The position numbers were made by a program, and so were the translations under genes. The notes under the pieces are model-generated. The model worked only from the letters and a program-made list of their open reading frames with translations. It was not told the DNA's origin and did not search any database. From assembly GCF_900143525.1 (NCBI RefSeq), contig NZ_FREZ01000007.1:1-64000 (forward strand): a stretch of 64,000 nucleotides of DNA, in the 5' to 3' direction. Origin of the DNA: Ruegeria sp. Alg231-54. GTDB taxonomy: Bacteria > Pseudomonadota > Alphaproteobacteria > Rhodobacterales > Rhodobacteraceae. Of this stretch, positions 1 through 64,000 are shown one piece after another (within the stretch, counting starts at the first letter, position 1; the number at the start of each line of letters is the position of its first letter).

Positions 1-538
1 AGTCTACGCCGTTGATCGGGGCCTCAGTGGTTTCCATGAACTTCAGGTCGCGGGCGGCAGGGCACAGATCCCCAACCACGTTTTCCGCCGCAGGGCCTTG
101 CACCGCCACCAGCGCGCGGACAAAGATCTCGACCACTTCGACGCGGTCAAGGCGGTCACGCATATGCGGAATGTCCTGATGACGCAGCGCTGCATTCACC
201 ACCACGAAATAGTAATCCCCCGCATTCGACACGATCAAATCGTCCATGATCCCGCCATCCGCGTTGGTAAAGAAACCGTACCGCGCCTTGCCCGGCTTCA
301 GGGTCGCGTAGGCCTGCGGGCACAGAGCTTCCAGCTTCTCACCCACATTCTCACCGCGCAGGATCACCTGGCCCATATGAGACACATCAAACAACGCCGC
401 CTTCTCACGACACTGCTTATGTTCCCCCATAATCCCCAAAGGATACTGAACAGGCATCTCCCACCCAGCAAAATCAACCAACTTACCTCCCAACTCAACG
501 TGCAAAGAATGCAATGGGGTGCGTTTTAAATCAGTCAT
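1..538 (-). CDS. gcvT: Aminomethyltransferase, glycine cleavage T protein (N-terminal part)
   Basis: T protein of the glycine cleavage system. It transfers the aminomethyl carbon held on lipoyl-H protein to tetrahydrofolate, giving 5,10-methylene-THF and ammonia in the cytoplasm. The visible 179 residues begin MTDLKRTPLHSLHVELGG and include the GcvT hallmarks DFAGWEMPVQY and LFDVSHMGQ. The gene is cut by the left window edge, so the C-terminal half is missing. It lies 16 bp downstream of the stress-protein gene at the distal end of a leftward glycine operon (glyA, lpdA, lipA, symporter, usp). I considered the related DMSP demethylase DmdA, but these motifs are those of a genuine T protein. 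gcvH and gcvP would be expected beyond the edge. Confidence 0.93.
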   Translation of the reverse strand, partial: MTDLKRTPLHSLHVELGGKLVDFAGWEMPVQYPLGIMGEHKQCREKAALFDVSHMGQVILRGENVGEKLEALCPQAYATLKPGKARYGFFTNADGGIMDDLIVSNAGDYYFVVVNAALRHQDIPHMRDRLDRVEVVEIFVRALVAVQGPAAENVVGDLCPAARDLKFMETTEAPINGVD

Positions 539-554
539 ATCTCTAGCCTTTCGA

Positions 555-977
555 TCAGCGAGACTGGTCACGAACGACCATGACGGTGCAATGCGCGTTG
601 CGCACGACACGGGCCAGGTTTGGGCCAATCTCATAATTCGGGAAATCGCCTTTGGTTGACGCCATGACGATCAGATCAAAGCCGTCCTTGTAGGCCAGCT
701 TCAGGATTTCGCGGTAGACGCTGCCTTCTTCGACATGCACTTGCACGTCAGAGGCGTTGCCGTGATCCAGTATGGCCTGAACCGCATTGCGCACGTGGTC
801 TTTGGCACCAGCGCCGTAGTTGGCAGGCAGGTTCGGCAATTGGATGATCTCGGGGATGACGGCAACCGCATGCAGTTCGGCACCGTAGAACTTCGCCTGT
901 TCCAGTGCGACCGGCAGGGCCAGTTTCCACGAGCGGTCGTCGGTATGGTCAATAGGCAGCAGGATTTTCGTGGCCAT
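555..977 (-). CDS. Universal stress protein, UspA family
   Basis: A 140-residue single-domain Usp protein of normal family length. The N-terminus MATKILLPIDHTD matches the first strand of the Usp fold. The segment around residues 105-130 (LIVMAST, then a glycine-rich turn and the C-terminal strand CTVMVVR) matches the nucleotide-binding half. I chose ATG at 977 because GAGGAG precedes it at suitable spacing; an in-frame GTG lies one codon upstream. It sits between a Na+ symporter and gcvT in the same orientation, separated from the symporter by a GC-rich hairpin. Its role in glycine metabolism is unknown, and a cytoplasmic stress or ATP-sensing function is inferred from the family only. Confidence 0.9.
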   Translation of the reverse strand: MATKILLPIDHTDDRSWKLALPVALEQAKFYGAELHAVAVIPEIIQLPNLPANYGAGAKDHVRNAVQAILDHGNASDVQVHVEEGSVYREILKLAYKDGFDLIVMASTKGDFPNYEIGPNLARVVRNAHCTVMVVRDQSR

Positions 978-1016
978 CACGTCTCTCCTCGAGATATGGA
1001 ATTCTATTTCAAAGGC

Positions 1017-1037
1017 GGGGGGCCGGAATGGCCCCCC
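1017..1037 (-). terminator. GC-rich hairpin between the AGCS symporter and usp
   Basis: Perfect 8-bp inverted repeat (GGGGGGCC, 5-nt loop, GGCCCCCC) just after the symporter stop codon and before usp. On the transcribed minus strand only a short T-run follows, so it could be a partial terminator or attenuator, or an mRNA-stabilising stem, within the glycine operon. Confidence 0.55.
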
Positions 1038-1055
1038 GTATTCTTCAGGGCCGGA

Positions 1056-2426
1056 TTATTCGGCAGGCGTGCCGCCCGGCTCTTCGGATTTGCCGCCCGA
1101 GGCAAAGAACTCTTTCGTCAGTTTGAAGACGATCGGGCTCAGCAGGGCCAGGGCGATCAGGTTCGGAATGGCCATCATGGCGTTCAGCGTATCCGCCAGC
1201 AGCCAGACAAAGCCCAGATCCGCGGTTGCGCCGAAGTAGATCGCGACAATCCACAGAACGCGGTACGGCATCAGGGATTTAACACCCAGAAGGAACTCGA
1301 CGCATTTTTCGCCGTAGAACGACCAGCCGAGGATGGTTGTGAAGGCGAAGATCGACAGAGCGATTGCGATCAGAGCACCGCCACCCGGCAGCGACGTGGC
1401 GAATGCCAGCGAGGTCAAGGCCGCACCGGATTCACCGGAGGTCCATGCACCTGTGGAGATGATCGCCAGACCGGTGATCGAGCACACGATGATGGTGTCG
1501 ATGAACGTACCCAGCATCGCGATCAGGCCCTGGTTGACCGGACCTTTGGTCTCGGCTGCCGCGTGAGCAATCGGAGCCGAACCCAGACCGGCTTCGTTCG
1601 AGAACACACCACGTGCCACACCAAAACGGATGGCGGCCCAAACGGCTGCACCTGCAAAGCCACCTTCGGCGGCGGACGGCGTGAAGGCGTAGGTGAAGAC
1701 CAGTGACAGCGCGTTGCCGATCTCGCCGATATTGATGATCAGAACCAAAAGGCCTGCAACAATATATGCAATTGCCATGGCCGGAACCAGTTTACCAGCA
1801 ACCGCACCGATGCGGGTGATGCCGCCCAGAATAACGGCTGCGGTCAGGACCATTAGAACAACGCCGGTGACCGAAGTGTTCACGCCGAAGTTCGATTCCA
1901 GAACCTGCGCCACGCCGTTGGCCTGAACGCCGTTGCCGATGCCAAAGGCTGCAACTGCGCCGAACAGGGCAAATGCAACGCCCAGCCAGGCCCATTTCGC
2001 GCCGAGGCCGTTTTTGATGTAGTACATCGGGCCGCCGACAAAATTGCCCAGCTCGTCTTTTTCACGGTATTTAACCGCGAGAACGGCTTCGGCATATTTG
2101 GTGGCCATGCCCACCAGGGCGGTCATCCACATCCAGAACAAAGCGCCCGGACCGCCCAGGAAGACAGCAGTGGCCACACCGGCGATGTTGCCGGTACCAA
2201 TGGTTGCCGACAGCGACGTCATCAGCGCGTTGAACGGGCTGATCTGACCATCACCTTGGCCTTCGCGGCCAGCAAACAGCAGCTTGAAGCCGGTGCCGAT
2301 TTTCAGGATCGGCATGAATTTCAGCCCGACCTGCAGGAAGAAGCCGACGCCAAGGATGAGGACCAGCATCAGCGGCCCCCATACGACGCCATTGATGGCT
2401 CCTACGATTGAATTTAACGCTTCCAT
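1056..2426 (-). CDS. Alanine/glycine:cation symporter (AGCS) family protein
   Basis: Polytopic inner-membrane sodium:amino-acid symporter, 456 residues, typical AGCS length. About ten hydrophobic segments are visible, along with family blocks such as SATIGTGNIAGVATA, the FWMW segment and FSNEAGLGSAPIAHA. I chose ATG at 2426 because GGGAGG precedes it by 5 bases and it clears the lipA stop; a longer ORF would run 76 bp into lipA. Its place among glyA, lpdA, lipA and gcvT suggests glycine (or alanine) uptake feeding the glycine cleavage system. That substrate is inferred from context, since AGCS members transport both. Confidence 0.92.
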   Translation of the reverse strand: MEALNSIVGAINGVVWGPLMLVLILGVGFFLQVGLKFMPILKIGTGFKLLFAGREGQGDGQISPFNALMTSLSATIGTGNIAGVATAVFLGGPGALFWMWMTALVGMATKYAEAVLAVKYREKDELGNFVGGPMYYIKNGLGAKWAWLGVAFALFGAVAAFGIGNGVQANGVAQVLESNFGVNTSVTGVVLMVLTAAVILGGITRIGAVAGKLVPAMAIAYIVAGLLVLIINIGEIGNALSLVFTYAFTPSAAEGGFAGAAVWAAIRFGVARGVFSNEAGLGSAPIAHAAAETKGPVNQGLIAMLGTFIDTIIVCSITGLAIISTGAWTSGESGAALTSLAFATSLPGGGALIAIALSIFAFTTILGWSFYGEKCVEFLLGVKSLMPYRVLWIVAIYFGATADLGFVWLLADTLNAMMAIPNLIALALLSPIVFKLTKEFFASGGKSEEPGGTPAE

Positions 2427-2451
2427 GGTTTCCCTCCCATTTGCGTTTGGT

Positions 2452-3396
2452 TTATGCCCCGTTGGCGATTGCCCGCTGGCGGGCCTGCTTGAGGGCGGCA
2501 AAATCTTCGTCGGCGTGGAACGAGGAACGTGTCAGCGGTGTCGCCGACACATGCAAAAAGCCCTTGGACCTTGCGATCTGTTCCAGTTGGGCGAACTCCT
2601 CCGGTGACCAGAACCGGTCAATTGGATGGTGTTTTGGGGTCGGCTGCAGGTATTGACCCACGGTCAGGAAATCGACCTGAGCCGCGCGCAGATCGTCCAT
2701 GACCTGACGCACGTCATTCAGGCTCTCGCCCAGGCCCACCATCAAGCCGGACTTCGTAAAGATTTCTGGGTTTGCGCGCTTGGCATCATCCAGAAGTCGC
2801 AGTGAAGTATAGTAGCGTGCGCCGGGGCGAACGGTCGGGTACAGGTGCGGAACGCTTTCCAGATTGTGGTTGAACACGTCCGGGGCAGCATCGAACACCA
2901 GATCCGCCGCATCGCCTTTGCCCAGAAAATCGGGGGTCAGCACCTCGACCGTGGTGCCGGGGTTCTGATGGCGCACGGCACGGATGGTTTGGGCGATATG
3001 CTCGGCTCCACCGTCTGCCAGATCATCGCGGTCGACCGAGGTGATCACCACGTGGCGCAAGCCTAATTTCTTAACCGCTGCAGCAACCCGGCCCGGCTCG
3101 AACAGGTCCAGTGCATCGGGGCGTCCTGTTGAGACGTTGCAGAAAGAACAGCCGCGGGTGCAGACCTCGCCCATGATCATCATGGTGGCGTGGCGCTTGG
3201 ACCAGCATTCGCCGATGTTGGGGCATGCAGCCTCTTCACAAACCGTCGTCAGATTGTGGTCGCGCATCAGGCGGCGGGTCTCGTAATATTCGGGGCCGTC
3301 GACCTTTTTCTTGCGAATCCACTTGGGCTTTCGCGGGATGACGCTGTCAGCCTTTTTGGCTTTTTCCGGATGGCGGGTGCGAAGCTGGATGGTCAT
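2452..3396 (-). CDS. lipA: Lipoyl synthase
   Basis: Radical-SAM enzyme that inserts two sulfurs into octanoyl groups on lipoyl domains such as GcvH and the E2 subunits. Both iron-sulfur clusters can be read. The auxiliary cluster cysteines are C53, C58 and C64 (CX4CX5C), and the radical-SAM triad is C79, C83 and C86 (CX3CX2C in CTRGCSFC). Length 314 residues is normal. It follows lpdA by 14 bp and precedes the AGCS symporter by 25 bp, so it is co-transcribed with the enzymes whose lipoylated partner (H protein) it matures. High confidence. Confidence 0.97.
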
Positions 3397-3410
3397 CTGG
3401 CTGTTCCCTC

Positions 3411-4793
3411 TCAGGCGTGGATTGCGCGGCCCATGGCGTCCAGGCAGGCTTCCTTGACGGCCTCGCCCATTGCCGGATGCGCATGACAGGTTGAGGCGAC
3501 CTCGCCGACGGTCGCACCCTTGGTCATGGCCAGAACCAGCTCGGCGATTAAGTCACCGCCATGTGCGCCGCAGATATGCGCGCCCAGGATTTTGCCATTT
3601 GGGTCGGCCAGTACTTTGACTGCTCCGTCTGTCTCGCCAGTTGAACGCGCGCGTGAGTTGGCCATGAAGGCAAACTTGCCAACCGAGTATTCGGTGCCAG
3701 CCTCTTTCAGTGCTTCCTCAGTCAAACCGACCGAGGCGACTTCGGGGTCAGAATACACAACGCCCGGAACGGTGTTGTAATCCACATGACCGGCTTCACC
3801 GGCCAGCATTTCGACACAGGCGACGCCGTCTTCTTCGGCCTTGTGGGCAAGCATCGGGCCGGGGACACAGTCGCCAATCGCATAGATGCCGGGAACCGAG
3901 GTGCGGAACGACGTGTCCACCTGAATGAAGCCGCGCGGGTCAAGGGCTATCCCCAGATCTTCCAACCCAAGCCCGCGCGATACGGGGCGGCGTCCGACGG
4001 CGATCAGAACCTTGTCGGCTTCGATCACCTCTTCCTTGTCTTTGCCGACCCGGTCCAATGTCAGCGTCAGCCCAACGTTGGTTTTGTCGATAGTTTTCAG
4101 TGCGCGCCCCAGCTGAAACTTCAGGCCACGCTTTGACAGGGCGCGCTGTGCGAGTTTTGCTATCTCGCCGTCGATTCCGGGCAGAATGCGGTCAAGATAC
4201 TCAACAACCGTGACCTTCGCGCCCAATCGGGACCAGACCTGTCCAAGTTCCAGGCCGATCACGCCAGCACCGACGACCACCAGATGTTCGGGAACAGCAT
4301 CCAGCGCGATCGCTCCGGTCGAGCTTAGGATATCCTGCTCGTCAATCTCGATCCCGTTTAGCGGGGTTGGCTCGGAACCGGTGGCGATCAGGATGTTTTT
4401 GGCTTCATAAACATCGTCGCCAACTTTGACCTGCCCGTCAGAGGGGATACTGGCCCAGCCCTCAACCAGATCGACGCCGTTTTTCTTGAACAGAAACGCA
4501 ATGCCCTTGGTCAGATCGCCGACGATCTTGTCCTTGCGACCCATCATCGAGCTCAGGTCGATTCTGGCCCCCTCGACAGCAATGCCATGGGAGGAGAGAT
4601 GTGCAAGCTCGGCATACTTAGCCGAGGAGGTCAGCAACGCTTTGGAGGGTATGCACCCCACATTCAGACAGGTTCCGCCAAGCGAACCGCGGCCTTCAAC
4701 GCAGGCGACTTTCATGCCCAGTTGTGCTGCGCGGATTGCTGCAACATATCCGCCGGGTCCGCCCCCGATGACGATTAGGTCGTAGATACTCAT
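3411..4793 (-). CDS. lpdA: Dihydrolipoyl dehydrogenase (L protein / E3)
   Basis: FAD flavoprotein that reoxidises dihydrolipoyl groups with NAD+, serving the glycine cleavage system and/or 2-oxoacid dehydrogenases. The N-terminal dinucleotide fold reads [19 protein letters not shown], the redox disulfide is C42/C47 in [13 protein letters not shown], and the C-terminal dimerisation domain carries the catalytic CHAHPAMGE His-Glu pair. Length is 460 residues. It lies 11 bp downstream of glyA and 14 bp upstream of lipA. That placement suggests it serves glycine cleavage, although the chromosome may hold other lpd copies for pyruvate and oxoglutarate dehydrogenase. Confidence 0.96.
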
Positions 4794-4804
4794 TGAACGG
4801 TCTT

Positions 4805-6058
4805 TCAGTAGATCGGGTGGCTGGCGCAGAGTGCGCGGACTTTTTCGCGGGTTTCGGCTTCGATCTTCGCGTCGCCCTCGGGGGATTGGGCCAAGGCCTC
4901 GAGCACGTCGCCGATCAGGTGACCGATCTGTTTGAACTCTTCCGGTCCAAACCCGCGGCTGCAGCCTGCTGCGGTACCCAGCCGGATACCGCTGGTCACG
5001 GTAGGTTTTTGCGGATCGCCCGGCACGCTGTTCTTGTTGCAGGTGAAACCGGCACGCTCCAGCGCGGCTTCTGCGTCTTTGCCGGTCACGCCCAGCGGGC
5101 GCAGATCGACCAGCATCAGGTGGTTTTCCGTGCCGCCCGAAACGATGTCACATCCACGCGCCATCATGACGTTTGCCAGCGCCGATGCGCTATCCACAAC
5201 GCGTTGCATGTAGTCCTTGAATTCGGGCTTTAGCGCCTCGCCAAACGCGACAGCCTTACCGGCAATCACATGCATCAGGGGGCCGCCCTGAAGGCCGGGG
5301 AATACGGCCGAATTCATCTTTTTCGCCAGCGCCTCGTCATTCGTCAGAATGATCCCGCCGCGCGGACCGCGCAGGGTTTTGTGTGTGGTCGAGGTAACCA
5401 CATGCGCGTGGCCGATAGGCGAGGGGTGCAGCCCGGTTGCGACCAGACCGGCGATATGTGCCATATCCGCCAGCAGCCAAGCGCCGACCTCATCCGCAAT
5501 GGCGCGGAAGCGGGCGAAATCGATCTTTTGCGAATAGGCGGATGCGCCAGCGATGATCAGTTGCGGCTTTTCGGCTTTCGCCAGTTCTTCGACCTGATCA
5601 TAGTCAATCAGACCGGCATCGGTCAGGCCGTACTGAACCGGGCGGAACCACTTGCCGGATTGTGCTGGTTTGGCACCGTGCGTCAGGTGGCCACCCGCAT
5701 CCAGTGACATGCCCAGGATCGTGTCGCCGGGGCTGAGCAGGGCCAATTTAACGGCGCCGTTTGCCTGCGCGCCCGAATGCGGCTGCACGTTGGCGTATTC
5801 GCAGCCGAACAACTGTTTCAGACGGTCGATGGCCTCGGATTCAACTTCGTCTACAAATTCGCAGCCGCCATAGTAGCGACGGCCAGGGTACCCTTCGGCG
5901 TATTTGTTGGTCAGGACTGACCCCTGCGCGTCGATCACAGCTTGCGACACAATGTTCTCGGATGCGATCAGTTCGATCTGTTCAGCCTGACGTTTGCCTT
6001 CTCGCGCAATTGACGCGGCGACAACCGGATCTGCTTCGGTAAGCGACGTTTTGAACAT
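4805..6058 (-). CDS. glyA: Serine hydroxymethyltransferase
   Basis: PLP enzyme interconverting serine plus THF with glycine plus 5,10-methylene-THF. The 417-residue protein contains the PLP lysine K227 in [14 protein letters not shown] and the upstream block [11 protein letters not shown]. The start at 6058 is supported by TGAGGAGGAAACC immediately upstream; a longer reading adds six residues (MPEEET). It is the first gene of the leftward glycine operon and faces a divergent XRE-cupin regulator across 147 bp. Together with GcvT and the L protein it can convert two glycines into serine. This is useful where betaine demethylation, suggested by the neighbouring cluster, yields glycine and C1 units. 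Confidence 0.97.
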
Positions 6059-6205
6059 GGTTTCCTCCTCAGGCACCGAATCCTCAGTACGAAATTTTGT
6101 TTCCTATAGTGGAATTCGTGCAGCTAAAGCAACATATATCTCACATTTGTGAAGTTGTGTGGTGTGAGGGAAATCTGTAACCTCCGGTAAAACAGGGAGA
6201 TATTT
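6059..6205. promoter_or_regulatory. Divergent control region glyA / XRE-cupin with two operator-like inverted repeats
   Basis: AT-rich 147-bp spacer between two divergent genes. Two symmetric elements are visible. TTCC-TATAGT-GGAA at 6101-6114 has 4-bp arms. TCACA-TT-TGTGA at 6141-6152 has perfect 5-bp arms. Either could bind the adjacent XRE-cupin protein. No glycine-riboswitch fold was recognised. The operator assignment is inference. Confidence 0.45.
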
Positions 6206-6808
6206 ATGGGCGACGAGACTCGCGGTGATGTTTCCTCACCGGAAGATCAGGACGAAGGTGAGGTTCTGGGGCGTTCCATCCGCGATGCACGACGTGCAAA
6301 AGGCTGGACTTTGGAGGAAGCCGGACGCGCGGCGGGAATCGGTCGGTCAACCCTGTCGAAGATCGAGAACAACCAGACGCGGCCAAGTTTCGACATCGTG
6401 CGCAGGCTGACACAGGCGCTGGATATGAGCACCCCTCAGCTGTTTCTGCAGTCCGGGCAATCGGGGATTTCGGGAAGGCGCGACTTTACCCCTAAAGGTG
6501 AAGGCGAGATAAAAAGCACACCGACCTATTTGCACGAATTGCTGTGTCCCGAGCTGACCAGCAAGCGGATGCTGCCCTATATCGCGACAATCAAAGCCCG
6601 CGACCTGTCAGAGTTCGAAAACTGGATCCGGCATACGGGTGAAGAGTTCATGTATGTCATCAGTGGCGAGCTGATCTTTGTATCAGAGCATTATCGCCCG
6701 CTGCCGATGAAGGCTGGTGACTCGCTTTATTATGACAGCGGGATGGGGCACGGATGCATTTCAACCAGTGAGGAAGACGCGAAGGTGCTGTGGGTGTCAC
6801 TCGAATAA
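6206..6808 (+). CDS. XRE-family transcriptional regulator with C-terminal cupin sensor
   Basis: A 200-residue regulator with two domains. A helix-turn-helix lies at about residues 20-75 (GRSIRDARRAKGWTLEEAG, then STLSKIENNQTRPS). A cupin_2 sensor lies at about residues 110-195 (GEEFMYVISGELIFVSEHY). A GGGAG ribosome-binding site lies upstream. This architecture (PuuR/SdhR-like) usually responds to small amines, amino acids or carboxylates. Its divergent position from glyA suggests control of the glycine operon, possibly by glycine, sarcosine or serine. That effector is inferred. The gene is closed by a strong hairpin terminator. Confidence 0.9.
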   Translation: MGDETRGDVSSPEDQDEGEVLGRSIRDARRAKGWTLEEAGRAAGIGRSTLSKIENNQTRPSFDIVRRLTQALDMSTPQLFLQSGQSGISGRRDFTPKGEGEIKSTPTYLHELLCPELTSKRMLPYIATIKARDLSEFENWIRHTGEEFMYVISGELIFVSEHYRPLPMKAGDSLYYDSGMGHGCISTSEEDAKVLWVSLE

Positions 6809-6831
6809 GCGCTGCGCACAAGGCATGAATA

Positions 6832-6857
6832 AAAGCGGCCCCAGCGGCCGCTTTTTT
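6832..6857. terminator. Bidirectional rho-independent terminator
   Basis: Perfect 9-bp stem (AAAGCGGCC, 5-nt loop, GGCCGCTTT) followed by a run of six Ts on the plus strand. The minus strand also ends T-rich (TTTTATT). It lies between the convergent XRE-cupin gene and the CMD-like gene and can serve both. Confidence 0.88.
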
Positions 6858-6879
6858 GTAGGATAAGGCGGTCACTGGG

Positions 6880-7263
6880 TCAGGTGTGGCCCAGTACTTT
6901 GCGGGCAACGCGGAAACACTCCAGCGCTTGCGGGATGCCACAGTAGATGCCAATCACGTGGATGATGGCTCGGATTTCCTCGGGCGAGACGCCGTTGTTG
7001 ATCGCGCCTTTGCAGTGAATTTCCCATTCATGCATCTTCCCAAGCGCGCCGATCATGGACAGGTTCATCATCGATCGCGTTTTGGCATCGATCACGTCAT
7101 CGCCCCAGCCAAACCCCCAGCACCACGCCGTCATCGCTTCTTGAAACGGGCGGGTAAAGTCATCGGCCGCCGCTAGGTTCTTTTCTACATATTCCGCACC
7201 AAGCGTGTTTTTGCGCTGCTCCAGGCCTTTCAGGAACAGGTCTTCGTCGAAAATATCAGCCAT
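6880..7263 (-). CDS. Carboxymuconolactone decarboxylase (CMD) family protein
   Basis: A 127-residue helical protein. The C-terminal half (HEWEIHCKGAINNGVSPEE, then an isoleucine-rich helix with GIPQALECFRVA) matches the CMD/PcaC fold. It lacks the CXXC of AhpD peroxidases, so a decarboxylase, lactonase or isomerase role is more likely than peroxide reduction. It is the last gene of the leftward RpiR-Rieske-CMD set, 120 bp after the oxygenase, and is probably part of the same catabolic pathway. The substrate is not known; protocatechuate-type function is not supported because no other pca genes are present. Confidence 0.82.
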   Translation of the reverse strand: MADIFDEDLFLKGLEQRKNTLGAEYVEKNLAAADDFTRPFQEAMTAWCWGFGWGDDVIDAKTRSMMNLSMIGALGKMHEWEIHCKGAINNGVSPEEIRAIIHVIGIYCGIPQALECFRVARKVLGHT

Positions 7264-7383
7264 CTATGGTCTCCGGTTCTTCATCGCTTTGCGCGGTGTT
7301 CGTAAATGCGATCATATTGTGGGTTCGTTTTGAACTGTACCCGTTCGATCCGATCCTGCAGGTCACTTTTGGGCGGGCGCAGA

Positions 7384-8472
7384 TTATTCCACCGCCTCGC
7401 GCATCCATTGTTGCAACCGGGCAATTGAGTGTTCCGACATCACCCCACAACTGGGGTCCAGCACGAGCGGACCGGGGCGATACCCGCGGGATTTCAGGCC
7501 GCGATGGACGCTTTCGACCAGATGGATGTCTTCCTCGACTGTGGTCTCCCGGTCCTGCACGGCCAGTTGTCGGATCACCGCGCTTTCGGATCCACCCTCG
7601 GTGTACCAGCCGCGCCAGACGGTGCAGTGGTCGGCATCAATGGCGCGCCAGTGATAGGTGTTCAGCACATTGCCCGGGTAACACTGGAACGAGAACATCG
7701 GCCACAGGAACCATGACTGGTAGTCGCTCGCATGCGGCACCGACAGGTCGACCGGGTAGGTCATCTTGTCGAGACTTTGGCATTCGGTCGTATGACGCAG
7801 CACGTAACCGCCGCCTGCATCGGGTTGGATGTCATAGGTCTCGGGCTTGACCACACCCTCGGCAAAGGTCGGGTGGTTGGTCGGGCAATGATAGCACTCC
7901 GAGTAATTCTCGATACTGACCTTCCAGTTGCACTTTTCCGGGATTTCGACCCATTCCAGCGGTTCCAGATCGTCGATATGAGGGACAAAGGCGCGGATTT
8001 CTTCGCGCACGCCGGGATACCAGTCGTCCATCGGGGCTGCATCGTCCTCGAGATTGACGAAGATGAATCCGTTGAACACCTCGGTCCGCACCGAAGTCAG
8101 GCAGATGGCGCTGCGGTCAAAACCGGGGACGGATTTGATATTGGGTCCGGCGCGTAATTGGCCTGACAGCTCATAGGTCCAGGCGTGATAGGGGCAGACC
8201 ACGACGCGGGTGTTACCAGCACCGGTGACCATTTCATGCGCGCGGTGCTGGCACACGTTATAGAACGTGCGAATTTCGCCGTCTCGGCCCCGAATGCAGA
8301 ACAGGTTTTGCCCGGCGATTTCAAAAGCAAAGTAATCGCCCGATTCCCGGACCTGCGCCACGTGCCCGGCAAACTGCCACGTGCGGGCCAAAAGCCCCTG
8401 CATCTCCTGCTCGAAAATGGCGGTGTCGGTATAATACCGCGCGTCGAGCGAATGCGTCAGAGGGGCGTTCAC
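7384..8472 (-). CDS. Rieske [2Fe-2S] non-heme iron oxygenase, large subunit (betaine/carnitine demethylase type)
   Basis: A 362-residue ring-hydroxylating-dioxygenase alpha-type protein. Rieske ligands are C74-X-H76 (NVCQHR) and C93-X2-H96 (CPYHAW). The mononuclear iron site is H195 and H200 within NYSECYHCPTNHP, typical of the subgroup that N-demethylates quaternary amines (glycine betaine, carnitine, stachydrine). The gene overlaps the RpiR regulator by 4 bp. No ferredoxin or reductase gene lies nearby, so electrons must come from elsewhere. By family it would convert a trimethylammonium or dimethylammonium substrate to its demethylated form plus formaldehyde. The exact substrate cannot be read from sequence alone. 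Confidence 0.88.
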   Translation of the reverse strand: MNAPLTHSLDARYYTDTAIFEQEMQGLLARTWQFAGHVAQVRESGDYFAFEIAGQNLFCIRGRDGEIRTFYNVCQHRAHEMVTGAGNTRVVVCPYHAWTYELSGQLRAGPNIKSVPGFDRSAICLTSVRTEVFNGFIFVNLEDDAAPMDDWYPGVREEIRAFVPHIDDLEPLEWVEIPEKCNWKVSIENYSECYHCPTNHPTFAEGVVKPETYDIQPDAGGGYVLRHTTECQSLDKMTYPVDLSVPHASDYQSWFLWPMFSFQCYPGNVLNTYHWRAIDADHCTVWRGWYTEGGSESAVIRQLAVQDRETTVEEDIHLVESVHRGLKSRGYRPGPLVLDPSCGVMSEHSIARLQQWMREAVE

Positions 8473-9356
8473 TCGGGTTCCTCCGCGTAGAGGCCAAGCT
8501 GGTGGCGGCGAAGATGAAACCGTTCTACCCGCTCGACGATCTCATCGCTGGACACGGCGATCACAAAGGAAAGCAGCGTTTCCAGCAAGGCGATGGTCGA
8601 AACCGAGGACGGAAAGAACTGTGGTGTGTCGGCGGCAACGACAAAACCGTGTTGTGCATTCAGGATCACCGGGCTGGCCGGGCTGTCGGAAATGCCGATG
8701 ACGGTCATTCCCTGTTGCCGTGCCAGTTTGATCGCGTCGATGACTTCGGTGCGGTAAGGGTGGCAGGTGATCGCGATCAGTACGTCTTGCTCATCCGCCC
8801 AAGCCAGATCGTCGACTGGGGTCGAGCCGGGGCGCGGGATGGCGTGAAACTGCTTCATGCCGGTTGAGGCCAGATAGGTAAAGTTGCGCGCGTTTGAATT
8901 GTTGACGCCAACGCCCAGTGTGAAAATCTGGCGACAATTCCAGATATCCTCGGCCGCGGCCTTCAGGTTTGCGGCGTCGATCCCGGCAAAGGTTTCTTCG
9001 ATATTGCGGATCGCGGCGCCGATCATATCGGCATAGAGGCCGCCCAGTTCCCCTGACTTGCCGATGTCCTGCAACCAGCGGGCGCGGTCCGGAAATGACA
9101 CACGTCCCTGCCGGATCGCATCCCGGAACGGGGCACGGAAATCTTCGTAGCCTTCGAAACCCACCTGCTGGGCCATCCGCACGAAGGTGTTCGGTTTTAC
9201 TCTGGCGGCCTCGGCAATCTCGCGCACGGTTGAAACTCCAACGTCCGTTGGGTTTTCCAGCACGTAGCGCGCGGCCTTCTGCGCTTCGGGCGTTAGGGCG
9301 TCCCATTCTTCGGACAAGCGATCCAGAACAGTTGATGATACATTTGTGTCATTCAT
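8469..9356 (-). CDS. MurR/RpiR-family transcriptional regulator (HTH + SIS)
   Basis: A 295-residue repressor or activator. The N-terminal HTH_6 domain is at about residues 5-80 (TPEAQKAARYVLENP, then STVREIAEAARVKPNTFVR). A C-terminal SIS domain is at about residues 130-265 (FTLGVGVNNSNARNF, then DVLIAITCHPYRTEVIDAI). SIS domains usually sense phosphosugars, but roseobacters carry RpiR members near betaine and osmolyte genes. It overlaps the Rieske gene (ATGA) and diverges from the flavoprotein gene across 68 bp containing two similar operator-like sequences 30 bp apart. It is the likely local regulator of both arms of this cluster. Confidence 0.92.
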   Translation of the reverse strand: MNDTNVSSTVLDRLSEEWDALTPEAQKAARYVLENPTDVGVSTVREIAEAARVKPNTFVRMAQQVGFEGYEDFRAPFRDAIRQGRVSFPDRARWLQDIGKSGELGGLYADMIGAAIRNIEETFAGIDAANLKAAAEDIWNCRQIFTLGVGVNNSNARNFTYLASTGMKQFHAIPRPGSTPVDDLAWADEQDVLIAITCHPYRTEVIDAIKLARQQGMTVIGISDSPASPVILNAQHGFVVAADTPQFFPSSVSTIALLETLLSFVIAVSSDEIVERVERFHLRRHQLGLYAEEPE

Positions 9357-9381
9357 GATTGACGATGGTACATTTGTGGAA
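9334..9381. promoter_or_regulatory. Tandem operator-like repeats between the RpiR gene and the flavoprotein gene
   Basis: Two copies of GATGRTACATTTGTG start at 9334 and 9364. They are identical at 14 of 15 bases and exactly 30 bp (about three helical turns) apart. The first copy sits in a longer near-palindrome, ATGA-N10-TCAT with an ACA-TT-TGT core. It overlaps the beginning of the RpiR gene; the second precedes the divergent flavoprotein gene. They are probable RpiR sites, though this is inference. Confidence 0.6.
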
Positions 9382-9424
9382 TTAGCCTGTCGAGCAGAAA
9401 CGCGACTCGGGAAGAGGAAAAATC

Positions 9425-11878
9425 ATGTCCGAGAAGAATCTGCCGTCCCATGCCCGCGTGGTGATTGTCGGTGGCGGCGTCATGGGGGTCGGTCTGGCCT
9501 ATCATCTGGCGCGTGAAGGTTGGGGCATTGATACCGTCCTGCTTGAAAAGGCAGAGCTGACCAGCGGCAGCACCTGGCACGCGGCAGGGCAGATCACGCA
9601 TTCGACATCCAGTTTTGGGCTGGGCAAATGCGTCGATTACAATATCGGCCTCTACTCAGGCGCGCTGGAAGCCGAAACCGGTCAACCGGTGACATGGCAT
9701 GGCTGCGGCTCGTTTCGGTTGGCCTATACCGAGGATGAGATGGACTGGCTGCGGCATACGCTGTCGGTGGGCCGGTCGCTGGGGTTCAACATTGAACTGG
9801 TCGGACCTGAAAAGGTGGCGGAACTGCACCCGTTCTACAATCTCGACGGCGTATTGGGTGCGCTATACACGCCAGATGATGGGCATGTGGACCCGACCAA
9901 CGTCACCATGGCGATGGCAACCGGGGCGCGGCAAAAGGGTGTACGCATCTTCCGCAACTGCCGTGCGACCAACATCACCCAGGCCGAAAACGGCGAGTGG
10001 GTGGTCGAGACCGAGCAGGGCACCATCACATGCGAGCATGTGGTGAACGCTGGCGGCACCTATGCCCGTCAGATGGGCGAATGGTCGGGGCTGCAACTGC
10101 CCATGACTTCGATGACACACCACTATTTTGTGACCGAGCCGGTGCCCGAGTTCCAGAAGCTGGACAAGGAGCTGCCGGTGATTCGCGATGACCGCAAGGT
10201 CTCGGGCTATATCCGGATGGAGCAGCAGCGCGGCCTGATCGGGATTTACGAGAAAGAGAACCCGAACTCGGTTTGGCACAACCATTGCCCGTGGGAATAC
10301 GAGAACTGGTTGTTCGATGCGGATTACGACCGGGTGATGCCGTGGCTTGAAGAAAGCCTGAACCGCATGCCGATTTTTGCGGATCTAGGAATTCAGCGCG
10401 ACGTGCACGGTGCGATCTCGCACCCGCCCGATGGCAACCCGCTGATCGGGCCTGCGCCGGGCGTTTGGAATTACTGGTGCTGCTGCGGGACCCAAATTGG
10501 CATTGGCTGGGGGCCGGGTCTGACCCGCGAGTTGGCACGCTGGATGGTGCATGGCGCGGCCGATATCTCGATGCGTGAGTTCGATCCACGCAGGTTCGGC
10601 AGCTATGCGACCAAGGATTGGCAGGTGATCAAAGCTGAGGAAGATTACTGCCTGCGCCACGAGATCCCGTTCCCGCATTTCAACCGTTTGGAAGGGCGTC
10701 CGATCAAGCCGTCGCCTCTCTATGATCTGTTGAATTCCAAGGGTGCGGTACATGAAGAGGTTTATGGCTTTGAGCGCCCCCGCTGGTTCGCGCGGGATGA
10801 GGTCGAGCAGCGCGATCACTACTCCTTCCGCCGGACCCCTGCGGATCACATGGTCGCGGCTGAGGTCAAAGCGGTGCGCGAACGCGTCGGCATCATGGAC
10901 GTGACCGCCTTCACCAAGGTCGAAGTCTCGGGCCCTGATGCCTACGCGCTGTTGGACCGGCTGATCGCTAACCGGATGCCGCAAAAGGTTGGCTCGATCA
11001 CTCTGACGCATATGTTGAACCGCCGTGGCCGGATCGAGTTGGAGACCACGATTGTCCGAATGGCTGAGGATCGGTTCTATCTGGTCTGCGCTGCCTTCTT
11101 TGAGCAGCGTCTGCTGGATCATCTGACACAACAGCGCGCGGACGAGGATGTTCAGATAACCGCGCTGTCCACCGATTGGTCCGCCCTGTCGCTGAACGGT
11201 CCGAGGGCGCGTGACGTGCTGGGACAGTGTGCAGATGCCGATCTGACCAATGCTGGCTTTCGCTGGTTGTCGGCACAAGAAATCACCGTCGCGGGTCACA
11301 AAGTATGGGCCTTCCGCATGTCCTATGCCGGTGAGTTAGGGTGGGAGCTGCACATGCCCAATGCCGCCTGCCTCGATGTCTACAATGCGCTTTGGGCAGC
11401 GGGCGAGCCGCACGGCATCACCGACTATGGCAGCTTCGCCATGAACGTGATGCGGATGGAAAAAGGCTTCAAAGGCGCGGGCGAGCTGACCAACGAGGTC
11501 ACTTTGGCCGAGGCTGACGTGCTGCGTTTTGCCCGCTCCGACAAGGAGTATCTGGGTAAAGACAAAACCCTGAACACTGACTTGCCGTGGGTCTGCGCGT
11601 ATCTGCAGATCGAGCCGGATGGTGAAATTGACGGCCACGGTGGAGAAGCAGTGATGCTGGATGGACGTGTCGTGGGTTCAACAGCCTCGGTCGTCTATGG
11701 GCACACGGTCCGCAAGATCCTGGCCTTTGCGTACATCAAGCCCGAGGCTACCGACCACGGCACCGAATTGGAGGTCGTCATCCACGGCCAACCCCGCGCG
11801 GCCCGTGTTCTGGGCGAACCTGCTTATGATCCGCAAAGCCTGCTGCCCCGCACCGACGCTATTCTGGAGACTGCATAA
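9425..11878 (+). CDS. FAD-dependent dimethylglycine/sarcosine dehydrogenase-like protein with C-terminal GcvT domain
   Basis: An 817-residue two-part enzyme. Residues 10-400 form a DAO-type FAD domain (VVIVGGGVMGVGLAYHL) with the covalent-flavin histidine H52 in GSTWHAAGQ. Residues from about 430 to 800 form a folate-binding GcvT-like aminomethyltransferase domain. DMGDH-family proteins oxidise N-methyl groups and pass the C1 unit to THF. It starts the rightward operon and shares one base (TAATG) with the next gene. It could perform the demethylation steps that follow the Rieske oxygenase and deliver C1 units to the glyA/gcv neighbourhood. The substrate may be dimethylglycine or a larger N-methyl amino acid. 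Confidence 0.9.
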   Translation: MSEKNLPSHARVVIVGGGVMGVGLAYHLAREGWGIDTVLLEKAELTSGSTWHAAGQITHSTSSFGLGKCVDYNIGLYSGALEAETGQPVTWHGCGSFRLAYTEDEMDWLRHTLSVGRSLGFNIELVGPEKVAELHPFYNLDGVLGALYTPDDGHVDPTNVTMAMATGARQKGVRIFRNCRATNITQAENGEWVVETEQGTITCEHVVNAGGTYARQMGEWSGLQLPMTSMTHHYFVTEPVPEFQKLDKELPVIRDDRKVSGYIRMEQQRGLIGIYEKENPNSVWHNHCPWEYENWLFDADYDRVMPWLEESLNRMPIFADLGIQRDVHGAISHPPDGNPLIGPAPGVWNYWCCCGTQIGIGWGPGLTRELARWMVHGAADISMREFDPRRFGSYATKDWQVIKAEEDYCLRHEIPFPHFNRLEGRPIKPSPLYDLLNSKGAVHEEVYGFERPRWFARDEVEQRDHYSFRRTPADHMVAAEVKAVRERVGIMDVTAFTKVEVSGPDAYALLDRLIANRMPQKVGSITLTHMLNRRGRIELETTIVRMAEDRFYLVCAAFFEQRLLDHLTQQRADEDVQITALSTDWSALSLNGPRARDVLGQCADADLTNAGFRWLSAQEITVAGHKVWAFRMSYAGELGWELHMPNAACLDVYNALWAAGEPHGITDYGSFAMNVMRMEKGFKGAGELTNEVTLAEADVLRFARSDKEYLGKDKTLNTDLPWVCAYLQIEPDGEIDGHGGEAVMLDGRVVGSTASVVYGHTVRKILAFAYIKPEATDHGTELEVVIHGQPRAARVLGEPAYDPQSLLPRTDAILETA

Positions 11879-12960
11879 TGAGCTTGCCTGACAAAATGAA
11901 GGCCATGGTCACGATGGGCCATGGCGGCTTGGAACAAATGGTGCTGCACAAAGACTGGCCGCGCCCGGAACCCGCGGCCGGCGAGGTGTTGATCAAAGTC
12001 GCTGCCTGCGGGCTAAACAACACGGACGTCAATACGCGGTCTGGCTGGTACTCAAAAGCCGTGACCGATGCGACGACGGGCGGCGCGTTCGAGGAAGTCA
12101 GTGACGAGGATCCGACATGGGGCGGCGCGCCCATCACTTTTCCCCGAATCCAAGGGGCTGATATCTGCGGGGAAATCGTCGCCGTGGGTGGCGGTGTCGA
12201 TCCCGGGCTGATCGGTCAACGCGTCATCACCGATGGCTGGCTGCGCGACCCGTCTGATCCGGGCAATAAGGACAAAACGGGTTATTTCGGCTCGGAACGG
12301 GACGGTGGTTTTGCTGAATACGCCACGACTCTGGCGGTTAACGCGGTGCCGATCCGGTCCGACCTGTCGGATGCCGAACTGGCCACGTTCTCGTGCTCCT
12401 ATTCGACCGCCGAAGGCATGCTGACCCGCGCAAATGTAACTGACACTGACACGGTTCTGGTGCCCGGAGCCTCGGGCGGGGTCGGCGGTGCCTTGGTGCA
12501 ACTGGCCAAACGCCGGGGTGCACGGGTGATCGCGATGGCGTCGGATGCAAAACACGCAGACGTTGCCGAACTGGGTGCCGACAAAATCTTGTCTCGTGCC
12601 CCGGAAAATCTGCGCGCGGCGCTTGGCGATGAAAAGGTCACCGTTGTGGCCGATGTGGTTGGTGGTCCCTACTGGCCAAACCTGATCGACGTTCTGGAAC
12701 GTGGGGGGCGCTATACCTGCTCGGGCGCGATTGCCGGGCCCATGGTCGAATTCGATCTGCGCACGTTCTACCTGCGTGACCTGACCTTCACCGGCTCTAC
12801 CGTGATTGACCCGCAGGTGATGCGTAACATCGTTCAGTATATCGAGGCCGGTGAGATCAAGCCCGCCCTGGCCGCGACCTATCCCCTGGAAGAGTTGCGC
12901 GAGGCGCAGACCGCATTCATTGCCAAGCAGCACACCGGGAACATCGTGGTGATCCCATGA
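11878..12960 (+). CDS. MDR-superfamily NAD(P)H-dependent oxidoreductase (quinone oxidoreductase-like)
   Basis: A 360-residue medium-chain dehydrogenase/reductase. The GroES-like catalytic domain covers about residues 30-150 ([15 protein letters not shown] and a [15 protein letters not shown] turn). The Rossmann domain starts near residue 195 ([23 protein letters not shown]). The paired cysteines of a structural zinc lobe are not evident, pointing to a zinc-free quinone/enoyl reductase. It is translationally coupled on both sides (TAATG upstream, ATGA into dddQ). In a DMSP context one thinks of acryloyl-CoA reductase AcuI, but the N-terminus differs and it is about 30 residues longer. A reductase acting on the unsaturated product of DddQ remains possible. 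Confidence 0.85.
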
Positions 12961-13535
12961 CGATGGGCGACGTTCTCGAAGCTGCCCGACAGCTGCATCA
13001 ATCACGTCCTGAGCTTTCAGAATTCGGAGCCTGGCCTGATGACCTGACGCCGGCCGATCTGGAGCCATACCAAATCCCTGCCGTTGAACTGATTCAGCGG
13101 ACCGGTTTCCGGACCGAGGATGCAACGCGATCCCTTTCAGACGCGATCAGGGCAACCGCGCATCTGGCGCTGTGGAAACACACCTATACTGAGGAAGAGG
13201 TCGGTGCCGATTTTCTTAACCGCTATGGCTATTATGAGCTGTTCGGCCCAACCGGGCATTTCCACTCGACTCAAATGCGCGGCTACGTCGCTTACTGGGG
13301 GGCGGGTCTGGATTATGATTGGCACAGCCATCAGGCCGAAGAACTCTATCTGATCGTAGGCGGCGGGGCGATGTTCCGCGTCGAAGAAGACCAGACTTAC
13401 GTCGGCCCCAATCAGACACGGCATCACCGAAGCTGGCAGAGCCACGCAATGACAACAACCGACGAGCCAATTCTGGCTTTCGTTCTTTGGCGAGGACAAG
13501 GATTGAACGACTTGCCACAAATGGATGCGGCATGA
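12957..13535 (+). CDS. dddQ: DMSP lyase DddQ (cupin)
   Basis: A 192-residue cupin that by family cleaves dimethylsulfoniopropionate to dimethyl sulfide and acrylate by abstracting the alpha proton next to the carboxylate. The catalytic signature is intact. [15 protein letters not shown] supplies H125, E129 and Y131; H163 lies in WQSHAM; Y120 and W178 are also present. These positions coincide with those I recall from the characterised Ruegeria lacuscaerulensis enzyme. The start overlaps the MDR gene (ATGA), and the stop overlaps a 31-codon ORF in the same way. Reported DddQ activity on DMSP is modest, and the neighbours point to betaine-like substrates, so the physiological substrate may differ. 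Confidence 0.9.
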
Positions 13536-13627
13536 AAATCATTCCCGTACATGCCTGTTCATCCCAATGTGGGCGGGCATTTGTTGCGAAATGGCCCAGT
13601 ATGCCCATTGAGGAGATCCGTCTATGA
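13532..13627 (+). CDS. Putative 31-residue microprotein between dddQ and the cupin gene
   Basis: ORF of 31 codons whose ATG overlaps the dddQ stop (ATGA at 13532-13535) and whose TGA overlaps the start of the downstream cupin (ATGA at 13624-13627). The peptide contains the CSSQC motif (C9, C13) and a short mixed hydrophobic segment, and resembles no family I know. Its 3' end encodes the GAGGAG ribosome-binding site of the cupin gene. It may be a real small protein or merely a coupling leader that keeps ribosomes moving through the operon. Expression is unproven. Confidence 0.4.
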
Positions 13628-13908
13628 GACCGCAAGCCGAAGCCACTCAGTTGATTGACGACGCCCGCGTGCGTGTGACGCGATTTGACTTTGCACCGGG
13701 GGCCGAAACGGGATGGCATCGCCACGCAATGGACTACGTCATCACCGCCGTAACCGATTGCCATATGCGGCTGGAACTGCCCGATGGTTCGGCCAATGAA
13801 GTGACGGTTGCTGCGGGAGTAACTTATCGCCGCGACGAGGGTGTCGAACACAACGTGATCAATGCCGGGGACGCGCCGATGACCTTTGTTGAAGTGGAAC
13901 TGAAATGA
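13624..13908 (+). CDS. Small single-domain cupin protein
   Basis: A 94-residue cupin_2 protein. The metal-binding block reads GAETGWHRHAMDYV, with two histidines, and a later histidine lies in EGVEHNV. The usual glutamate position appears occupied by aspartate or tyrosine, so metal binding may differ from the standard 3-His/1-Glu set. It has a good GAGGAG site 8 bases upstream and ends in an ATGA overlap with the first enolase gene. Such small cupins can be isomerases, lyases or binding proteins. Here it is likely an accessory enzyme of the same pathway; no specific function can be assigned. Confidence 0.85.
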   Translation: MRPQAEATQLIDDARVRVTRFDFAPGAETGWHRHAMDYVITAVTDCHMRLELPDGSANEVTVAAGVTYRRDEGVEHNVINAGDAPMTFVEVELK

Positions 13909-15011
13909 AAATCACTCGTCTTTCAGTCTACCATGTCGACCTACCGCTTGAGCATCCGTATTGGCTGTCTGGCGGGCGGTTGAAGTTTGAAACGCTCGAC
14001 GCAACGATTGTAAAGATCGAAACCGATTCAGGTCTGACCGGTTGGGGCGAGGGTACCCCGTGGGGCCACACATATGTTCCGGCTCACGGTCCGGGTATTC
14101 GCGCCGGAATTCAGACGATGGCGCCATTCGTTTTGGGACTTGATCCGCGTCGGGTGCTGAATGTCGAACGAGCGATGGATATCGCACTGCCCGGCCACCT
14201 CTATGCCAAAAGCCCCATTGATATGGCTTGCTGGGATATTGCGGGTCAGGCCGCCGGTCTGCCAATTGCCGATCTGATGGGCGGCGGGTCTCGCACGCCG
14301 CGCCCGATTGCCTCATCGGTCGGTGCGAAGACCGTCGAAGAAACGCGCGAAGTGATGGAACGCTATCGCCGCCGCGGCTACGTTGCGCATTCGGTCAAAA
14401 TCGGTGGGGATGTAGAACGCGACATTGCCCGCGTCCGTGACGTGGAAAGCATCCGACGCCCCGGCGAGATCGTCCTTTATGACGTCAACCGTGGCTGGAC
14501 CCGGCAGCAGGCCCTGCGGGTGATGAGCGCCTGTGAGGACCTGAACGTGATGTTTGAACAGCCCTGCGAGTCGCTGGACGATATCGCCGTGATCGCGGGC
14601 CGTCACGCCACACCCGTGTCAGTGGATGAAAGCCTTGTGACACTGCAAGACGCCGCCCGCATAGCCCGCGAAGGGCTGGCTGAGGTGTTCGGAATAAAGC
14701 TGAACCGTGTCGGTGGCCTGACCAAGGCGGCACGGATGCGGGACATCGCGTTGGCGCATGGAATCGACATGTTCGTGATGGCCACCGGCGGTTCGGTTCT
14801 GGCCGATACCGAGGCGCTGCATCTGGCGGCCACCATCCCGGACGACAACTGTCATGCCGTTTGGGCTTGTCAGGACATGATCACCGTCGATGTCGCTGGC
14901 GGGCGAGGCCCACGAAACATCGATGGCCATCTGCATTTACCAGAGGCGCCGGGACTTGGTGTGCACCCTGACGAAGATGCGTTGGGCGATCCCGTCGGGG
15001 TTTATCATTGA
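13905..15011 (+). CDS. Mandelate racemase/muconate lactonizing enzyme (enolase superfamily), copy 1
   Basis: A 368-residue enolase-superfamily enzyme with the N-terminal capping domain and C-terminal beta-barrel. Metal ligands are readable as D193 (LYDVNRGW), E218 (MFEQPCE) and D241 (VSVDES). Acid/base lysines are K165 (HSVKIGG) and K265 (FGIKLNRVGG). The first lysine of the usual KxK is serine (S163). The layout recalls hydroxyproline-betaine epimerase (HpbD) and cis-3-hydroxyproline dehydratase, which act on quaternary or cyclic amino acids. The gene has ATGA coupling to the cupin and a TTGA overlap with a second, different paralogue. Substrate is inferred only. Confidence 0.88.
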   Translation: MKITRLSVYHVDLPLEHPYWLSGGRLKFETLDATIVKIETDSGLTGWGEGTPWGHTYVPAHGPGIRAGIQTMAPFVLGLDPRRVLNVERAMDIALPGHLYAKSPIDMACWDIAGQAAGLPIADLMGGGSRTPRPIASSVGAKTVEETREVMERYRRRGYVAHSVKIGGDVERDIARVRDVESIRRPGEIVLYDVNRGWTRQQALRVMSACEDLNVMFEQPCESLDDIAVIAGRHATPVSVDESLVTLQDAARIAREGLAEVFGIKLNRVGGLTKAARMRDIALAHGIDMFVMATGGSVLADTEALHLAATIPDDNCHAVWACQDMITVDVAGGRGPRNIDGHLHLPEAPGLGVHPDEDALGDPVGVYH

Positions 15012-16111
15012 GGGTCATCAGGATAACGCTCTGGGCCGTCGATCTGACGAGTCGTGAGATCTATCACATGGCTGAGGGTAAGACCTGCGCGAACGTGACC
15101 TCTCATATCCTGTACCTTGAGACAGATACAGGCTTGAGGGGTTGGGGCGAGGTCTGCCCGATCCCGCATTACCTGCCAGCCTTTGCAGGCGGCGTGCCGG
15201 GCGCAGTGACAGAGATGGGCCGCGAGATTCTGGGCATGTCCCCCTTCGGGGTAGATGCGCCGATGCGAAAGCTGGACGGGTTCCTGCAGGGGCATCTCTA
15301 TGCCAAGTCCCTCGTCGACATCGCGCTTTGGGATTTGTTCGGGCAGGCAACGGGCCAGCCGGTCTATGCGCTGCTGGGCGGGCGGACACGAAAGGACATG
15401 CCGCTGTACCACTCGATCACCTGCGTCGCGCCGGATGACATGGCGCGGATCGCCAAGACGGCTTACCAGACCGGCATTCGCCAGTTTCAGGTCAAGCTGG
15501 GGGTCGAAGGCGACTGGCAGGCCGACGCCGAGCGTTTGACCAAAGTGCGTGAGGCCGTGGGACCGGGGCCTCTGGTTTATGGCGACTGGAACTGCGGTGC
15601 GTCACGCCTGCACGCTACGCGAACGGGCAGGGCGGTGGCCCGCCAGGATGTGATGCTGGAACAGCCCTGCAAAACACTTGAGGACTGTGCGGCGGTTCGA
15701 CAGGCCACTGGCTTACCTATGAAGATAGACGAGAACGCCCATGATCTGGCGTCGCTGCGGTGTGCACATGAGCTGGGCTGCATGGATGCCGTCGCTTTGA
15801 AACTGTCTAAGTTTGGCGGTTTGTCGGCCATGCGCCGGGCGCGTGATCTGACCGTGCATTTCGGGGCTGAGACTTGTGCCGAATGCACCAGGGGCTCGGA
15901 TATTGTCACCGCTGCATCGCTGCATTTTGCGGCCTCGAGCCCGCACGGGTCACTGATGAACACATGTGACCTGTCATCCTATGTGTCACCGCGCCTTTGC
16001 CCCGACGCACCAAACCGTGAAAACGGCCGGATTGCGCCACCCGAAGGACCGGGGTTAGGTGTTGTGCCAGACCCAGAGGTTCTTGGTCCGCCAATTTTGG
16101 AGATCGTTTGA
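15008..16111 (+). CDS. Mandelate racemase/muconate lactonizing enzyme (enolase superfamily), copy 2
   Basis: A 367-residue paralogue of the preceding enzyme but clearly diverged, not a recent duplicate. Metal ligands are D193 (YGDWNCG), E218 (MLEQPCK) and D241 (KIDENA). Lysines are K163 (FQVKLG) and K265 (ALKLSKFGG). The first lysine of KxK is glutamine (Q161). The start is a TTG overlapping the upstream stop (TTGA), because no ATG or GTG is well placed. Two enolases in tandem suggest sequential steps, for example epimerisation then dehydration of one carbon skeleton, or activity on two stereoisomers. The gene ends one base before the aminotransferase ATG. Confidence 0.86.
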   Translation: MRVIRITLWAVDLTSREIYHMAEGKTCANVTSHILYLETDTGLRGWGEVCPIPHYLPAFAGGVPGAVTEMGREILGMSPFGVDAPMRKLDGFLQGHLYAKSLVDIALWDLFGQATGQPVYALLGGRTRKDMPLYHSITCVAPDDMARIAKTAYQTGIRQFQVKLGVEGDWQADAERLTKVREAVGPGPLVYGDWNCGASRLHATRTGRAVARQDVMLEQPCKTLEDCAAVRQATGLPMKIDENAHDLASLRCAHELGCMDAVALKLSKFGGLSAMRRARDLTVHFGAETCAECTRGSDIVTAASLHFAASSPHGSLMNTCDLSSYVSPRLCPDAPNRENGRIAPPEGPGLGVVPDPEVLGPPILEIV

Positions 16112-16112
16112 G

Positions 16113-17390
16113 ATGCTGAAAATCAACACCCAATCCGAATGGATCGCCCGCGCGAATGAGGTGCTGCCCGCCGGTGGGTTTGGTAATTTCGATCCCGGTA
16201 TCATCATCGCGCGCGGTGAGGGCAGCCATGTCTGGGATGAGGATGGCAACGAATATGTGGACTACCTGATCGGTTCGGGCCCGATGCTGCTGGGCCATGG
16301 TCACCCCGAGGTCATGGAAGCCGTGCTGGAACAGCTGCCCAAGGGCATGACTTTCTTTGCCAACAACGCCCGGGGCATCGAACTTGCCGAGGCCATCGTT
16401 GACGCGGTGCCGTGTTGCGAGCAGGTCCGCTTTGTGGCCGCGGGGGGAGAGGCTGATATGTACGCCATTCGTCTGGCCCGTGCCTATACTGGCCGTAGCA
16501 AGATTCTGAAATTCGAAGGCGGCTATCACGGGATGAGCGCCGAGGCACAGATGAGCCTGGCCCCCAGCCGCCACGTCAACTTCCCCCAGGCGGTCCCGGA
16601 CAGCGCGGGCATTCCGGACAGCGTGGCCGAGCAGATGCTGATCGCGCCCTTCAATGATCTGGAAGCCGTTGCCAACCTGCTGGCCGAGCATGATGACGTT
16701 GCCGCGATCATGGTTGAGCCGTTGCAACGAATTGTCCCTCCGGCACCCGGATACCTTCAGGGATTGCGCGATCTCTGCGACAAATACAATGTCCTGTTGA
16801 TTTTCGATGAAATCGTCACCGGATTCCGTTTGGCCTATGGCGGCGCGCAAGAGAAATATGGCGTGACGCCCGATATCTGCACCTTGGGCAAAATCATCGG
16901 CGGCGGCTTCCCTTTGGCCGCGCTGGGCGCAAGCGCCGAGATTATGCAGCATTTCGACAAAGCGAAAGTTGGCGAGGAAGGCTGGCTGATGCAGTTGGGC
17001 ACACTGTCGGGTAACCCCGTCGCTTCGGCTGCCGGTTTGAAGACAATGGAGGTTTTGCGGCGCGACGGCATGTATGACCATCTGCGTGAAATCGGCGCCG
17101 AGCTTCAGCAGATGCAGATGGATGCGCTGACCGGGGCTGGCATCCCGCATCAGATATGCGGGGACGAAACGCTGTTCGACATCTATTTCACCGATACGGA
17201 CTGTCTTGACTACCGCAGCGCCAAACATGACGACCCCCGACGTAACGCTATCTACAACGATTCGCTGCGCGCACATGGGATTTTCAAAGCCCCCGGCAAA
17301 CTCTATCCGTCTCTGGCTGTGACCCAAGCAGATCTGGATCAGACGCGGATGGCCGTTGAGAAAGCGGTTCAGGCGATCAGAGCAGCCTGA
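16113..17390 (+). CDS. Class III PLP aminotransferase (glutamate-1-semialdehyde aminomutase-like)
   Basis: A 425-residue fold-type I PLP enzyme. The cofactor aspartate is in IFDEIVTGFR and the catalytic lysine is in CTLGKIIGGGFPLAA. Similarity is to GSAM/HemL, but the catabolic operon position argues that this is not the tetrapyrrole enzyme. A transaminase or aminomutase acting on the demethylated amine is more likely. I chose ATG at 16113, two bases after the upstream stop; the longer ORF would run 54 bp into the enolase gene. It is the last gene of the operon, followed by a perfect 12-bp hairpin. Confidence 0.9.
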   Translation: MLKINTQSEWIARANEVLPAGGFGNFDPGIIIARGEGSHVWDEDGNEYVDYLIGSGPMLLGHGHPEVMEAVLEQLPKGMTFFANNARGIELAEAIVDAVPCCEQVRFVAAGGEADMYAIRLARAYTGRSKILKFEGGYHGMSAEAQMSLAPSRHVNFPQAVPDSAGIPDSVAEQMLIAPFNDLEAVANLLAEHDDVAAIMVEPLQRIVPPAPGYLQGLRDLCDKYNVLLIFDEIVTGFRLAYGGAQEKYGVTPDICTLGKIIGGGFPLAALGASAEIMQHFDKAKVGEEGWLMQLGTLSGNPVASAAGLKTMEVLRRDGMYDHLREIGAELQQMQMDALTGAGIPHQICGDETLFDIYFTDTDCLDYRSAKHDDPRRNAIYNDSLRAHGIFKAPGKLYPSLAVTQADLDQTRMAVEKAVQAIRAA

Positions 17391-17416
17391 GGGTCAACAA
17401 GGCCATAAAATTAAGC

Positions 17417-17444
17417 GGGCCGCTGTCATTTCTGACAGCGGCCC
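17417..17444 (+). terminator. Strong hairpin after the catabolic operon
   Basis: Perfect 12-bp stem (GGGCCGCTGTCA, 4-nt loop, TGACAGCGGCCC) 27 bp after the aminotransferase stop. No U-tract follows, so it may stabilise the mRNA end or work together with a factor-dependent terminator. Confidence 0.7.
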
Positions 17445-17589
17445 TAACTGGTTGGATTTCAGGGTCTGGTCTCGCCCCCTCGAATACCACTTAAAAGAGA
17501 ACGGACTAAAAAAACTTTCGACTATTTCGAGACCTACCCGACTTCACAACCGGTATGAATACTTTATGCACCATCGACGGCGCTGTCTC

Positions 17590-17605
17590 AGTGAAGTAGT
17601 TCACT
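17590..17605. terminator. Weak inverted repeat with T-rich flank upstream of the hemC 3' end
   Basis: AGTGAA-GTAG-TTCACT followed by TTTTCATAAACTTTTTT on the plus strand. It lies in the AT-rich spacer between the convergent aminotransferase and hemC genes and could act as a weak terminator. The stretch 17445-17619 otherwise shows nothing recognisable. Confidence 0.35.
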
Positions 17606-17619
17606 TTTCATAAACTTTT

Positions 17620-18579
17620 TTATTTCTTCCAATCAAAAAAGCCTGGGCCTGACTGTTTCAGCAATGATTCTGCCATGGCGCGACCTATTTCCGGGCCATC
17701 TGCGATCGACCCTGAGGTGTCCTCGGATATGGATTCGGATCCATCGGGGCGCAAAACCTCACCGCGCAGGCGTAGTTGATCACCTTTTATTTCTGCCAAA
17801 CCCGCGATCGGCGTTTCGCAAGAGCCGTCCAAAGCGGCCAGTAATGCGCGTTCTGCTGCCAATCGCTGCGCGGTCTCAGCATGGTGGATGGCCTCGAGCA
17901 TTTCGGCCGCACGGGAATCATCGCCACGGCGTTCGATGCCGATCGTGCCTTGGGCGATGGCGGGCAGCATATCTTCGACGGCGATGGCGGTTGCGGGAAC
18001 CTCCTCCATATTCAGACGCCGGATGCCGGCCATGGCCAGAAACGTGCAATCGGCCACACCATCTGCCAGCTTCTTGAGGCGCGTTTGAACATTGCCCCGA
18101 AACTCGACCACGTTCAGGTCCGGGCGACGGTTCAATAATTGTGCCCGCCGCCGCAGCGATGAGGTGCCCACAACTGCACCCTGCGCGAGGTCACGGATCG
18201 AGCTCAGGCTGGGTGAGATAAAGGCGTCGCGCACATCTTCGCGCGGTAGGAACGTGTCCAGGACCAGACCTTTTGGCTGTTCAACCGGCATGTCCTTGGT
18301 TGAATGCACCGCGATGTCGATATCTCCGCGCAGCATCGCCTCTTCGATTTCCTTGGTGAACAGGCCCTTGTTGCCAATCTCTTTCAGCGGGCGGTCCGCA
18401 TCAATCATGGCGCGGTTGTCACCGGTGGTCTTGATCACCACAATCTCAAACGCGTCTTCGGGCAGACCAAAGGCTTTGCCCAGTCGCTCACGGGTTTCAT
18501 AAGCTTGCGCCAGCGCCAGCGGTGAGCCACGAGTGCCGATTTTGAGCGGTGATGCGGGGGTTGGCAGGGTCAGTGTCAT
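17620..18579 (-). CDS. hemC: Hydroxymethylbilane synthase (porphobilinogen deaminase)
   Basis: Polymerises four porphobilinogens into hydroxymethylbilane in the heme/chlorophyll/B12 pathway. The 319-residue protein begins MTLTLPTPASPLKIGTRGSP. It carries the family block LAQGAVVGTSSLRRRAQL and the cysteine that anchors the dipyrromethane cofactor in LDGSCETPIAG. I chose ATG at 18579; the longer ORF adds 29 residues that do not look like the family and extend toward hemE. It diverges from hemE across 108 bp, so the two heme genes probably share a control region. High confidence. Confidence 0.96.
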   Translation of the reverse strand: MTLTLPTPASPLKIGTRGSPLALAQAYETRERLGKAFGLPEDAFEIVVIKTTGDNRAMIDADRPLKEIGNKGLFTKEIEEAMLRGDIDIAVHSTKDMPVEQPKGLVLDTFLPREDVRDAFISPSLSSIRDLAQGAVVGTSSLRRRAQLLNRRPDLNVVEFRGNVQTRLKKLADGVADCTFLAMAGIRRLNMEEVPATAIAVEDMLPAIAQGTIGIERRGDDSRAAEMLEAIHHAETAQRLAAERALLAALDGSCETPIAGLAEIKGDQLRLRGEVLRPDGSESISEDTSGSIADGPEIGRAMAESLLKQSGPGFFDWKK

Positions 18580-18687
18580 ATGCACAGCTTTAGTCGCGTC
18601 ACATTGCCCTGACAATGGGGGCAGACCTTGACAAATTGACGCCGAAGGCAGACCCGTTTGCCGCAAACCAGACGAGTGGGGACAAAG

Positions 18688-19731
18688 ATGGCCGAGACAA
18701 AGAAACTGCTGCGGGCGCTGGCTGGCGAAGTACAGGACGTGCCACCGATCTGGATGATGCGGCAGGCGGGGCGTTATTTGCCGGAGTACCGCGCAACCCG
18801 GGCGCAGGCCGGGGACTTTTTGTCTTTGTGTTATAACCCCGAGTTGGCGGCCGAGGTGACGTTACAGCCGATCCGCCGCTATGGCTTTGACGCGGCTATT
18901 CTGTTTGCTGACATTCTGTTGGTGCCGCAAGCTCTGGGTGCGGATCTGTGGTTTGTCACAGGTGAGGGGCCGCGGTTGTCGACGATCACTCAGCAATCCG
19001 ATTTCGATGCGCTGAAACCGGTATCGGATATCCATGAAACCCTGTCGCCGGTGTACGAAACTGTCCGAATCCTTTCGCGAGAATTGCCATCCGAGACCAC
19101 CCTTATCGGGTTCGCAGGCGCGCCATGGACGGTTGCGACCTACATGATCGCCGGTCGCGGCACGCCGGATCAGGGACCGGCTCATGCGCTGCGCGAGGAA
19201 AACACCGCCCTGTTCGAAGCGCTACTGGAGCGGATCACGCTGGCCACCATCGAATATCTCTCGGCCCAAATCGAGGCCGGGGCTGAGGTGGTGAAGATTT
19301 TCGACAGCTGGGCCGGGTCGCTGAAGGGCGATGCCTTTCAGAAATATGCGATCGAGCCTTGCCGTGTGATCACGCAGGCCATCAAGCAGCGCCATCCGGG
19401 CATCCCGGTGATCGGCTTCCCGCGCGAGGCAGGTGATGGTTACATAGGTTTTGCCAAGACCACCGGCGTGGATTGCGTTGCGCTGGACAATTCTGTGTCG
19501 CCGGATTGGGCGGTCGAGCATGTGCAGGTGGATGGCTGCGTTCAGGGCAATCTGGCCTCGTCACACATGGTGACAGGTGGACAGGCGCTGGTGGATGAGA
19601 CGCGTCAGATTGTCGAGGCGTTCTCGAAAGGACCGCATATCTTTAATCTGGGCCACGGGATCACGCCAGATGCCGATCCTGAAAACGTTCAACTGATGAT
19701 CGACACGGTGCGGTCGTGGCGGGACGCGTAG
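18688..19731 (+). CDS. hemE: Uroporphyrinogen decarboxylase
   Basis: Decarboxylates the four acetate side chains of uroporphyrinogen III to give coproporphyrinogen III. The 347-residue protein contains the signature [17 protein letters not shown] near residue 25 and the conserved [13 protein letters not shown] block. I chose ATG at 18688, with GTGGGG upstream, over an ORF ten codons longer. It diverges from hemC and is closed by a short hairpin overlapping its stop codon. In Caulobacter hemE borders oriC, but no DnaA-box cluster is seen immediately beside this copy. Confidence 0.96.
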
Positions 19732-19747
19732 AGGGGCCAGCCCCTCT
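19730..19747 (+). terminator. Hairpin at the end of hemE
   Basis: Seven-bp perfect stem (AGAGGGG, CCAG loop, CCCCTCT) overlapping the hemE stop codon and followed by TTGGATTT. It is a plausible terminator between hemE and the convergent CoA-transferase gene. Confidence 0.55.
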
Positions 19748-19778
19748 TGGATTTAGGCCAACTCACCCAGGGAGATTT

Positions 19779-20888
19779 TTAGCGAGGTGAAGGGTCAGGA
19801 GGCGTGTTGGCGGACAGCTGATCCAGAATATCCTGCCTGTGTTCGCCTCGGCGAGGGCTGGTTTTGGGCTGCCATGTCTCGGTCGAAAAGCGGGGTGCAG
19901 CCGCAGCCTGCAATGCGCCGTCATGGTCGATCCAGGTATGCCGCGCGGCGTTCATGGGGTGGGCTTGCGCCTCGACCGGGTCGAGTACGGGCGCGACGCA
20001 GGCGTCGGAACCTTGGAATATATCGGCCCATTGGGCGCGGGGTTTGCTGGCGAATAAGTCGGTGAGCCGTTGCGTGAGTTTGGGCCAAAGTGCAGGAACA
20101 TATTGGTTTTTGAATTCGGGATCGTCGGTGAGTCCCAGTTTTTGCAGGAATTCGGCGTAGAATTTGGGTTCAAGACACTGGACGGTCATGAACCCTCCGT
20201 CCAGACACGCGTACGTGCGGCTCCAATGAGGGCCGTCCAGCAGGCTGTGACCACGCGTCTCAGACAGATTTCCGGATTGGCGCATGCTCATCAACAGGTT
20301 CATCATGTGGGCTGAGCCGTCATAGATGGCGGCATCAACCACGGTGCCCTGTCCGGTCCGCTGCGCGTTGAGAAGCCCGGCTAGAATTCCAGCAACTAGA
20401 TACATAGCACCGCCGCCAATATCCCCGACCAGGGTCGCAGGGGTCTGCGGGGGCTGGCCCGCTGCTGATGCGTACCACAATGCCCCGGACAGAGAGATGT
20501 AGTTCAGATCATGCCCGGCAGTCGCAGAGAGCGGGCTGTCCTGACCCCATCCGGTCATGCGGCCATAGACCAACTTTGGGTTTGACGCGTTGAACGTGTC
20601 GGGACCCAGCCCCAATTTTTCCATCACGCCGGGGCGAAACCCTTCGATCAGCGCGTCGGCCGAGGCGATCAGGCGTCTTGCGATGTCCAGATCGGCGGCA
20701 TCCTTCAGATTCAAGTCAATCGAGCGTTTGCCGCGATCCAGGACGGATTGCTCGGGCATGCCCGGTACGGCAGGCTGGCCTTTGCGGTGGATCGTGATGA
20801 CGTCCGCCCCCAGATCGGCCAGCAGCATGGCGGCGAATGGACCTGGCCCCAAACCTTCAATTTCAATGATCCGTATTCCGCTGAGCAT
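19779..20888 (-). CDS. CaiB/BaiF (family III) CoA-transferase or alpha-methylacyl-CoA racemase
   Basis: A 369-residue family III acyl-CoA enzyme. The N-terminus LSGIRIIEIEGLGPGPFAAM and the block LGADVITIHR form the Rossmann-like CoA-binding start. An aspartate-containing segment follows (SVLDRGKRSIDLNLK). ATG at 20888 has AGGAGAGGG upstream and matches the family start; the longer ORF adds 98 unlike residues. The combination KLVYGRMTGWGQDSPL and GHDLNYISLSG is typical of alpha-methylacyl-CoA racemases (Amacr/Mcr), so racemisation of branched-chain acyl-CoA is the favoured reading. It is a stand-alone gene divergent from a TAXI-type protein gene. Confidence 0.88.
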   Translation of the reverse strand: MLSGIRIIEIEGLGPGPFAAMLLADLGADVITIHRKGQPAVPGMPEQSVLDRGKRSIDLNLKDAADLDIARRLIASADALIEGFRPGVMEKLGLGPDTFNASNPKLVYGRMTGWGQDSPLSATAGHDLNYISLSGALWYASAAGQPPQTPATLVGDIGGGAMYLVAGILAGLLNAQRTGQGTVVDAAIYDGSAHMMNLLMSMRQSGNLSETRGHSLLDGPHWSRTYACLDGGFMTVQCLEPKFYAEFLQKLGLTDDPEFKNQYVPALWPKLTQRLTDLFASKPRAQWADIFQGSDACVAPVLDPVEAQAHPMNAARHTWIDHDGALQAAAAPRFSTETWQPKTSPRRGEHRQDILDQLSANTPPDPSPR

Positions 20889-21011
20889 GAGCCCTCTCCT
20901 TTCTGCGCAGGTTTTCGGGGATACCCGGGGATTGCAAGCCCGGATTCTGCTGACTTGCCAGATGGTCACGCGATCCTTAGCGTTCCAAACGGGATGGAGA
21001 GCGAGGCTCGG

Positions 21012-22277
21012 ATGCGGTTGTGGTTCCTTTTTGGTAGCGCCGTTGCGCTGGCGGTGTTGGTAGGCGTGTTTTCGCGCCTGCATCCCCCTGGCAGTATGAT
21101 GTTGGCGGCGGGTCCAGAAGGCGGTGCGTATGAAACGGTTGCGCGGGACTATGCCGAAATTCTGGCGCGCGATGATATTCAACTGGAAATACTGGATACC
21201 GCTGGTTCGGTCGAAAATGCTGAACTGCTTAGTGCGGGCGATGTCGACGCTGCGTTTCTACAAGGCGGTATCCGGGTTGATCCAAAAAATGCTGAGGCCG
21301 TCGGGGCAGCGTTTTTTGAACCCATCATCTTTTTGGTCAACGAAGGCGCAACAATCCCCAAAAACCCCGCCTTGTGGACCGGTTTGAGGATCAACAGCGG
21401 CGCACCAGGCTCAGGTACGGCTGCGGCGTTTCGGGATTTCGAAAAGGCGGTCGGCTTGAATGAGGGGGATAATATACATTTCTCAATCCCCTATGCAAAA
21501 GCCGCGGCCGCTTTGTTGGACGGGGATTTGGATATCGCCGTCTATGTTGCGCCCATCGAAGCTCCCTATCTGAAGGCCGCATATGCAGAGCCGGGGCTTC
21601 GCGTGCTGGCGCTGGATCATGTTCAGGCGATCTCGCGGCGGTTGGAATACGCGACGGTGGTGACAGTTCCGGCGGGAGGAATGTCGTTGGACCCAGTTCT
21701 TCCGCCGCAACCGGTAGAGTTGATAGCGATCGAAGCCCGTCTGGTCGTGCGACCGGATTTGCACCCTGCGCTGATCAACCGTCTGACGATGGCGGCGATT
21801 GAATTGCACAGTGCCCGCGGAATTATCGCCGATCCGGGGGCATTCCCCAACCTCGAAGGTGCAGGGATGACGATCAACAATACGGCCCGGCAGCTAATTG
21901 TTGATGGTCCTTCGACATGGCATAATTGGCTGCCCTATTGGATCGCAGCACAGATTAACCGGGTTCTTTTGCTGTTGTTGCCGTTCTTTTTCATCGTCGT
22001 GCCTCTGATCCGGCTTGTGCCTATGGCCTATGCCTACGCGATGCGGTGGCGGGTTTGGCAGCACTACCCCGAAATCCGGGAGATTGAGGAGGAACTGGCC
22101 AACAATCCCGGTGTCAACGAGCTGCGCGAGATGCAGGCGCATCTGAACGCCCTAGATGAACGCCTCGCAACGTTGCGGCTGCCCGCGGCCTATCGGCAAG
22201 GACTGTACGATGCGCGGTTGCATGTCGAACTTGTACAAAAACGGGTGGCCGAATTGCAGCAGCATAGTCGGACCTGA
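21012..22277 (+). CDS. TAXI-type (NMT1-like) solute-binding protein with C-terminal membrane segment
   Basis: A 421-residue protein with an N-terminal hydrophobic anchor (LWFLFGSAVALAVLVGVF) and a periplasmic TAXI/NMT1-like domain (about residues 30-310, with MLAAGPEGGAYETVARDYA and AFLQGGI). A second membrane helix lies near residue 330 (VLLLLLPFFFIVVPLIRLV), followed by a cytoplasmic coiled-coil-like tail of about 85 residues. ATG at 21012 is preceded by GCGAGG; ATG at 20994 is an alternative. Unlike ordinary TRAP-TAXI receptors it is membrane-tethered at both ends, and no TRAP permease gene is adjacent. It may be a sensor or an orphan receptor; the ligand is unknown. Confidence 0.8.
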   Translation: MRLWFLFGSAVALAVLVGVFSRLHPPGSMMLAAGPEGGAYETVARDYAEILARDDIQLEILDTAGSVENAELLSAGDVDAAFLQGGIRVDPKNAEAVGAAFFEPIIFLVNEGATIPKNPALWTGLRINSGAPGSGTAAAFRDFEKAVGLNEGDNIHFSIPYAKAAAALLDGDLDIAVYVAPIEAPYLKAAYAEPGLRVLALDHVQAISRRLEYATVVTVPAGGMSLDPVLPPQPVELIAIEARLVVRPDLHPALINRLTMAAIELHSARGIIADPGAFPNLEGAGMTINNTARQLIVDGPSTWHNWLPYWIAAQINRVLLLLLPFFFIVVPLIRLVPMAYAYAMRWRVWQHYPEIREIEEELANNPGVNELREMQAHLNALDERLATLRLPAAYRQGLYDARLHVELVQKRVAELQQHSRT

Positions 22278-22324
22278 CCCAGCCGCGCGCCCACAAAAAA
22301 GCGCAGAACAATGTGCGGAATTGA

Positions 22325-22370
22325 CCTGTTCTGTGGCGGGCCATCGGGGTAGTGTCCCCGCCAGAACAGG
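22325..22370 (+). promoter_or_regulatory. Leader hairpin covering the ribosome-binding site of the ABC ATPase gene
   Basis: Long inverted repeat. CCTGTTCT pairs with AGAACAGG (8 bp) and GGCGGG pairs with CCCGCC (6 bp) around a 16-nt loop, with a small GT bulge. The 3' arm ends 8 bases before the ATG at 22379. It overlaps the AGGGAA that would serve as ribosome-binding site, so the fold could mask translation initiation. It could also be a terminator of the upstream gene, but no U-tract follows. Confidence 0.5.
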
Positions 22371-22378
22371 GAATGTGC

Positions 22379-23308
22379 ATGACAACTATTCTGTCCATTA
22401 GGGATTTGCGTAAGTCCTATGCCGACGGATTCGAGGCGCTCAAAGGGGTGTCCTTGGATATCGAGCAGGGCGAAATTCTGGCGTTGCTGGGCCCAAATGG
22501 GGCTGGCAAGACAACGCTGATTTCCACCGTGTGTGGCATAACCACTCCGACTTCGGGCACCGTTACCGTAGGTGGGCATGACATCCAGACCGAATTTCGT
22601 GCCGCGCGCCGGATGATCGGGCTGGTGCCGCAGGAAATCGCGCTTGAGCCGTTTGAGAAAGTTTGGAACACGGTCCGGTTTTCTCGCGGCCTGTTCGGAT
22701 ATGGCAGCGACAATGCTCGGATCGAAGAGATCCTGCGCAAGCTGTCTTTGTGGGACAAGCGTAAAAACGCGATCAAGGAACTGTCCGGTGGCATGAAGCG
22801 CCGCGTGCTGATTGCCAAGGCCCTGGCACATGAGCCGCGCGTGCTATTCCTGGATGAGCCGACCGCCGGCGTAGATGTCGAACTGCGCAAGGACATGTGG
22901 GAGATCGTGGCCGAGCTGAAAAAGGCCGGGGTCACCATCATCCTGACGACGCACTACATCGAAGAGGCCGAGGCCATTGCCGACAGGGTAGGTGTGATCG
23001 ACAAGGGTGAGCTGCGGCTGGTGCAGGACAAGAACACCCTGATGGCCCAGATGGGCAAGAAACAGATCGAGGTTATGCTGGCCGATCCTATCCAGGCCAT
23101 TCCCGACAGTCTGGCTGTGCATAACCTGACGTTGAACGGCAATGGCGATGCGCTGGTCTATACCTATGACACCCAAGCGGACCGCACTGGGATCACCACT
23201 TTGCTGAACGATGTGGCGCAGGCGGGGCTTGTTCTGCGCGACGTGCAGACCCGGCAGTCGAGCCTGGAAGAGATTTTCGTGAACCTGGTATCCGGAGAAC
23301 CCGCATGA
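22379..23308 (+). CDS. ABC transporter ATP-binding protein (ABC-2 exporter type)
   Basis: A 309-residue nucleotide-binding subunit. Walker A is [10 protein letters not shown] (about residue 40), the signature motif is [15 protein letters not shown], and Walker B is [12 protein letters not shown], followed by the H-loop [11 protein letters not shown]-terminal extension of about 80 residues is typical of DrrA/YadG-like exporters. The start is [14 protein letters not shown]. It overlaps the membrane subunit gene by ATGA, forming a two-gene half-transporter operon. Its substrate is unknown; the YadG/YadH pair is the closest architectural match. Translation may be gated by the leader hairpin. Confidence 0.93.
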
Positions 23309-24066
23309 ACTGGTCTGCCATCGCTGCAATCTACCGGTTCGAAATGGCCCGGTTCTTCCGCACTCTGGCGCAGAGCTTTCTGTCGCCGGTCCTGTCGACC
23401 TCGTTGTATTTTGTGGTCTTCGGTACTGCCATCGGCAGCCGTATCCAGGAAGTCGAAGGGGTTTCCTACGGCGCGTTTATCGTGCCGGGGCTTATCATGT
23501 TGTCCGTTGTGATGCTGGCAATCTCAAACGCGTCATTCGGGATCTACTTCCCTAAATTCCTTGGTACGATCTACGAACTGTTGTCGGCACCGGTGAATTT
23601 CATTGAAATCGTAATAGGTTACGTTGGGGCTGCTGCCACCAAGTCGTTGTTTGTCGGGCTGGTAATCCTGGTGACAGCCACATTCTTCGTGGACATACGC
23701 ATCGAACATCCCTTTGCGATGGCGGCCTTTCTGATCCTGTCCTGCCTCAGTTTTTCGCTGTTGGGCTTTATCGTCGGGATATGGGCCAGCAACTTTGAAC
23801 AGATATCTTTGGTGCCCCAACTGGTTGTCACGCCACTGATATTTCTGGGCGGCACGTTCTACTCGATCTCGATGCTGCCGCCGGTGTGGCAGACGATCAC
23901 CCTGTTCAACCCGGTTGTATATCTGATTTCCGGGTTCCGCTGGTCGTTTTACGGGTTGGCCGATGTCCCTATCGGATTCAGCCTGTTGGCGATTCTGGTC
24001 TTCACGGGGACTTGTCTGGCTGTGATCGGCTGGATCTTCAAAACCGGTTGGCGCATTCGCAGCTAG
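23305..24066 (+). CDS. ABC-2 type transporter permease
   Basis: A 253-residue inner-membrane subunit with about six hydrophobic helices. It has the ABC-2 layout: the N-terminal region ([13 protein letters not shown]) includes the conserved coupling segment, and the conserved block [20 protein letters not shown] lies near residue 185. It is translationally coupled to the ATPase by ATGA. It resembles YadH-like permeases, suggesting export of a lipid, polysaccharide or drug-like compound. The substrate cannot be told from sequence. There is no third subunit. Confidence 0.92.
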
Positions 24067-24170
24067 GGCGTTGCATTTTTGCCCGCCATGTGTGTGAATT
24101 TGGTTCACGTCACGTCTAAGGCCCGAACGGTCCCTTGTTTAGGGCCCGGCTGCACTCTACATCGGCACCC

Positions 24171-24968
24171 ATGAAGCTCAGCCTGCCATTTGTCAAAAAG
24201 CAGCCCCTCGTGGCCGTGGTTCGCCTGTCCGGCGCCATCGGAATGGCGGGGCGCGGATCGTTGAACGACACCGCGCTGGCCCCCGTTCTGGAAAAGGCGT
24301 TTCGCAAAGGTAAACCTGCGGCCGTAGCGCTTGAGATCAATTCGCCCGGTGGATCGCCGGTGCAAAGCTCTCTGATCGGGTCGCGAATCCGGCGGCTGTC
24401 GGAAGAGCTTGAGATCCCCGTTATCGCCTTCGTAGAAGACGTTGCAGCGTCTGGCGGCTACTGGCTGGCCGCTGCCGCCGACGAAATCTGGGCGGATGAC
24501 AGCTCGGTCCTGGGGTCGATCGGCGTGATTTCAGCTGGATTTGGCGCGCATGTCCTTCTGGCACGGCAAGGCATCGAGCGGCGCGTACATACGGCGGGCA
24601 AATCAAAATCAATGCTCGACCCGTTTTCGCCGGAAAAAGAAGAAGATGTCGCGCGGCTGCAAGGCCTTTTGGGTGATATCCACGCGAACTTCATCGACCA
24701 TGTCAAAGCCCGCCGCGGTGACAAGCTGGATCAAAGTGCGGATCTGTTCACGGGCGAGGTCTGGCTTGCCAGACGCGCGCAGGAACTGGGCCTGATTGAC
24801 GGCGTCGCACACCTGAGGCCGAAAATGCAGGAGCGGTTCGGCGACAAGGTGAAGTTCCGCCGCTATGGCCTGCGCAAACCGTTCTGGTCGCGGTTCGGTG
24901 CCACACTTGCGCAAGACGCCATAGCCGGAATTGAGGAGCGGGCGGCTTACGCGCGCTTTGGTTTGTGA
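24171..24968 (+). CDS. S49-family serine peptidase (SppA/SohB-like)
   Basis: A 265-residue short SppA-type protease. The nucleophile serine lies in VAASGGYWLAAAADEIWAD and the general-base lysine in TAGKSKSMLDPFSPE. No strong N-terminal membrane anchor is seen, in contrast to long SppA, so it may be peripheral or cytoplasmic. ATG at 24171 gives MKLSLPFVKKQPLVAVVRLSG; a 12-codon-longer ORF exists. The gene ends two bases before a small membrane zinc-ribbon ORF. Family members degrade signal peptides or membrane protein fragments. Confidence 0.9.
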   Translation: MKLSLPFVKKQPLVAVVRLSGAIGMAGRGSLNDTALAPVLEKAFRKGKPAAVALEINSPGGSPVQSSLIGSRIRRLSEELEIPVIAFVEDVAASGGYWLAAAADEIWADDSSVLGSIGVISAGFGAHVLLARQGIERRVHTAGKSKSMLDPFSPEKEEDVARLQGLLGDIHANFIDHVKARRGDKLDQSADLFTGEVWLARRAQELGLIDGVAHLRPKMQERFGDKVKFRRYGLRKPFWSRFGATLAQDAIAGIEERAAYARFGL

Positions 24969-24969
24969 C

Positions 24970-25140
24970 GTGATTGTCAAGATTGTCACCCTTTTCCTGA
25001 TTGCCATGGGTGTCTTGGCGATGTTCGGCAAACTGCGCTTTCCGGGGCAGAAGAAGTTGCAATCTGCAAGATGCCCGCGCTGTGGACGGTTCAGTATAGG
25101 TAAGGGGCCTTGCTCCTGCGAAAAAGGAGGCCGTACATGA
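24970..25140 (+). CDS. Small membrane protein with C-terminal zinc ribbon (56 residues)
   Basis: GTG-initiated ORF starting one base after the S49 peptidase stop and ending in an ATGA overlap with the Na+/Ca2+ exchanger gene. One N-terminal helix is visible (VTLFLIAMGVLAMFG). It is followed by a CPRCGRF...GPCSC double-cysteine pair characteristic of a zinc ribbon. The tight spacing on both sides and the patterned cysteines argue that it is translated. I recall similar short proteins beside SppA-like genes in roseobacters but cannot name a family. A role as a small regulator or scaffold of the peptidase or exchanger is speculative. Confidence 0.75.
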   Translation: MIVKIVTLFLIAMGVLAMFGKLRFPGQKKLQSARCPRCGRFSIGKGPCSCEKGGRT

Positions 25141-26099
25141 CGGCGTGGCTGTTATCCGGCCTCGGCTTGCTTATCTTGCTGCTGGCAGGTGATGCTTTGG
25201 TCCGCGGTGCAGTGAACCTGAGCCTGCGCCTGGGTGTTCCGGCCCTGATCGTCAGCCTGACCATTGTGGCCTTTGGCACCTCGGCCCCTGAGCTGTTGAT
25301 CGCGATCAGCGCGATCAAGGAAAACGCGCCGGGGATTGCGTTGGGTAACGTGGTCGGGTCGAATACAGCAAACATCTTGCTGGTTCTGGGTCTGCCAGCC
25401 TTGCTTGCCACGCTGCACACCAGCGAATGCAACACCAGAAGAAACTATGTTTTCATGCTGTTGGCCACGGTGCTGTTCATCGGCCTGGCATTTTGCGGCG
25501 TGTTCAACATGGCCAGTGGTGCGATCTTGCTGGCTGCTTTGGGATTGGTCCTGCTTAACGCGTTCCGCGATGCGCGCGCGCATCGCAAAGCCTGCGGCGA
25601 AGCCTGTGCGGAAGAGGATGAGTTGGAAGGTCTGGAAGAGGCCGATCCGGACATGCCCTATTGGAAACTATCGATCTATCTGGTCCTGGGCCTGATTGGC
25701 CTGCCGATGGGTGCGCATCTACTGGTCGACAACGCCACGATCATTGCCCGCACATATGGCGTCAGCGAAACGATTATTGGTCTGACTCTGATCGCGGTGG
25801 GGACATCCCTGCCGGAACTGGCCACGACCGTCATGGCGGCCTTGCGCAGACAGGCGGATGTCGCCTTGGGCAACGTGATCGGGTCGAACATGTTCAACCT
25901 TTTGGCCATCGTCGGTATCGCCACGTTGTTTGGACGTATCCCGGTGGACCCGGAATTCCTGCGTTTCGATCTGTGGGTCATGCTGGGCGCATCGCTTCTG
26001 TTGATCCCGTTCGTGTTCTTGAAGCAAGATATCACGCGCGGCTGGGGTCTGGTGTTGACGCTGCTGTATGCGGTCTACATCGTCTCCTTGCTGGCGTGA
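25137..26099 (+). CDS. Calcium/sodium antiporter, CaCA (YrbG) family
   Basis: A 320-residue inner-membrane exchanger of about ten helices. It contains the two inverted alpha-repeats that line the ion pathway: VAFGTSAPELLIAI with LGNVVGSNTANI near residues 40-80, and AVGTSLPELATTV with LGNVIGSNMFNLLAI near residues 220-260. A central acidic loop (EEDELEGLEEADPD) separates the halves. ATG at 25137 overlaps the small zinc-ribbon ORF. By family it exports Ca2+ in exchange for Na+ or H+. No regulator is evident. Confidence 0.94.
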   Translation: MTAWLLSGLGLLILLLAGDALVRGAVNLSLRLGVPALIVSLTIVAFGTSAPELLIAISAIKENAPGIALGNVVGSNTANILLVLGLPALLATLHTSECNTRRNYVFMLLATVLFIGLAFCGVFNMASGAILLAALGLVLLNAFRDARAHRKACGEACAEEDELEGLEEADPDMPYWKLSIYLVLGLIGLPMGAHLLVDNATIIARTYGVSETIIGLTLIAVGTSLPELATTVMAALRRQADVALGNVIGSNMFNLLAIVGIATLFGRIPVDPEFLRFDLWVMLGASLLLIPFVFLKQDITRGWGLVLTLLYAVYIVSLLA

Positions 26100-26120
26100 C
26101 CTGAAGATAGGGAGAAATCC

Positions 26121-26900
26121 ATGGCCCGAGCGTTGGTGACCGGTGCAGGTATTCGTCTTGGTCGGGCAATGGCCCTGTATTTGGCAAAGCGGGGATATGA
26201 CGTCGCCGTGCACTATGCGACATCTGAACAACCTGCTGCCGAGACCGTAGCCGAGGTGCAGGCGCATGGGCGTAAGGCGGTCGCCTTGCACACCGATCTG
26301 CTGGATGAGGCGCAGGTTCTTACCTTACTGCCCCGCGCGGCAGAGGCGTTAGGCGGACCGATCACCTGTCTGGTGAACAACGCGTCGATCTTTGAATACG
26401 ACAACCTTCAATCCGCCACGCGGCAAAGTTGGGGCCGGCACCTCGACAGCAACCTGCGCGCGCCTTTCGTACTGACGCAGGCCATGGCTGCGCAGGGGTT
26501 GCAGCCGGGCACGGACGAGGCGGGTGAGCCTGTTGCTACCGGTCTGATCGTCAACATGGTCGATATGCGGGTTCGCAAGCTCACGCCAGAGTTCATGACC
26601 TATACGATTGCCAAGATGGGTCTGTGGGCGTTGACGCGGACCTCGGCGCAGGCGCTCTCGCCAGCGATCCGAGTCAATGCGATCGGGCCTGGCCCAACGA
26701 TGCAAGGTCATCGGCAAAGCCAAGAACACTTCAATGCGCAGCGCGCGAACACGGTGCTGGAGCGCGGGTCAAACCCTTCCGATATCACCGCGGCTTTGGG
26801 CTATTTCCTGGATGCGCATGCGGTCACAGGCCAACTATTGTGCGTCGACGGGGGTCAGCATCTGGGGTGGAAAACACCGGATGTTCTGGGCCTTGAATAG
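26121..26900 (+). CDS. SDR-family oxidoreductase, pteridine reductase (FolM)-like
   Basis: A 259-residue short-chain reductase. The cofactor motif is VTGAGIRLG, the TGxxxRLG form characteristic of pteridine reductases rather than the usual TGxxxGxG. The active site has Asp in place of Ser (NMVDMRV), then YTIAK, which matches the D-Y-K triad of PTR1/FolM. These enzymes reduce dihydromonapterin, dihydrobiopterin or dihydrofolate with NADPH. A GGGAG site precedes the ATG. It is the last gene before the AT-rich uvrC leader. The specific substrate is inferred. Confidence 0.85.
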   Translation: MARALVTGAGIRLGRAMALYLAKRGYDVAVHYATSEQPAAETVAEVQAHGRKAVALHTDLLDEAQVLTLLPRAAEALGGPITCLVNNASIFEYDNLQSATRQSWGRHLDSNLRAPFVLTQAMAAQGLQPGTDEAGEPVATGLIVNMVDMRVRKLTPEFMTYTIAKMGLWALTRTSAQALSPAIRVNAIGPGPTMQGHRQSQEHFNAQRANTVLERGSNPSDITAALGYFLDAHAVTGQLLCVDGGQHLGWKTPDVLGLE

Positions 26901-27190
26901 ATAAAACTGCTGCAAGTTTTGCACCGCTCTCGGTTCTGTTACCTTCGCGTTACAAAAATGTCTTTTTTTTCATACACTTGCCTTGTGAATGAATTTATTT
27001 ATAATAAAAACAACAAGTTAGATATTTGCTTATTTTTTGTGCAAATCAAGGATTCCTTAATGAATAAAGGGAAATTCGCCACGCTCAGAAACTTATCTTC
27101 ACACTTATCCACAGAAACCGTGGATTTGTTTTCTCTTGATCTGGGGGCCACAAGATTGCAGCCATGGTCAGAGAATCATATCTCAGGCAA
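26901..27190. other. AT-rich intergenic island upstream of uvrC
   Basis: About 290 bp, distinctly AT-rich at 26950-27065 against GC-rich neighbours. Visible elements are T- and A-runs, an ATTTGC...GCAAAT inverted repeat at 27034-27056, a consensus DnaA box at 27105-27113 and a looser TTATCTTCA beside it. A 91-codon ORF crossing it has an unlike composition and was not accepted. It may be a uvrC leader/promoter or a DnaA-responsive element. Confidence 0.5.
27105..27113 (+). promoter_or_regulatory. DnaA-box consensus match
   Basis: TTATCCACA is an exact match to the TTATNCACA DnaA-box consensus. It lies about 80 bp before the uvrC start, downstream of an AT-rich stretch. A single perfect box is not enough to call an origin. 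Confidence 0.55.
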
Positions 27191-29065
27191 ATGACAACAG
27201 ACAGCGACTCGACCCCTGAAATTCAACTGACCGGCTATGCCTGCATTTTGCGGTATGTGAAGACGCTGGACAGTTCACCCGGTGTGTATCGGATGTTGGA
27301 TGCGGACAGCCGGGTGCTGTACGTCGGCAAGGCGCGCAACCTCAAAGCGCGGGTGTCGAACTATGCGCGGCCGGGACATTCGGGGCGGATTGAGCGGATG
27401 ATCGCGGCGACAGCCTCGATGATGTTCCTGACCACGCGGACAGAGACCGAGGCGTTGCTGCTTGAGCAGAACCTGATCAAGCAGCTCAAGCCCAAGTACA
27501 ACGTGCTGCTGCGCGACGACAAAAGCTTTCCCAATATTCTGGTCGCCAAGGACCATGCCTATCCGCAGATCAAAAAGCACCGTGGCGCGAAGAAAGAGAA
27601 GGGGACTTATTTTGGCCCCTTCGCCAGTGCTGGCGCGGTCAATCGAACGTTGAACCAGCTGCAAAAGGCGTTTCTGTTGCGCAATTGCTCGGATTCCATG
27701 TTTGATGGCCGCACGCGGCCCTGTCTGCTTTATCAGATCAAGCGGTGCTCAGGGCCATGCGTTGGTCTGATCTCGGAAGACGAATACGGCGAAAGCGTCA
27801 AAGATGCCGAGCGGTTCCTGTCGGGGCGGTCGACCAAAGTGCAAGAGGAACTGGCCGAACAGATGATGGCCGCGTCCGAGGCGATGGAGTTCGAACGCGC
27901 CGCCGGGCTACGAGATCGCATCCGGGCACTGACGCAGGTGCAGACGTCCCAGGGTATCAATCCGCGCGGCGTGGCTGAGGCGGATGTGATTGGCCTCTAT
28001 ATGGACAGCGGGCAGGCATGTGTTCAGGTGTTCTTTATCCGCGCCAATCAGAACTGGGGGAACAAGGATTTCTATCCTCGTGTCGGTGCGGATGTGTCCG
28101 CAGCTGAGGTGATGGAGGCGTTTCTTGGCCAGTTCTACGACAATAAGGAACCGCCCCGGCAGCTGATCCTGTCGGATGCCGTTGAAAACGCCGATCTAAT
28201 GCACGAGGCGCTGAGCGAGAAGGCGGGGCGCAAGGTCGAAATCCTAGTGCCTCAGCGCGGTGAGAAACAGGAACTGATTGCAGGGGCCTCGCGCAACGCG
28301 CGGGAATCTCTGGCCCGGCGGATGTCGGAAAGTGCCACGCAGGCCAAGCTGCTGCGCGGCGTGGCCGAGGCGTTTGATCTGGACAGCCCGCCGAACCGGA
28401 TCGAGGTTTACGATAACTCTCATATCCAGGGGACCAACGCTGTTGGTGGGATGATCGTGGCAGGCCCAGAAGGGTACATGAAAAACGCCTATCGAAAGTT
28501 CAACATTCGGGGTGATGACCTGACCCCCGGTGACGACTTTGGCATGATGAAAGAGGTTCTGACCCGCCGCTTTACCCGCTTGCAAAAAGAGGATCCGGAT
28601 CGTGACAAGGGATTGTGGCCCGACCTGTTGCTAATTGACGGCGGCGCGGGGCAGGTGAGTGCTGTGCGCGAGATCATGGTTGAACATGGGGTCGAAGATA
28701 TTCCTATGGTCGGTGTTGCAAAGGGCGTTGATCGCGATCACGGCAAGGAAGAGTTCCATCGTACCGGCCAGCGCCCCTTTGCCTTAAAACGCAATGACCC
28801 GGTGCTGTATTTTATTCAACGTCTGCGGGACGAGGCGCACCGGTTTGCAATCGGCACTCACCGTGCCAAACGGGCCAAAGCAGTCGGCGCGACGCCGTTG
28901 GACGAAATCCCCGGAGTTGGTGCTGCGCGCAAACGGGCATTGCTGGCGCATTTCGGCAGTGCCAAGGCCGTTAGCCGGGCCAATCTGGCGGATTTGAAAG
29001 CGGTCGAGGGGATCTCAGCCGGGTTGGCGCAGAAGGTCTATGACTTCTTCCACGACAAGGGCTAG
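27191..29065 (+). CDS. uvrC: Excinuclease ABC subunit C
   Basis: Dual-incision nuclease of nucleotide excision repair. The 624-residue protein has the GIY-YIG domain near residue 25 ([21 protein letters not shown]), which makes the 3' cut. Next come a UVR helical domain contacting UvrB (about residues 215-250, [14 protein letters not shown]) and the RNase-H-like endonuclease block around [11 protein letters not shown], which makes the 5' cut. C-terminal helix-hairpin-helix motifs follow ([17 protein letters not shown]). I chose ATG at 27191; an ORF nine codons longer exists. The stop overlaps the convergent EamA gene stop within CTAG. Confidence 0.96.
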
Positions 29066-29946
29066 GCCTTTCGCCCGCGCCATAGGATGTAGAGGCCGGA
29101 GGCCACGATCAGACCGCTACCGATCCACATTGTCTGGTCCAGATCCTCGCCGAAAAAGATCACGCCCAAGGCAACACCGAACAGCAGGCGGGAATAGCGG
29201 AAAGGCGTGACGGCGGACACCTCTCCCGTCCGCATGGCTTTCATTAAGGAAGCGTATGCGATTGCGCCAAGGCCCACAGCTCCGGCGATATGGAGGCTTG
29301 TGAGCAACGGCACAGGCGCGATAGGGGCCTGTTCCCAAAAGCTGTAGGCAAACCCGGCGACAATCACGCTGACAAAGCCGTAGAACCCTAAAACTTCGGT
29401 TCCAAGGCTGGCGGGTGCGACCCGACTGGCCAGATCGCGACCAGCAAATCCCAACATCCCCAGCACGGCCAGCAGGGACAGGATGGTGAAACTGTCCCCA
29501 GTTGGTTGGATGATGATCACAACGCCGATCAGGCCAACGAGAATGGCGCTCCACCGCCGCCAACCAACGGTCTCTCCGAATAGAAGCGCGGCACAGGCGA
29601 CGACCACAAGCGGGGTGGCTTGCAGGATAACGGTTGCCGATGACAAGGGGGTCAATGTGATGGCCAGAACGTAGAACAGCCGCCCAAGAATTTCGAACAC
29701 CGCGCGGATCTTCATTGCAGGCGACAGCACATCCGGTTGCAGCAGCCGCGTGCCCCGTGCGATGGCGACACAGGCAAAGATGACCGCGCCACCCAATCCG
29801 AACAGGAGAAGAATTTGCCAGACGGGCAATGCAACCGCCGCCGCTTTCAGCAGCGCGTCTTCCAGCGCAAAACATGCCATTGCGCCGATCATCCATGCGC
29901 TACCGATCAGGTTGGCGCGTGCGTCGGTCTCAATATTCGGGGTCAT
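29062..29946 (-). CDS. EamA/DMT-family transporter
   Basis: A 294-residue drug/metabolite transporter with ten predicted helices in two EamA repeats (about residues 15-145 and 160-290). It starts [18 protein letters not shown]; a 23-codon upstream extension was rejected because it is polar and arginine-rich. DMT proteins export amino acids, nucleobases or drugs; nothing in the sequence specifies the substrate. It is convergent with uvrC (4-bp overlap of stops) and divergent from pgsA across about 180 bp. Confidence 0.9.
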
Positions 29947-30124
29947 CGGGTCGTCTTTGCCATTGGGCTTGGTCGGCTGCACTCTGACGACAATCCGACC
30001 CGGGGCCAAGGCCAATAACCGGTGCCGCGCCGGACTGCGGCGCTTTGACCAAGTCTCTGTGATCGGTACAGTTTTTTTCCGCCCCGTCTTTCCTGTCCCC
30101 GGTCAGCGATGTAGGGTCTGCTTC

Positions 30125-30793
30125 ATGAAGTGGAACCTACCGAATATCCTGACTGTCCTGCGCCTACTGGCCGCGCCCGGTCTGGCCGTAATGTTTCTGT
30201 ATTTCACCAGACCCTATGCAGACTGGTTTGCGCTGATCCTGTTTCTGACGGCGGCCATTACCGACTGGTTTGACGGATATTTGGCGCGAGCGTGGAAACA
30301 GGAAACCAAGATCGGCGCCATGCTGGACCCGATTGCGGACAAGGCGATGGTGGTGATGGCGCTGATGATCCTTGTAGGTTACTCCGCTGAACACTGGACG
30401 CCCTGGTTGGTGCTGCCAGCGACGGTCATTCTGTTCCGCGAGGTGTTTGTCTCGGGCCTGCGTGAATATCTCGGCGATACAGCCGGAACGCTGAAAGTCA
30501 CGAAGCTGGCGAAATGGAAAACGACTGCGCAGATGGTGGCGATTGCGATTCTGTTTTCGCAGGGGATCTTCGAGCACTATTTTGTGATGGCTACATTCGG
30601 CATGGATGCCGCAACGATGGATCAGGTTCTGACGGGTCAATTGGAAGACCTGAATCATATGCGCTGGCACCTTGAGGCGATGTTCTGGTCTGGCCGGATC
30701 GGGTTGTGGCTGTTGTGGATCGCTGCGGCGCTGACATTGATCACCGGTTATGACTACCTACGTAAAGCCATGCCCCACCTGAAGGAGAGCTAA
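30125..30793 (+). CDS. pgsA: CDP-diacylglycerol-glycerol-3-phosphate 3-phosphatidyltransferase
   Basis: Committed enzyme of phosphatidylglycerol synthesis. The 222-residue membrane protein carries the CDP-alcohol phosphotransferase motif D-G-x2-A-R-x8-G-x3-D-x3-D, readable as DGYLAR...GAMLDPIAD near residues 55-80. Several transmembrane helices surround it. ATG at 30125 gives the family start MKWNLPNILTVLRL; a 125-codon upstream extension overlaps the EamA control region. It is followed after 3 bp by moaD, forming a pgsA-moaD-moaE set common in Rhodobacterales. Confidence 0.96.
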   Translation: MKWNLPNILTVLRLLAAPGLAVMFLYFTRPYADWFALILFLTAAITDWFDGYLARAWKQETKIGAMLDPIADKAMVVMALMILVGYSAEHWTPWLVLPATVILFREVFVSGLREYLGDTAGTLKVTKLAKWKTTAQMVAIAILFSQGIFEHYFVMATFGMDAATMDQVLTGQLEDLNHMRWHLEAMFWSGRIGLWLLWIAAALTLITGYDYLRKAMPHLKES

Positions 30794-30796
30794 GGG

Positions 30797-31042
30797 ATGG
30801 ACGTTCTGTATTTTGCCTGGGTGCGTGAACGGATCGGCTTGCCGAAAGAACGGATCGAGACCGAGGCCGCAACCGTAGCCGATCTGGTCGCCGAGTTGAG
30901 CGCGCGTGAAGACCGGTATGCTGCCGCATTTGCGGACCTGTCCGCACTGCGTGTGGCACTGGATCAGGAACTGTCCGATTTTGACGCATCGCTTTCTGGC
31001 GTGCGCGAAGTGGCTTTTTTCCCGCCGATGACCGGCGGCTAA
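30797..31042 (+). CDS. moaD: Molybdopterin synthase sulfur carrier subunit
   Basis: An 81-residue ubiquitin-like protein that carries the thiocarboxylate used to make molybdopterin from precursor Z. It ends in the required Gly-Gly (PPMTGG), which is adenylated and sulfurated. It starts MDVLYFAWVRERIGLP, typical for the family. It follows pgsA by 3 bp and precedes moaE, its catalytic partner, by 4 bp. Confidence 0.95.
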   Translation: MDVLYFAWVRERIGLPKERIETEAATVADLVAELSAREDRYAAAFADLSALRVALDQELSDFDASLSGVREVAFFPPMTGG

Positions 31043-31046
31043 ATCC

Positions 31047-31490
31047 ATGCGCATCGCGGTTCAGGAAGAAGAATTTGATCTTGGGGCCGAAGCCAATACC
31101 TTCGCTGCCGGAGACGATGCCAACGGCGCCATCGTGACCTTTACCGGCGTGGTGCGCGATCTGGCATCCGGTGATCTGGATGTGATGGAGATCGAGCATT
31201 ACCCCGGTATGACCGAACGGGCGCTAACCAAAATCGCCGAAGAGGCACAGCAGCGCTGGTCGTTGGGCGATGTTCTGGTGATCCACCGCTACGGACGTCT
31301 GGCTCCGGGGGACCGGATCATGATGGTGGCCACCGCAGCGCGGCACCGCAAGGATGCGTTTGAGGCGGCAGAATACCTGATGGATTACCTGAAATCCCGC
31401 GCTCCCTTTTGGAAAAAGGAAATCACCACATCCGGCGCGGAATGGGTCGCAGCCAAGGATGAGGATGAAGATGCGCTGACCCGCTGGTAG
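31047..31490 (+). CDS. moaE: Molybdopterin synthase catalytic subunit
   Basis: A 147-residue large subunit of molybdopterin synthase, which with MoaD converts cyclic pyranopterin monophosphate to molybdopterin. Conserved blocks are ANGAIVTFTGVVRD near residue 28, VMEIEHYPGM near residue 50, VLVIHRYGRL near residue 75, and the lysine-rich active-site segment KSRAPFWKKE near residue 117. It lies directly after moaD and is closed by a 9-bp hairpin 9 bp after the stop. Confidence 0.96.
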   Translation: MRIAVQEEEFDLGAEANTFAAGDDANGAIVTFTGVVRDLASGDLDVMEIEHYPGMTERALTKIAEEAQQRWSLGDVLVIHRYGRLAPGDRIMMVATAARHRKDAFEAAEYLMDYLKSRAPFWKKEITTSGAEWVAAKDEDEDALTRW

Positions 31491-31498
31491 GTTCTGTG

Positions 31499-31525
31499 CC
31501 CGGCACCGGATTATCTGGTGCCGGG
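31499..31525 (+). terminator. Hairpin after moaE
   Basis: Perfect 9-bp stem (CCCGGCACC, 9-nt loop, GGTGCCGGG) located 9 bp after the moaE stop, followed by TCTAT. It probably ends the pgsA-moaD-moaE transcript. Confidence 0.65.
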
Positions 31526-31539
31526 TCTATCATAGCGAG

Positions 31540-32070
31540 TTAGGTGCTTTGTTCGGTGTTACACTGCCGTGCCGCTTCGATGGCTTTTTTAGTACCATCC
31601 AGACTAACGGTGAATGCGAACTCTTTCTTCGGAAACACGGTCATTTCGTATTTGTTCATGACGTCATCCACAAACTGGGCGTTGTTCGCAAGGATGTATC
31701 CGCCGGTATATCCGTCGGCGAGATGCTTGGTCTTCTTGTGCGCCTCAGCTTCGTAGACGTTGCCGTCAAGTGACAGGAATATCTTTTCCTTCTTACCCTT
31801 CAGGCCAATGTCGTTCTTCGTGAACACACCGAGATAGCCCATCTCGTGGTCCTTAGTCAGGCCCATCTGAACGACGTTCTGGTTTTCGTCCATGCGTTCG
31901 ATCAGGCAAGACTCGCGTGTGTCATCCACGAAGATAGTCCAACCAGATTCTTCGCCCCAGTTGGTGAAGGTATCGTTCTCTGACGGTATCACGTCACTTG
32001 AAGCCCAAGCGGCTGTAGCAGAGAAGATGCTTAGAGTCGCAGCGGTTGTTAATGATGATTTGAAATTCAT
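31540..32070 (-). CDS. Secreted protein, possibly invasion-associated locus B-like
   Basis: A 176-residue protein with a clear Sec signal peptide (MNFKSSLTTAATLSIFSATAAWA, cleavage near residue 23). The mature part contains W-T-I-F-V-D, two cysteines (in SCLIER and RQCNTE) and a lysine-rich middle. The WTIFVDD...C pattern and overall size recall IalB-family periplasmic proteins, but similarity is weak. The gene is more AT-rich than its neighbours and stands alone between convergent moaE and an untranslated 170-bp stretch. Possible recent acquisition. Function unknown. Confidence 0.72.
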   Translation of the reverse strand: MNFKSSLTTAATLSIFSATAAWASSDVIPSENDTFTNWGEESGWTIFVDDTRESCLIERMDENQNVVQMGLTKDHEMGYLGVFTKNDIGLKGKKEKIFLSLDGNVYEAEAHKKTKHLADGYTGGYILANNAQFVDDVMNKYEMTVFPKKEFAFTVSLDGTKKAIEAARQCNTEQST

Positions 32071-32242
32071 AGTACACTCCAATTTTCCGGATAGTGAACA
32101 GTGATGTGCAGGTGTAAAAATGCACCAATTCCTAATATTGAATTTGTTGTAAAAATTGAAGGCGATTGCCTCCGATCGGCTGATTTGTGCCGAAAGCGCA
32201 ATCTGCCCCAACCTGGGTCAGCTGTTAAGTCCGGTGCTGGGA

Positions 32243-32563
32243 TCAATCCGCGTTGTTGATACGTCCACGCAATTCTTCAGCCTCTTGCCGCGCCGCGCGC
32301 AGGCCGTCCATGGCAGCAGCCAGCTCTGCCTCGGTCTGGGTCAGCTGGTTGGTCAACTCGGCCTCGCGCTGCTGCAGATAGGTGATCGCCTGATCGCGGG
32401 TTTCTTCTGCCTCGTGCAGCTCCTGGCTCATGCGGTCCAGATCGGCGACGTCGCTTTGGCGGACGCGCGACAGGCGATGGGCCAGCCAGTTGGCGAACCA
32501 CCCCATGCAAAAGGCGGCAAACAATATGACGGCGGTCGCGATAATGAATTCGATTCTGTTCAA
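32243..32563 (-). CDS. Small membrane-anchored coiled-coil protein
   Basis: A 106-residue protein. An N-terminal helix (IEFIIATAVILFAAFCMGWF) is followed by a long charged coiled coil (about residues 45-100, rich in E, Q, R and A with heptad spacing). TTG at 32563 begins one base after the OmpA-family stop and has AGGGG upstream; an ATG start 12 codons further up lies inside the OmpA gene. The close spacing suggests co-expression with that envelope protein. A scaffold or spacing role is a guess. Confidence 0.75.
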   Translation of the reverse strand: MNRIEFIIATAVILFAAFCMGWFANWLAHRLSRVRQSDVADLDRMSQELHEAEETRDQAITYLQQREAELTNQLTQTEAELAAAMDGLRAARQEAEELRGRINNAD

Positions 32564-32564
32564 C

Positions 32565-34499
32565 TTACTGGTCCCCTGCGCCCGAGTCGGTTTCCGCATC
32601 CGGTTCCGCGGCTTCGGCCTCTGGCTCTGCGTCTTGTGACGTCTCTGCTTCGTCTTCCATCGCTTCCAGCGCGGTTTGAGATTCGGTGGTGGATTCGGGC
32701 CGGATCAGGCGGAATTCGATGCGTCTGTTTTCTTCCCGCCCGATTTCGGTGTCATTGTCGGCGATTGGCTGGGTTTCACCATAGCCCATGGCGGTAAAGC
32801 TGGCTGTAGGCACGCGCCGCGCGCGCAGCTCATTTAAGATGGATTGTGCCCGTGATTGGCTGAGCTGCTGGTTCATCTCTTCGCGCCCCTGGCTGTCGGT
32901 GTGGCCCTGAATCTCTAGTCGGATAGGTCCGCATTCCCGCAGGATGTCGGCGATCTGATTGACCGTATCGCGCGACTCGGCGGCGACCGTGGCAGATCCC
33001 GGTTCAAAGGCGATTTTCGAACCCGCCTGAACCTCGGCAATGCGCTCTTCGCAAACATCCGGATCTGGCAGCTTGTCTGCGGGTTCGGGTGGCTTTTGAT
33101 AGGTGATCACCAAGCTGAAATCCTGTGCTTCGCCCAGTTTTTCCGACAACAGCCCCGAAATATAGGCCCGGGTTTTGGGATCGTGGCTGACACCGTTCAG
33201 AACCACTTCGTCCGGTGTCACGGTCAGCGCACCATTGTGCAGTTGCGACAGCGCCTCGAGCCCGCTGAGGACGCGAATGGGCCAATCAGCGGGAAGGTCA
33301 GGGGCGACGCGGGTTGCGGTATGGACGTGTTCGTAACCAAAGGCTGCACGGGCATAGCTGTCGACCATGTCGCGCAGGGTTTCATCCCCCAGCCGGCCGC
33401 GCATTTGTACCAGACCCTCGGGGCTTCGTGTTGCTGAGAATTCGGGCGGGCCGGATTGGTCTTCCGTTTCGGGTTCCGGCAGAACCGCATGCAGGGCAAA
33501 GACCTCGGGCAGTGCGTTTTCCAGTTCGCCGATCACCTGGTCAAACAGCGCGGCACCAGTGCCTTCGGCTGCGACCAGAGTGATATCCGCATCTGACAAG
33601 GTCACCGTACCCTGGCCGATTTCCGCCAGCGCCCGAATGCTTAACACGGCGGCGTCGGGCCAGCGAGGCGAGGGTTCACCCAGACCGATGGTGCAGGAAT
33701 AAGGCCCGGTCAGACCAGCATCCTTTGCGGCTGCGACGATCCGGTCCCGCGCCTTTTCGTCCTGGGCCGAACAGGCATCGAATTGCCCACCATTTTCGTC
33801 GATCAGGTAACGCAGGGTGAAGGGTGTAATGACCGGGCGCGGTGCGGAAATGGACAAGCCGATGCGCAGGCTGGGCGGCGCTGCGCGCGTCAGCTCTTGC
33901 TCAAGCCGCTCTTTTTCCTGCTGGCTGTCGGCAATTGCCGTCACCTTTACGAGCCCGGGGCTGGCCGAGATTTTTGCTCGCGGCAGTCGGGTCAGCGCCT
34001 CAACAGCAAAAGCGATCGCATCGTCCCAGCCTTTGGGTTTTGGATAGTCGGCGGTTTCCAGCAAATCTGATACCGGCCCGTCATTCAGCGTGCGCAATCT
34101 TTTCGTCAGCGCATCGCGGTCTTCGCTGGCCGGGATCAGACCAATAACCGAGATACCGCTGTCATTGCGCAGAATTTCGGCTGAAAAGCGTGGAGAGGCC
34201 AGCTGCGTCGAGGGCGCGACCTCCATGTCATCAATCACGCGCGAGGTGTCGACCTCGGTCCCCGCCGCCGTCAGAGCATTAAACCGTGTGGCCTCATCGG
34301 TGGCGGTGCCGGTCAGAACCACCCGCAGCCCGTCCGAATGGACCTCAGCCCAGTTATGGCCTTTCAGGTCCAGTGCACGCCGAACGGCGAATTCCGAGGC
34401 TTCTTCGACCTTTGTTACAGCAAAGCTTGCCGCCAGCAGAGACAGCCCGGCGGACGCAAGGAAGACAAAGGCAACGACGAAGATATAAGGCAGACGCAT
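32565..34499 (-). CDS. OmpA-family protein with BON-like repeats
   Basis: A 644-residue envelope protein. An N-terminal membrane helix (residues 3-28) is followed by several repeated BON-like segments (residues about 35-500; e.g. GLRVVLTGTATDEATRFNA). A C-terminal OmpA peptidoglycan-binding domain is at about residues 500-610 (IAFEPGSATVA, LEIQGHTDSQG, NRRIEFRL). The tail is glutamate- and alanine-rich (about 35 residues). The architecture is common in Rhodobacteraceae and suggests an inner-membrane-tethered protein spanning to the cell wall. It is the first gene of a two-gene leftward unit with the coiled-coil protein. Confidence 0.9.
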   Translation of the reverse strand: MRLPYIFVVAFVFLASAGLSLLAASFAVTKVEEASEFAVRRALDLKGHNWAEVHSDGLRVVLTGTATDEATRFNALTAAGTEVDTSRVIDDMEVAPSTQLASPRFSAEILRNDSGISVIGLIPASEDRDALTKRLRTLNDGPVSDLLETADYPKPKGWDDAIAFAVEALTRLPRAKISASPGLVKVTAIADSQQEKERLEQELTRAAPPSLRIGLSISAPRPVITPFTLRYLIDENGGQFDACSAQDEKARDRIVAAAKDAGLTGPYSCTIGLGEPSPRWPDAAVLSIRALAEIGQGTVTLSDADITLVAAEGTGAALFDQVIGELENALPEVFALHAVLPEPETEDQSGPPEFSATRSPEGLVQMRGRLGDETLRDMVDSYARAAFGYEHVHTATRVAPDLPADWPIRVLSGLEALSQLHNGALTVTPDEVVLNGVSHDPKTRAYISGLLSEKLGEAQDFSLVITYQKPPEPADKLPDPDVCEERIAEVQAGSKIAFEPGSATVAAESRDTVNQIADILRECGPIRLEIQGHTDSQGREEMNQQLSQSRAQSILNELRARRVPTASFTAMGYGETQPIADNDTEIGREENRRIEFRLIRPESTTESQTALEAMEDEAETSQDAEPEAEAAEPDAETDSGAGDQ

Positions 34500-34564
34500 G
34501 TGCGAACTATCGACTCCTCGGGTGAGTGTTCAGAACTCTTACAGAGGCCTAGGCCCGGGTGCAA

Positions 34565-35527
34565 TCAGAGCAACAAGGCGACGCAAAGGAAGATCAGCGG
34601 AATAAGGCCGGTGTCACGGTTGGCACGGAACAATTGCAGCAGTTTGGCGTTGTCCTCGATATCAAGTCCCCGCAATTGCCATGCCATGTGCCACCCCATC
34701 GCCCAAGGCCCGCCAAGGGCCACCACCAGGGCCATGATTGACGTCTGGGTCGTCGCAGCGTCAATGATTGCCAGTCCCATCAGCGCCACTGTGGCCATCA
34801 GGAAATACTTCAACCACCGCGCAGTATCAGTGCCAAACAGCCGGGCCGTGGACTTGATCCCGATCAGCTCGTCATCTTCGGCGTCCTGATGGGCATAGAT
34901 CGTGTCGTAAAACAGCGTCCACGCGATCCCGGCCAGATATAGCGTGATTGCGGGTATGTTTACTGTTCCCGTGTGCGCAGCCCAGGCCAGCAGGATGCCC
35001 CAGTTGAAGGCAAGCCCCAGAAACACCTGCGGCCACCACGTGAAGCGCTTGGCAAATGGGTAGATCGTTACAGGCAACAGCGATAGCACACCCATCGCAA
35101 TCGCAGCTTGGTTGAATGTCAGCAGAATCATGAGTGCCAGCAGGCATTGCAGCCCCATCCAGATCATGGCCTGGCGTACGCTGACCTGACCGGACGGGAT
35201 TGGGCGGGATCGTGTGCGTTCGACCTGACCATCGAATTCGCGGTCGGTGATGTCGTTCCATGTGCAGCCCGCGCCGCGCATCAGAAAGGCTCCGAAGGCG
35301 CAGCCGATGGCGATCCACAGATCTTCCCACCGCGGGGTGCCGTCGCTGAGGATGGCCAGTGCCAATCCCCACCAGCAGGGAATCAACAGCAACCACGTGC
35401 CGATAGGCCGGTCAGCGCGGCTGAGGCGCAGGTAGGGGCGGGTAAACGCGGGCGCATATGAATCGACCCAGTTGCCGCTGACAGCGTCGGCAACCTGACC
35501 GTCTGGTGTTGGGGCATTGCCTTGCAT
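34565..35527 (-). CDS. ubiA: 4-hydroxybenzoate octaprenyltransferase
   Basis: Integral-membrane prenyltransferase adding the polyprenyl tail to 4-hydroxybenzoate in ubiquinone synthesis. The 320-residue protein contains both Mg2+-diphosphate motifs: N-D-x2-D in CTWNDITDREFDGQVERTRS near residue 95, and D-x3-D in YDTIYAHQDAEDD near residue 215. About eight helices are present. I chose ATG at 35527; the 188-codon upstream extension is antisense to rsmE. Only 12 bp separate its start from the divergent rsmE start, so one or both promoters must lie inside the opposite coding region. Confidence 0.95.
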   Translation of the reverse strand: MQGNAPTPDGQVADAVSGNWVDSYAPAFTRPYLRLSRADRPIGTWLLLIPCWWGLALAILSDGTPRWEDLWIAIGCAFGAFLMRGAGCTWNDITDREFDGQVERTRSRPIPSGQVSVRQAMIWMGLQCLLALMILLTFNQAAIAMGVLSLLPVTIYPFAKRFTWWPQVFLGLAFNWGILLAWAAHTGTVNIPAITLYLAGIAWTLFYDTIYAHQDAEDDELIGIKSTARLFGTDTARWLKYFLMATVALMGLAIIDAATTQTSIMALVVALGGPWAMGWHMAWQLRGLDIEDNAKLLQLFRANRDTGLIPLIFLCVALLL

Positions 35528-35539
35528 ATGTAAGGTCTC

Positions 35540-36265
35540 ATGAGTGCAAAGATCAGACTGTATGTAGAGCACCCTCTGGGTCAGGGGCAATCGGTTCCTT
35601 TGACGCGCGAGCAGGCCCATTACCTGTTTGGCGTCATGCGCCTGTCCGTTGGTGGACAGGTCGCGCTGTTCAATGGGCAGGACGGAGAGTGGCTGGCCGA
35701 GGTAATAGAGGCAGGCAAGCGGGGCGGCGTCTTGTCCTGCGTTGAGCAATCCAAACAGCTGCAACTGCCCCCAGATCTGTGGTTCCTGTTCGCGCCGATC
35801 AAAAAGGCGCGCACTGACTTTATCGTTGAAAAGGCAGCCGAAATGGGCGCGGCGCGGATCATGCCGGTGCAGACGGAGTTCACCAATTCGGAACGCATTC
35901 GTCAGGACCGATTGCAGGCGCACGCCGTTGAGGCGACCGAGCAATGCGGTGGAACATTTGTGCCCGAGGTGGCTGATCTGCAGCGATTGGATCGCGTATT
36001 GGAAAGCTGGCCCGGAGGGCGGCAACTGATGTTCTGCGATGAGGCCGAGGTAGGCTCGGCCCTGCGGTTGGCTGGCAATGAAACGGACCAACCCTGGGCT
36101 ATTCTCATCGGCCCCGAAGGTGGCTTTTCCGAGCGTGAACGCGCGAGGCTGGCCGCGTTGCCTTATTCACATGTGGTCAGCCTTGGCCCGCGCATCCTGC
36201 GCGCCGATACGGCTGCCGTAGCGGCGCTGACCATGTGGCAGCAGGCGCTGGGAGACTGGGTGTGA
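35540..36265 (+). CDS. rsmE: 16S rRNA (uracil1498-N3)-methyltransferase
   Basis: SPOUT-class methyltransferase that modifies U1498 of 16S rRNA. The 241-residue protein starts MSAKIRLYVEHPLGQG, has the N-terminal PUA-like part, then KARTDFIVEKAAEMGAARI near residue 90. The C-terminal SAM-knot block is LIGPEGGFSERERARL near residue 195, followed by SLGPRILRADTAAVAAL. Length and motifs are standard. It overlaps the next gene (GTGA) and begins a four-gene rightward unit: rsmE, a GNAT, a membrane protein and gshA. Confidence 0.96.
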   Translation: MSAKIRLYVEHPLGQGQSVPLTREQAHYLFGVMRLSVGGQVALFNGQDGEWLAEVIEAGKRGGVLSCVEQSKQLQLPPDLWFLFAPIKKARTDFIVEKAAEMGAARIMPVQTEFTNSERIRQDRLQAHAVEATEQCGGTFVPEVADLQRLDRVLESWPGGRQLMFCDEAEVGSALRLAGNETDQPWAILIGPEGGFSERERARLAALPYSHVVSLGPRILRADTAAVAALTMWQQALGDWV

Positions 36266-37110
36266 ACTGGCAAGAAGCGCAAGGCGCAGACGTTCCAAAG
36301 ATCGACAGGTTCCTGTTCGAACACATCCAAACGTCCATGTTCCCTCTGGCGAACCTGCGGGACTACGGCTTGCGTGGCTCAGACCCGCGCGCCGTGAACT
36401 TGTGGGTATTGGGTGATGGTCCGCGGGCGGTTTTTGGAATCACAAATGAAGGTATGGTTCTGCCGCAATGCCCAGAATGCTCGGACGAAGACCTGAGCCA
36501 TGCGATTCGCCTGATCCGAGGGCGCAAGTTGTTCGGTCTGGCGGCTGAGGCCACTCAAACCCGTCGGATCATGCAACTTGCAGGGTGGGAAGATCGGCCC
36601 GCAACCCTAAACAGCGACGAGCCGGGGTTCTCGCTGGATCTGAGAAATCTTGTCATGCCGGACGCCACCGGCGCGAAACTGGTGCCGCTGGGTGAACTGG
36701 ACCGATCCATAACAGTGGGATGGCGACAAGACTACCTGATCGAAGCAATGGGCTTTGACCCCGAACGCGCGCAACCTCAGGCACAAAAAGATATCGCTGC
36801 CTATATCGAACGCGATTCTCATCGGGCCTTGTTGATGGATAACCAGCCGGTAGGAATGACCGGGTTCAACTCGCGTTTGCCAGAGGTTGTCCAGATTGGG
36901 GGCGTGTACACGCCGCCCGATCTTCGGGGGCATGGATACGCGCGACTGGCAGTGGCGCTGCATCTACGCGAGGCGCACAGCAACGGCGCAACCCGCGCTG
37001 TTCTGTTTGCCGCTAGCGATGCCGCCGCGCGTGCCTATATAGCAATTGGGTTCCGGCCAGCAGGCCACTATTCCCTGATTCTGTTCAAAAACCCCGAGGA
37101 CACGGCATGA
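36262..37110 (+). CDS. GNAT-family N-acetyltransferase
   Basis: A 282-residue acetyltransferase. The C-terminal half (about residues 165-275) holds the GNAT core: VVQIGGVYTPPDLRGHGYARLAVAL carries the R-G-x-G-x-A acetyl-CoA loop, and later FAASDAAARAYIAIGFRPAG carries the A-R-A-Y-x-x-x-G-F motif. The N-terminal 150 residues form an additional domain seen in larger GNAT proteins. GTG at 36262 overlaps the rsmE stop. The acetyl acceptor is unknown. It is coupled by ATGA to the next gene. Confidence 0.86.
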   Translation: MNWQEAQGADVPKIDRFLFEHIQTSMFPLANLRDYGLRGSDPRAVNLWVLGDGPRAVFGITNEGMVLPQCPECSDEDLSHAIRLIRGRKLFGLAAEATQTRRIMQLAGWEDRPATLNSDEPGFSLDLRNLVMPDATGAKLVPLGELDRSITVGWRQDYLIEAMGFDPERAQPQAQKDIAAYIERDSHRALLMDNQPVGMTGFNSRLPEVVQIGGVYTPPDLRGHGYARLAVALHLREAHSNGATRAVLFAASDAAARAYIAIGFRPAGHYSLILFKNPEDTA

Positions 37111-37634
37111 GTTTCATCCGACCCGAAGCCAAACTGGCCCTGTGGCGCTGGCGCGAAGTGCTGGTGGCAGGGGTCGTCTTGTTGGTCGGCCTCAGCTGGA
37201 TCGGCGGACCCGGTGGATTGCTGGGTTGGCTGGGCTGGGTTCTGATCGCAGTCTCGGTGGCGCTGGCCGTTATTGGCATTCAACGTGCCCGGTTCCGAAC
37301 CGGTGCAGGTGGCCCTGGTCTGGTGACCATCGATGAAGGTCAGATCACTTATCTAGGACCGCTGACAGGCGGCATCGTTGCGACACGTGAAATCGAGCGC
37401 CTTGCGCTGGACCCGACATCGTCCCCGGCGCATTGGATTTTGGATCAACAGGGGCAGCCGACGCTTCACATTCCTGTGAATGCGGAAGGTGCCGAAGCGC
37501 TGTTCGATGTGTTCTCGGCCCTTCCGGGTTTGAAAACTGAACAAATGCTGTCGGAACTGAACGGTGGCGCGACGCATCCTGTGGTTATTTGGGAACGTAC
37601 CCCTCTGCGTCCGGCCCATTTGAGGCTGCATTGA
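37107..37634 (+). CDS. Conserved hypothetical membrane protein
   Basis: A 175-residue protein with two adjacent N-terminal helices (residues 20-34 and 40-60, with GGPGGLLGWLGWV between them) and a soluble C-terminal part of about 110 residues containing a PH-like strand pattern (LVTIDEGQITYLGPLTGG). It overlaps the GNAT gene by ATGA and precedes gshA by 64 bp. I do not recognise a family. Co-occurrence with rsmE and gshA is typical of roseobacter genomes, but no function follows. Confidence 0.78.
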   Translation: MSFIRPEAKLALWRWREVLVAGVVLLVGLSWIGGPGGLLGWLGWVLIAVSVALAVIGIQRARFRTGAGGPGLVTIDEGQITYLGPLTGGIVATREIERLALDPTSSPAHWILDQQGQPTLHIPVNAEGAEALFDVFSALPGLKTEQMLSELNGGATHPVVIWERTPLRPAHLRLH

Positions 37635-37698
37635 CACTGGCGCGGTTTAAGACCACGACTGACCAAACGACAGACACATCAGGATCGGAGCACGGTTC

Positions 37699-39069
37699 AT
37701 GTCCATTCCCCAGTCCGGCGGCGGACCGATCGAACGCCATGAGCAACTGGCCGAATATCTGGAATCGGGCTGCAAGCCCAAACAGGATTGGCGCATCGGA
37801 ACCGAACATGAGAAGTTCGGCTATTGCAAAGACACGCTGAAACCTCTGCCCTTTGAGGGCGAGCGCTCTATACTTGCAGTGCTGCAGGGGTTGCGCGATC
37901 TGCACGGCTGGGCCCCGGTGGAAGAGGCCGGCAAGCTGATCGGGCTGGAAAAGGACGGCGCCAATGTCTCGCTGGAACCCGGTGGGCAGTTGGAATTGTC
38001 AGGCGCGCCGCTTGAGACCATTCATGAAACCTGTGACGAGGTGAACGCGCATCTGCGCGATGTGAAGGATATCGCGGACAAGATCGGTGTCGGCTTCATC
38101 GGCCTTGGGGCCGCCCCGATCTGGACCCATGAGGAAATGCCGCTGATGCCCAAGGGGCGTTACCGGCTGATGAATGACTACATGGAAAAGGTCGGCACCA
38201 TGGGCCGGTCGATGATGCGCCGGACGTGTACCGTGCAGGTCAATATCGACTTTGGGTCCGAGGCTGACATGGTGCAAAAGCTGCGCGTCGCGCTGGCGTT
38301 GCAGCCTGTGGCAACCGCACTGTTTGCCAATTCCCCGTTCTTTGAGGGTAAGCCAAACGGTCAGAAGAGCTGGCGCAGCTATATCTGGCGTCATCTGGAT
38401 GATGCGCGCACCGGTATGCTGCCCTTTGTGTTCGAAGACGGGTTCGGGTTTGAGGCTTGGGTCGAGTACGCCTTGGATGTGCCGATGTATTTCGTCTATC
38501 GCGACGGCAAGTATATCGACGCGCTGGGCCAGTCCTTCCGTGACTTTCTGCAAGGCAAACTGCCTGCATTGCCGGGCGAAACGCCGACTTTGTCAGACTG
38601 GGCGGATCACCTGACCACAGCCTTCCCCGAGGCGCGGATCAAGAAGTTCATGGAGATGCGCGGGGCCGATGGTGGCCCATGGCGGCGCCTGTGTGCCTTG
38701 CCCGCATTCTGGGTGGGTTTGACCTATGATCAGGGTGCGTTGGATGCGGCCTGGGATCTTGTCAAAGGCTGGGATGCCAAAACTCGCGAAGATCTGCGGG
38801 TTGCCGCGGCCCGGGACGGCCTGCAAGCGCAGGTCGGCGACATCAACATGCACGATCTGGCTGGTGAGGTGGTTTCGATCGCCCAAGCCGGCCTGAAATC
38901 CCGCGCCTTTCCTGGCGCAGGTGGGTTGGTACCGGATGAGACGCATTTCCTGAATGCCCTCAAGGACAGTATCGAAACAGGCAAGGTTCCGGCGGATGAA
39001 TTGCTGGATCACTATAACGGCGACTGGAACGGCGATCTGACCCGGATTTATCCCGATTTCAGTTACTGA
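37699..39069 (+). CDS. gshA: Glutamate-cysteine ligase (plant/alphaproteobacterial type)
   Basis: ATP-dependent first step of glutathione synthesis, joining L-glutamate and L-cysteine. The 456-residue sequence is of the plant/alphaproteobacterial class: WRIGTEHEKFGYCKDTLKPLPFEG near residue 32, then NVSLEPGGQLELSGAP and GRYRLMNDYMEKVGTMGR, and a later MEMRGADGGPWRRLCALPAFWVG. The start MSIPQSGGGPIERHEQL fits the family. It lies at the end of the rsmE-led unit. Glutathione made here could serve the nearby GST. Confidence 0.95.
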   Translation: MSIPQSGGGPIERHEQLAEYLESGCKPKQDWRIGTEHEKFGYCKDTLKPLPFEGERSILAVLQGLRDLHGWAPVEEAGKLIGLEKDGANVSLEPGGQLELSGAPLETIHETCDEVNAHLRDVKDIADKIGVGFIGLGAAPIWTHEEMPLMPKGRYRLMNDYMEKVGTMGRSMMRRTCTVQVNIDFGSEADMVQKLRVALALQPVATALFANSPFFEGKPNGQKSWRSYIWRHLDDARTGMLPFVFEDGFGFEAWVEYALDVPMYFVYRDGKYIDALGQSFRDFLQGKLPALPGETPTLSDWADHLTTAFPEARIKKFMEMRGADGGPWRRLCALPAFWVGLTYDQGALDAAWDLVKGWDAKTREDLRVAAARDGLQAQVGDINMHDLAGEVVSIAQAGLKSRAFPGAGGLVPDETHFLNALKDSIETGKVPADELLDHYNGDWNGDLTRIYPDFSY

Positions 39070-39187
39070 CCGTCTTTTAGGTCTGTTGCCTTTAGGAGAG
39101 TATTTGCCAATTAACGCGATGTGACCTTGCCATGTGGCAGGGTCCTTCGAGTATGATTGGCGGGATATTCCCGAGCGTGATGGCGTC

Positions 39188-40255
39188 ATGGCCCGTATCA
39201 GCGAACTGCATTATTCCAATGCCTACGCCGCCCAAAGCGGTGTGTCCGAGTTCCTAGAGGTTGCGCTGAGATCCGATGAGGATCCGGCCAATTTCACTGT
39301 GTCCTTCTATCAGGCGAATGGTCAGGTCGGGATCGAAATTCCGCTGGATCACCCTTCGGTTCAGGTCTCGATAGACCCTGACAATAACGAACAGGTCTTT
39401 GTGATTTCAGCGGATTTCTTTCCGATCCTGCTGACCGATCCCAATGGCGGCGGCTCTACCAACTATGAGGCCTATGCGCTGACCAATACGTCGACGGGCG
39501 AGGTCATTGATTTCTACGATATCGGTGGCGGAACCACTGATATCGTCGCTCAAAACGGGTTGGCCGCCGGGGAAACTTCGGAAAATCTGCCGGTTCTTGT
39601 CGGGCCGAACCAAACCACAACGACCCTGCAATTCAATCAGCCCAACCCGGACACACTGGTGCATGCGCCGCTCTCGCCCGGCGATTCAGGCGCACCGTGT
39701 TTCGCGGCTGGCACGTTGGTCGACACGCCAGATGGTCCGCGCAGGGTTGAAACTCTGGGGCCGGGTGACCTGGTGCTGACACAGGACGATGGTGCTTGCA
39801 TCATTCGTTGGGCCGGTGGCCGCACTGTTTCGGGACGGGGTCGGTTTGCACCCGTTCGCATCCGTTCCGGTGCGTTGGGGGCGGAAAGAGACATTTACGT
39901 CTCGCCGCAACACCGTCTGCTGGTCGCAGGTTGGCAGGCGCAGCTGCTGTTCGGAGAAGATGAGGTTCTTGTCGCGGCCAAATCAATGGTCAATGACACG
40001 ACCATCACATCCGCGCCTTGCGACCTTGTCCACTATGTCCACCTGTTCTTTGACCGGCATCAACTGGTGTCGACCTCTGGCCTGATCTCGGAAAGCTTCT
40101 TTCCCGGGGCGCAGGGCTTGTCGAGTCTTGACCGCGAAGCCGCAGACGAGCTGTTCGCCTTGTTCCCCGAGCTTTTGGATCAGCCGCAAAATTATGGCCC
40201 GACTGTTCGCCCGGTCCGGTGCGGCCCACAAGTGGCAATGCTGCGGGCGATCTGA
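39188..40255 (+). CDS. Hint-domain (Hedgehog/intein-type) protein
   Basis: A 355-residue two-domain protein. Residues 1-170 form an N-terminal beta-rich domain starting MARISELHYSN, seen at the start of many roseobacter Hint proteins and resembling a lamin-tail-type domain. A Hint_2 domain occupies about residues 175-320. It begins at the nucleophilic cysteine in APCFAAGTLVDTPDGPRRVE, with the conserved histidine block YVSPQHRLLV and a C-terminal DLVHYVHLFFDRHQ. Hint modules can self-cleave. No signal peptide is visible, so secretion would need another route. The start is uncertain; a GTG at 39134 adds 18 residues. Confidence 0.86.
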   Translation: MARISELHYSNAYAAQSGVSEFLEVALRSDEDPANFTVSFYQANGQVGIEIPLDHPSVQVSIDPDNNEQVFVISADFFPILLTDPNGGGSTNYEAYALTNTSTGEVIDFYDIGGGTTDIVAQNGLAAGETSENLPVLVGPNQTTTTLQFNQPNPDTLVHAPLSPGDSGAPCFAAGTLVDTPDGPRRVETLGPGDLVLTQDDGACIIRWAGGRTVSGRGRFAPVRIRSGALGAERDIYVSPQHRLLVAGWQAQLLFGEDEVLVAAKSMVNDTTITSAPCDLVHYVHLFFDRHQLVSTSGLISESFFPGAQGLSSLDREAADELFALFPELLDQPQNYGPTVRPVRCGPQVAMLRAI

Positions 40256-40320
40256 TCCGCCCCTCTTGCTTTCGCAGACTGCTGTGATAGCAGAGCTTCA
40301 ACAGCATTCAGGGAACCGTC

Positions 40321-41394
40321 ATGGACGATCTTAAGGCAAAATATCTGGGTCAGATCGCCGATGCAGGCGACGAAAACGCGCTCGAAGCGATCCGTGTCGC
40401 GGCTGTCGGCAAAAAAGGCGAAGTCGCGCTGAAGATGCGCGAGTTGGGCAAGATGACGCCCGAGGAACGTCAGGTCGCTGGCCCCGCGCTGAATGCCCTG
40501 AAGGATGAGATCAACTCGGCCCTGTCCGCCAAGAAAGCCGCTTTGGCCGATGCCGCGCTGGACGAACGCCTGCGCACAGAATGGCTGGATGTGACTCTGC
40601 CGACCCGCGCGCGCCGTCAGGGCTCGATCCACCCAGTTAGCCAAGCGACTGAGGAGCTGACCGCGATCTTTGCCGAACTGGGCTTCTCGGTGGCCGAAGG
40701 GCCGCGGATCGAGGACGACTGGTATAACTTTGACGCCCTGAACATCCCCGGCCACCACCCCGCGCGGGCCGAGATGGATACGTTCTATATGCACCGTGCC
40801 GAGGGCGACAATCGCCCGCCGCATGTGCTGCGCACCCATACTTCGCCGGTGCAGATCCGCTCGATGGAGAAACAGGGCGCGCCGATCCGCATCATTTGTC
40901 CGGGCGGCGTGTACCGCGCCGATTATGACCAGACCCACACGCCGATGTTCCATCAGGTCGAGGGGCTGGCCATCGACAAGGACATCTCGATGGCGAACCT
41001 GAAATGGGTTCTGGAAGAGTTCGTGAAGGCGTTCTTTGAGGTCGACGATGTCGAACTGCGCTTCCGCGCCTCGCACTTCCCGTTCACTGAACCGTCGGCC
41101 GAGGTCGATATCCGCTGTTCCTGGGATAATGGTCAGCTGAAGATCGGCGATGGCGACGACTGGATGGAGATTCTGGGCTCGGGCATGGTCCACCCGAAGG
41201 TGATCGCCGCCGGCGGGATTGATCCGGATGTCTATCAGGGCTTTGCCTTTGGCATCGGCATCGACCGTCTGGCGATGTTGAAGTACGGCATTCCGGATTT
41301 GCGGGCGTTCTTTGATAGCGACCTGCGCTGGTTGCGCCACTATGGGTTTGCAGCGCTGGATATGCCGAACCTTCATGGTGGTTTGTCGCGTTGA
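40321..41394 (+). CDS. pheS: Phenylalanyl-tRNA synthetase alpha subunit
   Basis: Catalytic subunit of the alpha2-beta2 PheRS. The 357-residue protein has an N-terminal coiled-coil region (about residues 1-90), motif 2 (near residue 195, [25 protein letters not shown]) and motif 3 ([18 protein letters not shown] near residue 315). ATG at 40321 gives [12 protein letters not shown]. pheT lies 2.1 kb downstream with other genes between, instead of directly adjacent. High confidence. Confidence 0.96.
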
Positions 41395-41424
41395 GCGAAG
41401 TCGAAGTGGTAACGGCGTGCGAAA

Positions 41425-42033
41425 ATGTGCCGTGATTTCTTCTGGATTGCTCCGCTGGCCGCTGTGCTGGCAAACATTGGAACATTCCTAGTCGGCGTTG
41501 TAGCGATCGTTGGGCTGTTTCAATACCAACGCTGGCGGTCGGAGGCCAAGTTACGAGCCCAAGCTGAAGTGGCGCAAACGTGTTTGATTGCCGGTACCAA
41601 TGCAGATGAGGCGTTAAGAAGCATCCGGGCATTGCCTTGGGGTCGGGGCCTGCCAAAGCGTTTTGATGATAAACTTGAGTACTACGAATACCGATACCGG
41701 CAAGTTTTTGATAAGAATGGTATTTTCGAAGAACTTCGGCGAGCTGAAGTGCAACAGGATATCCTGATTGGAAACAATGAGGTCTCTAAGTCTTTCAGTG
41801 AGTTTTTTAGCATTCGCGAAAATATTGTTCGGGCAATAAACTGTTTAATTGAAATTGAAGTGGAGCATCGTGAAACTCCGGAAGCGCAGGAGCTGAAAGC
41901 GGAATGTGATGTTCACTTGAATGGTCTGGGTAGCGACAAGGACGAATTGGGCCCAAGGCAAGATAATGCAATCCAAACTATAAACGAAGTTTTACGACCG
42001 ATTGCCAGATATGATCGGAACAGGTTTGCATAG
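41425..42033 (+). CDS. Hypothetical membrane-anchored protein
   Basis: A 202-residue protein with one N-terminal transmembrane helix (residues 8-30, IAPLAAVLANIGTFLVGVVA) and a charged, largely helical cytoplasmic part that is rich in E, R and Y. The gene is visibly more AT-rich than pheS and pheT around it, with codon choices such as ATA, TTA and AAT, hinting at recent acquisition. It begins 30 bp after pheS. No conserved motif was recognised. Function unknown. Confidence 0.72.
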   Translation: MCRDFFWIAPLAAVLANIGTFLVGVVAIVGLFQYQRWRSEAKLRAQAEVAQTCLIAGTNADEALRSIRALPWGRGLPKRFDDKLEYYEYRYRQVFDKNGIFEELRRAEVQQDILIGNNEVSKSFSEFFSIRENIVRAINCLIEIEVEHRETPEAQELKAECDVHLNGLGSDKDELGPRQDNAIQTINEVLRPIARYDRNRFA

Positions 42034-42047
42034 GAGCAATTCTATTG

Positions 42048-42073
42048 CGCCAGATCGCCTGCGCGGTCTGGCG
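42048..42073 (+). terminator. Hairpin after the hypothetical gene between pheS and pheT
   Basis: Eleven-bp stem with one G-T wobble (CGCCAGATCGC, CTGC loop, GCGGTCTGGCG). It starts 15 bp after the stop codon. No U-run follows. It may terminate the upstream transcript or stabilise it. Confidence 0.5.
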
Positions 42074-42146
42074 ACGGCGCGGCTTGTTACATGCGCCCAC
42101 GGGGTTGTGACGTGACAGCGGGCGCAAGCTCGCTAGGGTTCGGCAG

Positions 42147-42941
42147 ATGATTTATCGACTGCTCTGCCTCTTCCTGCTGACCGCCACACAAGCCTCCGCT
42201 ATCGAAACCTGCCACGGTGATACCGCCTGTCAGGTCGGCGACCGCTCGTATCATGTGCTGGAGCCCGACGGGTGGGATGGTGAAACGCCTCTGCCGGTGT
42301 TGCTGCATTTTCACGGCTGGGCGCGGCAGGGGACCGTGGTGGTGAACCATGAACGCATCGCCGGGGCCACGAAACTGCGCGGCGTGCTGCTGGTGGCCCC
42401 GAACGGGTTGGGTAAAAGCTGGGATTTCTGGACCTCGGACACGCGTGATGTCCCCTTCGCTGATCGGGTGCTTGAGGACGTCGCCAAACGCTATCCGATT
42501 GATCCGGAAAGAATTTATGTCTCGGGCTACTCCTTTGGCGGTGCGATGGCGTGGCGCTATGTGTGCCAGTCGGGCAATGACACGGCTGCTTTGCTGGCGG
42601 TCGCGGGGTCGATCCGTCAGACTGAGGACTGCCCGCAAGCCCCGGCCGAGGTGCGCCATGTGCACGGGACCAGCGACACCGTAATGGACTTCCCCTTTGG
42701 GCCGGGCGGGGACACGACTTATCCAGTGGCGCTGTGGCGGCAGAAGTTCGGGTGTGAAACAGCGACGCCGCGCGGGGATTGGAGTGTTGTGCCGATCCTG
42801 AACCTCAGCCGGGTGGAGTGGACCGATTGCGCACAGGGACAGGTTTCGCTGGATACGCATCCCGGCGGGCATTTCATCCCGCATGGCTGGATCGGGCGAC
42901 AACTGGATGAGCTTTTGGGACGGGAACCGACCTACCCCTGA
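42147..42941 (+). CDS. Secreted alpha/beta-hydrolase, PHB-depolymerase/esterase-like
   Basis: A 264-residue protein with a signal peptide (MIYRLLCLFLLTATQASA, cleavage near residue 18). The LpqC/PHB-depolymerase core has an oxyanion region (LLHFHGWA) and the nucleophile elbow GYSFGGAM. A catalytic Asp is plausible in VHGTSDTVMD, and a catalytic His is in THPGGHFIPHG. Several cysteines suggest disulfides in the periplasm or outside the cell. Substrate may be a polyester or a feruloyl-type ester. It sits in the block that separates pheS from pheT and precedes a cupin pseudogene. Confidence 0.87.
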   Translation: MIYRLLCLFLLTATQASAIETCHGDTACQVGDRSYHVLEPDGWDGETPLPVLLHFHGWARQGTVVVNHERIAGATKLRGVLLVAPNGLGKSWDFWTSDTRDVPFADRVLEDVAKRYPIDPERIYVSGYSFGGAMAWRYVCQSGNDTAALLAVAGSIRQTEDCPQAPAEVRHVHGTSDTVMDFPFGPGGDTTYPVALWRQKFGCETATPRGDWSVVPILNLSRVEWTDCAQGQVSLDTHPGGHFIPHGWIGRQLDELLGREPTYP

Positions 42942-42984
42942 ACATTTGACTAGCCCGGAATGATCCGAGAATGGAACGGTCCTA

Positions 42985-43392
42985 ATAAGAACCCTGTTTT
43001 TAAGCGCCCTGATCCTTGCCACCACACCTGTTCTGGCGCGCGACACCTATCCGCCGGTTGAGGTGCTGTTGCAGACCGATAAATCCGTGATTGGCGAACC
43101 ACTGGAATACCCGGACGGCACACCGCAGATTACTATGGCCATCGTCACCATGCAGCCTGGTCAAAAAACCGGCTGGCACAGGCACGAGGTCCCGCTGGCA
43201 GCTTACATGCTAGAGGGTGAAATCACGGTGGATTACGGGGATGCCGGGACCAAAACCTAAAAAACCGGCGATGCGCTGGTCGAGGCGTTTCGCACACCTC
43301 ATGCAGGGGTAAACTCCGGGGATGGTATTGCTCGGATTCTGGCGGTGTTTGCTGGTGCGAATGGTGTTTCCAACACGGTCGCGGAAGAGTAG
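42985..43392 (+). pseudogene. Cupin gene with premature stop and lost start codon
   Basis: Reading frame of 135 codons encoding a signal-peptide-like start (RTLFLSALILATTPVLA) and a cupin_2 domain (PGQKTGWHRHEVPLAAYMLEGEI). TAA at 43258-43260 interrupts it after GDAGTKT, where the family usually has an aromatic residue. The frame resumes as KTGDALVEAF and ends at TAG 43390-43392. No ATG, GTG or TTG precedes the signal segment; ATA at 42985 sits where an ATG is expected. Both lesions are single-base changes, consistent with a young pseudogene. A sequencing error could explain one but hardly both. GTG at 43063 could still start a truncated product. Confidence 0.75.
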
Positions 43393-43480
43393 GCGCCCAA
43401 GCCCCCCGCACCCTCTTTCCCCTGTCCGCAATATCCGTTACACGCGGTCTGACCCTAGATTTACTGGCGGAAACCGACCG

Positions 43481-45877
43481 ATGAAATTCACTCTTTCCTG
43501 GCTGAAAGACCACCTCGATACCGATGCGTCGGTGGATGAGATTGCAGAGACGCTGACCGATCTTGGACTGGAAGTCGAAGAGATCGTGAACCCGGCGGAC
43601 CGTCTGGCAGGCTTTACGCTGGGCTATGTGAAACACGCGGAAAAGCACCCGGATGCGGACAAACTGCGCGTTTGCACCGTTGCGACCGATGAAGGCGATC
43701 TGCAGATCATCTGCGGCGCGCCCAACGCACGCGAAGGTATCACGGTCGTGGTTTGTAAACCGGGCATGTATATCCCCGGTCTGGATCTTACGATCAGCGT
43801 GGGCAAGATCCGCGGCGTCGAAAGCTTTGGTATGATGGCCTCGGAGCGGGAACTGGAGCTGTCAGAAGAACATGACGGCATCATCGAGCTGCCCTCGGGC
43901 GAAGTCGGCGACAAATTCGTCGACTGGTTGGCCGAGAACGAGCCGGCAAAAGTCGATACGATGATCGAGATCGCCATCACGCCGAACCGCCCCGACGCGC
44001 TGGGCGTGGCCGGGATCGCTCGCGATTTGGCTGCACGTGGCGTCGGTACGCTGAAAGAACGCGGCTATACACCGGTGCCGGGTGAGTTCGAAAGCCCGGT
44101 CAAGGTGACAATCGACGAGGATACGCTGGACGGTGCGCCGCATTTCACCGGCCGCCTGATCAAAGGGGTCAAGAATGGCCCCAGCCCGCAATGGCTGCAG
44201 GATCAGTTGAAGGCAATCGGCCTGCGTCCGATCTCGGCATTGGTGGATATCACCAACTATATGACGTTCGACCAGAACCGCCCGCTGCACGTTTTCGATG
44301 CGGACAACGTGCAGGGTAACCTGCGCGTTCACCGTGCCAAAGGCGGTGAAAAGCTGGTTGCGCTGGACGAGAAAGAATACACCCTGCAGCCCGGTATGAT
44401 GGTGATTTCGGACGATAAGGGCCCGGAGTCGATTGCCGGGATTATGGGCGGTGAGGAAACTGGTTGTACCGAGGACACAGTGAATGTGTTCCTTGAAAGC
44501 GCGTTTTGGGATCATGTGCAGATCGCGTTGACCGGCCGTGCGCTTAAGATCAACTCGGACGCGCGCTATCGGTTCGAACGTGGCGTAGACCCTGAATACA
44601 CGCTGGAAGGGTTAGAACATGCGACGCAGATGATCCTGGATATCTGCGGTGGCGAAGCCTCGAAAGTCGTCGAAGCTGGCAAGGCACCGGATCACTCGCG
44701 CGCTTACAAGCTGGACGCTGAACGCGTGCAGTCGCTGGTGGGCATGGACATTCCGGAAAGCGAGCAACGCCAGACGCTCACCCGCCTAGGTTTCCGTTTG
44801 GAAGGCGAGATGGCGCATGTCCCCAGTTGGCGTCCCGATATCATGGGCGAAGCTGATTTGGTGGAAGAGGTCGCGCGGATTGCATCCCTGACCAAATTGC
44901 AGGGCAAGCCGCTGCCGCGTGTGACGGATGGTATTCCCAAGGCGGTGATGACCCCAACGCAGCGGCGTCAGTCGATGGCGCGTCGCACTTGTGCGGCGCT
45001 GGGGTACAATGAATGCGTCAGCTATACATTCATCGATCAGGCTTCGGCTGCCTTGTTCGGTGGCGGGGATGAAGCGACGCAGTTGGAAAATCCGATCTCG
45101 TCCGAGATGAGCCATATGCGTCCCGACCTGCTGCCCGGTTTGCTGCAGGCCGCCGCCCGCAATCAGGCGCGCGGGTATGCAGATGTCGCGCTGTTCGAGG
45201 TTGGCCCGGTTTTCCATGACGGCGAACCTGGCGATCAGAAAACCCAGATTACCGGGCTGCTTGTCGGTCGCAACGGCCCCAAGGACGTGCACGGTGCCTC
45301 GCGCCCAGTTGACGTGTTTGATGCCAAGTCGGATGCCGAGGCTGTGCTGACGGCCATTGGTGCACCTTCCAAGGTCCAGGTCATGCGCGATGGCGACGCC
45401 TGGTGGCATCCGGGGCGTCACGGCAAAATTTGTCTGGGTCCCAAAAAGGTGTTGGGTGTCTTTGGCGAACTGCATCCGCGTGTGTTGCAGGCGATGGACA
45501 TTAAAGGCCCGGCGATGGCCTTCACCATCTGGCCGGAAGAGGTGCCTCTGCCGCGTAAATCCGGCGCGACCCGCGCCGCGCTTGAACTGCGTGATTTGCA
45601 GGCGGTCGAGCGTGACTTTGCATTCGTCGTCGACGAGAGCGTCGAGGCGCTGACATTGGTGAACGCCGCAGCCGGCGCCGACAAGGCGCTGGTCGAGGAT
45701 GTGCGGGTTTTTGACGAATTCATCGGCGGCAGCCTGGGTGAAGGCAAGAAATCACTGGCCATCACCGTGCGACTGCAGCCGACGGATGCGACGCTGAAGG
45801 AAAAAGACATCGAAGCGGTGGCCGAAAAGATCATCGCCAAGGTTACCAAGGCAACAGGCGGTACATTACGCGGTTGA
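43481..45877 (+). CDS. pheT: Phenylalanyl-tRNA synthetase beta subunit
   Basis: The 798-residue beta subunit, which recognises tRNA-Phe and edits mischarged Tyr. It contains an N-terminal tRNA-binding EMAP-like domain (about residues 40-150), the B3/B4 editing region (about residues 210-380), the B5 domain (near residue 410), and a C-terminal ferredoxin-fold anticodon-binding domain (last 95 residues, ERDFAFVVDESV). ATG at 43481 gives MKFTLSWLKDHLD, the family start; the longer ORF adds 53 unrelated residues. It is separated from pheS and closed by a GGGCG/CGCCC hairpin. Confidence 0.96.
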   Translation: MKFTLSWLKDHLDTDASVDEIAETLTDLGLEVEEIVNPADRLAGFTLGYVKHAEKHPDADKLRVCTVATDEGDLQIICGAPNAREGITVVVCKPGMYIPGLDLTISVGKIRGVESFGMMASERELELSEEHDGIIELPSGEVGDKFVDWLAENEPAKVDTMIEIAITPNRPDALGVAGIARDLAARGVGTLKERGYTPVPGEFESPVKVTIDEDTLDGAPHFTGRLIKGVKNGPSPQWLQDQLKAIGLRPISALVDITNYMTFDQNRPLHVFDADNVQGNLRVHRAKGGEKLVALDEKEYTLQPGMMVISDDKGPESIAGIMGGEETGCTEDTVNVFLESAFWDHVQIALTGRALKINSDARYRFERGVDPEYTLEGLEHATQMILDICGGEASKVVEAGKAPDHSRAYKLDAERVQSLVGMDIPESEQRQTLTRLGFRLEGEMAHVPSWRPDIMGEADLVEEVARIASLTKLQGKPLPRVTDGIPKAVMTPTQRRQSMARRTCAALGYNECVSYTFIDQASAALFGGGDEATQLENPISSEMSHMRPDLLPGLLQAAARNQARGYADVALFEVGPVFHDGEPGDQKTQITGLLVGRNGPKDVHGASRPVDVFDAKSDAEAVLTAIGAPSKVQVMRDGDAWWHPGRHGKICLGPKKVLGVFGELHPRVLQAMDIKGPAMAFTIWPEEVPLPRKSGATRAALELRDLQAVERDFAFVVDESVEALTLVNAAAGADKALVEDVRVFDEFIGGSLGEGKKSLAITVRLQPTDATLKEKDIEAVAEKIIAKVTKATGGTLRG

Positions 45878-45916
45878 TGCTTGGCCGCCGCTGGCGGGAG
45901 TGTTTTTGAAAAGATG

Positions 45917-45945
45917 AAGGGGCGGTCGCGCCCTTTCTGTTTTTG
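45917..45945 (+). terminator. Rho-independent terminator after pheT
   Basis: Stem of GGGCG/CGCCC extended by AA/TT pairs and a wobble around a GTCG loop, followed by TTTCTGTTTTTG. It lies 40 bp after the pheT stop, ahead of ytoQ. Confidence 0.65.
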
Positions 45946-45958
45946 CGGAGGACAAAAG

Positions 45959-46405
45959 ATGCTGAACGTTTACCTATCTGGCGAAATCCACACCGACTGG
46001 CGGGAACAGATCATTGAGGGTGCTCAGGGTCTGGATATCACTTTCAACAGCCCGGTCACCGATCACGGGGCCAGCGACGATTGCGGTGTGGCCATTCTGG
46101 GGGCCGAGCCGAACAAGTATTGGCATGACCACAAGGGCGCGATGGTCAACGCGATCCGCACGCGCAAGGGTATTGCGGATGCCGATGTGGTCGTGGTCCG
46201 GTTCGGCGAGAAGTACAAACAGTGGAATGCAGCCTTCGATGCGGGTTATGCTGCGGCTTTGGGAAAGTCCTTGATCGTACTGCACGGTCCTGATCACCAG
46301 CACGCGCTGAAAGAAGTGGACGCTGCGGCGCTGGCTGTGGCCGAGCACCCGGGCCAAGTGGTTGATGTGCTGCGCTATGTTCTGACTGGCGCCCTGCCAA
46401 AATAA
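45959..46405 (+). CDS. ytoQ: YtoQ family protein
   Basis: A 148-residue cytoplasmic protein matching the YtoQ family: start MLNVYLSGEIHTDWREQI, then FNSPVTDHGASDDCG and VVVRFGEKYKQWNAAFDAG. The fold resembles nucleoside 2-deoxyribosyltransferase-like proteins; the enzymatic role in bacteria is undetermined. GGAGG lies upstream of ATG at 45959. It stands alone between pheT and the GMC oxidoreductase gene. Confidence 0.88.
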   Translation: MLNVYLSGEIHTDWREQIIEGAQGLDITFNSPVTDHGASDDCGVAILGAEPNKYWHDHKGAMVNAIRTRKGIADADVVVVRFGEKYKQWNAAFDAGYAAALGKSLIVLHGPDHQHALKEVDAAALAVAEHPGQVVDVLRYVLTGALPK

Positions 46406-46478
46406 CTCACGCTACGTTTCGCTTGCCTGATTTCAGGGCACTTTCTACCGTCTGATAGGGCAGTAGGGGAGAGCAGCC

Positions 46479-48086
46479 ATGGAATTCGATTACGTCATCG
46501 TGGGCGGCGGGTCCGCTGGTTGTGTGATGGCCGCGCGGCTGAGCGAACAACCAGACACAAGCGTTTGCCTGATCGAAGCGGGCGGGGCGGGTGAGGATCT
46601 GGTGATCCGGGCTCCCGCCCTGGTGGCGGCCATGGTATCGGGGCGACCCAAGCTGAACAATTGGGCTTTTCAAACGGTGCGCCAGCCCGGGTTGAATGGT
46701 CGGAAAGGGTTTCAGCCACGCGGCAAGGCGCTGGGGGGCTCATCGGCGATCAACGCGATGCTATATGTGCGTGGGCATCCCAGCGACTATGATGAATGGG
46801 CGGATTTGGGGTGCGAAGGTTGGGATTGGAAGAATGTCCTGCCTTACTTCCGCAGGGCCGAGGGCAATGCGCGCGGTGCCGATGATCTCCATGGCGGTGA
46901 TGGTCCCTTGCACGTGTCGGACCAGTCTGAGCCGCGTGCCATCTCTCATGCGTTTGTCGAAGCCTGCGGCCAGCAACAAATTCGCGAAACAAAGGATTTC
47001 AACGGGCCGGAGCAGGAAGGCGCAGGCCTGTATCAGGTCACGCAGTTCCACGACGGGGCGCATAAGGGTGAACGTTGCTCGGCAGCTGCGGCCTATTTGC
47101 GGGGCGTCAAAACGCGACCCAACCTGACAATCATGACAGGGGCAGAAGCCCAGAAGATCCTTTTTGACAAAAAGCGCGCGGCTGGCGTGTTGCTGCGTCA
47201 AAAAGGCAAAGAAGTCGAAATTCGCGCCCGCCGGGAAGTCATCCTTTCGGGGGGTGCTTTTGGTTCGCCACAATTGCTGATGTTGTCCGGTATCGGGCCC
47301 GAGGCCGAGTTGAAACAGCACGGTATTCCTGTTCTGCACGACTTGCCCGGCGTTGGTCAGAATCTGCAGGACCATCTGGACTATGTCCTCAGCTATCATT
47401 CGAAACGTAAGGATGTCATCGGGCTGACCCCGGGCGGGCTATGGAACCTGGCTAAGGCGGGGTTGGACTGGCGCCGCACCGGAGAGGGGCTGTTTGCGAC
47501 TCCCTTTGCCGAAGGCGGCGCGTTCTTCAAATCTGATCCATCCGTTTCCAAACCGGATCTTCAGCTGCACTTTGTTGTCGGAATCGTTGACGACCACATG
47601 CGAAAGATTCACTTGCCGCACGGGTATTCGTGCCATGTCTGTGTGTTGCGCCCGTTCAGCAGGGGCAGCGTTGGGCTAACCTCGGACCGGGCAGGAGAGC
47701 CGCCGCGTATTGATCCGGCTTATCTCAGCGATGACCGCGATCTGGATCTGTTGAAGCGTGGGGCTCGTATCATGGAGTCAATTCTCGAATCCGAGCCGCT
47801 GGAACCCTGGCGCAAAAAGCGGCTCTATGCCCATGACGGCAGTGATCAGGCCTTGGAGGCTGATATCCGCAGCCGTGCCGACACGATTTATCATCCGGTG
47901 GGCACCTGCAAGATGGGTTTCGACGATATGGCCGTTGTCGATACCGAAGGCCGGGTTCATGGGGTCGAGGGGCTGCGGGTGGTGGACGCATCAGTCATGC
48001 CGACTTTGGTCGGCGGCAATACCAATGCGCCCACCATCATGATTGCCGAAAAGATCGCCGAAGCAATCAGTCCCGGGGCGGCGTAA
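46479..48086 (+). CDS. GMC-family FAD oxidoreductase (choline dehydrogenase-like)
   Basis: A 535-residue glucose-methanol-choline oxidoreductase. The N-terminal ADP-binding motif is [21 protein letters not shown] signature 1 is near residue 80 ([18 protein letters not shown]). Signature 2 is near residue 255 ([16 protein letters not shown]). The catalytic His is in [12 protein letters not shown] near residue 473. Members oxidise choline or aliphatic and other alcohols, passing electrons to quinones. No betaine aldehyde dehydrogenase accompanies it, so choline is not certain. It overlaps the convergent GST by 20 bp. Confidence 0.9.
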
Positions 48087-48765
48087 CCAGGCCTTTTTGC
48101 ACCGCGGGTCGCTCCAGGAACCGGTCGAGATACGCCACCAGATTGGCGTGGTCTTCCCAACCAACAAGGTCGTGCGCATTGTAGAATTCGAGCCCGCGCA
48201 GCCACGGCGCGATTGCGATATCGGCAATGGAATAGTCTCCGGCAATCCAATCCTGGCCTTCAAGCTGTTGGTTCAGGACATTCAGCAATCGCTTGGCCTC
48301 GTTCACGTAGCGTTCGCGGGGGCGCGGGTCTTCGATCTCGCTGCCCGCGAATTTGTGAAAATAGCCCAGTTGCCCGAACATCGGACCGATGCCACCCATC
48401 TGGAACATCACCCATTGGATCACGCGATATTTGTCGGCTTTGGTCTGACCCAGAAACTTGCCGCTTTTCTCGGCGAGATATATCAGGATCGCTCCGCTTT
48501 CGAACAGACCAATGGGTTCTCCGTCCGGGCCATTCGGGTCGATGATCGCCGGGATTTTGTTGTTGGGATTCAATGACAGGAATTCGGGGCTTTTGACATC
48601 CGAGTCCGAAAGCGTAACCCGATGGGCTTCATAGGGCAGGCCGGTTTCTTCCAGCATGATCGACGCTTTGACACCGTTCGGCGTGGGGAAAGAATAGAGC
48701 TGAATCCTGTCGGGAAACTGCGCGGGCCAGCGGGCCGTGATCGGGTGAGAGGCGGTGTCCAGCAT
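48067..48765 (-). CDS. Glutathione S-transferase (YfcG/Nu-class-like)
   Basis: A 232-residue GST. The thioredoxin-like N-terminal domain (about residues 20-105) has [31 protein letters not shown] (the cis-proline loop) and [14 protein letters not shown]. The alpha-helical C-terminal domain follows, with [15 protein letters not shown]. Features match the YfcG/YghU disulfide-reductase group (Asn/Thr near the N-terminus). Glutathione would be supplied by the GshA pathway. Its last 20 bp overlap the end of the convergent GMC gene. Confidence 0.92.
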
Positions 48766-48982
48766 GGAGGGCTCCTGTCATGGGTTGCCAGCAATAGGTA
48801 GGTACAATTGCCCAGTCTTGCCAGTATCCGGGCTGTGCATACAAGGTCAGGGGCTGTGTACGTGAGAACAACGGGGAAAACCTGCGTATCTCACACCTAG
48901 ACCGAAGCGCGCTTATGGACCACTATTCCGCCAATCCCGTGCTGAGAGACGCGGGTTCGCCGTGAATCGAAAGGAGATGCGC

Positions 48983-49789
48983 GTGGATGAGGTCGTAACA
49001 CAGGTGGGTGCCTATGCCCCGCTGATCATAAGCGCGGTCAAGGCGCTGGTCGTACTGATCCTTGGGTGGATCATTGCTGGCGCCATTGCCGGTGTAGTCC
49101 GGCGCCGGATCAATGCGACACCGCATATTGATCAGACGCTTGGGAATTTTGTCGCCAGCCTGGTGAAGTGGGTCATATTGGCAATGGTGCTGGTTGCCGT
49201 CCTGGGCATCTTTGGCATTCAGGCGACAAGCATCGTCGCCATTCTGGGTGCTGCTTCTCTGGCCATCGGTTTGGCTCTTCAGGGCACGCTGAGCGATCTT
49301 GCTGCGGGCGTTATGCTGGTCGTCTTCCGCCCCTACAAGCTGGGTCAGTATGTCGATATCGGCGGTACCGCAGGCACTGTTAAGGATCTGAACCTGTTCA
49401 CGACCGAGCTGGTGACGCCAGATAACGTTCAGATCATCGTTCCGAACGGGCAATCCTGGGGATCGATCATCACCAACTACTCGGCGCATGACACGCGGCG
49501 TGTCGATCTGGTGTTCGGCATCGACTATGGCGATAGCGCTGATGAGGCGATGAAGATCATTCTGGATGTGGCAAAGGCCGATGACCGTATCCACAGTGAT
49601 CCGGAACCTTGGGTGCGCGTGACAAATCTGGGCGACAGCTCGGTCGATCTGACGGCGCGGCTGTGGTGCGCGGCCGCGGATTATTGGGATGTGAAGTTCG
49701 AGACTACCAAAGCCGTGAAGGAAGCGTTTGACGCCAAAGGCGTTTCGATTCCCTACCCGCATTCTGTGGAAATTCACAAAGAAGGGTAA
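48983..49789 (+). CDS. MscS-family mechanosensitive ion channel
   Basis: A 268-residue small-conductance mechanosensitive channel. Three N-terminal helices are visible; the third is the pore-lining glycine/alanine-rich helix GAASLAIGLALQGTLSDLAAG. The soluble beta domain (LVTPDNVQIIVPNGQSWGS) and the C-terminal alpha/beta cap follow. GTG at 48983 has AAAGGAG six bases upstream; in-frame ATG at 48977 and GTG at 48962 are less well placed. It releases solutes on hypo-osmotic shock. Its terminator lies downstream. Confidence 0.92.
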   Translation: MDEVVTQVGAYAPLIISAVKALVVLILGWIIAGAIAGVVRRRINATPHIDQTLGNFVASLVKWVILAMVLVAVLGIFGIQATSIVAILGAASLAIGLALQGTLSDLAAGVMLVVFRPYKLGQYVDIGGTAGTVKDLNLFTTELVTPDNVQIIVPNGQSWGSIITNYSAHDTRRVDLVFGIDYGDSADEAMKIILDVAKADDRIHSDPEPWVRVTNLGDSSVDLTARLWCAAADYWDVKFETTKAVKEAFDAKGVSIPYPHSVEIHKEG

Positions 49790-49843
49790 ATGCTCCCGCC
49801 CGTCGCGCGGGCATTGGAAATGCCCTCCTGCGATTGGACCCGG

Positions 49844-49869
49844 CGTCGCGCTTTTAGCGCGGCGTTTTT
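49844..49869 (+). terminator. Terminator of the MscS gene (plus strand)
   Basis: Stem CGTCGCGC/GCGCGGCG with one G-T wobble and a TTTTA loop, followed by TTTTT on the plus strand. Confidence 0.75.
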
Positions 49870-49895
49870 CTTATTGGTGCAAAAGCCGTTCGATC

Positions 49896-49928
49896 AAAAG
49901 AAAAGCGGCGCGCCAAAGGCGCGCCGCC
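49896..49928 (-). terminator. Terminator of ald (minus strand)
   Basis: Perfect 10-bp stem (GCGGCGCGCC, 3-nt loop, GGCGCGCCGC). Read leftward it is followed by TTTTCTTTT. It ends the leftward ald transcript. Confidence 0.85.
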
Positions 49929-49984
49929 ATGCCCAACGCTGCAAAGCAGCCGCTTCTGCGGCTACTTTCAGGGGCGGGAGTGCG

Positions 49985-51103
49985 TCAGGCGTTGACGATT
50001 GCCTCGGGCGAGACAACATCCAGACCCAGCGCCGTACCAACAGCTTCGTAAGTCAGCTGACCGGCATGGACGTTCAGACCTGCCAGCAAATGCGGGTCGT
50101 CCTGACATGCTTTCTTCCAGCCTTTACCCGCCAGCGCCAGCAGGAACGGCATGGTTGCGTTACCCAATGCGATGGTCGAGGTCCGCGCAACCGCGCCCGG
50201 CATGTTGGCTACGCAGTAGTGCATGACGCCGTCCACTTCATAGATCGGGTCAGCATGGGTGGTCGCTTTGGAGGTTTCAAAGCAGCCGCCCTGGTCGATC
50301 GCAACGTCAACCAGAACCGCACCGGGTTTCATGGTGGACAGCTGCGCGCGCGAGATCAGCTTTGGTGCCGCAGCGCCGGGGATCAGAACCGCACCGATGA
50401 CCATGTCGGCTTCCTGGATCAGCTCGGCCGTTGCGCCGGCTGTCGAGTACTGGCTTTTGAACGTACCGCCAAAGACGTCGTCGAGGTAACGCAGGCGTGG
50501 CAGAGACCGGTCCAGAACGGTGACATCAGCGCCCATGCCGGCCGCGATCTTGGCTGCGTGCGTGCCAACAACGCCGCCGCCGATCACAATGACTTTGGCC
50601 GGGCCAACGCCGGGAACGCCACCCATCAGAACACCGCGGCCGCCATTGGCCTTTTGCAGGGTCCACGAACCGACCTGAGGTGCCAGACGGCCGGCAACTT
50701 CGGACATCGGTGCCAGCAGAGGCAGGCCGCCTTTGGAATCGGTTACGGTCTCATAGGCAATCGCGGTGCAGCCCGACGCCAGCAGGTCGTGGGTCTGGTC
50801 TGGATCGGGTGCCAGGTGCAGGTAGGTGAACAGCAGCTGGCCTTCACGCAGCATCTTGCGCTCGACCGCCTGGGGTTCTTTGACCTTTACGATCATGTCC
50901 GCGGTCGCAAAAACTTCTTCTGCTGTGTCGACGATGCGCGCACCTGCGGCAACATACGAGTCGTTGTCAAAGCCGGAACCCATGCCGGCATTGGTTTCAA
51001 TGATGACCTCGTGGCCGCGCGCAACAGCTTCTTGCGCAGCGTTGGGGGTCATGCCAACACGGAATTCCTGGGGTTTGATTTCCTTGGGGCAACCGATTTT
51101 CAT
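49985..51103 (-). CDS. ald: Alanine dehydrogenase
   Basis: NAD-dependent oxidative deamination of L-alanine to pyruvate and ammonia (reversible). The 372-residue protein starts MKIGCPKEIKPQEFRVGMTP, includes the NAD-binding KVIVIGGGVVGTHAAKIAAGMGADV near residue 170, and the conserved SEVAGRLAPQVG. Length is exactly that of the family. GGAGGAG precedes ATG at 51103. It diverges from an Lrp-family gene, the usual arrangement for alanine-inducible ald. Confidence 0.96.
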   Translation of the reverse strand: MKIGCPKEIKPQEFRVGMTPNAAQEAVARGHEVIIETNAGMGSGFDNDSYVAAGARIVDTAEEVFATADMIVKVKEPQAVERKMLREGQLLFTYLHLAPDPDQTHDLLASGCTAIAYETVTDSKGGLPLLAPMSEVAGRLAPQVGSWTLQKANGGRGVLMGGVPGVGPAKVIVIGGGVVGTHAAKIAAGMGADVTVLDRSLPRLRYLDDVFGGTFKSQYSTAGATAELIQEADMVIGAVLIPGAAAPKLISRAQLSTMKPGAVLVDVAIDQGGCFETSKATTHADPIYEVDGVMHYCVANMPGAVARTSTIALGNATMPFLLALAGKGWKKACQDDPHLLAGLNVHAGQLTYEAVGTALGLDVVSPEAIVNA

Positions 51104-51241
51104 TTCTCGCTCCTCCATTCATAAACTGCCCAAATTATGTGCAATTCGGGATGCAATTTCTGTGAAACTCTGCCCGTCATTTGGGTTTTCTTTGCGAGAA
51201 TCTTCGGTATTATTAGAGTTTCTTGCAAAGGACTTGCGCGT
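51104..51241. promoter_or_regulatory. Divergent ald / Lrp control region
   Basis: 138-bp AT-rich spacer between two divergent genes. Two direct TGCAATT repeats at 51140 and 51152 are spaced 12 bp. A TTTCTTTGC / TTTCTTGCA pair lies further right. They are candidate Lrp-type sites; no experiment supports them. Confidence 0.4.
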
Positions 51242-51700
51242 ATGAGCCTCGATACGACCGATCGAAAGATTCTGGCCGCCCTGCAGAGAAACGGCAGGAT
51301 GTCGAATGCCGAGCTGTCGGATCAGGTGAATCTGTCGCCGTCGGCGTGTCATCGGCGGGTCCAACGGCTTGAGGCCGAAGGGTACATTCGAAACTATGTG
51401 GCGTTGCTGGATGCACGCAAGATGAACGTTCCGACCACCGTGTTTGTCGAGATCACGCTGCAGGGCCAGGCCGAAGAGCTTCTGGATGCGTTCGAAAAAG
51501 CGGTGGCGCGTATTCCCGACGTTCTGGAGTGTCATCTTATGGCGGGGACGGCGGACTATATTCTGAAGGTTGTCGCCGAGAACACCGAGGATTTCGCCCG
51601 AATTCACCGTCAGTACCTGTCGCGCTTGCCCGGCGTGGCGCAAATGCAAAGCTCATTTGCTTTGCGTACTGTGTTCAAGACGACGGCCTTGCCGGTGTGA
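51242..51700 (+). CDS. Lrp/AsnC-family transcriptional regulator
   Basis: A 152-residue Lrp-type regulator. The N-terminal winged HTH is at residues 1-60 (DTTDRKILAALQRNGRMSNAELS, then LSPSACHRRVQRLEAEG). The C-terminal RAM ligand-binding domain follows (MNVPTTVFVEI, then LMAGTADYILKVV). ATG at 51242; the longer ORF adds 35 residues that cross the promoter region. The divergent ald gene makes it the probable alanine-responsive activator of ald (AldR/PutR-like). The effector is inferred from context. Confidence 0.93.
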   Translation: MSLDTTDRKILAALQRNGRMSNAELSDQVNLSPSACHRRVQRLEAEGYIRNYVALLDARKMNVPTTVFVEITLQGQAEELLDAFEKAVARIPDVLECHLMAGTADYILKVVAENTEDFARIHRQYLSRLPGVAQMQSSFALRTVFKTTALPV

Positions 51701-51703
51701 CCG

Positions 51704-52543
51704 TCAGGCTGGGGCCAGGTAGGTGAACAGGATCAGATGCATGGCATTGAAGCCGAAATGCGTTATGACGGGCACCCACACCCGACCGGTCGCATAAAAT
51801 CCCAAACCACAGGCCGCGCCAAGAATCGCGGCATAAGCGACTAGGGCCGGACCCCCGGCAAAATGCGCCAAACCAAACAGAAGGCTGGCCAGAGTCACAC
51901 CAAGTGCTGCACCTAGTTTGGACGCAATAAGCGACTGCAGGTACCCGCGAAAATAAGCCTCTTCCGTCAAGCAGGTCAGAAACAGGTTCGACAATGCAAA
52001 AATCAGCCACCAAGGCGGTAGGCTGAGTTCTGGCCGGATGGCCTGCGCGGACAGCCCGACGGCGAAGAGCGCGGGCAAGGTCGCAAGGCCCACCAGCAAC
52101 GGTGTTCTCCGGACAGGTCTCGCTGAATCGGTCATTCCCGGCCAGGCCAGAAGAACCGCAAAAAGCACCATTGGCTTGTCCAGATTCAAGTACATTGAAA
52201 ACGCCGAACTGTCCGGCCCGGCGTAGACCCGGTCCAGTACCAGCAGGTTTTGAAAACCGGGCACCAGATGCGCGCCCAATGCAAGACACCAGCCGATCAA
52301 CATGACGTGGCCAACCGCCGCACCGGTGCCTGTAAGATGGTTCAGGGCCGCAGCCCCCAGCAATCCGGCAGCAACAAGTCCAATAGCCAAAGGTGTGACC
52401 AGCCCCATGGCGAGGGCGGTAAGACCAAACACCAATAGCAGCGTCAGGCCAAGTTGACGCCGGCCCGAGGCCGCACTGACCATGCCGGCGATCAGTATGG
52501 ACCAGGGCCATATCAATGGCAGAAGGGATACAAAATGCGCCAC
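51704..52543 (-). CDS. CPBP-family intramembrane metalloprotease
   Basis: A 279-residue polytopic protein with the CAAX-prenyl-protease-like (CPBP/Abi) core. The EE-x3-R motif is in LTEEAYFRGYLQ near residue 195. FGLAHFAGG provides the next histidine, and HFGFNAMH near the C-terminus the third element. Eight or so hydrophobic segments precede and surround it. The family cleaves membrane-embedded substrates in bacteriocin immunity or stress pathways; no substrate is suggested here. The gene is convergent with the Lrp gene, leaving only 3 bp. Confidence 0.9.
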   Translation of the reverse strand: MAHFVSLLPLIWPWSILIAGMVSAASGRRQLGLTLLLVFGLTALAMGLVTPLAIGLVAAGLLGAAALNHLTGTGAAVGHVMLIGWCLALGAHLVPGFQNLLVLDRVYAGPDSSAFSMYLNLDKPMVLFAVLLAWPGMTDSARPVRRTPLLVGLATLPALFAVGLSAQAIRPELSLPPWWLIFALSNLFLTCLTEEAYFRGYLQSLIASKLGAALGVTLASLLFGLAHFAGGPALVAYAAILGAACGLGFYATGRVWVPVITHFGFNAMHLILFTYLAPA

Positions 52544-52832
52544 GGCTCTCTCATGTATTCAGGTGCGTATTGATGCCGTCGGACAACCCCAAATGGCAAG
52601 GCCGTGCAAGGGTCAGCCTGTGCTTAACTGCCGGCGTTGCGTCAAATCGGACGCTTGTATCTAGGCGCAGGTCAGTTCAATTATAGGAATGACCGTACAT
52701 CTGCCTGTTTTACGACCCCGCACCAACTTGGTATTGAACCGGCGCGGAGCGTTCATCAATTATATCTGATGACATCAGGCGGTCACACTCTCTGGGTATG
52801 GTCGGAACCCGTTGACTGATAAGGAGCAGATC
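52544..52832. other. Intergenic region before ppk2, with a short palindrome
   Basis: A 289-bp spacer between the divergent CPBP gene and ppk2. It contains a palindrome CTGATG-A-CATCAG at 52766-52778, about 55 bp before the ppk2 start, which could be an operator. No ORF or RNA gene was recognised. Confidence 0.45.
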
Positions 52833-53750
52833 TTGGCTTACCAAAACAATGATGCCCCAAAAGACTGGCTGGAAGCCGAGCTCGAAGACACGCTGGACGA
52901 AGATTTCGAAATCGAATTCAGCGAGCCGATGCTGTCGATGGAAGTTCGCAAGATCTATAAGGAACAGCATCCCGACATGCTGGACCGCAAGGTCTATTTC
53001 CAGAACCTGCTGCGATTGCAGGCCGAACTGATCAGAGTGCAGGATTGGGTTCAACATACCGGCGCCAAAGTGTGCATCCTGTTCGAAGGTCGCGACAGTG
53101 CCGGTAAAGGGGGGGTAATCAAGCGGATTACCCAGCGCCTCAACCCGCGTGTTGCGCGTGTAGTTGCGTTGCCTGCACCGAGTCGCAGGGAACAAAGCCA
53201 GTGGTATTTCCAACGCTACGTGCCGCACCTGCCCGCAGCTGGCGAAATCGTTCTGTTCGACCGGTCCTGGTATAACAGGGCCGGTGTCGAACGGGTCATG
53301 GGTTTTGCCAGCGAAGATCAGGTCGAACAGTTCTTTCAGGACGTTCCCGAATTCGAACGGATGCTGGTGCGGTCGGGGATCATCCTGCTGAAATATTGGT
53401 TCTCGATCACCGACGAAGAACAGCAGTTGCGATTCCTGATGCGCATTCACGATCCGATGAAGCAGTGGAAGCTGTCGCCGATGGATCTGGAATCGCGCAT
53501 TCGGTGGGAATCCTACACCAAGGCCAAGGAGGACATGTTGTTCCGCACGAACATACCTGAAGCGCCCTGGTACATCGTCGAAGGCAATGACAAAAAGCGC
53601 GAGCGCCTGAATTGCATTGAACACCTGCTGACCAAGATCCCGTATTTGGATGTGCCGCAGGAAAAGGTCGATCTGCCGGATCGAAAGTACAACCCGGAAT
53701 ATGAACGCCGGATTCTGCCGGACGATCTCTATGTTCCAAAGGTCTATTGA
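52833..53750 (+). CDS. ppk2: Polyphosphate kinase 2
   Basis: PPK2-family kinase using polyphosphate to phosphorylate nucleoside mono- or diphosphates (or the reverse). The 305-residue single-domain protein has Walker A FEGRDSAGKGG near residue 95, then RVVALPAPSRREQSQWYFQRY, and the lid/Walker B block VLFDRSWYNRAGVERVMGF near residue 150. Start TTG at 52833 is preceded by AAGGAG with 6-nt spacing; an upstream TTG at 52812 is in frame but lacks a site. The class (I versus others) is inferred from its length and lid sequence. Confidence 0.93.
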   Translation: MAYQNNDAPKDWLEAELEDTLDEDFEIEFSEPMLSMEVRKIYKEQHPDMLDRKVYFQNLLRLQAELIRVQDWVQHTGAKVCILFEGRDSAGKGGVIKRITQRLNPRVARVVALPAPSRREQSQWYFQRYVPHLPAAGEIVLFDRSWYNRAGVERVMGFASEDQVEQFFQDVPEFERMLVRSGIILLKYWFSITDEEQQLRFLMRIHDPMKQWKLSPMDLESRIRWESYTKAKEDMLFRTNIPEAPWYIVEGNDKKRERLNCIEHLLTKIPYLDVPQEKVDLPDRKYNPEYERRILPDDLYVPKVY

Positions 53751-53768
53751 ACTATTGAAGTAGAAATT

Positions 53769-53800
53769 GGTGCGAGGCAGGGTCGCCCCCGCCCCGCACC
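53769..53800. terminator. Inverted repeat between convergent ppk2 and CAP genes
   Basis: GGTGCG...CGCACC arms with further GC pairs inside, in the 60-bp spacer between two convergent genes. It probably terminates both transcripts. Confidence 0.55.
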
Positions 53801-53810
53801 GTAGTATCCG

Positions 53811-54848
53811 TTAAGCGGCGTCCATCATGCAGTCGAAATCATAATAGTTGAACACAAAGACATCACCTGAATTGTCCCCGGTCATGTCAGAGCAAGTCTC
53901 AACATCGTCCACAGGATTGTCATCGCCGGTCATCACCATATCGAAATCGTCGGTTTCGGGTTCCGCATCGGCATAGTCCGTGTCGTTCCAATCAAACTGG
54001 TCGAACTGCGCCTGAATCGATTGGACGAATGCCCGGATCTCCGCAAGAAACTCCTGAACGTCAAAACAGGCGACTTCTTCCGGTTCTTCGGTTCCAGGTG
54101 TTTCAGGCTCCGGCTCTTCGGTCTCGGTGACGTCAGTGTCGGGCGTTTCTGGTTCCGGCTCTTCGGTCTCGGTGACGTCGGTGTCGGGCGTTTCGGGCTC
54201 CGGTTCTTCGGTCTCGGTGACATCGGTGTCAGGCGTTTCTGGTGCCGGTTCCTCGGTGTCGGTATCCGGCGTTTCGGCTACGGGTTCCTCAGGCTCGGTA
54301 ACCTCGGGTTCTGGCACTTCGGCAACCGGCTCTTCGGGCTGCGGGGTTTCTTCAACTGGTGGCGTCGGCGCCGGCGGAGTGGCAGAACCGTTGTCCAGCA
54401 TGACTTCACCCTGGGTGGCAGCAAAGTTCTGCGTCACCATCACAGCGTCGAAACCCTGCATGTCGCCGGTTTCAATTCCGATTCCGATGTATTTGAAATC
54501 TGGGTTCAGAATATTGGCGCGGTGACCGGGGCTGTTCATCAGGTTCTGATGAAGCTGGGCGACGTCATCGCTGATGCCTGGCGCGCCGCGCTCGGATTGC
54601 CAGGCGATGTTTTCACCCGACCGCCAGTTGCCCGAGAAGTCGAATCCGGCCATTTCCATCCGCTGAGTGGCGCTGGAACCACCCGAGCCCGTGTGGCTGA
54701 ACCTGTCAGTTTCCAGCATCCATTCACTGTGATCCTCGGACGAGTCGTTCAGCCGCGTTTCAAGCTGTAGGGGGTCCAGCCCGCGGGATGTGCGCTCTTG
54801 GTTAATCAGCGCCAGCATTTCTTGTTCGATACTACTTGCAGTCGACAT
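53811..54848 (-). CDS. CAP-domain (SCP/PR1-like) protein with acidic repeat linker
   Basis: A 345-residue protein. Residues 5-145 form the CAP domain: LALINQERTSRGL, HSEWMLETDRFSHTG, GENIAWQSERG and SPGHRANILNPDFKYIGIG. Residues about 155-260 form a Pro/Glu/Thr-rich linker with three 15-residue PETPDTDVTETEEPE-type repeats encoded by 45-bp DNA repeats. The acidic C-terminus ends DVFVFNYYDFDCMMDAA. No N-terminal signal peptide is present, which is unusual for CAP proteins. Together with the acidic C-terminus it points to possible type I secretion, but no nonapeptide RTX repeats are seen. GGAGG precedes the start. Confidence 0.88.
   Translation of the reverse strand: MSTASSIEQEMLALINQERTSRGLDPLQLETRLNDSSEDHSEWMLETDRFSHTGSGGSSATQRMEMAGFDFSGNWRSGENIAWQSERGAPGISDDVAQLHQNLMNSPGHRANILNPDFKYIGIGIETGDMQGFDAVMVTQNFAATQGEVMLDNGSATPPAPTPPVEETPQPEEPVAEVPEPEVTEPEEPVAETPDTDTEEPAPETPDTDVTETEEPEPETPDTDVTETEEPEPETPDTDVTETEEPEPETPGTEEPEEVACFDVQEFLAEIRAFVQSIQAQFDQFDWNDTDYADAEPETDDFDMVMTGDDNPVDDVETCSDMTGDNSGDVFVFNYYDFDCMMDAA
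54106..54240 (-). repeat. Three 45-bp tandem repeats inside the CAP-domain gene
   Basis: Three consecutive 45-bp units (54106-54150, 54151-54195, 54196-54240), near-identical, with degenerate partial units on both sides. They encode the PETPDTDVTETEEPE repeat. Such arrays can change copy number by slippage. Confidence 0.92.
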
Positions 54849-55068
54849 TTTTGCCTCCGATTGGTTTTTTGTCGTGGTAGACGGCGCCAGTTACAAAGGC
54901 TCGATACGACCTTCATAGGGATGGCGTGTTCAGAGGCGAGTTTTGGCGGGTCAGTGCTACCGTCACGGGATTCGCTGCGCTGCAAAATGCCGGGCAAAAT
55001 GTTGCTGAGGGGGAAATGGCAGCTTGTCGCGCGTGGGCGGCCCGAGTCGGCAAAAATCATCCGACCCT

Positions 55069-55102
55069 AAAAACGACAAACCCCCGGGCGATGCCTCGGG
55101 GG
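55069..55102 (-). terminator. Terminator of rpsU
   Basis: CCCCCG...CGGGGG stem with an inner GGC/GCC pairing and one bulged A. Read leftward it is followed by TTTGTCGTTTTT. It lies 40 bp beyond the rpsU stop. The 54849-55068 stretch between it and the CAP gene start shows no gene. Confidence 0.8.
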
Positions 55103-55141
55103 TCGTCAAATAGTGTCATCCAAAGCTGGACGAGCGAGGTT

Positions 55142-55348
55142 TTAGAGCAAACCTTCGCGCTGTGCTTTCTTACGTGCCAGTTTACGGGCACGGCGGATCG
55201 CTTCAGCTTTCTCGCGCGCTTTTTTCTCGGACGGTTTCTCGAAATGTTGCTTGAGCTTCATTTCGCGGAACACGCCTTCGCGCTGCAGCTTTTTCTTCAG
55301 GGCACGAAGCGCCTGATCGACGTTATTGTCGCGAACACTAACCTGCAT
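55142..55348 (-). CDS. rpsU: 30S ribosomal protein S21
   Basis: A 68-residue basic ribosomal protein. [31 protein letters not shown] is the S21 start, and the C-terminal half is strongly lysine/arginine-rich ([13 protein letters not shown]), as in alphaproteobacterial S21. It stands alone, divergent from coq9, with a recognisable promoter upstream and a terminator downstream. Confidence 0.97.
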
Positions 55349-55401
55349 GTGGTTGTCACCACCTTTCTAGATAGAGTTGCAAGGAAATTGCAGGAATTGG
55401 C

Positions 55402-55430
55402 CGTATAGCAAAGCCGTTCTATCTTGTCTA
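55402..55430 (-). promoter_or_regulatory. Sigma-70-like promoter of rpsU
   Basis: Read on the minus strand: TAGACA, a 17-bp spacer, then TATACG. The -10 element lies about 55 bp before the rpsU start. Good match to the housekeeping consensus in position and spacing. Confidence 0.5.
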
Positions 55431-55459
55431 GTACTGGTCCCCAGAACCGGAGAACCGCC

Positions 55460-56152
55460 ATGACCACCACATATGAAGACACCAAGCAGCAGTTGTTGGA
55501 CGCGATTTTGATCCATGTGCCGTTTGACGGCTGGTCCGAAGCCAGCTTTCGTGCAGCTATCTTAGATTGCGATATGGATGACACGCTGGCGCGCGCGATT
55601 TGTCCCCGTGGCGCGGTTGATCTGGCACTGGCCTTTCACGCGCGCGGCGACGCGGCGATGGAAGATCGGCTGAAGTCCTCGGACCTGAGCGAGTTGAAGT
55701 TCCGCGAGCGAATCGCCGCTGCAGTTCGGTTCCGGCTTGAGGCGGTTCCGGACAAAGAGCTTGTTCGCCGGGGTATGACGTTGTTTTCGCTGCCCACCCA
55801 CGCAGCCGATGGGGCAAAAGCCTTGTGGCAGACCTGCGATCTGATCTGGGACACGCTGGGCGATTCCTCGGAAGACGTGAACTGGTACACGAAACGGGCG
55901 ACTTTGTCGGGTGTCTATTCCTCGACTCTGCTGTTCTGGCTGGGCGACGATTCCCCCGATCACCAGAAAACTTGGGAGTTTCTGGATCGGCGGATAGACA
56001 ACGTCATGCAGTTCGAAAAGATCAAGGCGCAGGTGAATGACAACCCGTTGTTCAAACCGTTTCTGGCGGTGCCGAACTGGTTGGCTGGTCAGGTAAAAGC
56101 GCCGACAAAGATACGGGCTGATTTGCCGGGTATGTTAAACCCGCGCAAGTAA
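55460..56152 (+). CDS. coq9: COQ9-family ubiquinone biosynthesis protein
   Basis: A 230-residue COQ9-like protein, a lipid-binding accessory factor of ubiquinone biosynthesis in alphaproteobacteria and mitochondria. Recognisable features are a helical N-terminus (KQQLLDAILIHVPFDGWSEASFRAA) with TetR-like character, IWDTLGDSSEDVNWYTKRATLSGVYSSTLLFWLGD (the COQ9 signature), and a C-terminal amphipathic helix (DRRIDNVMQFEKIKAQV). ATG at 55460 avoids a 12-codon extension overlapping the rpsU promoter. It complements UbiA elsewhere in the window. Confidence 0.93.
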   Translation: MTTTYEDTKQQLLDAILIHVPFDGWSEASFRAAILDCDMDDTLARAICPRGAVDLALAFHARGDAAMEDRLKSSDLSELKFRERIAAAVRFRLEAVPDKELVRRGMTLFSLPTHAADGAKALWQTCDLIWDTLGDSSEDVNWYTKRATLSGVYSSTLLFWLGDDSPDHQKTWEFLDRRIDNVMQFEKIKAQVNDNPLFKPFLAVPNWLAGQVKAPTKIRADLPGMLNPRK

Positions 56153-56207
56153 GCGTCTGGGCCTTCCAGAAATTGCCTGCTAGGCATTGGGCAAAGGAGA
56201 TTTGCCC

Positions 56208-57194
56208 ATGACCCAGATGATGCGCGCTGTCGAAATCACCAAACCCGGTGGTCCGGATGTTCTGCAACTGACGGAACGCCCGGTGCCGGAACCACAAGCC
56301 GGACAGGTGATCCTGAAAGTGGCCTATGCGGGTGTGAACCGCCCGGATGCGCTGCAGCGTGCCGGGGCGTATGATCCGCCGCAGGGTGCCAGCGATTTGC
56401 CGGGGCTTGAGGCATCGGGCGAGGTTGTTGCCGTTGGTGCCGGGGTCGAGGGTCTGGCCATCGGCGATCAGGTCTGTGCCTTGCTGCCCGGTGGCGGTTA
56501 TGCGGAATATGTGGCCACACCGGCTGCGCATTGTCTGCCAGTTCCTTCGGGAATGGGCATGAAAGAGGCCGCGTGCCTGCCCGAAACCTTCTTTACTGTG
56601 TGGTCCAACGTTTTCACGCGCGGCGGTCTGAAGGCAGGTGAGCGTTTTCTGGTGCATGGCGGGTCCAGCGGCATTGGCACAACAGCGATCCAGCTGGCGA
56701 ACGCGTTTGGTGCGCGGGTGTTTGCAACCGCCGGATCTGCTGAGAAATGCGAAGCCTGTGTGAACCTCGGGGCCGAGAAGGCGATCAATTACCGGGATGA
56801 GGACTTCGTGGGCGTCATGCGGGCTGAGGGTGGCGCGAACCTGATCCTCGACATGGTTGGTGGCGACTATATCCCGCGCAACGTCAAAGCTCTGGCCGAG
56901 GATGGGTGTCTGGTTCAGATCGCCTTCCTGCAAGGTCCGAAGGTCGAGTTGAACTTTGCGATGATGATGGTCAAACGCCTGATCCTGACTGGCAGTACTT
57001 TGCGCCCTCAAAGTGATCTGGCAAAGGCGAAGATTGCGCAGGATTTGCGCGAGGCTGTCTGGCCATTGCTGGAGGCTGGGAACGTGGCCCCCGTCATGGA
57101 CAGTGAGTTTGATCTGGCCGAGGCGGCAGCCGCCCATGCGCGGATGGAAAGCTCGGGCCACATCGGCAAGATTGTCCTCAAGGTCGCTGGTTAA
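56208..57194 (+). CDS. NAD(P)H quinone oxidoreductase (PIG3/QOR-like MDR)
   Basis: A 328-residue zinc-free MDR protein. The catalytic domain has YAGVNRPDALQRAGAYDPP, resembling p53-inducible-gene-3-type quinone reductases. The nucleotide-binding fold is LVHGGSSGIGTTAIQLANAFGA near residue 150. AAAGGAG precedes ATG at 56208. It reduces quinones or enones with NADPH. It is closed by a strong terminator and faces a DUF2189 membrane protein gene. Confidence 0.92.
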   Translation: MTQMMRAVEITKPGGPDVLQLTERPVPEPQAGQVILKVAYAGVNRPDALQRAGAYDPPQGASDLPGLEASGEVVAVGAGVEGLAIGDQVCALLPGGGYAEYVATPAAHCLPVPSGMGMKEAACLPETFFTVWSNVFTRGGLKAGERFLVHGGSSGIGTTAIQLANAFGARVFATAGSAEKCEACVNLGAEKAINYRDEDFVGVMRAEGGANLILDMVGGDYIPRNVKALAEDGCLVQIAFLQGPKVELNFAMMMVKRLILTGSTLRPQSDLAKAKIAQDLREAVWPLLEAGNVAPVMDSEFDLAEAAAAHARMESSGHIGKIVLKVAG

Positions 57195-57201
57195 AACTTT
57201 G

Positions 57202-57225
57202 GCGCGGGTAGATCCCGCGCTTTTT
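57202..57225 (+). terminator. Terminator after the PIG3-like gene
   Basis: Perfect 7-bp stem (GCGCGGG, TAGAT loop, CCCGCGC) followed by TTTTT. Confidence 0.85.
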
Positions 57226-57229
57226 CCGA

Positions 57230-58087
57230 TCAGACCATTGCGCGGCGGTAAAGATGCCAGGTTGCATGGCCCAGGACTGGCATGACAACGATCAGCCCCA
57301 GCAGCATCGGGATGGCTCCGATGATCAACAGGGCCGCTACGATGAACCCCCATGCCAAAATGACACCGGGATTATGCCGCAACACCCGGACCGACGTCAC
57401 GACCGCCACCGGCAGTCCGACAGGACGGTCCAACAGCAATGGAAAGCTGACGACGCTCATGGCCAATGCGACCAGCGCGAATAGAAACCCGATCGCATTG
57501 CCGAAAATGATCATGGACCAGCCTGCGCCCGTGGTGAATACCTGAGTCACGAAAGCCCCGAGCGAGGTGGGCAGATCAGGCCCAAGCGTATGCACATAGA
57601 TGCTCTGCGCGACCATCAGCCAAATCAGCAGCAGCATGACCAGATAGAACCCCAAGGCCAGAATTGCACCGAAGGACGGGGACCGGAAGACGCCCAAGGC
57701 GTCCAGCCAATGGACCTCGCCGCCTTGCTCGCGTTTGCGGCTGATTTCGTAAAGGCCCACGGCTGCGATCGGACCGACTAGTGCGAAACCCATGATCAGC
57801 GGTGCCAGTAGGGGCACCATGTTGCGATTAAGGCCAAACCCGAACATCAGCAGACCTGCAATCGGGTAAACCAGTATGATGAAAATGGCATCCGCCCGCG
57901 TTTCCAGAAAATCATTGTACCCGGCCTGCAAACAGGCCTTCAGGTCCTGCATCGTCAGGGTTTGCACCTGCGGCAGATGCCGGGTGTCCGCGCTGCCGAT
58001 ATGGTGCACGCTTTCGGTAATATGATCGCCGGTCGCGCCAATGTTTCGGGCGGCCCAACTGATCGGATTTCCTATTGTTTTGGCCAT
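57230..58087 (-). CDS. DUF2189 domain-containing membrane protein
   Basis: A 285-residue integral-membrane protein with about six helices, typical of the DUF2189 family common in Rhodobacteraceae. Features are DLKACLQAGYNDFLETRADAIF near residue 60, FGFGLNRNMVPLLAPLIMGFALVGP and the alternating hydrophobic repeats that follow. ATG at 58087 has AGGGAGGGG upstream; the longer ORF adds 25 residues with no family match. Function unknown. Confidence 0.9.
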   Translation of the reverse strand: MAKTIGNPISWAARNIGATGDHITESVHHIGSADTRHLPQVQTLTMQDLKACLQAGYNDFLETRADAIFIILVYPIAGLLMFGFGLNRNMVPLLAPLIMGFALVGPIAAVGLYEISRKREQGGEVHWLDALGVFRSPSFGAILALGFYLVMLLLIWLMVAQSIYVHTLGPDLPTSLGAFVTQVFTTGAGWSMIIFGNAIGFLFALVALAMSVVSFPLLLDRPVGLPVAVVTSVRVLRHNPGVILAWGFIVAALLIIGAIPMLLGLIVVMPVLGHATWHLYRRAMV

Positions 58088-58278
58088 CTTGATCCCCTCC
58101 CTTTGCCAGTGCGCAACGGGTTGAATCCGGCGGTGGTTGCCTTTGGCCGGACCAGCCGGCAACGCTCAGGCCCTATTATAGCACAGTTTTTCCCGTTGTG
58201 GTTGCGCGGCAGGAAAAACCTACCAATTGCCCTGTTTCACACGCGTGTTAGCTTGGCGTCAGGCAACAGGAGGTCAGC

Positions 58279-59262
58279 ATGCAGCAAACGGCAAGAACCG
58301 TCGTCATTCACGAAAACGGCGGCCCCGAAGTTCTAAAGATCGAAGGCCGGCCCTTGGGCGATCCCGGACCCGGCGAGGTTCGCATCCGCCACCGGGCCTG
58401 TGGGTTGAACTTCATTGATGTCTATCAGCGCACGGGGTTGTACCCGATGGATTTACCGCACGCGCTGGGCATGGAAGCGGCAGGTGTGATTGAGGCCGTT
58501 GGCGAAGGTGTTACCCATCTGAAACCGGGCCAACGCGCGGCCTATGCCGCAGCACCCGCCGGGGCCTATTGTGAAGCGCGCGTGATGCCAGCGGCACAGG
58601 TATGTCCGTTGTCCGAAGGGATTTCTTTTGACGCGGCTGCGGCGATGATGCTCAAGGGGATGACGGTCGAGTATCTGTTTCACCGGACAACGCCTTTGAA
58701 ACGGGGTGACACGGTTCTGTTTCACGCGGCCGCCGGTGGCGTTGGTCTGATTGCCTGCCAATGGGCCAAGTCCGAGGGCATCACCCTGATCGGAACAGCC
58801 GGGACAGACGAAAAATGCAGCCTCGCGCAGTTCAATGGGGCTGCGCATTGCATCAACTACCGGACCGAGAACTTTGCCGAACGTGTGGCCGAAATCACCG
58901 GCGGCAAGGGCGTGGACGTGGTCATGGATTCCATCGGTGCGGACACGTTCAATGGCTCGCTGGACTGCCTGAAACCCCTGGGAATGATGATCTCATTCGG
59001 CAATGCGTCGGGGCCAGTCCCGTTGATGGATATCGGTATTTTGGGCAAGAAAGGTTCATTGAAAATCACCCGCCCGACGTTGTTTACCCATATCGCCGAT
59101 CCTTCTGTCTGTCAGGCAATGGCACGGCGGCTGTTCGGCAAAGTTGAAGGCGGCGAGGTCAAAATCCACATCGACCAGCGGTTCCCGTTGGATCAGGTGG
59201 CCGAGGCGCATCGGGTGCTTGAAGCGCGTCAAACCACAGGCAGCACGGTTCTTGAACCGTAA
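58279..59262 (+). CDS. qor: Quinone oxidoreductase (QOR, zeta-crystallin-like)
   Basis: A 327-residue NADPH-dependent one-electron quinone reductase of the MDR superfamily. The catalytic part has CGLNFIDVYQRTGLYP, which is the classic bacterial QOR signature, and GMEAAGVIEAVGEGV. The cofactor fold is LFHAAAGGVGLIACQWAK near residue 150. AGGAGG precedes ATG. A bidirectional terminator separates it from the YHS gene. It is related to but distinct from the PIG3-like gene 1.1 kb upstream. Confidence 0.94.
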   Translation: MQQTARTVVIHENGGPEVLKIEGRPLGDPGPGEVRIRHRACGLNFIDVYQRTGLYPMDLPHALGMEAAGVIEAVGEGVTHLKPGQRAAYAAAPAGAYCEARVMPAAQVCPLSEGISFDAAAAMMLKGMTVEYLFHRTTPLKRGDTVLFHAAAGGVGLIACQWAKSEGITLIGTAGTDEKCSLAQFNGAAHCINYRTENFAERVAEITGGKGVDVVMDSIGADTFNGSLDCLKPLGMMISFGNASGPVPLMDIGILGKKGSLKITRPTLFTHIADPSVCQAMARRLFGKVEGGEVKIHIDQRFPLDQVAEAHRVLEARQTTGSTVLEP

Positions 59263-59302
59263 GACCGACTAAACCCGGCTTGCTGGTGTTTGATCTTGAA
59301 AC

Positions 59303-59340
59303 GAAAAACGGCGGCAGAATACTCTGCCGCCGCCTTTTTG
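59303..59340. terminator. Bidirectional terminator between qor and the YHS gene
   Basis: Perfect 10-bp stem (CGGCGGCAGA, ATAC loop, TCTGCCGCCG) flanked by GAAAAA on the left and CTTTTT on the right, so it terminates both converging transcripts. Confidence 0.88.
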
Positions 59341-59354
59341 GAGAATTTCAGGAA

Positions 59355-59828
59355 TTATTGCTGCAGTTCCGCCGGTGTTTTATCCGCGATGGTTTCCCAA
59401 TTGGCGCTGGCTTGTTCGACAAAACCAGGGATGTCACCTTCCCAGCGCTGCTGGATGTCTTGCGACAGGTTCAGGTACAGCTTGTTGTCAACGATCTTCC
59501 AATAGGTCGGGTCACCGTCAAACTTGAAGCCCATCGCAGCGCCGAAGGCGCAATAGCCGCCATATGCAGGCAGGTACGCTTCGGGGTTTTCTTCGAACGC
59601 GGCTTTGTTTTCTTCATTGGCAAAGCGATACATCGCGTCGTTGTGCAGTGTGGTGATGCGGTAGTCACCTTTGGTCGGCTCGCCAGCGGTGAAGTAGGCA
59701 ACCGGATCATAGCCCTGCATGGCCAGACCGGTCGAGCTTGCGTTCAGCTCAACACCAGCGGCCAGAGCCGAGCTTGCGATGGAAACAGACAGCGCGACGC
59801 CGCCGATAAGAGATTTGAACTTGTTCAT
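59355..59828 (-). CDS. Periplasmic YHS-domain protein
   Basis: A 157-residue secreted protein with a Sec signal peptide (MNKFKSLIGGVALSVSIASSALA, cleavage near residue 23). A YHS domain (GLAMQGYDPVAYFTAGEPTKG) and a cysteine-containing segment (PAYGGYCAFGAAMG) follow, as in roseobacter YHS proteins that are thought to bind copper or heme. ATG at 59828; the longer ORF adds 57 residues without family character. The ligand is inferred. It is convergent with qor. Confidence 0.88.
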   Translation of the reverse strand: MNKFKSLIGGVALSVSIASSALAAGVELNASSTGLAMQGYDPVAYFTAGEPTKGDYRITTLHNDAMYRFANEENKAAFEENPEAYLPAYGGYCAFGAAMGFKFDGDPTYWKIVDNKLYLNLSQDIQQRWEGDIPGFVEQASANWETIADKTPAELQQ

Positions 59829-60022
59829 TGTTTTCACCTTTCGTGAAGGGGCCGCCACGTGACGCAGAAAATTGCGCCCAGACAACCCAAGAGTTTTTTG
59901 TCCGTGAGACCCGCAATTGGTCGTCACGGAACCCAAGTGGGCAGGCGGCTCATCACGTTCAAAGCAATCAATTGTGAATGTGCAGGGGCGAAGAGGCACT
60001 GTTCACAAATGCAGGGTAGGCC

Positions 60023-60289
60023 TTAGGTATCGGGCGCCAGATCCAAAACGAATTCGGTGACTTTTCCCGCGGACATTTCGCAGGGGCGAAGAAGAGATCC
60101 GCGTTTGGTCAGATAAAGGTTCAGGCTGATGTAGTCGCTGCCGTCCAGTGCGCGTGCGACAAGTTTCTGCGACTTGCCGTCTGAAAACTCCGTTCGACTG
60201 ACGATATACCGCCTGCCGTGGGCACGCCCGGTCGACGACCCCTTGGGGATGGCAAAAAAGGCGGTCAGGAAGGCGTTCGGGGCGCTCAA
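60023..60289 (-). CDS. Hypothetical protein, last gene of the pyr/pls operon
   Basis: An 88-residue protein starting MSAPNAFLTAFFAIPKGSS, rich in short beta strands, with a tyrosine/serine core (ALDGSDYISLNLYLTKRG). Its ATG overlaps the plsY stop (ATGA), which supports real translation. I do not recognise a family. It could assist membrane lipid or nucleotide synthesis only by association. Confidence 0.75.
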   Translation of the reverse strand: MSAPNAFLTAFFAIPKGSSTGRAHGRRYIVSRTEFSDGKSQKLVARALDGSDYISLNLYLTKRGSLLRPCEMSAGKVTEFVLDLAPDT

Positions 60290-60891
60290 GACTGCCCGAT
60301 TTTTGGTTCAGTGCCGGATTTGATGCGGGCAATATTCGCGCTGTGGCGCCAATAGACCAACAGGGTCAGGACGCCAGCCAGTAGCAGCGTTTGCGAACCT
60401 GTCAGCAGAAGGGCCCAGATAGTGGACGTTGCCGCCGCTGCAAGTGCCGCAAGGGATGAGATGCGCCAGATTGCAGCAGCAACCAACCAGGTCAAACAAC
60501 AGGCCACACCGACGCGCCAGTCCAACGCCAGCCAGATCCCCAGAAACGTGGCGACCCCTTTGCCGCCCTTAAATCCCAGCCAAACCGGAAAGCAATGGCC
60601 CAAAAGTGCTGCCAGCGCCGCAATCTGCGCGGCATCCTCGCCCGCCAGTGCGCGCGCCACCAGAACGGCAACCCCGCCTTTTGCGGCGTCGAAGATCAGG
60701 GTCAGGGCAGCGGCGGTCTTGTTGCCTGTCCGCAAAACATTGGTTGCGCCGATATTGCCCGATCCGATGTTGCGCAGGTTACCCAACCCCATCACCTTGG
60801 CCAGGACCATGCCAAACGGGATCGACCCCATCAGGTATCCAAGTGCCGCCCACAGGATCAGCTGGGTCATTGTGCTGTCGATGATCGGCAT
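60286..60891 (-). CDS. plsY: Acyl-phosphate glycerol-3-phosphate acyltransferase
   Basis: First acylation of glycerol-3-phosphate in phospholipid synthesis, using acyl-phosphate. The 201-residue membrane protein has the three PlsY loops: GSIPFGMVLAK near residue 25, SGNIGATNVLRTG near residue 45, and HCFPVWLGFKGGKGVATFLG near residue 105. Five helices surround them. The start shares one base with the pyrC stop and the stop overlaps the next gene (ATGA). This links lipid and pyrimidine synthesis in one transcript. Confidence 0.95.
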   Translation of the reverse strand: MPIIDSTMTQLILWAALGYLMGSIPFGMVLAKVMGLGNLRNIGSGNIGATNVLRTGNKTAAALTLIFDAAKGGVAVLVARALAGEDAAQIAALAALLGHCFPVWLGFKGGKGVATFLGIWLALDWRVGVACCLTWLVAAAIWRISSLAALAAAATSTIWALLLTGSQTLLLAGVLTLLVYWRHSANIARIKSGTEPKIGQS

Positions 60892-62171
60892 CAGGGTCTC
60901 CGGTAAACTTCTTGTCCTGCAACGAAAGTTGCGGTGACCTTACCCTGCATGCGTTGGCCGTCAAACGGTGTGTTCTGAGATTTGGATTTGAGCGAGAACC
61001 GGTCCAGCACAAAGGGCATATCCGGGTCAAACAGGACCAGATCGGCGGGTGCGCCTTCGGACAGGCGGCCACTGTCCAGCCCTAATCGTTTCGCCGGGTT
61101 TAGGGCCATTGCGCGGAACAGTGTCGGCAGGTCCAACTGCCCGGCATGATACAGACGCAAGGCGGCGGGCAGCAGTGTTTCCAGCGCTACCGCGCCGGAG
61201 GCCGCCTCTTCAAACGGCAGGCGTTTGCTTTCCTCATCCTGAGGCGTGTGCATGGAACTGATCGTATCAATCAGGCCGGTCCGCACTGCTTCGATCACCG
61301 CTTGCCGGTCATCCTCGGATCGCAGCGGCGGCTTGACCTTGAAGAAGGTGCGATAGTCGGCCACGTCCAGCTCGTTCAGAGTCAGGTGGTGAATCGACGT
61401 ACCTGCGGTGATATCCAAACCATTCCGCTTGGCCCGTTCAAGCGCGGGCAGGGCACGGGCGGTGGTGATCTGGTCAGCGTGATAGGCGGCTCCGGTCATC
61501 TCAAGCAAGGCAATGTCGCGGTCCAGTCCCATCCGCTCGGCCATGGGCGAAACGGCGGGCAAGCCACGCAGCACGGCGAACTTGCCACTGGTGGCTGCGG
61601 CACCATTGCTGAGAATGGGTTCTTGCGGGTGGGCGATGACCAGCGCGCCACAGGCCCGGGCATAGGTCAGGGCGCGGGAAAACACCTTGGTGTTGGCGAT
61701 CATGTGATCGCAGTCAGTAAAGGCGACGGCACCGGCATCCTGCAGGAATCCGATCTCAGTCATTTCGCGGCCTTCGCGACCTTTGGTCAACGCGGCCATT
61801 GGCAGGACGTTGACCGGAGTGTCGGCCTGCGCTCGGCGTGTGACGAACTCCAGACTTTCGGGCGTGTCGATCGCGGGGCTGGTATCGGGGCGGGTCACGA
61901 TGGTGGTCACGCCTCCGGCCGCAGCGGCCAGACCGGCAGATTTATAGCTTTCCTTGTGTCGCTCACCCGGTTCACAGACCTTGACGCCGATATCGACGAT
62001 GCCGGGGGCAAGGCACTGTCCGCCACAATCGACGACCTGCGCCTCCGGCGTCGGAGCATCCCCTTCGCCGCGCGCAGCGATCTGACCGTCGGATACATGT
62101 AGCCAGCCAGGGCTGTCGGTGCCGGTTTCCGGGTCGATCAGGCGGGCATTGGTAAAAAGAGTGTTATTCAT
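60891..62171 (-). CDS. pyrC: Dihydroorotase (PyrC, class I type)
   Basis: Zinc amidohydrolase that closes carbamoyl-aspartate to dihydroorotate. The 426-residue protein is of the longer class I type. It starts MNNTLFTNARLIDPETGTDSPG. The expected HxH in strand 1 is replaced: LAPGIVDIGVKVCEP lacks the paired histidines, so a zinc ligand pair may be missing and the copy could be catalytically inactive (PyrC'/PyrX-like). Later histidines (HPQEP, SIHHLTLNE) remain. It lies downstream of pyrB in a coupled operon, consistent with a structural partner of aspartate carbamoyltransferase. Confidence 0.9.
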   Translation of the reverse strand: MNNTLFTNARLIDPETGTDSPGWLHVSDGQIAARGEGDAPTPEAQVVDCGGQCLAPGIVDIGVKVCEPGERHKESYKSAGLAAAAGGVTTIVTRPDTSPAIDTPESLEFVTRRAQADTPVNVLPMAALTKGREGREMTEIGFLQDAGAVAFTDCDHMIANTKVFSRALTYARACGALVIAHPQEPILSNGAAATSGKFAVLRGLPAVSPMAERMGLDRDIALLEMTGAAYHADQITTARALPALERAKRNGLDITAGTSIHHLTLNELDVADYRTFFKVKPPLRSEDDRQAVIEAVRTGLIDTISSMHTPQDEESKRLPFEEAASGAVALETLLPAALRLYHAGQLDLPTLFRAMALNPAKRLGLDSGRLSEGAPADLVLFDPDMPFVLDRFSLKSKSQNTPFDGQRMQGKVTATFVAGQEVYRRP

Positions 62172-62554
62172 GCCATTGCCCTTTCGATGGCGGCTTTGGT
62201 GGCGGCGGGGTCAGCCTGATACTTGATCAGGTGTTTGTCACCGCCCTTGGTGACGATCTGGACAAAACTGCCCATGAGGTTGACCGCCTCTATCTGGTTC
62301 AGCGTCACATTGCGCGGGCCGGGGCCGGTTAGGGTGGTTTCCGTCATCTGCCATGTGGTGGTCAGTTCTTCTGAGGCCAGGTACCATGCGCGAAAGGCAA
62401 CCGCGGCAAGACCCGCGGGCGCCCCGGTCCAGACGTAGGGGTTGCCGACCAACCACAGCACGATCATCGCGACCGCCATGGCCCCGGCGGCCAGCCATGT
62501 ATTCGTGCGGATATACGCGCCTTTGTCGGGGGTGAAGGTCACAGGGTCAGCCAC
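62168..62554 (-). CDS. Hypothetical membrane protein in the pyr operon
   Basis: A 128-residue protein with two adjacent N-terminal helices (AAGAMAVAMIVLWLVG and GAPAGLAAVAFRAWYL). The soluble tail has a bacterial PH-like strand pattern (ELTTTWQMTETTLTGPG, then FVQIVTKGGDKHLIKYQ). It overlaps pyrC by ATGA and the upstream gene by 16 bp. No named family was recognised. It may act at the membrane with the upstream gene product. Confidence 0.78.
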   Translation of the reverse strand: MADPVTFTPDKGAYIRTNTWLAAGAMAVAMIVLWLVGNPYVWTGAPAGLAAVAFRAWYLASEELTTTWQMTETTLTGPGPRNVTLNQIEAVNLMGSFVQIVTKGGDKHLIKYQADPAATKAAIERAMA

Positions 62555-63057
62555 AGGATGCCTCCTATGACCAACAGCGCCACCACTGCCAGCATGGCCG
62601 ACCCAATGCGGCCGGGTTTGTCGTCTTGTGGCGGGGTTTGCGGGGCCGAGAACGGTTTCGCACTTTCGGTTTTGATCGGTCCACCGGTCCAGCTTGTCGC
62701 CTCTTCTGTGTAAAGGCCAACCAGGCGCACTTTTGGGTCCGGTTCCAAAGTGGCGGCACGTCCCTGAAACGCGGCACTGCGCACGACCATGACCCAGCCT
62801 TCAACGCTGTCCAGTGCAGCCCGGTCCAGTTGATCATTGGGAACGCCGCACCCTTCGTTGAGGCAGCCGAAAAGACCCAGTTCCTCGAGATCTGATACGG
62901 GAAAGACGTCGATCTGAACAGGATCCAGACCCTCGACACCCAGAACCTGGTCGGCGGCACCCGGTTCGCGCAGGAACTTTGCCGCCTCGGGCCGCATGTC
63001 CAGCTGAAACAGGCGGAGGACGCCGTATTCGTGGGGGGCGACGATCAGATCACTCAT
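62539..63057 (-). CDS. Hypothetical protein with C-terminal membrane helix in the pyr operon
   Basis: A 172-residue protein. About 140 soluble residues carry two cysteines in [11 protein letters not shown] and a proline-rich linker, followed by one C-terminal helix ([18 protein letters not shown]) that would tail-anchor it in the membrane. The start overlaps the pyrB stop (ATGA) and the stop overlaps the next gene by 16 bp. No known family; conserved next to pyrB in roseobacters as far as I recall. Confidence 0.76.
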
Positions 63058-63989
63058 GCCGCCTCGCGCAGGTTGCGGGCCAACAGTTCCATTGCGGCCA
63101 TGCGAACGGCGACGCCCATTTCGACCTGTTCCTGAATAACGGACCGGTTGATGTCGTCCGCCAGCGTTCCGTCAATCTCAACACCGCGATTCATCGGGCC
63201 AGGATGCATAACGATGGCGTCCGGTTTGGCCTGCGACAGCTTAGCGGCGTCCAGACCATAACGGTGATAGTATTCCCGCTCGGACGGGATGAACCCGCCA
63301 TCCATCCGCTCTTTCTGAAGGCGCAGCATCATCACGACGTCGACGTCCTTGAGGCCTTCGTTCATGTCGTCGTAAATTTCGGCGCCAAACTCGGCAAACT
63401 GGTTGGGGACCAGCGTCGGTGGTCCGATCAGACGAATACGGTTTTCCATTTTGCCCAGCAGTATCAGGTTTGACCGGGCCACGCGGGAATGGGCGACATC
63501 GCCGCAGATCGCGATGTTCAGGCGGTGCAGGCGACCTTTGGCGCGGCGAATGGTCAGCGCGTCCAGCAGAGCTTGCGTCGGGTGTTCATGCTTGCCGTCA
63601 CCTGCATTCAGCACTGCGCAATTCACCTTCTGCGCCAGCAGGTCGACCGCGCCCGAGTGCGGATGGCGCACCACGAGCAGATCAGGGTGCATTGCATTCA
63701 GCGTCATTGCCGTGTCGATCAGCGTCTCGCCTTTTTTGATCGAGCTGGCCTGCATCGCCATGTTCATCACATCCGCGCCCAGCCGCTTGCCTGCGATCTC
63801 GAAACTGGCCTGCGTGCGGGTCGAGTTCTCGAAGAACATGTTGATCTGAGTCAGCCCCGACAGCACGTCAGAGTGCTTTGACGACTGACGGTTCATGTCG
63901 ACATACTTCTCGGCCAGGTCGAGAATGGCAGTGATATCGGATTGCGACAGATGCTCGATGCCAAGAAGGTGACGATGGGCAAAACGCAT
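63054..63989 (-). CDS. pyrB: Aspartate carbamoyltransferase catalytic subunit
   Basis: Condenses carbamoyl phosphate and aspartate to N-carbamoyl-aspartate in pyrimidine synthesis. The 311-residue catalytic chain contains the carbamoyl-phosphate loop [15 protein letters not shown] near residue 52 and [14 protein letters not shown] near residue 105. [21 protein letters not shown] follows near residue 132. No regulatory subunit gene is adjacent, as expected for the alphaproteobacterial type. It heads a six-gene leftward operon with overlapping genes throughout. It begins 11 bp from the right window edge, so its promoter lies outside. Confidence 0.96.
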
Positions 63990-64000
63990 TGGCGGGCTCC

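Follow-up and report, generated by a model that had tools for sequence, protein, structure and literature searches.

The closest described relative of the enzyme considered here is the DddQ of Ruegeria lacuscaerulensis ITI-1157 (4la2; also 4la3 and 5jso), for which a Km of 22 mM is reported (PMC5395565; the articles cited by PMC number are represented here by the accessible portions of their text). The same article, a review, states that DMSP raises dddQ expression and that dddQ mutants of R. pomeroyi make 97% less DMS, so the role in DMSP breakdown is real in that organism. DddQ is more efficient with DMSOP than with DMSP (PMC10686828), and in R. pomeroyi dddQ and dddP were up 1–4 fold compared with 40-fold for dddW (PMC4437653). 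In 2012 the dddQ gene of R. pomeroyi and the dddQ1 and dddQ2 genes of Roseovarius nubinhibens were described next to a gene for an MDR028-family reductase, and the R. nubinhibens MDR028 gene did not relieve the sensitivity of an E. coli mutant to acrylate (PMC3338564). Beyond that linkage we found no description of the surrounding operon, in a search that missed most subscription papers, including Todd et al. 2011 and Lei et al. 2018; the latter is cited for promiscuous cupin enzymes in the available text of PMC6302742.

We analysed a window of 64,000 nucleotides from Ruegeria sp. Alg231-54, which contains one dddQ gene. Its product has the same length, numbering, active-site residues and operon neighbours as the R. 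lacuscaerulensis enzyme, with which it shares 68% identity. The R. lacuscaerulensis locus (L054) has neither a small cupin gene nor Eno3 between DddQ and Eno1, whereas the window has the cupin and an Eno3 relic. R. nubinhibens carries two adjacent copies where the window has one. R. pomeroyi DSS-3 DddQ (SPO1596) is, in the accessible text of PMC3338564, a cupin DMSP lyase linked, like that of the window, to an MDR028 gene (SPO1593). A further likeness is to hydroxyproline-betaine epimerase and cis-3-hydroxy-L-proline dehydratase neighbourhoods. Their enolases are related to 4mgg, 2pmq, 4h2h and 4e8g, which we take to carry these function names, whereas the window operon ends in an aminotransferase, has no recognised proline enzyme and has enolases that score under the NF043002 cut-off.

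The DddQ gene and its operon

A phmmer comparison with PDB chains places residues 1–192 of the window DddQ on residues 1–192 of 4la2 without a gap (E 3e-86), followed by 4b29 (9.4e-53), presumably one of R. nubinhibens DddQ1 and DddQ2, and 5cu1 (8.4e-34, 120 bits), which we take to be R. pomeroyi DSS-3 SPO1596. Chain 4la2 is assigned to R. lacuscaerulensis because over 192 aa it is identical to the DddQ of L054, the ITI-1157 locus. The window protein scores 68.9 bits with the Pfam model DMSP_lyase (PF16867, cut-off 27), which places it in that family, and it is the sole protein of the 4.9-Mb genome above the cut-off. Of the named relatives found, R. atlantica CECT 4292 is the nearest, with a DddQ that is 94% identical. 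Judged by its sequence, the window gene is a genuine DddQ, the orthologue of the solved R. lacuscaerulensis enzyme.

Seven residues of the window protein, Y120, H123, H125, E129, Y131, H163 and W178, are in register with 4la2; we assume an active-site role for W178. The original prediction had listed six of these, omitting H123, and had expected the enzyme to be competent; the gap-free alignment bears out its numbering and reveals no active-site substitution, and the enzyme does look competent. Tyr120, His123, His125, Glu129, Tyr131 and His163 are the DddQ residues named in the accessible part of PMC4437653. All seven are kept in 121 of 124 aligned rows (121 rows from loci and three PDB chains), a set that covers operon-borne and other DddQ copies and three deep lineages. 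The exceptions are a second DddQ at L148 (position 7427, minus strand), which has H125R, and the copies at L013 and L020, in which W178 is changed to H or Q. The seven residues are therefore a family rule, any DddQ would be expected to have its site intact, and the use of such a site as a diagnostic of substrate is ruled out.

The genes around DddQ and the sites discussed below are as follows, in the order of the window.

6880..7263, minus strand: CMD, a carboxymuconolactone-decarboxylase-family protein
7384..8472, minus strand: Rieske oxygenase alpha subunit; closest solved relative carnitine monooxygenase 6y8j, 212 bits
8469..9356, minus strand: RpiR-family regulator with HTH_6 and SIS domains, divergent from the operon
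9358..9394, plus strand: conserved promoter/operator-like stretch, ATTGACGATGGTACANNTGTNNNNTTAGCCTGTCGAG
9425..11878, plus strand: FADox, an FAD oxidoreductase whose C-terminal half is folate-binding and of GcvT type; resembles dimethylglycine dehydrogenase (PDB 4pab, 518 bits) and is a putative N-demethylase
11878..12960, plus strand: MDR-family zinc-type reductase/dehydrogenase; best PDB match 4j6f, 'putative alcohol dehydrogenase', 308 bits
12957..13535, plus strand: DddQ, lineage B, 192 aa, ATG start, seven catalytic/metal residues intact
13532..13627, plus strand: probable Eno3 relic of 31 codons; overlaps the stop of DddQ and the start of the cupin gene that follows
13624..13908, plus strand: small Cupin_2 protein, 94 aa
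13905..15011, plus strand: Eno1, enolase superfamily; PDB 3eez, 748 bits ('putative' name), then 2qdd
15008..16111, plus strand: Eno2, enolase superfamily, TTG start; nearest PDB chain 4mgg
16113..17390, plus strand: AmT, a class III aminotransferase of the glutamate-1-semialdehyde aminomutase kind

The genes from FADox through MDR, DddQ, the relic, the cupin, Eno1 and Eno2 to AmT are joined by overlaps of 1–4 bases and a single gap of one base, the 3' end of MDR overlapping the DddQ start by 4 bases (ATGA), and RpiR, Rieske and CMD run divergently from them. By this layout the operon is translationally coupled and lies next to a divergent RpiR regulator. The 31-codon frame is probably what remains of a third enolase, Eno3, whose gene is whole at this position in L032, L034 and L036; other short remnants occur in L031, L033, L049 and L057, and L055 has a gap there with no clear remnant. 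In two genomes, at G290:C8:157811 and G218:C10:17107, a FADox gene that is otherwise 79–80% identical has one in-frame stop.

Curated models give the neighbours a family rather than a named function. The Rieske protein scores 162 bits with the GbcA model NF058607 (cut-off 670), below what identifies a glycine betaine monooxygenase, and MDR scores 50.3 bits with the AcuI model NF051456 (cut-off 440), below the level of an AcuI acryloyl-CoA reductase. K165, K265, D193, E218 and D241 are invariant across Eno1, Eno2 and two Eno3 proteins, as in the enolase superfamily, where we take them to be the lysines (K165, K265) and the acidic metal ligands (D193, E218, D241). The best-scoring model for Eno1, Eno2 and an Eno3 is cis-3-hydroxy-L-proline dehydratase (NF043002, cut-off 500), which gives 322.8, 299.1 and 396 bits, respectively, and thus no assignment. 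Among the matches listed, the Rieske, enolase and aminotransferase proteins fall under every curated family cut-off. The original prediction held that the neighbours point to another substrate class than DMSP, and the Rieske, dimethylglycine-dehydrogenase-like, enolase-superfamily and aminotransferase genes are indeed of that kind. Such genes would suit a pathway that first takes off N-methyl groups and then transaminates, which makes a quaternary-amine carboxylate the best guess.

Neither acuI nor dmdA lies beside the window DddQ, the arrangement by which a DMSP catabolic neighbourhood would be recognised. On contig C27 dmdA (698 bits, above cut-off) adjoins an acuI-like gene, which at 415 bits falls just short of its cut-off of 440; DddQ is on C25. 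A DMSP locus thus exists apart from DddQ, and its presence does not exclude DMSP cleavage by DddQ. Because these two genes are elsewhere and the R. nubinhibens MDR failed on acrylate, the operon looks unlike an acrylate pathway.

The gap between RpiR and FADox contains the conserved stretch. With up to 3 mismatches allowed, its form ATTGACGATGGTACA...TTAGCCTGTCGAG matches the 4.9-Mb genome at one place, and the reversed control at none. The word ATTGACGA is present in 65 of 83 RpiR-FADox gaps. An 18-base core of the stretch is matched exactly at 41 of the 55 named operon loci described below, the other 14 lacking an exact copy, and at 0 of the 25 other named loci; the exact core also occurs at 11 of 26 loci without DddQ (L111–L136) and at 7 of 14 with it (L137–L150). 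The stretch probably holds a promoter and an RpiR site.

Distribution and lineages of DddQ

We examined 80 named DddQ loci, the best 80 of 124 confirmed stretches and a set rich in Ruegeria. At least four of nine operon genes accompany DddQ in 55 of them and part of the operon in 4; the remaining 21 have none, a count that is less sure where contigs are short (e.g. L071, L075, L085, L101 and L109). L054 carries CMD, Rieske, RpiR, FADox, MDR, DddQ, Eno1, Eno2 and AmT, and since its DddQ is 4la2, the enzyme that supplies the active-site numbering lives in the same operon. The operon is the usual home of DddQ in Ruegeria and its relatives. The original prediction had treated the window copy as one that might reveal what DddQ evolved for; its reading of the context as a hint of a different native role stands, and the notion that this copy is special does not, the same operon being present in R. 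lacuscaerulensis and at 55 of the 80 loci.

DddQ was also sought, by the window protein alone (E 1e-10), in 296 genomes of the family. Places anchored on FADox were defined by a match of at least 60% identity, and DddQ was counted if it lay within 15 kb. Of 52 such places, 19 have DddQ and 33 do not; eight DddQ queries found none in the DNA of 24 of these 33, where some contigs end inside the operon. DddQ is therefore not a core step of the pathway, whose core runs without it. Among the matches listed, MDR is present at 17 of the 19 places with DddQ and 16 of the 33 without (Fisher 0.003), and Eno1 at 17 of 19 and 13 of 33 (0.0005). With a 60% identity floor the figures become 16/19 against 14/33 for MDR (0.004) and 14/19 against 13/33 for Eno1 (0.02), and all four Fisher values are guides only because related genomes are not independent. 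The co-occurrence list took in MDR matches from 51% identity and Eno1 matches from 41%; many MDR matches of 58% or less, and most Eno matches of 36–41%, were not part of it. Of these further MDR matches, none among those listed shared a contig with a FADox or DddQ place at a distance of 15 kb or less.

Eno1 directly follows MDR in L111, L112, L113 and L114, which have no DddQ, and in L131–L136 the only operon genes found on the FADox strand are FADox and Eno2, with AmT in five of the six. MDR-DddQ pairs stand apart from the other operon genes at L078 and L139; in genome G128 FADox, Eno2 and AmT are at L132 and CMD, MDR and DddQ at the separate L139. DddQ is an optional insert in the operon. 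Looked at from the reductase, DddQ lies within 15 kb of 21 of the 54 MDR places of at least 60% identity and is not within that distance of the other 33.

Several other arrangements were observed around these genes. At L151 (own genome, C23:102000-112000) two dimethylglycine-dehydrogenase-like genes, a 158-aa weak cupin-lyase match and an MDR paralogue of 45–47% identity repeat the grouping of oxidase, cupin and MDR. L156 (G001:C4:313000-323000) has an MDR of 75% identity beside aldehyde dehydrogenase, hydrolase and aminotransferase genes that, to guess from the appearance of the sequences, may be for phosphonate catabolism. L154 (G209:C21:16000-26000) is apparently a decayed operon in which CMD and MDR are open and short pieces of Rieske, FADox and AmT lie around them. 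Some genomes add to the operon c14 (L039:3584-4408 and relatives), a protein of 274 aa that matches no Pfam family at 1e-5, has a sulfotransferase-domain gene beside it in most cases and is nearest in the PDB to 4ix1, a hypothetical protein. A look for transporters at the operon ends, as a pointer to the substrate, showed that in the 40 loci L111–L150 no gene cluster (40% identity) beyond the CMD-to-AmT block occurs in more than two.

For the phylogeny, 143 DddQ sequences were reduced to 121 by dropping identical 100-residue cores, three PDB chains were added, rows longer than 230 aa were trimmed to their last 200 residues, and a maximum-likelihood tree was computed with SH-aLRT support. Lineage B (78 rows, support 96) contains the window DddQ and 4la2. 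Lineage A (18–21 rows, support 97) contains 5cu1, which the window protein matches at 120 bits only, and many copies directly after MDR. In lineage C (7 rows, support 99) four copies lie between Eno1 and Eno2, a fifth follows Eno1 and a sixth, at L145, is a tandem copy ahead of Eno3; a further small group contains 4b29. A locus has at most two copies of DddQ. Lineage A is found mostly after the reductase, B mostly between the reductase and the third enolase, and C mostly after the first enolase. Where A and B occur together, A precedes B in L096, L091 and L147 and follows it in L072 and L106, so the slots are preferences and not rules.

The majority residues of lineages B, A and C are Y, C and W at position 92, E, C and N at position 94, and W, M and W at position 114. 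Positions 92 and 94 alternate along a single stretch, and both may face the pocket. Twenty of the 21 named copies that have no operon genes nearby fall inside lineage B (Leisingera, Pelagibacter-like and others), with L101 outside. This position in the tree suggests, with moderate support, that such copies left the operon and did not found it. The DddQ copies of L093, L097, L098, L100, L105, L108 and L109 are in low-GC genomes of uncultured alphaproteobacteria, where they lie away from the operon and are flanked by the conserved genes c35 and c36, which, to go by the appearance of the sequences, may encode a hydrolase and a methyltransferase.

Selection was estimated from 15 hand-picked close pairs, of which 12–15 were usable for each operon gene, 11 for hemC and 6 for hemE. 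Summed dN over summed dS is 0.104 for DddQ compared with 0.031–0.060 for the other operon proteins; outside the operon it is 0.076 for hemC and 0.032 for hemE. DddQ is the protein least identical to that of the window in 43 of 53 operon loci, and none of 143 DddQ-family translations has an internal stop. A ratio of 0.10 implies that the gene is kept for function, yet evolves faster than its partners, and by this measure the window DddQ is under purifying selection.

The substrate of DddQ

We lean, if only slightly, towards a substrate other than DMSP, supplied by the operon, as the primary one of DddQ. The enzyme would then be an accessory carboxylate beta-lyase in the catabolism of betaine-type compounds, i.e. 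quaternary-amine carboxylates. From the chemistry of the family, the metal would bind the substrate, a tyrosine would abstract the alpha proton, and loss of the beta-carbon substituent would give an unsaturated acid. The gene context suggests that the main substrate would be a beta-substituted carboxylate from the operon, its stereochemistry set by the enolase-superfamily enzymes and its N-methyl groups stripped by the Rieske and dimethylglycine-dehydrogenase-like enzymes, and that the adjacent MDR reductase may receive the product. Cleavage of DMSP and DMSOP would be secondary or shared, both analogues also being cleaved. We counted in favour of an operon substrate the residence of the solved DddQ in the same operon, the 55 of 80 loci, the coupled genes, the promoter-like site unique in the genome, the association of DddQ with MDR and Eno1, the dN/dS of 0.10 and the operon-free copies inside lineage B. 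Against it we counted the DMS loss in R. pomeroyi, the 33 of 52 places without DddQ, the 21 of 80 loci without operon genes, the presence of MDR elsewhere (L156; DddQ near only 21 of 54), the below-cut-off scores of the neighbours and the 14 of 55 operon loci without the exact core. Two more specific schemes fared less well. The idea that MDR is an enoate reductase dedicated to the product of DddQ is weakened by the 33 of 54 MDR places where DddQ is not found within 15 kb. A beta-alanine-betaine route with malonate-semialdehyde dehydrogenase as its last step gained no support: by clustering, an aldehyde dehydrogenase joins the operon in 12 of the 40 loci L111–L150, and the one such protein compared fits other models best, those of betaine-aldehyde and aminobutyraldehyde dehydrogenase, below cut-off.

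DddQ may instead be chiefly a DMSP/DMSOP lyase, the operon being a multi-osmolyte regulon in which it forms a sulfur branch beside the nitrogen betaines. We regard this as a serious, if doubtful, possibility. The release of DMS and acrylate by DddQ enzymes, the DMS phenotype of the R. pomeroyi mutants and the response of expression to DMSP (accessible text of PMC5395565) speak for it, as does the preference for DMSOP over DMSP (PMC10686828, likewise in part); an added branch would be expected to be optional, as DddQ is, and 21 of the 80 loci have DddQ with no operon genes nearby. It is harder to reconcile with the millimolar Km given in PMC5395565, which accords with the description of DddQ in the original prediction as modest on DMSP, or with the small induction of dddQ beside that of dddW in the excerpt of PMC4437653. 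The acuI-like gene, moreover, sits beside dmdA on the other contig, and the promoter-like core is common to operons without DddQ.

An improbable reading has DddQ catalyse another alpha-proton reaction beside the enolases, for instance by dehydrating or epimerising a hydroxy- or amino-carboxylate, with DMSP cleavage incidental. The reaction of cis-3-hydroxy-L-proline dehydratase, the best-scoring model for Eno1, Eno2 and Eno3 (323, 299 and 396 bits), also starts with removal of an alpha proton, and the lineages differ at positions 92, 94 and 114 as if for different ligands. That DddQ is a decaying passenger from an earlier role was already disfavoured, and we give it very little credence. Its low identity at 43 of 53 loci, a dN/dS about twice that of its partners and the neighbouring Eno3, already a probable relic in the window, are what such a history would leave. 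A dN/dS of 0.10 nevertheless denotes strong purifying selection, and seven residues intact in 121 of 124 rows, with 0 of 143 translations interrupted, are not the marks of decay.

Meaning for the DddQ family

The cupin family to which DddQ belongs is said, in the title of Lei et al. 2018, to comprise DMSP lyases and enzymes of unknown function. That DddQ may have a native role outside DMSP is a reasonable idea, and for the family it is already in print. Added here are the operon as the normal home of DddQ in Ruegeria and its relatives, the status of DddQ as an optional and fast-evolving insert, its three lineages with preferred positions, and the promoter-like site upstream that is unique in the genome. 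A bolder and rather unlikely reading would make DddQ by origin not a DMSP lyase but a lyase of a nitrogen betaine or related beta-substituted carboxylate in an RpiR-linked operon. Each of its lineages would then act, together with the enolases, on its own isomers or homologues, and marine DMS from DddQ would be a side product of nitrogen-osmolyte metabolism.

If many DddQ copies belong to a nitrogen-betaine operon, a widespread enzyme has a true substrate yet to be discovered. Operons that have or lack DddQ in related genomes, together with the single-copy promoter-like site, offer a direct way to test it. Marine gene surveys count DddQ as a DMSP lyase (e.g. PMC8520302, in the portion available). 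Should many copies indeed belong to such an operon, these gene counts may overstate the potential for DMS.
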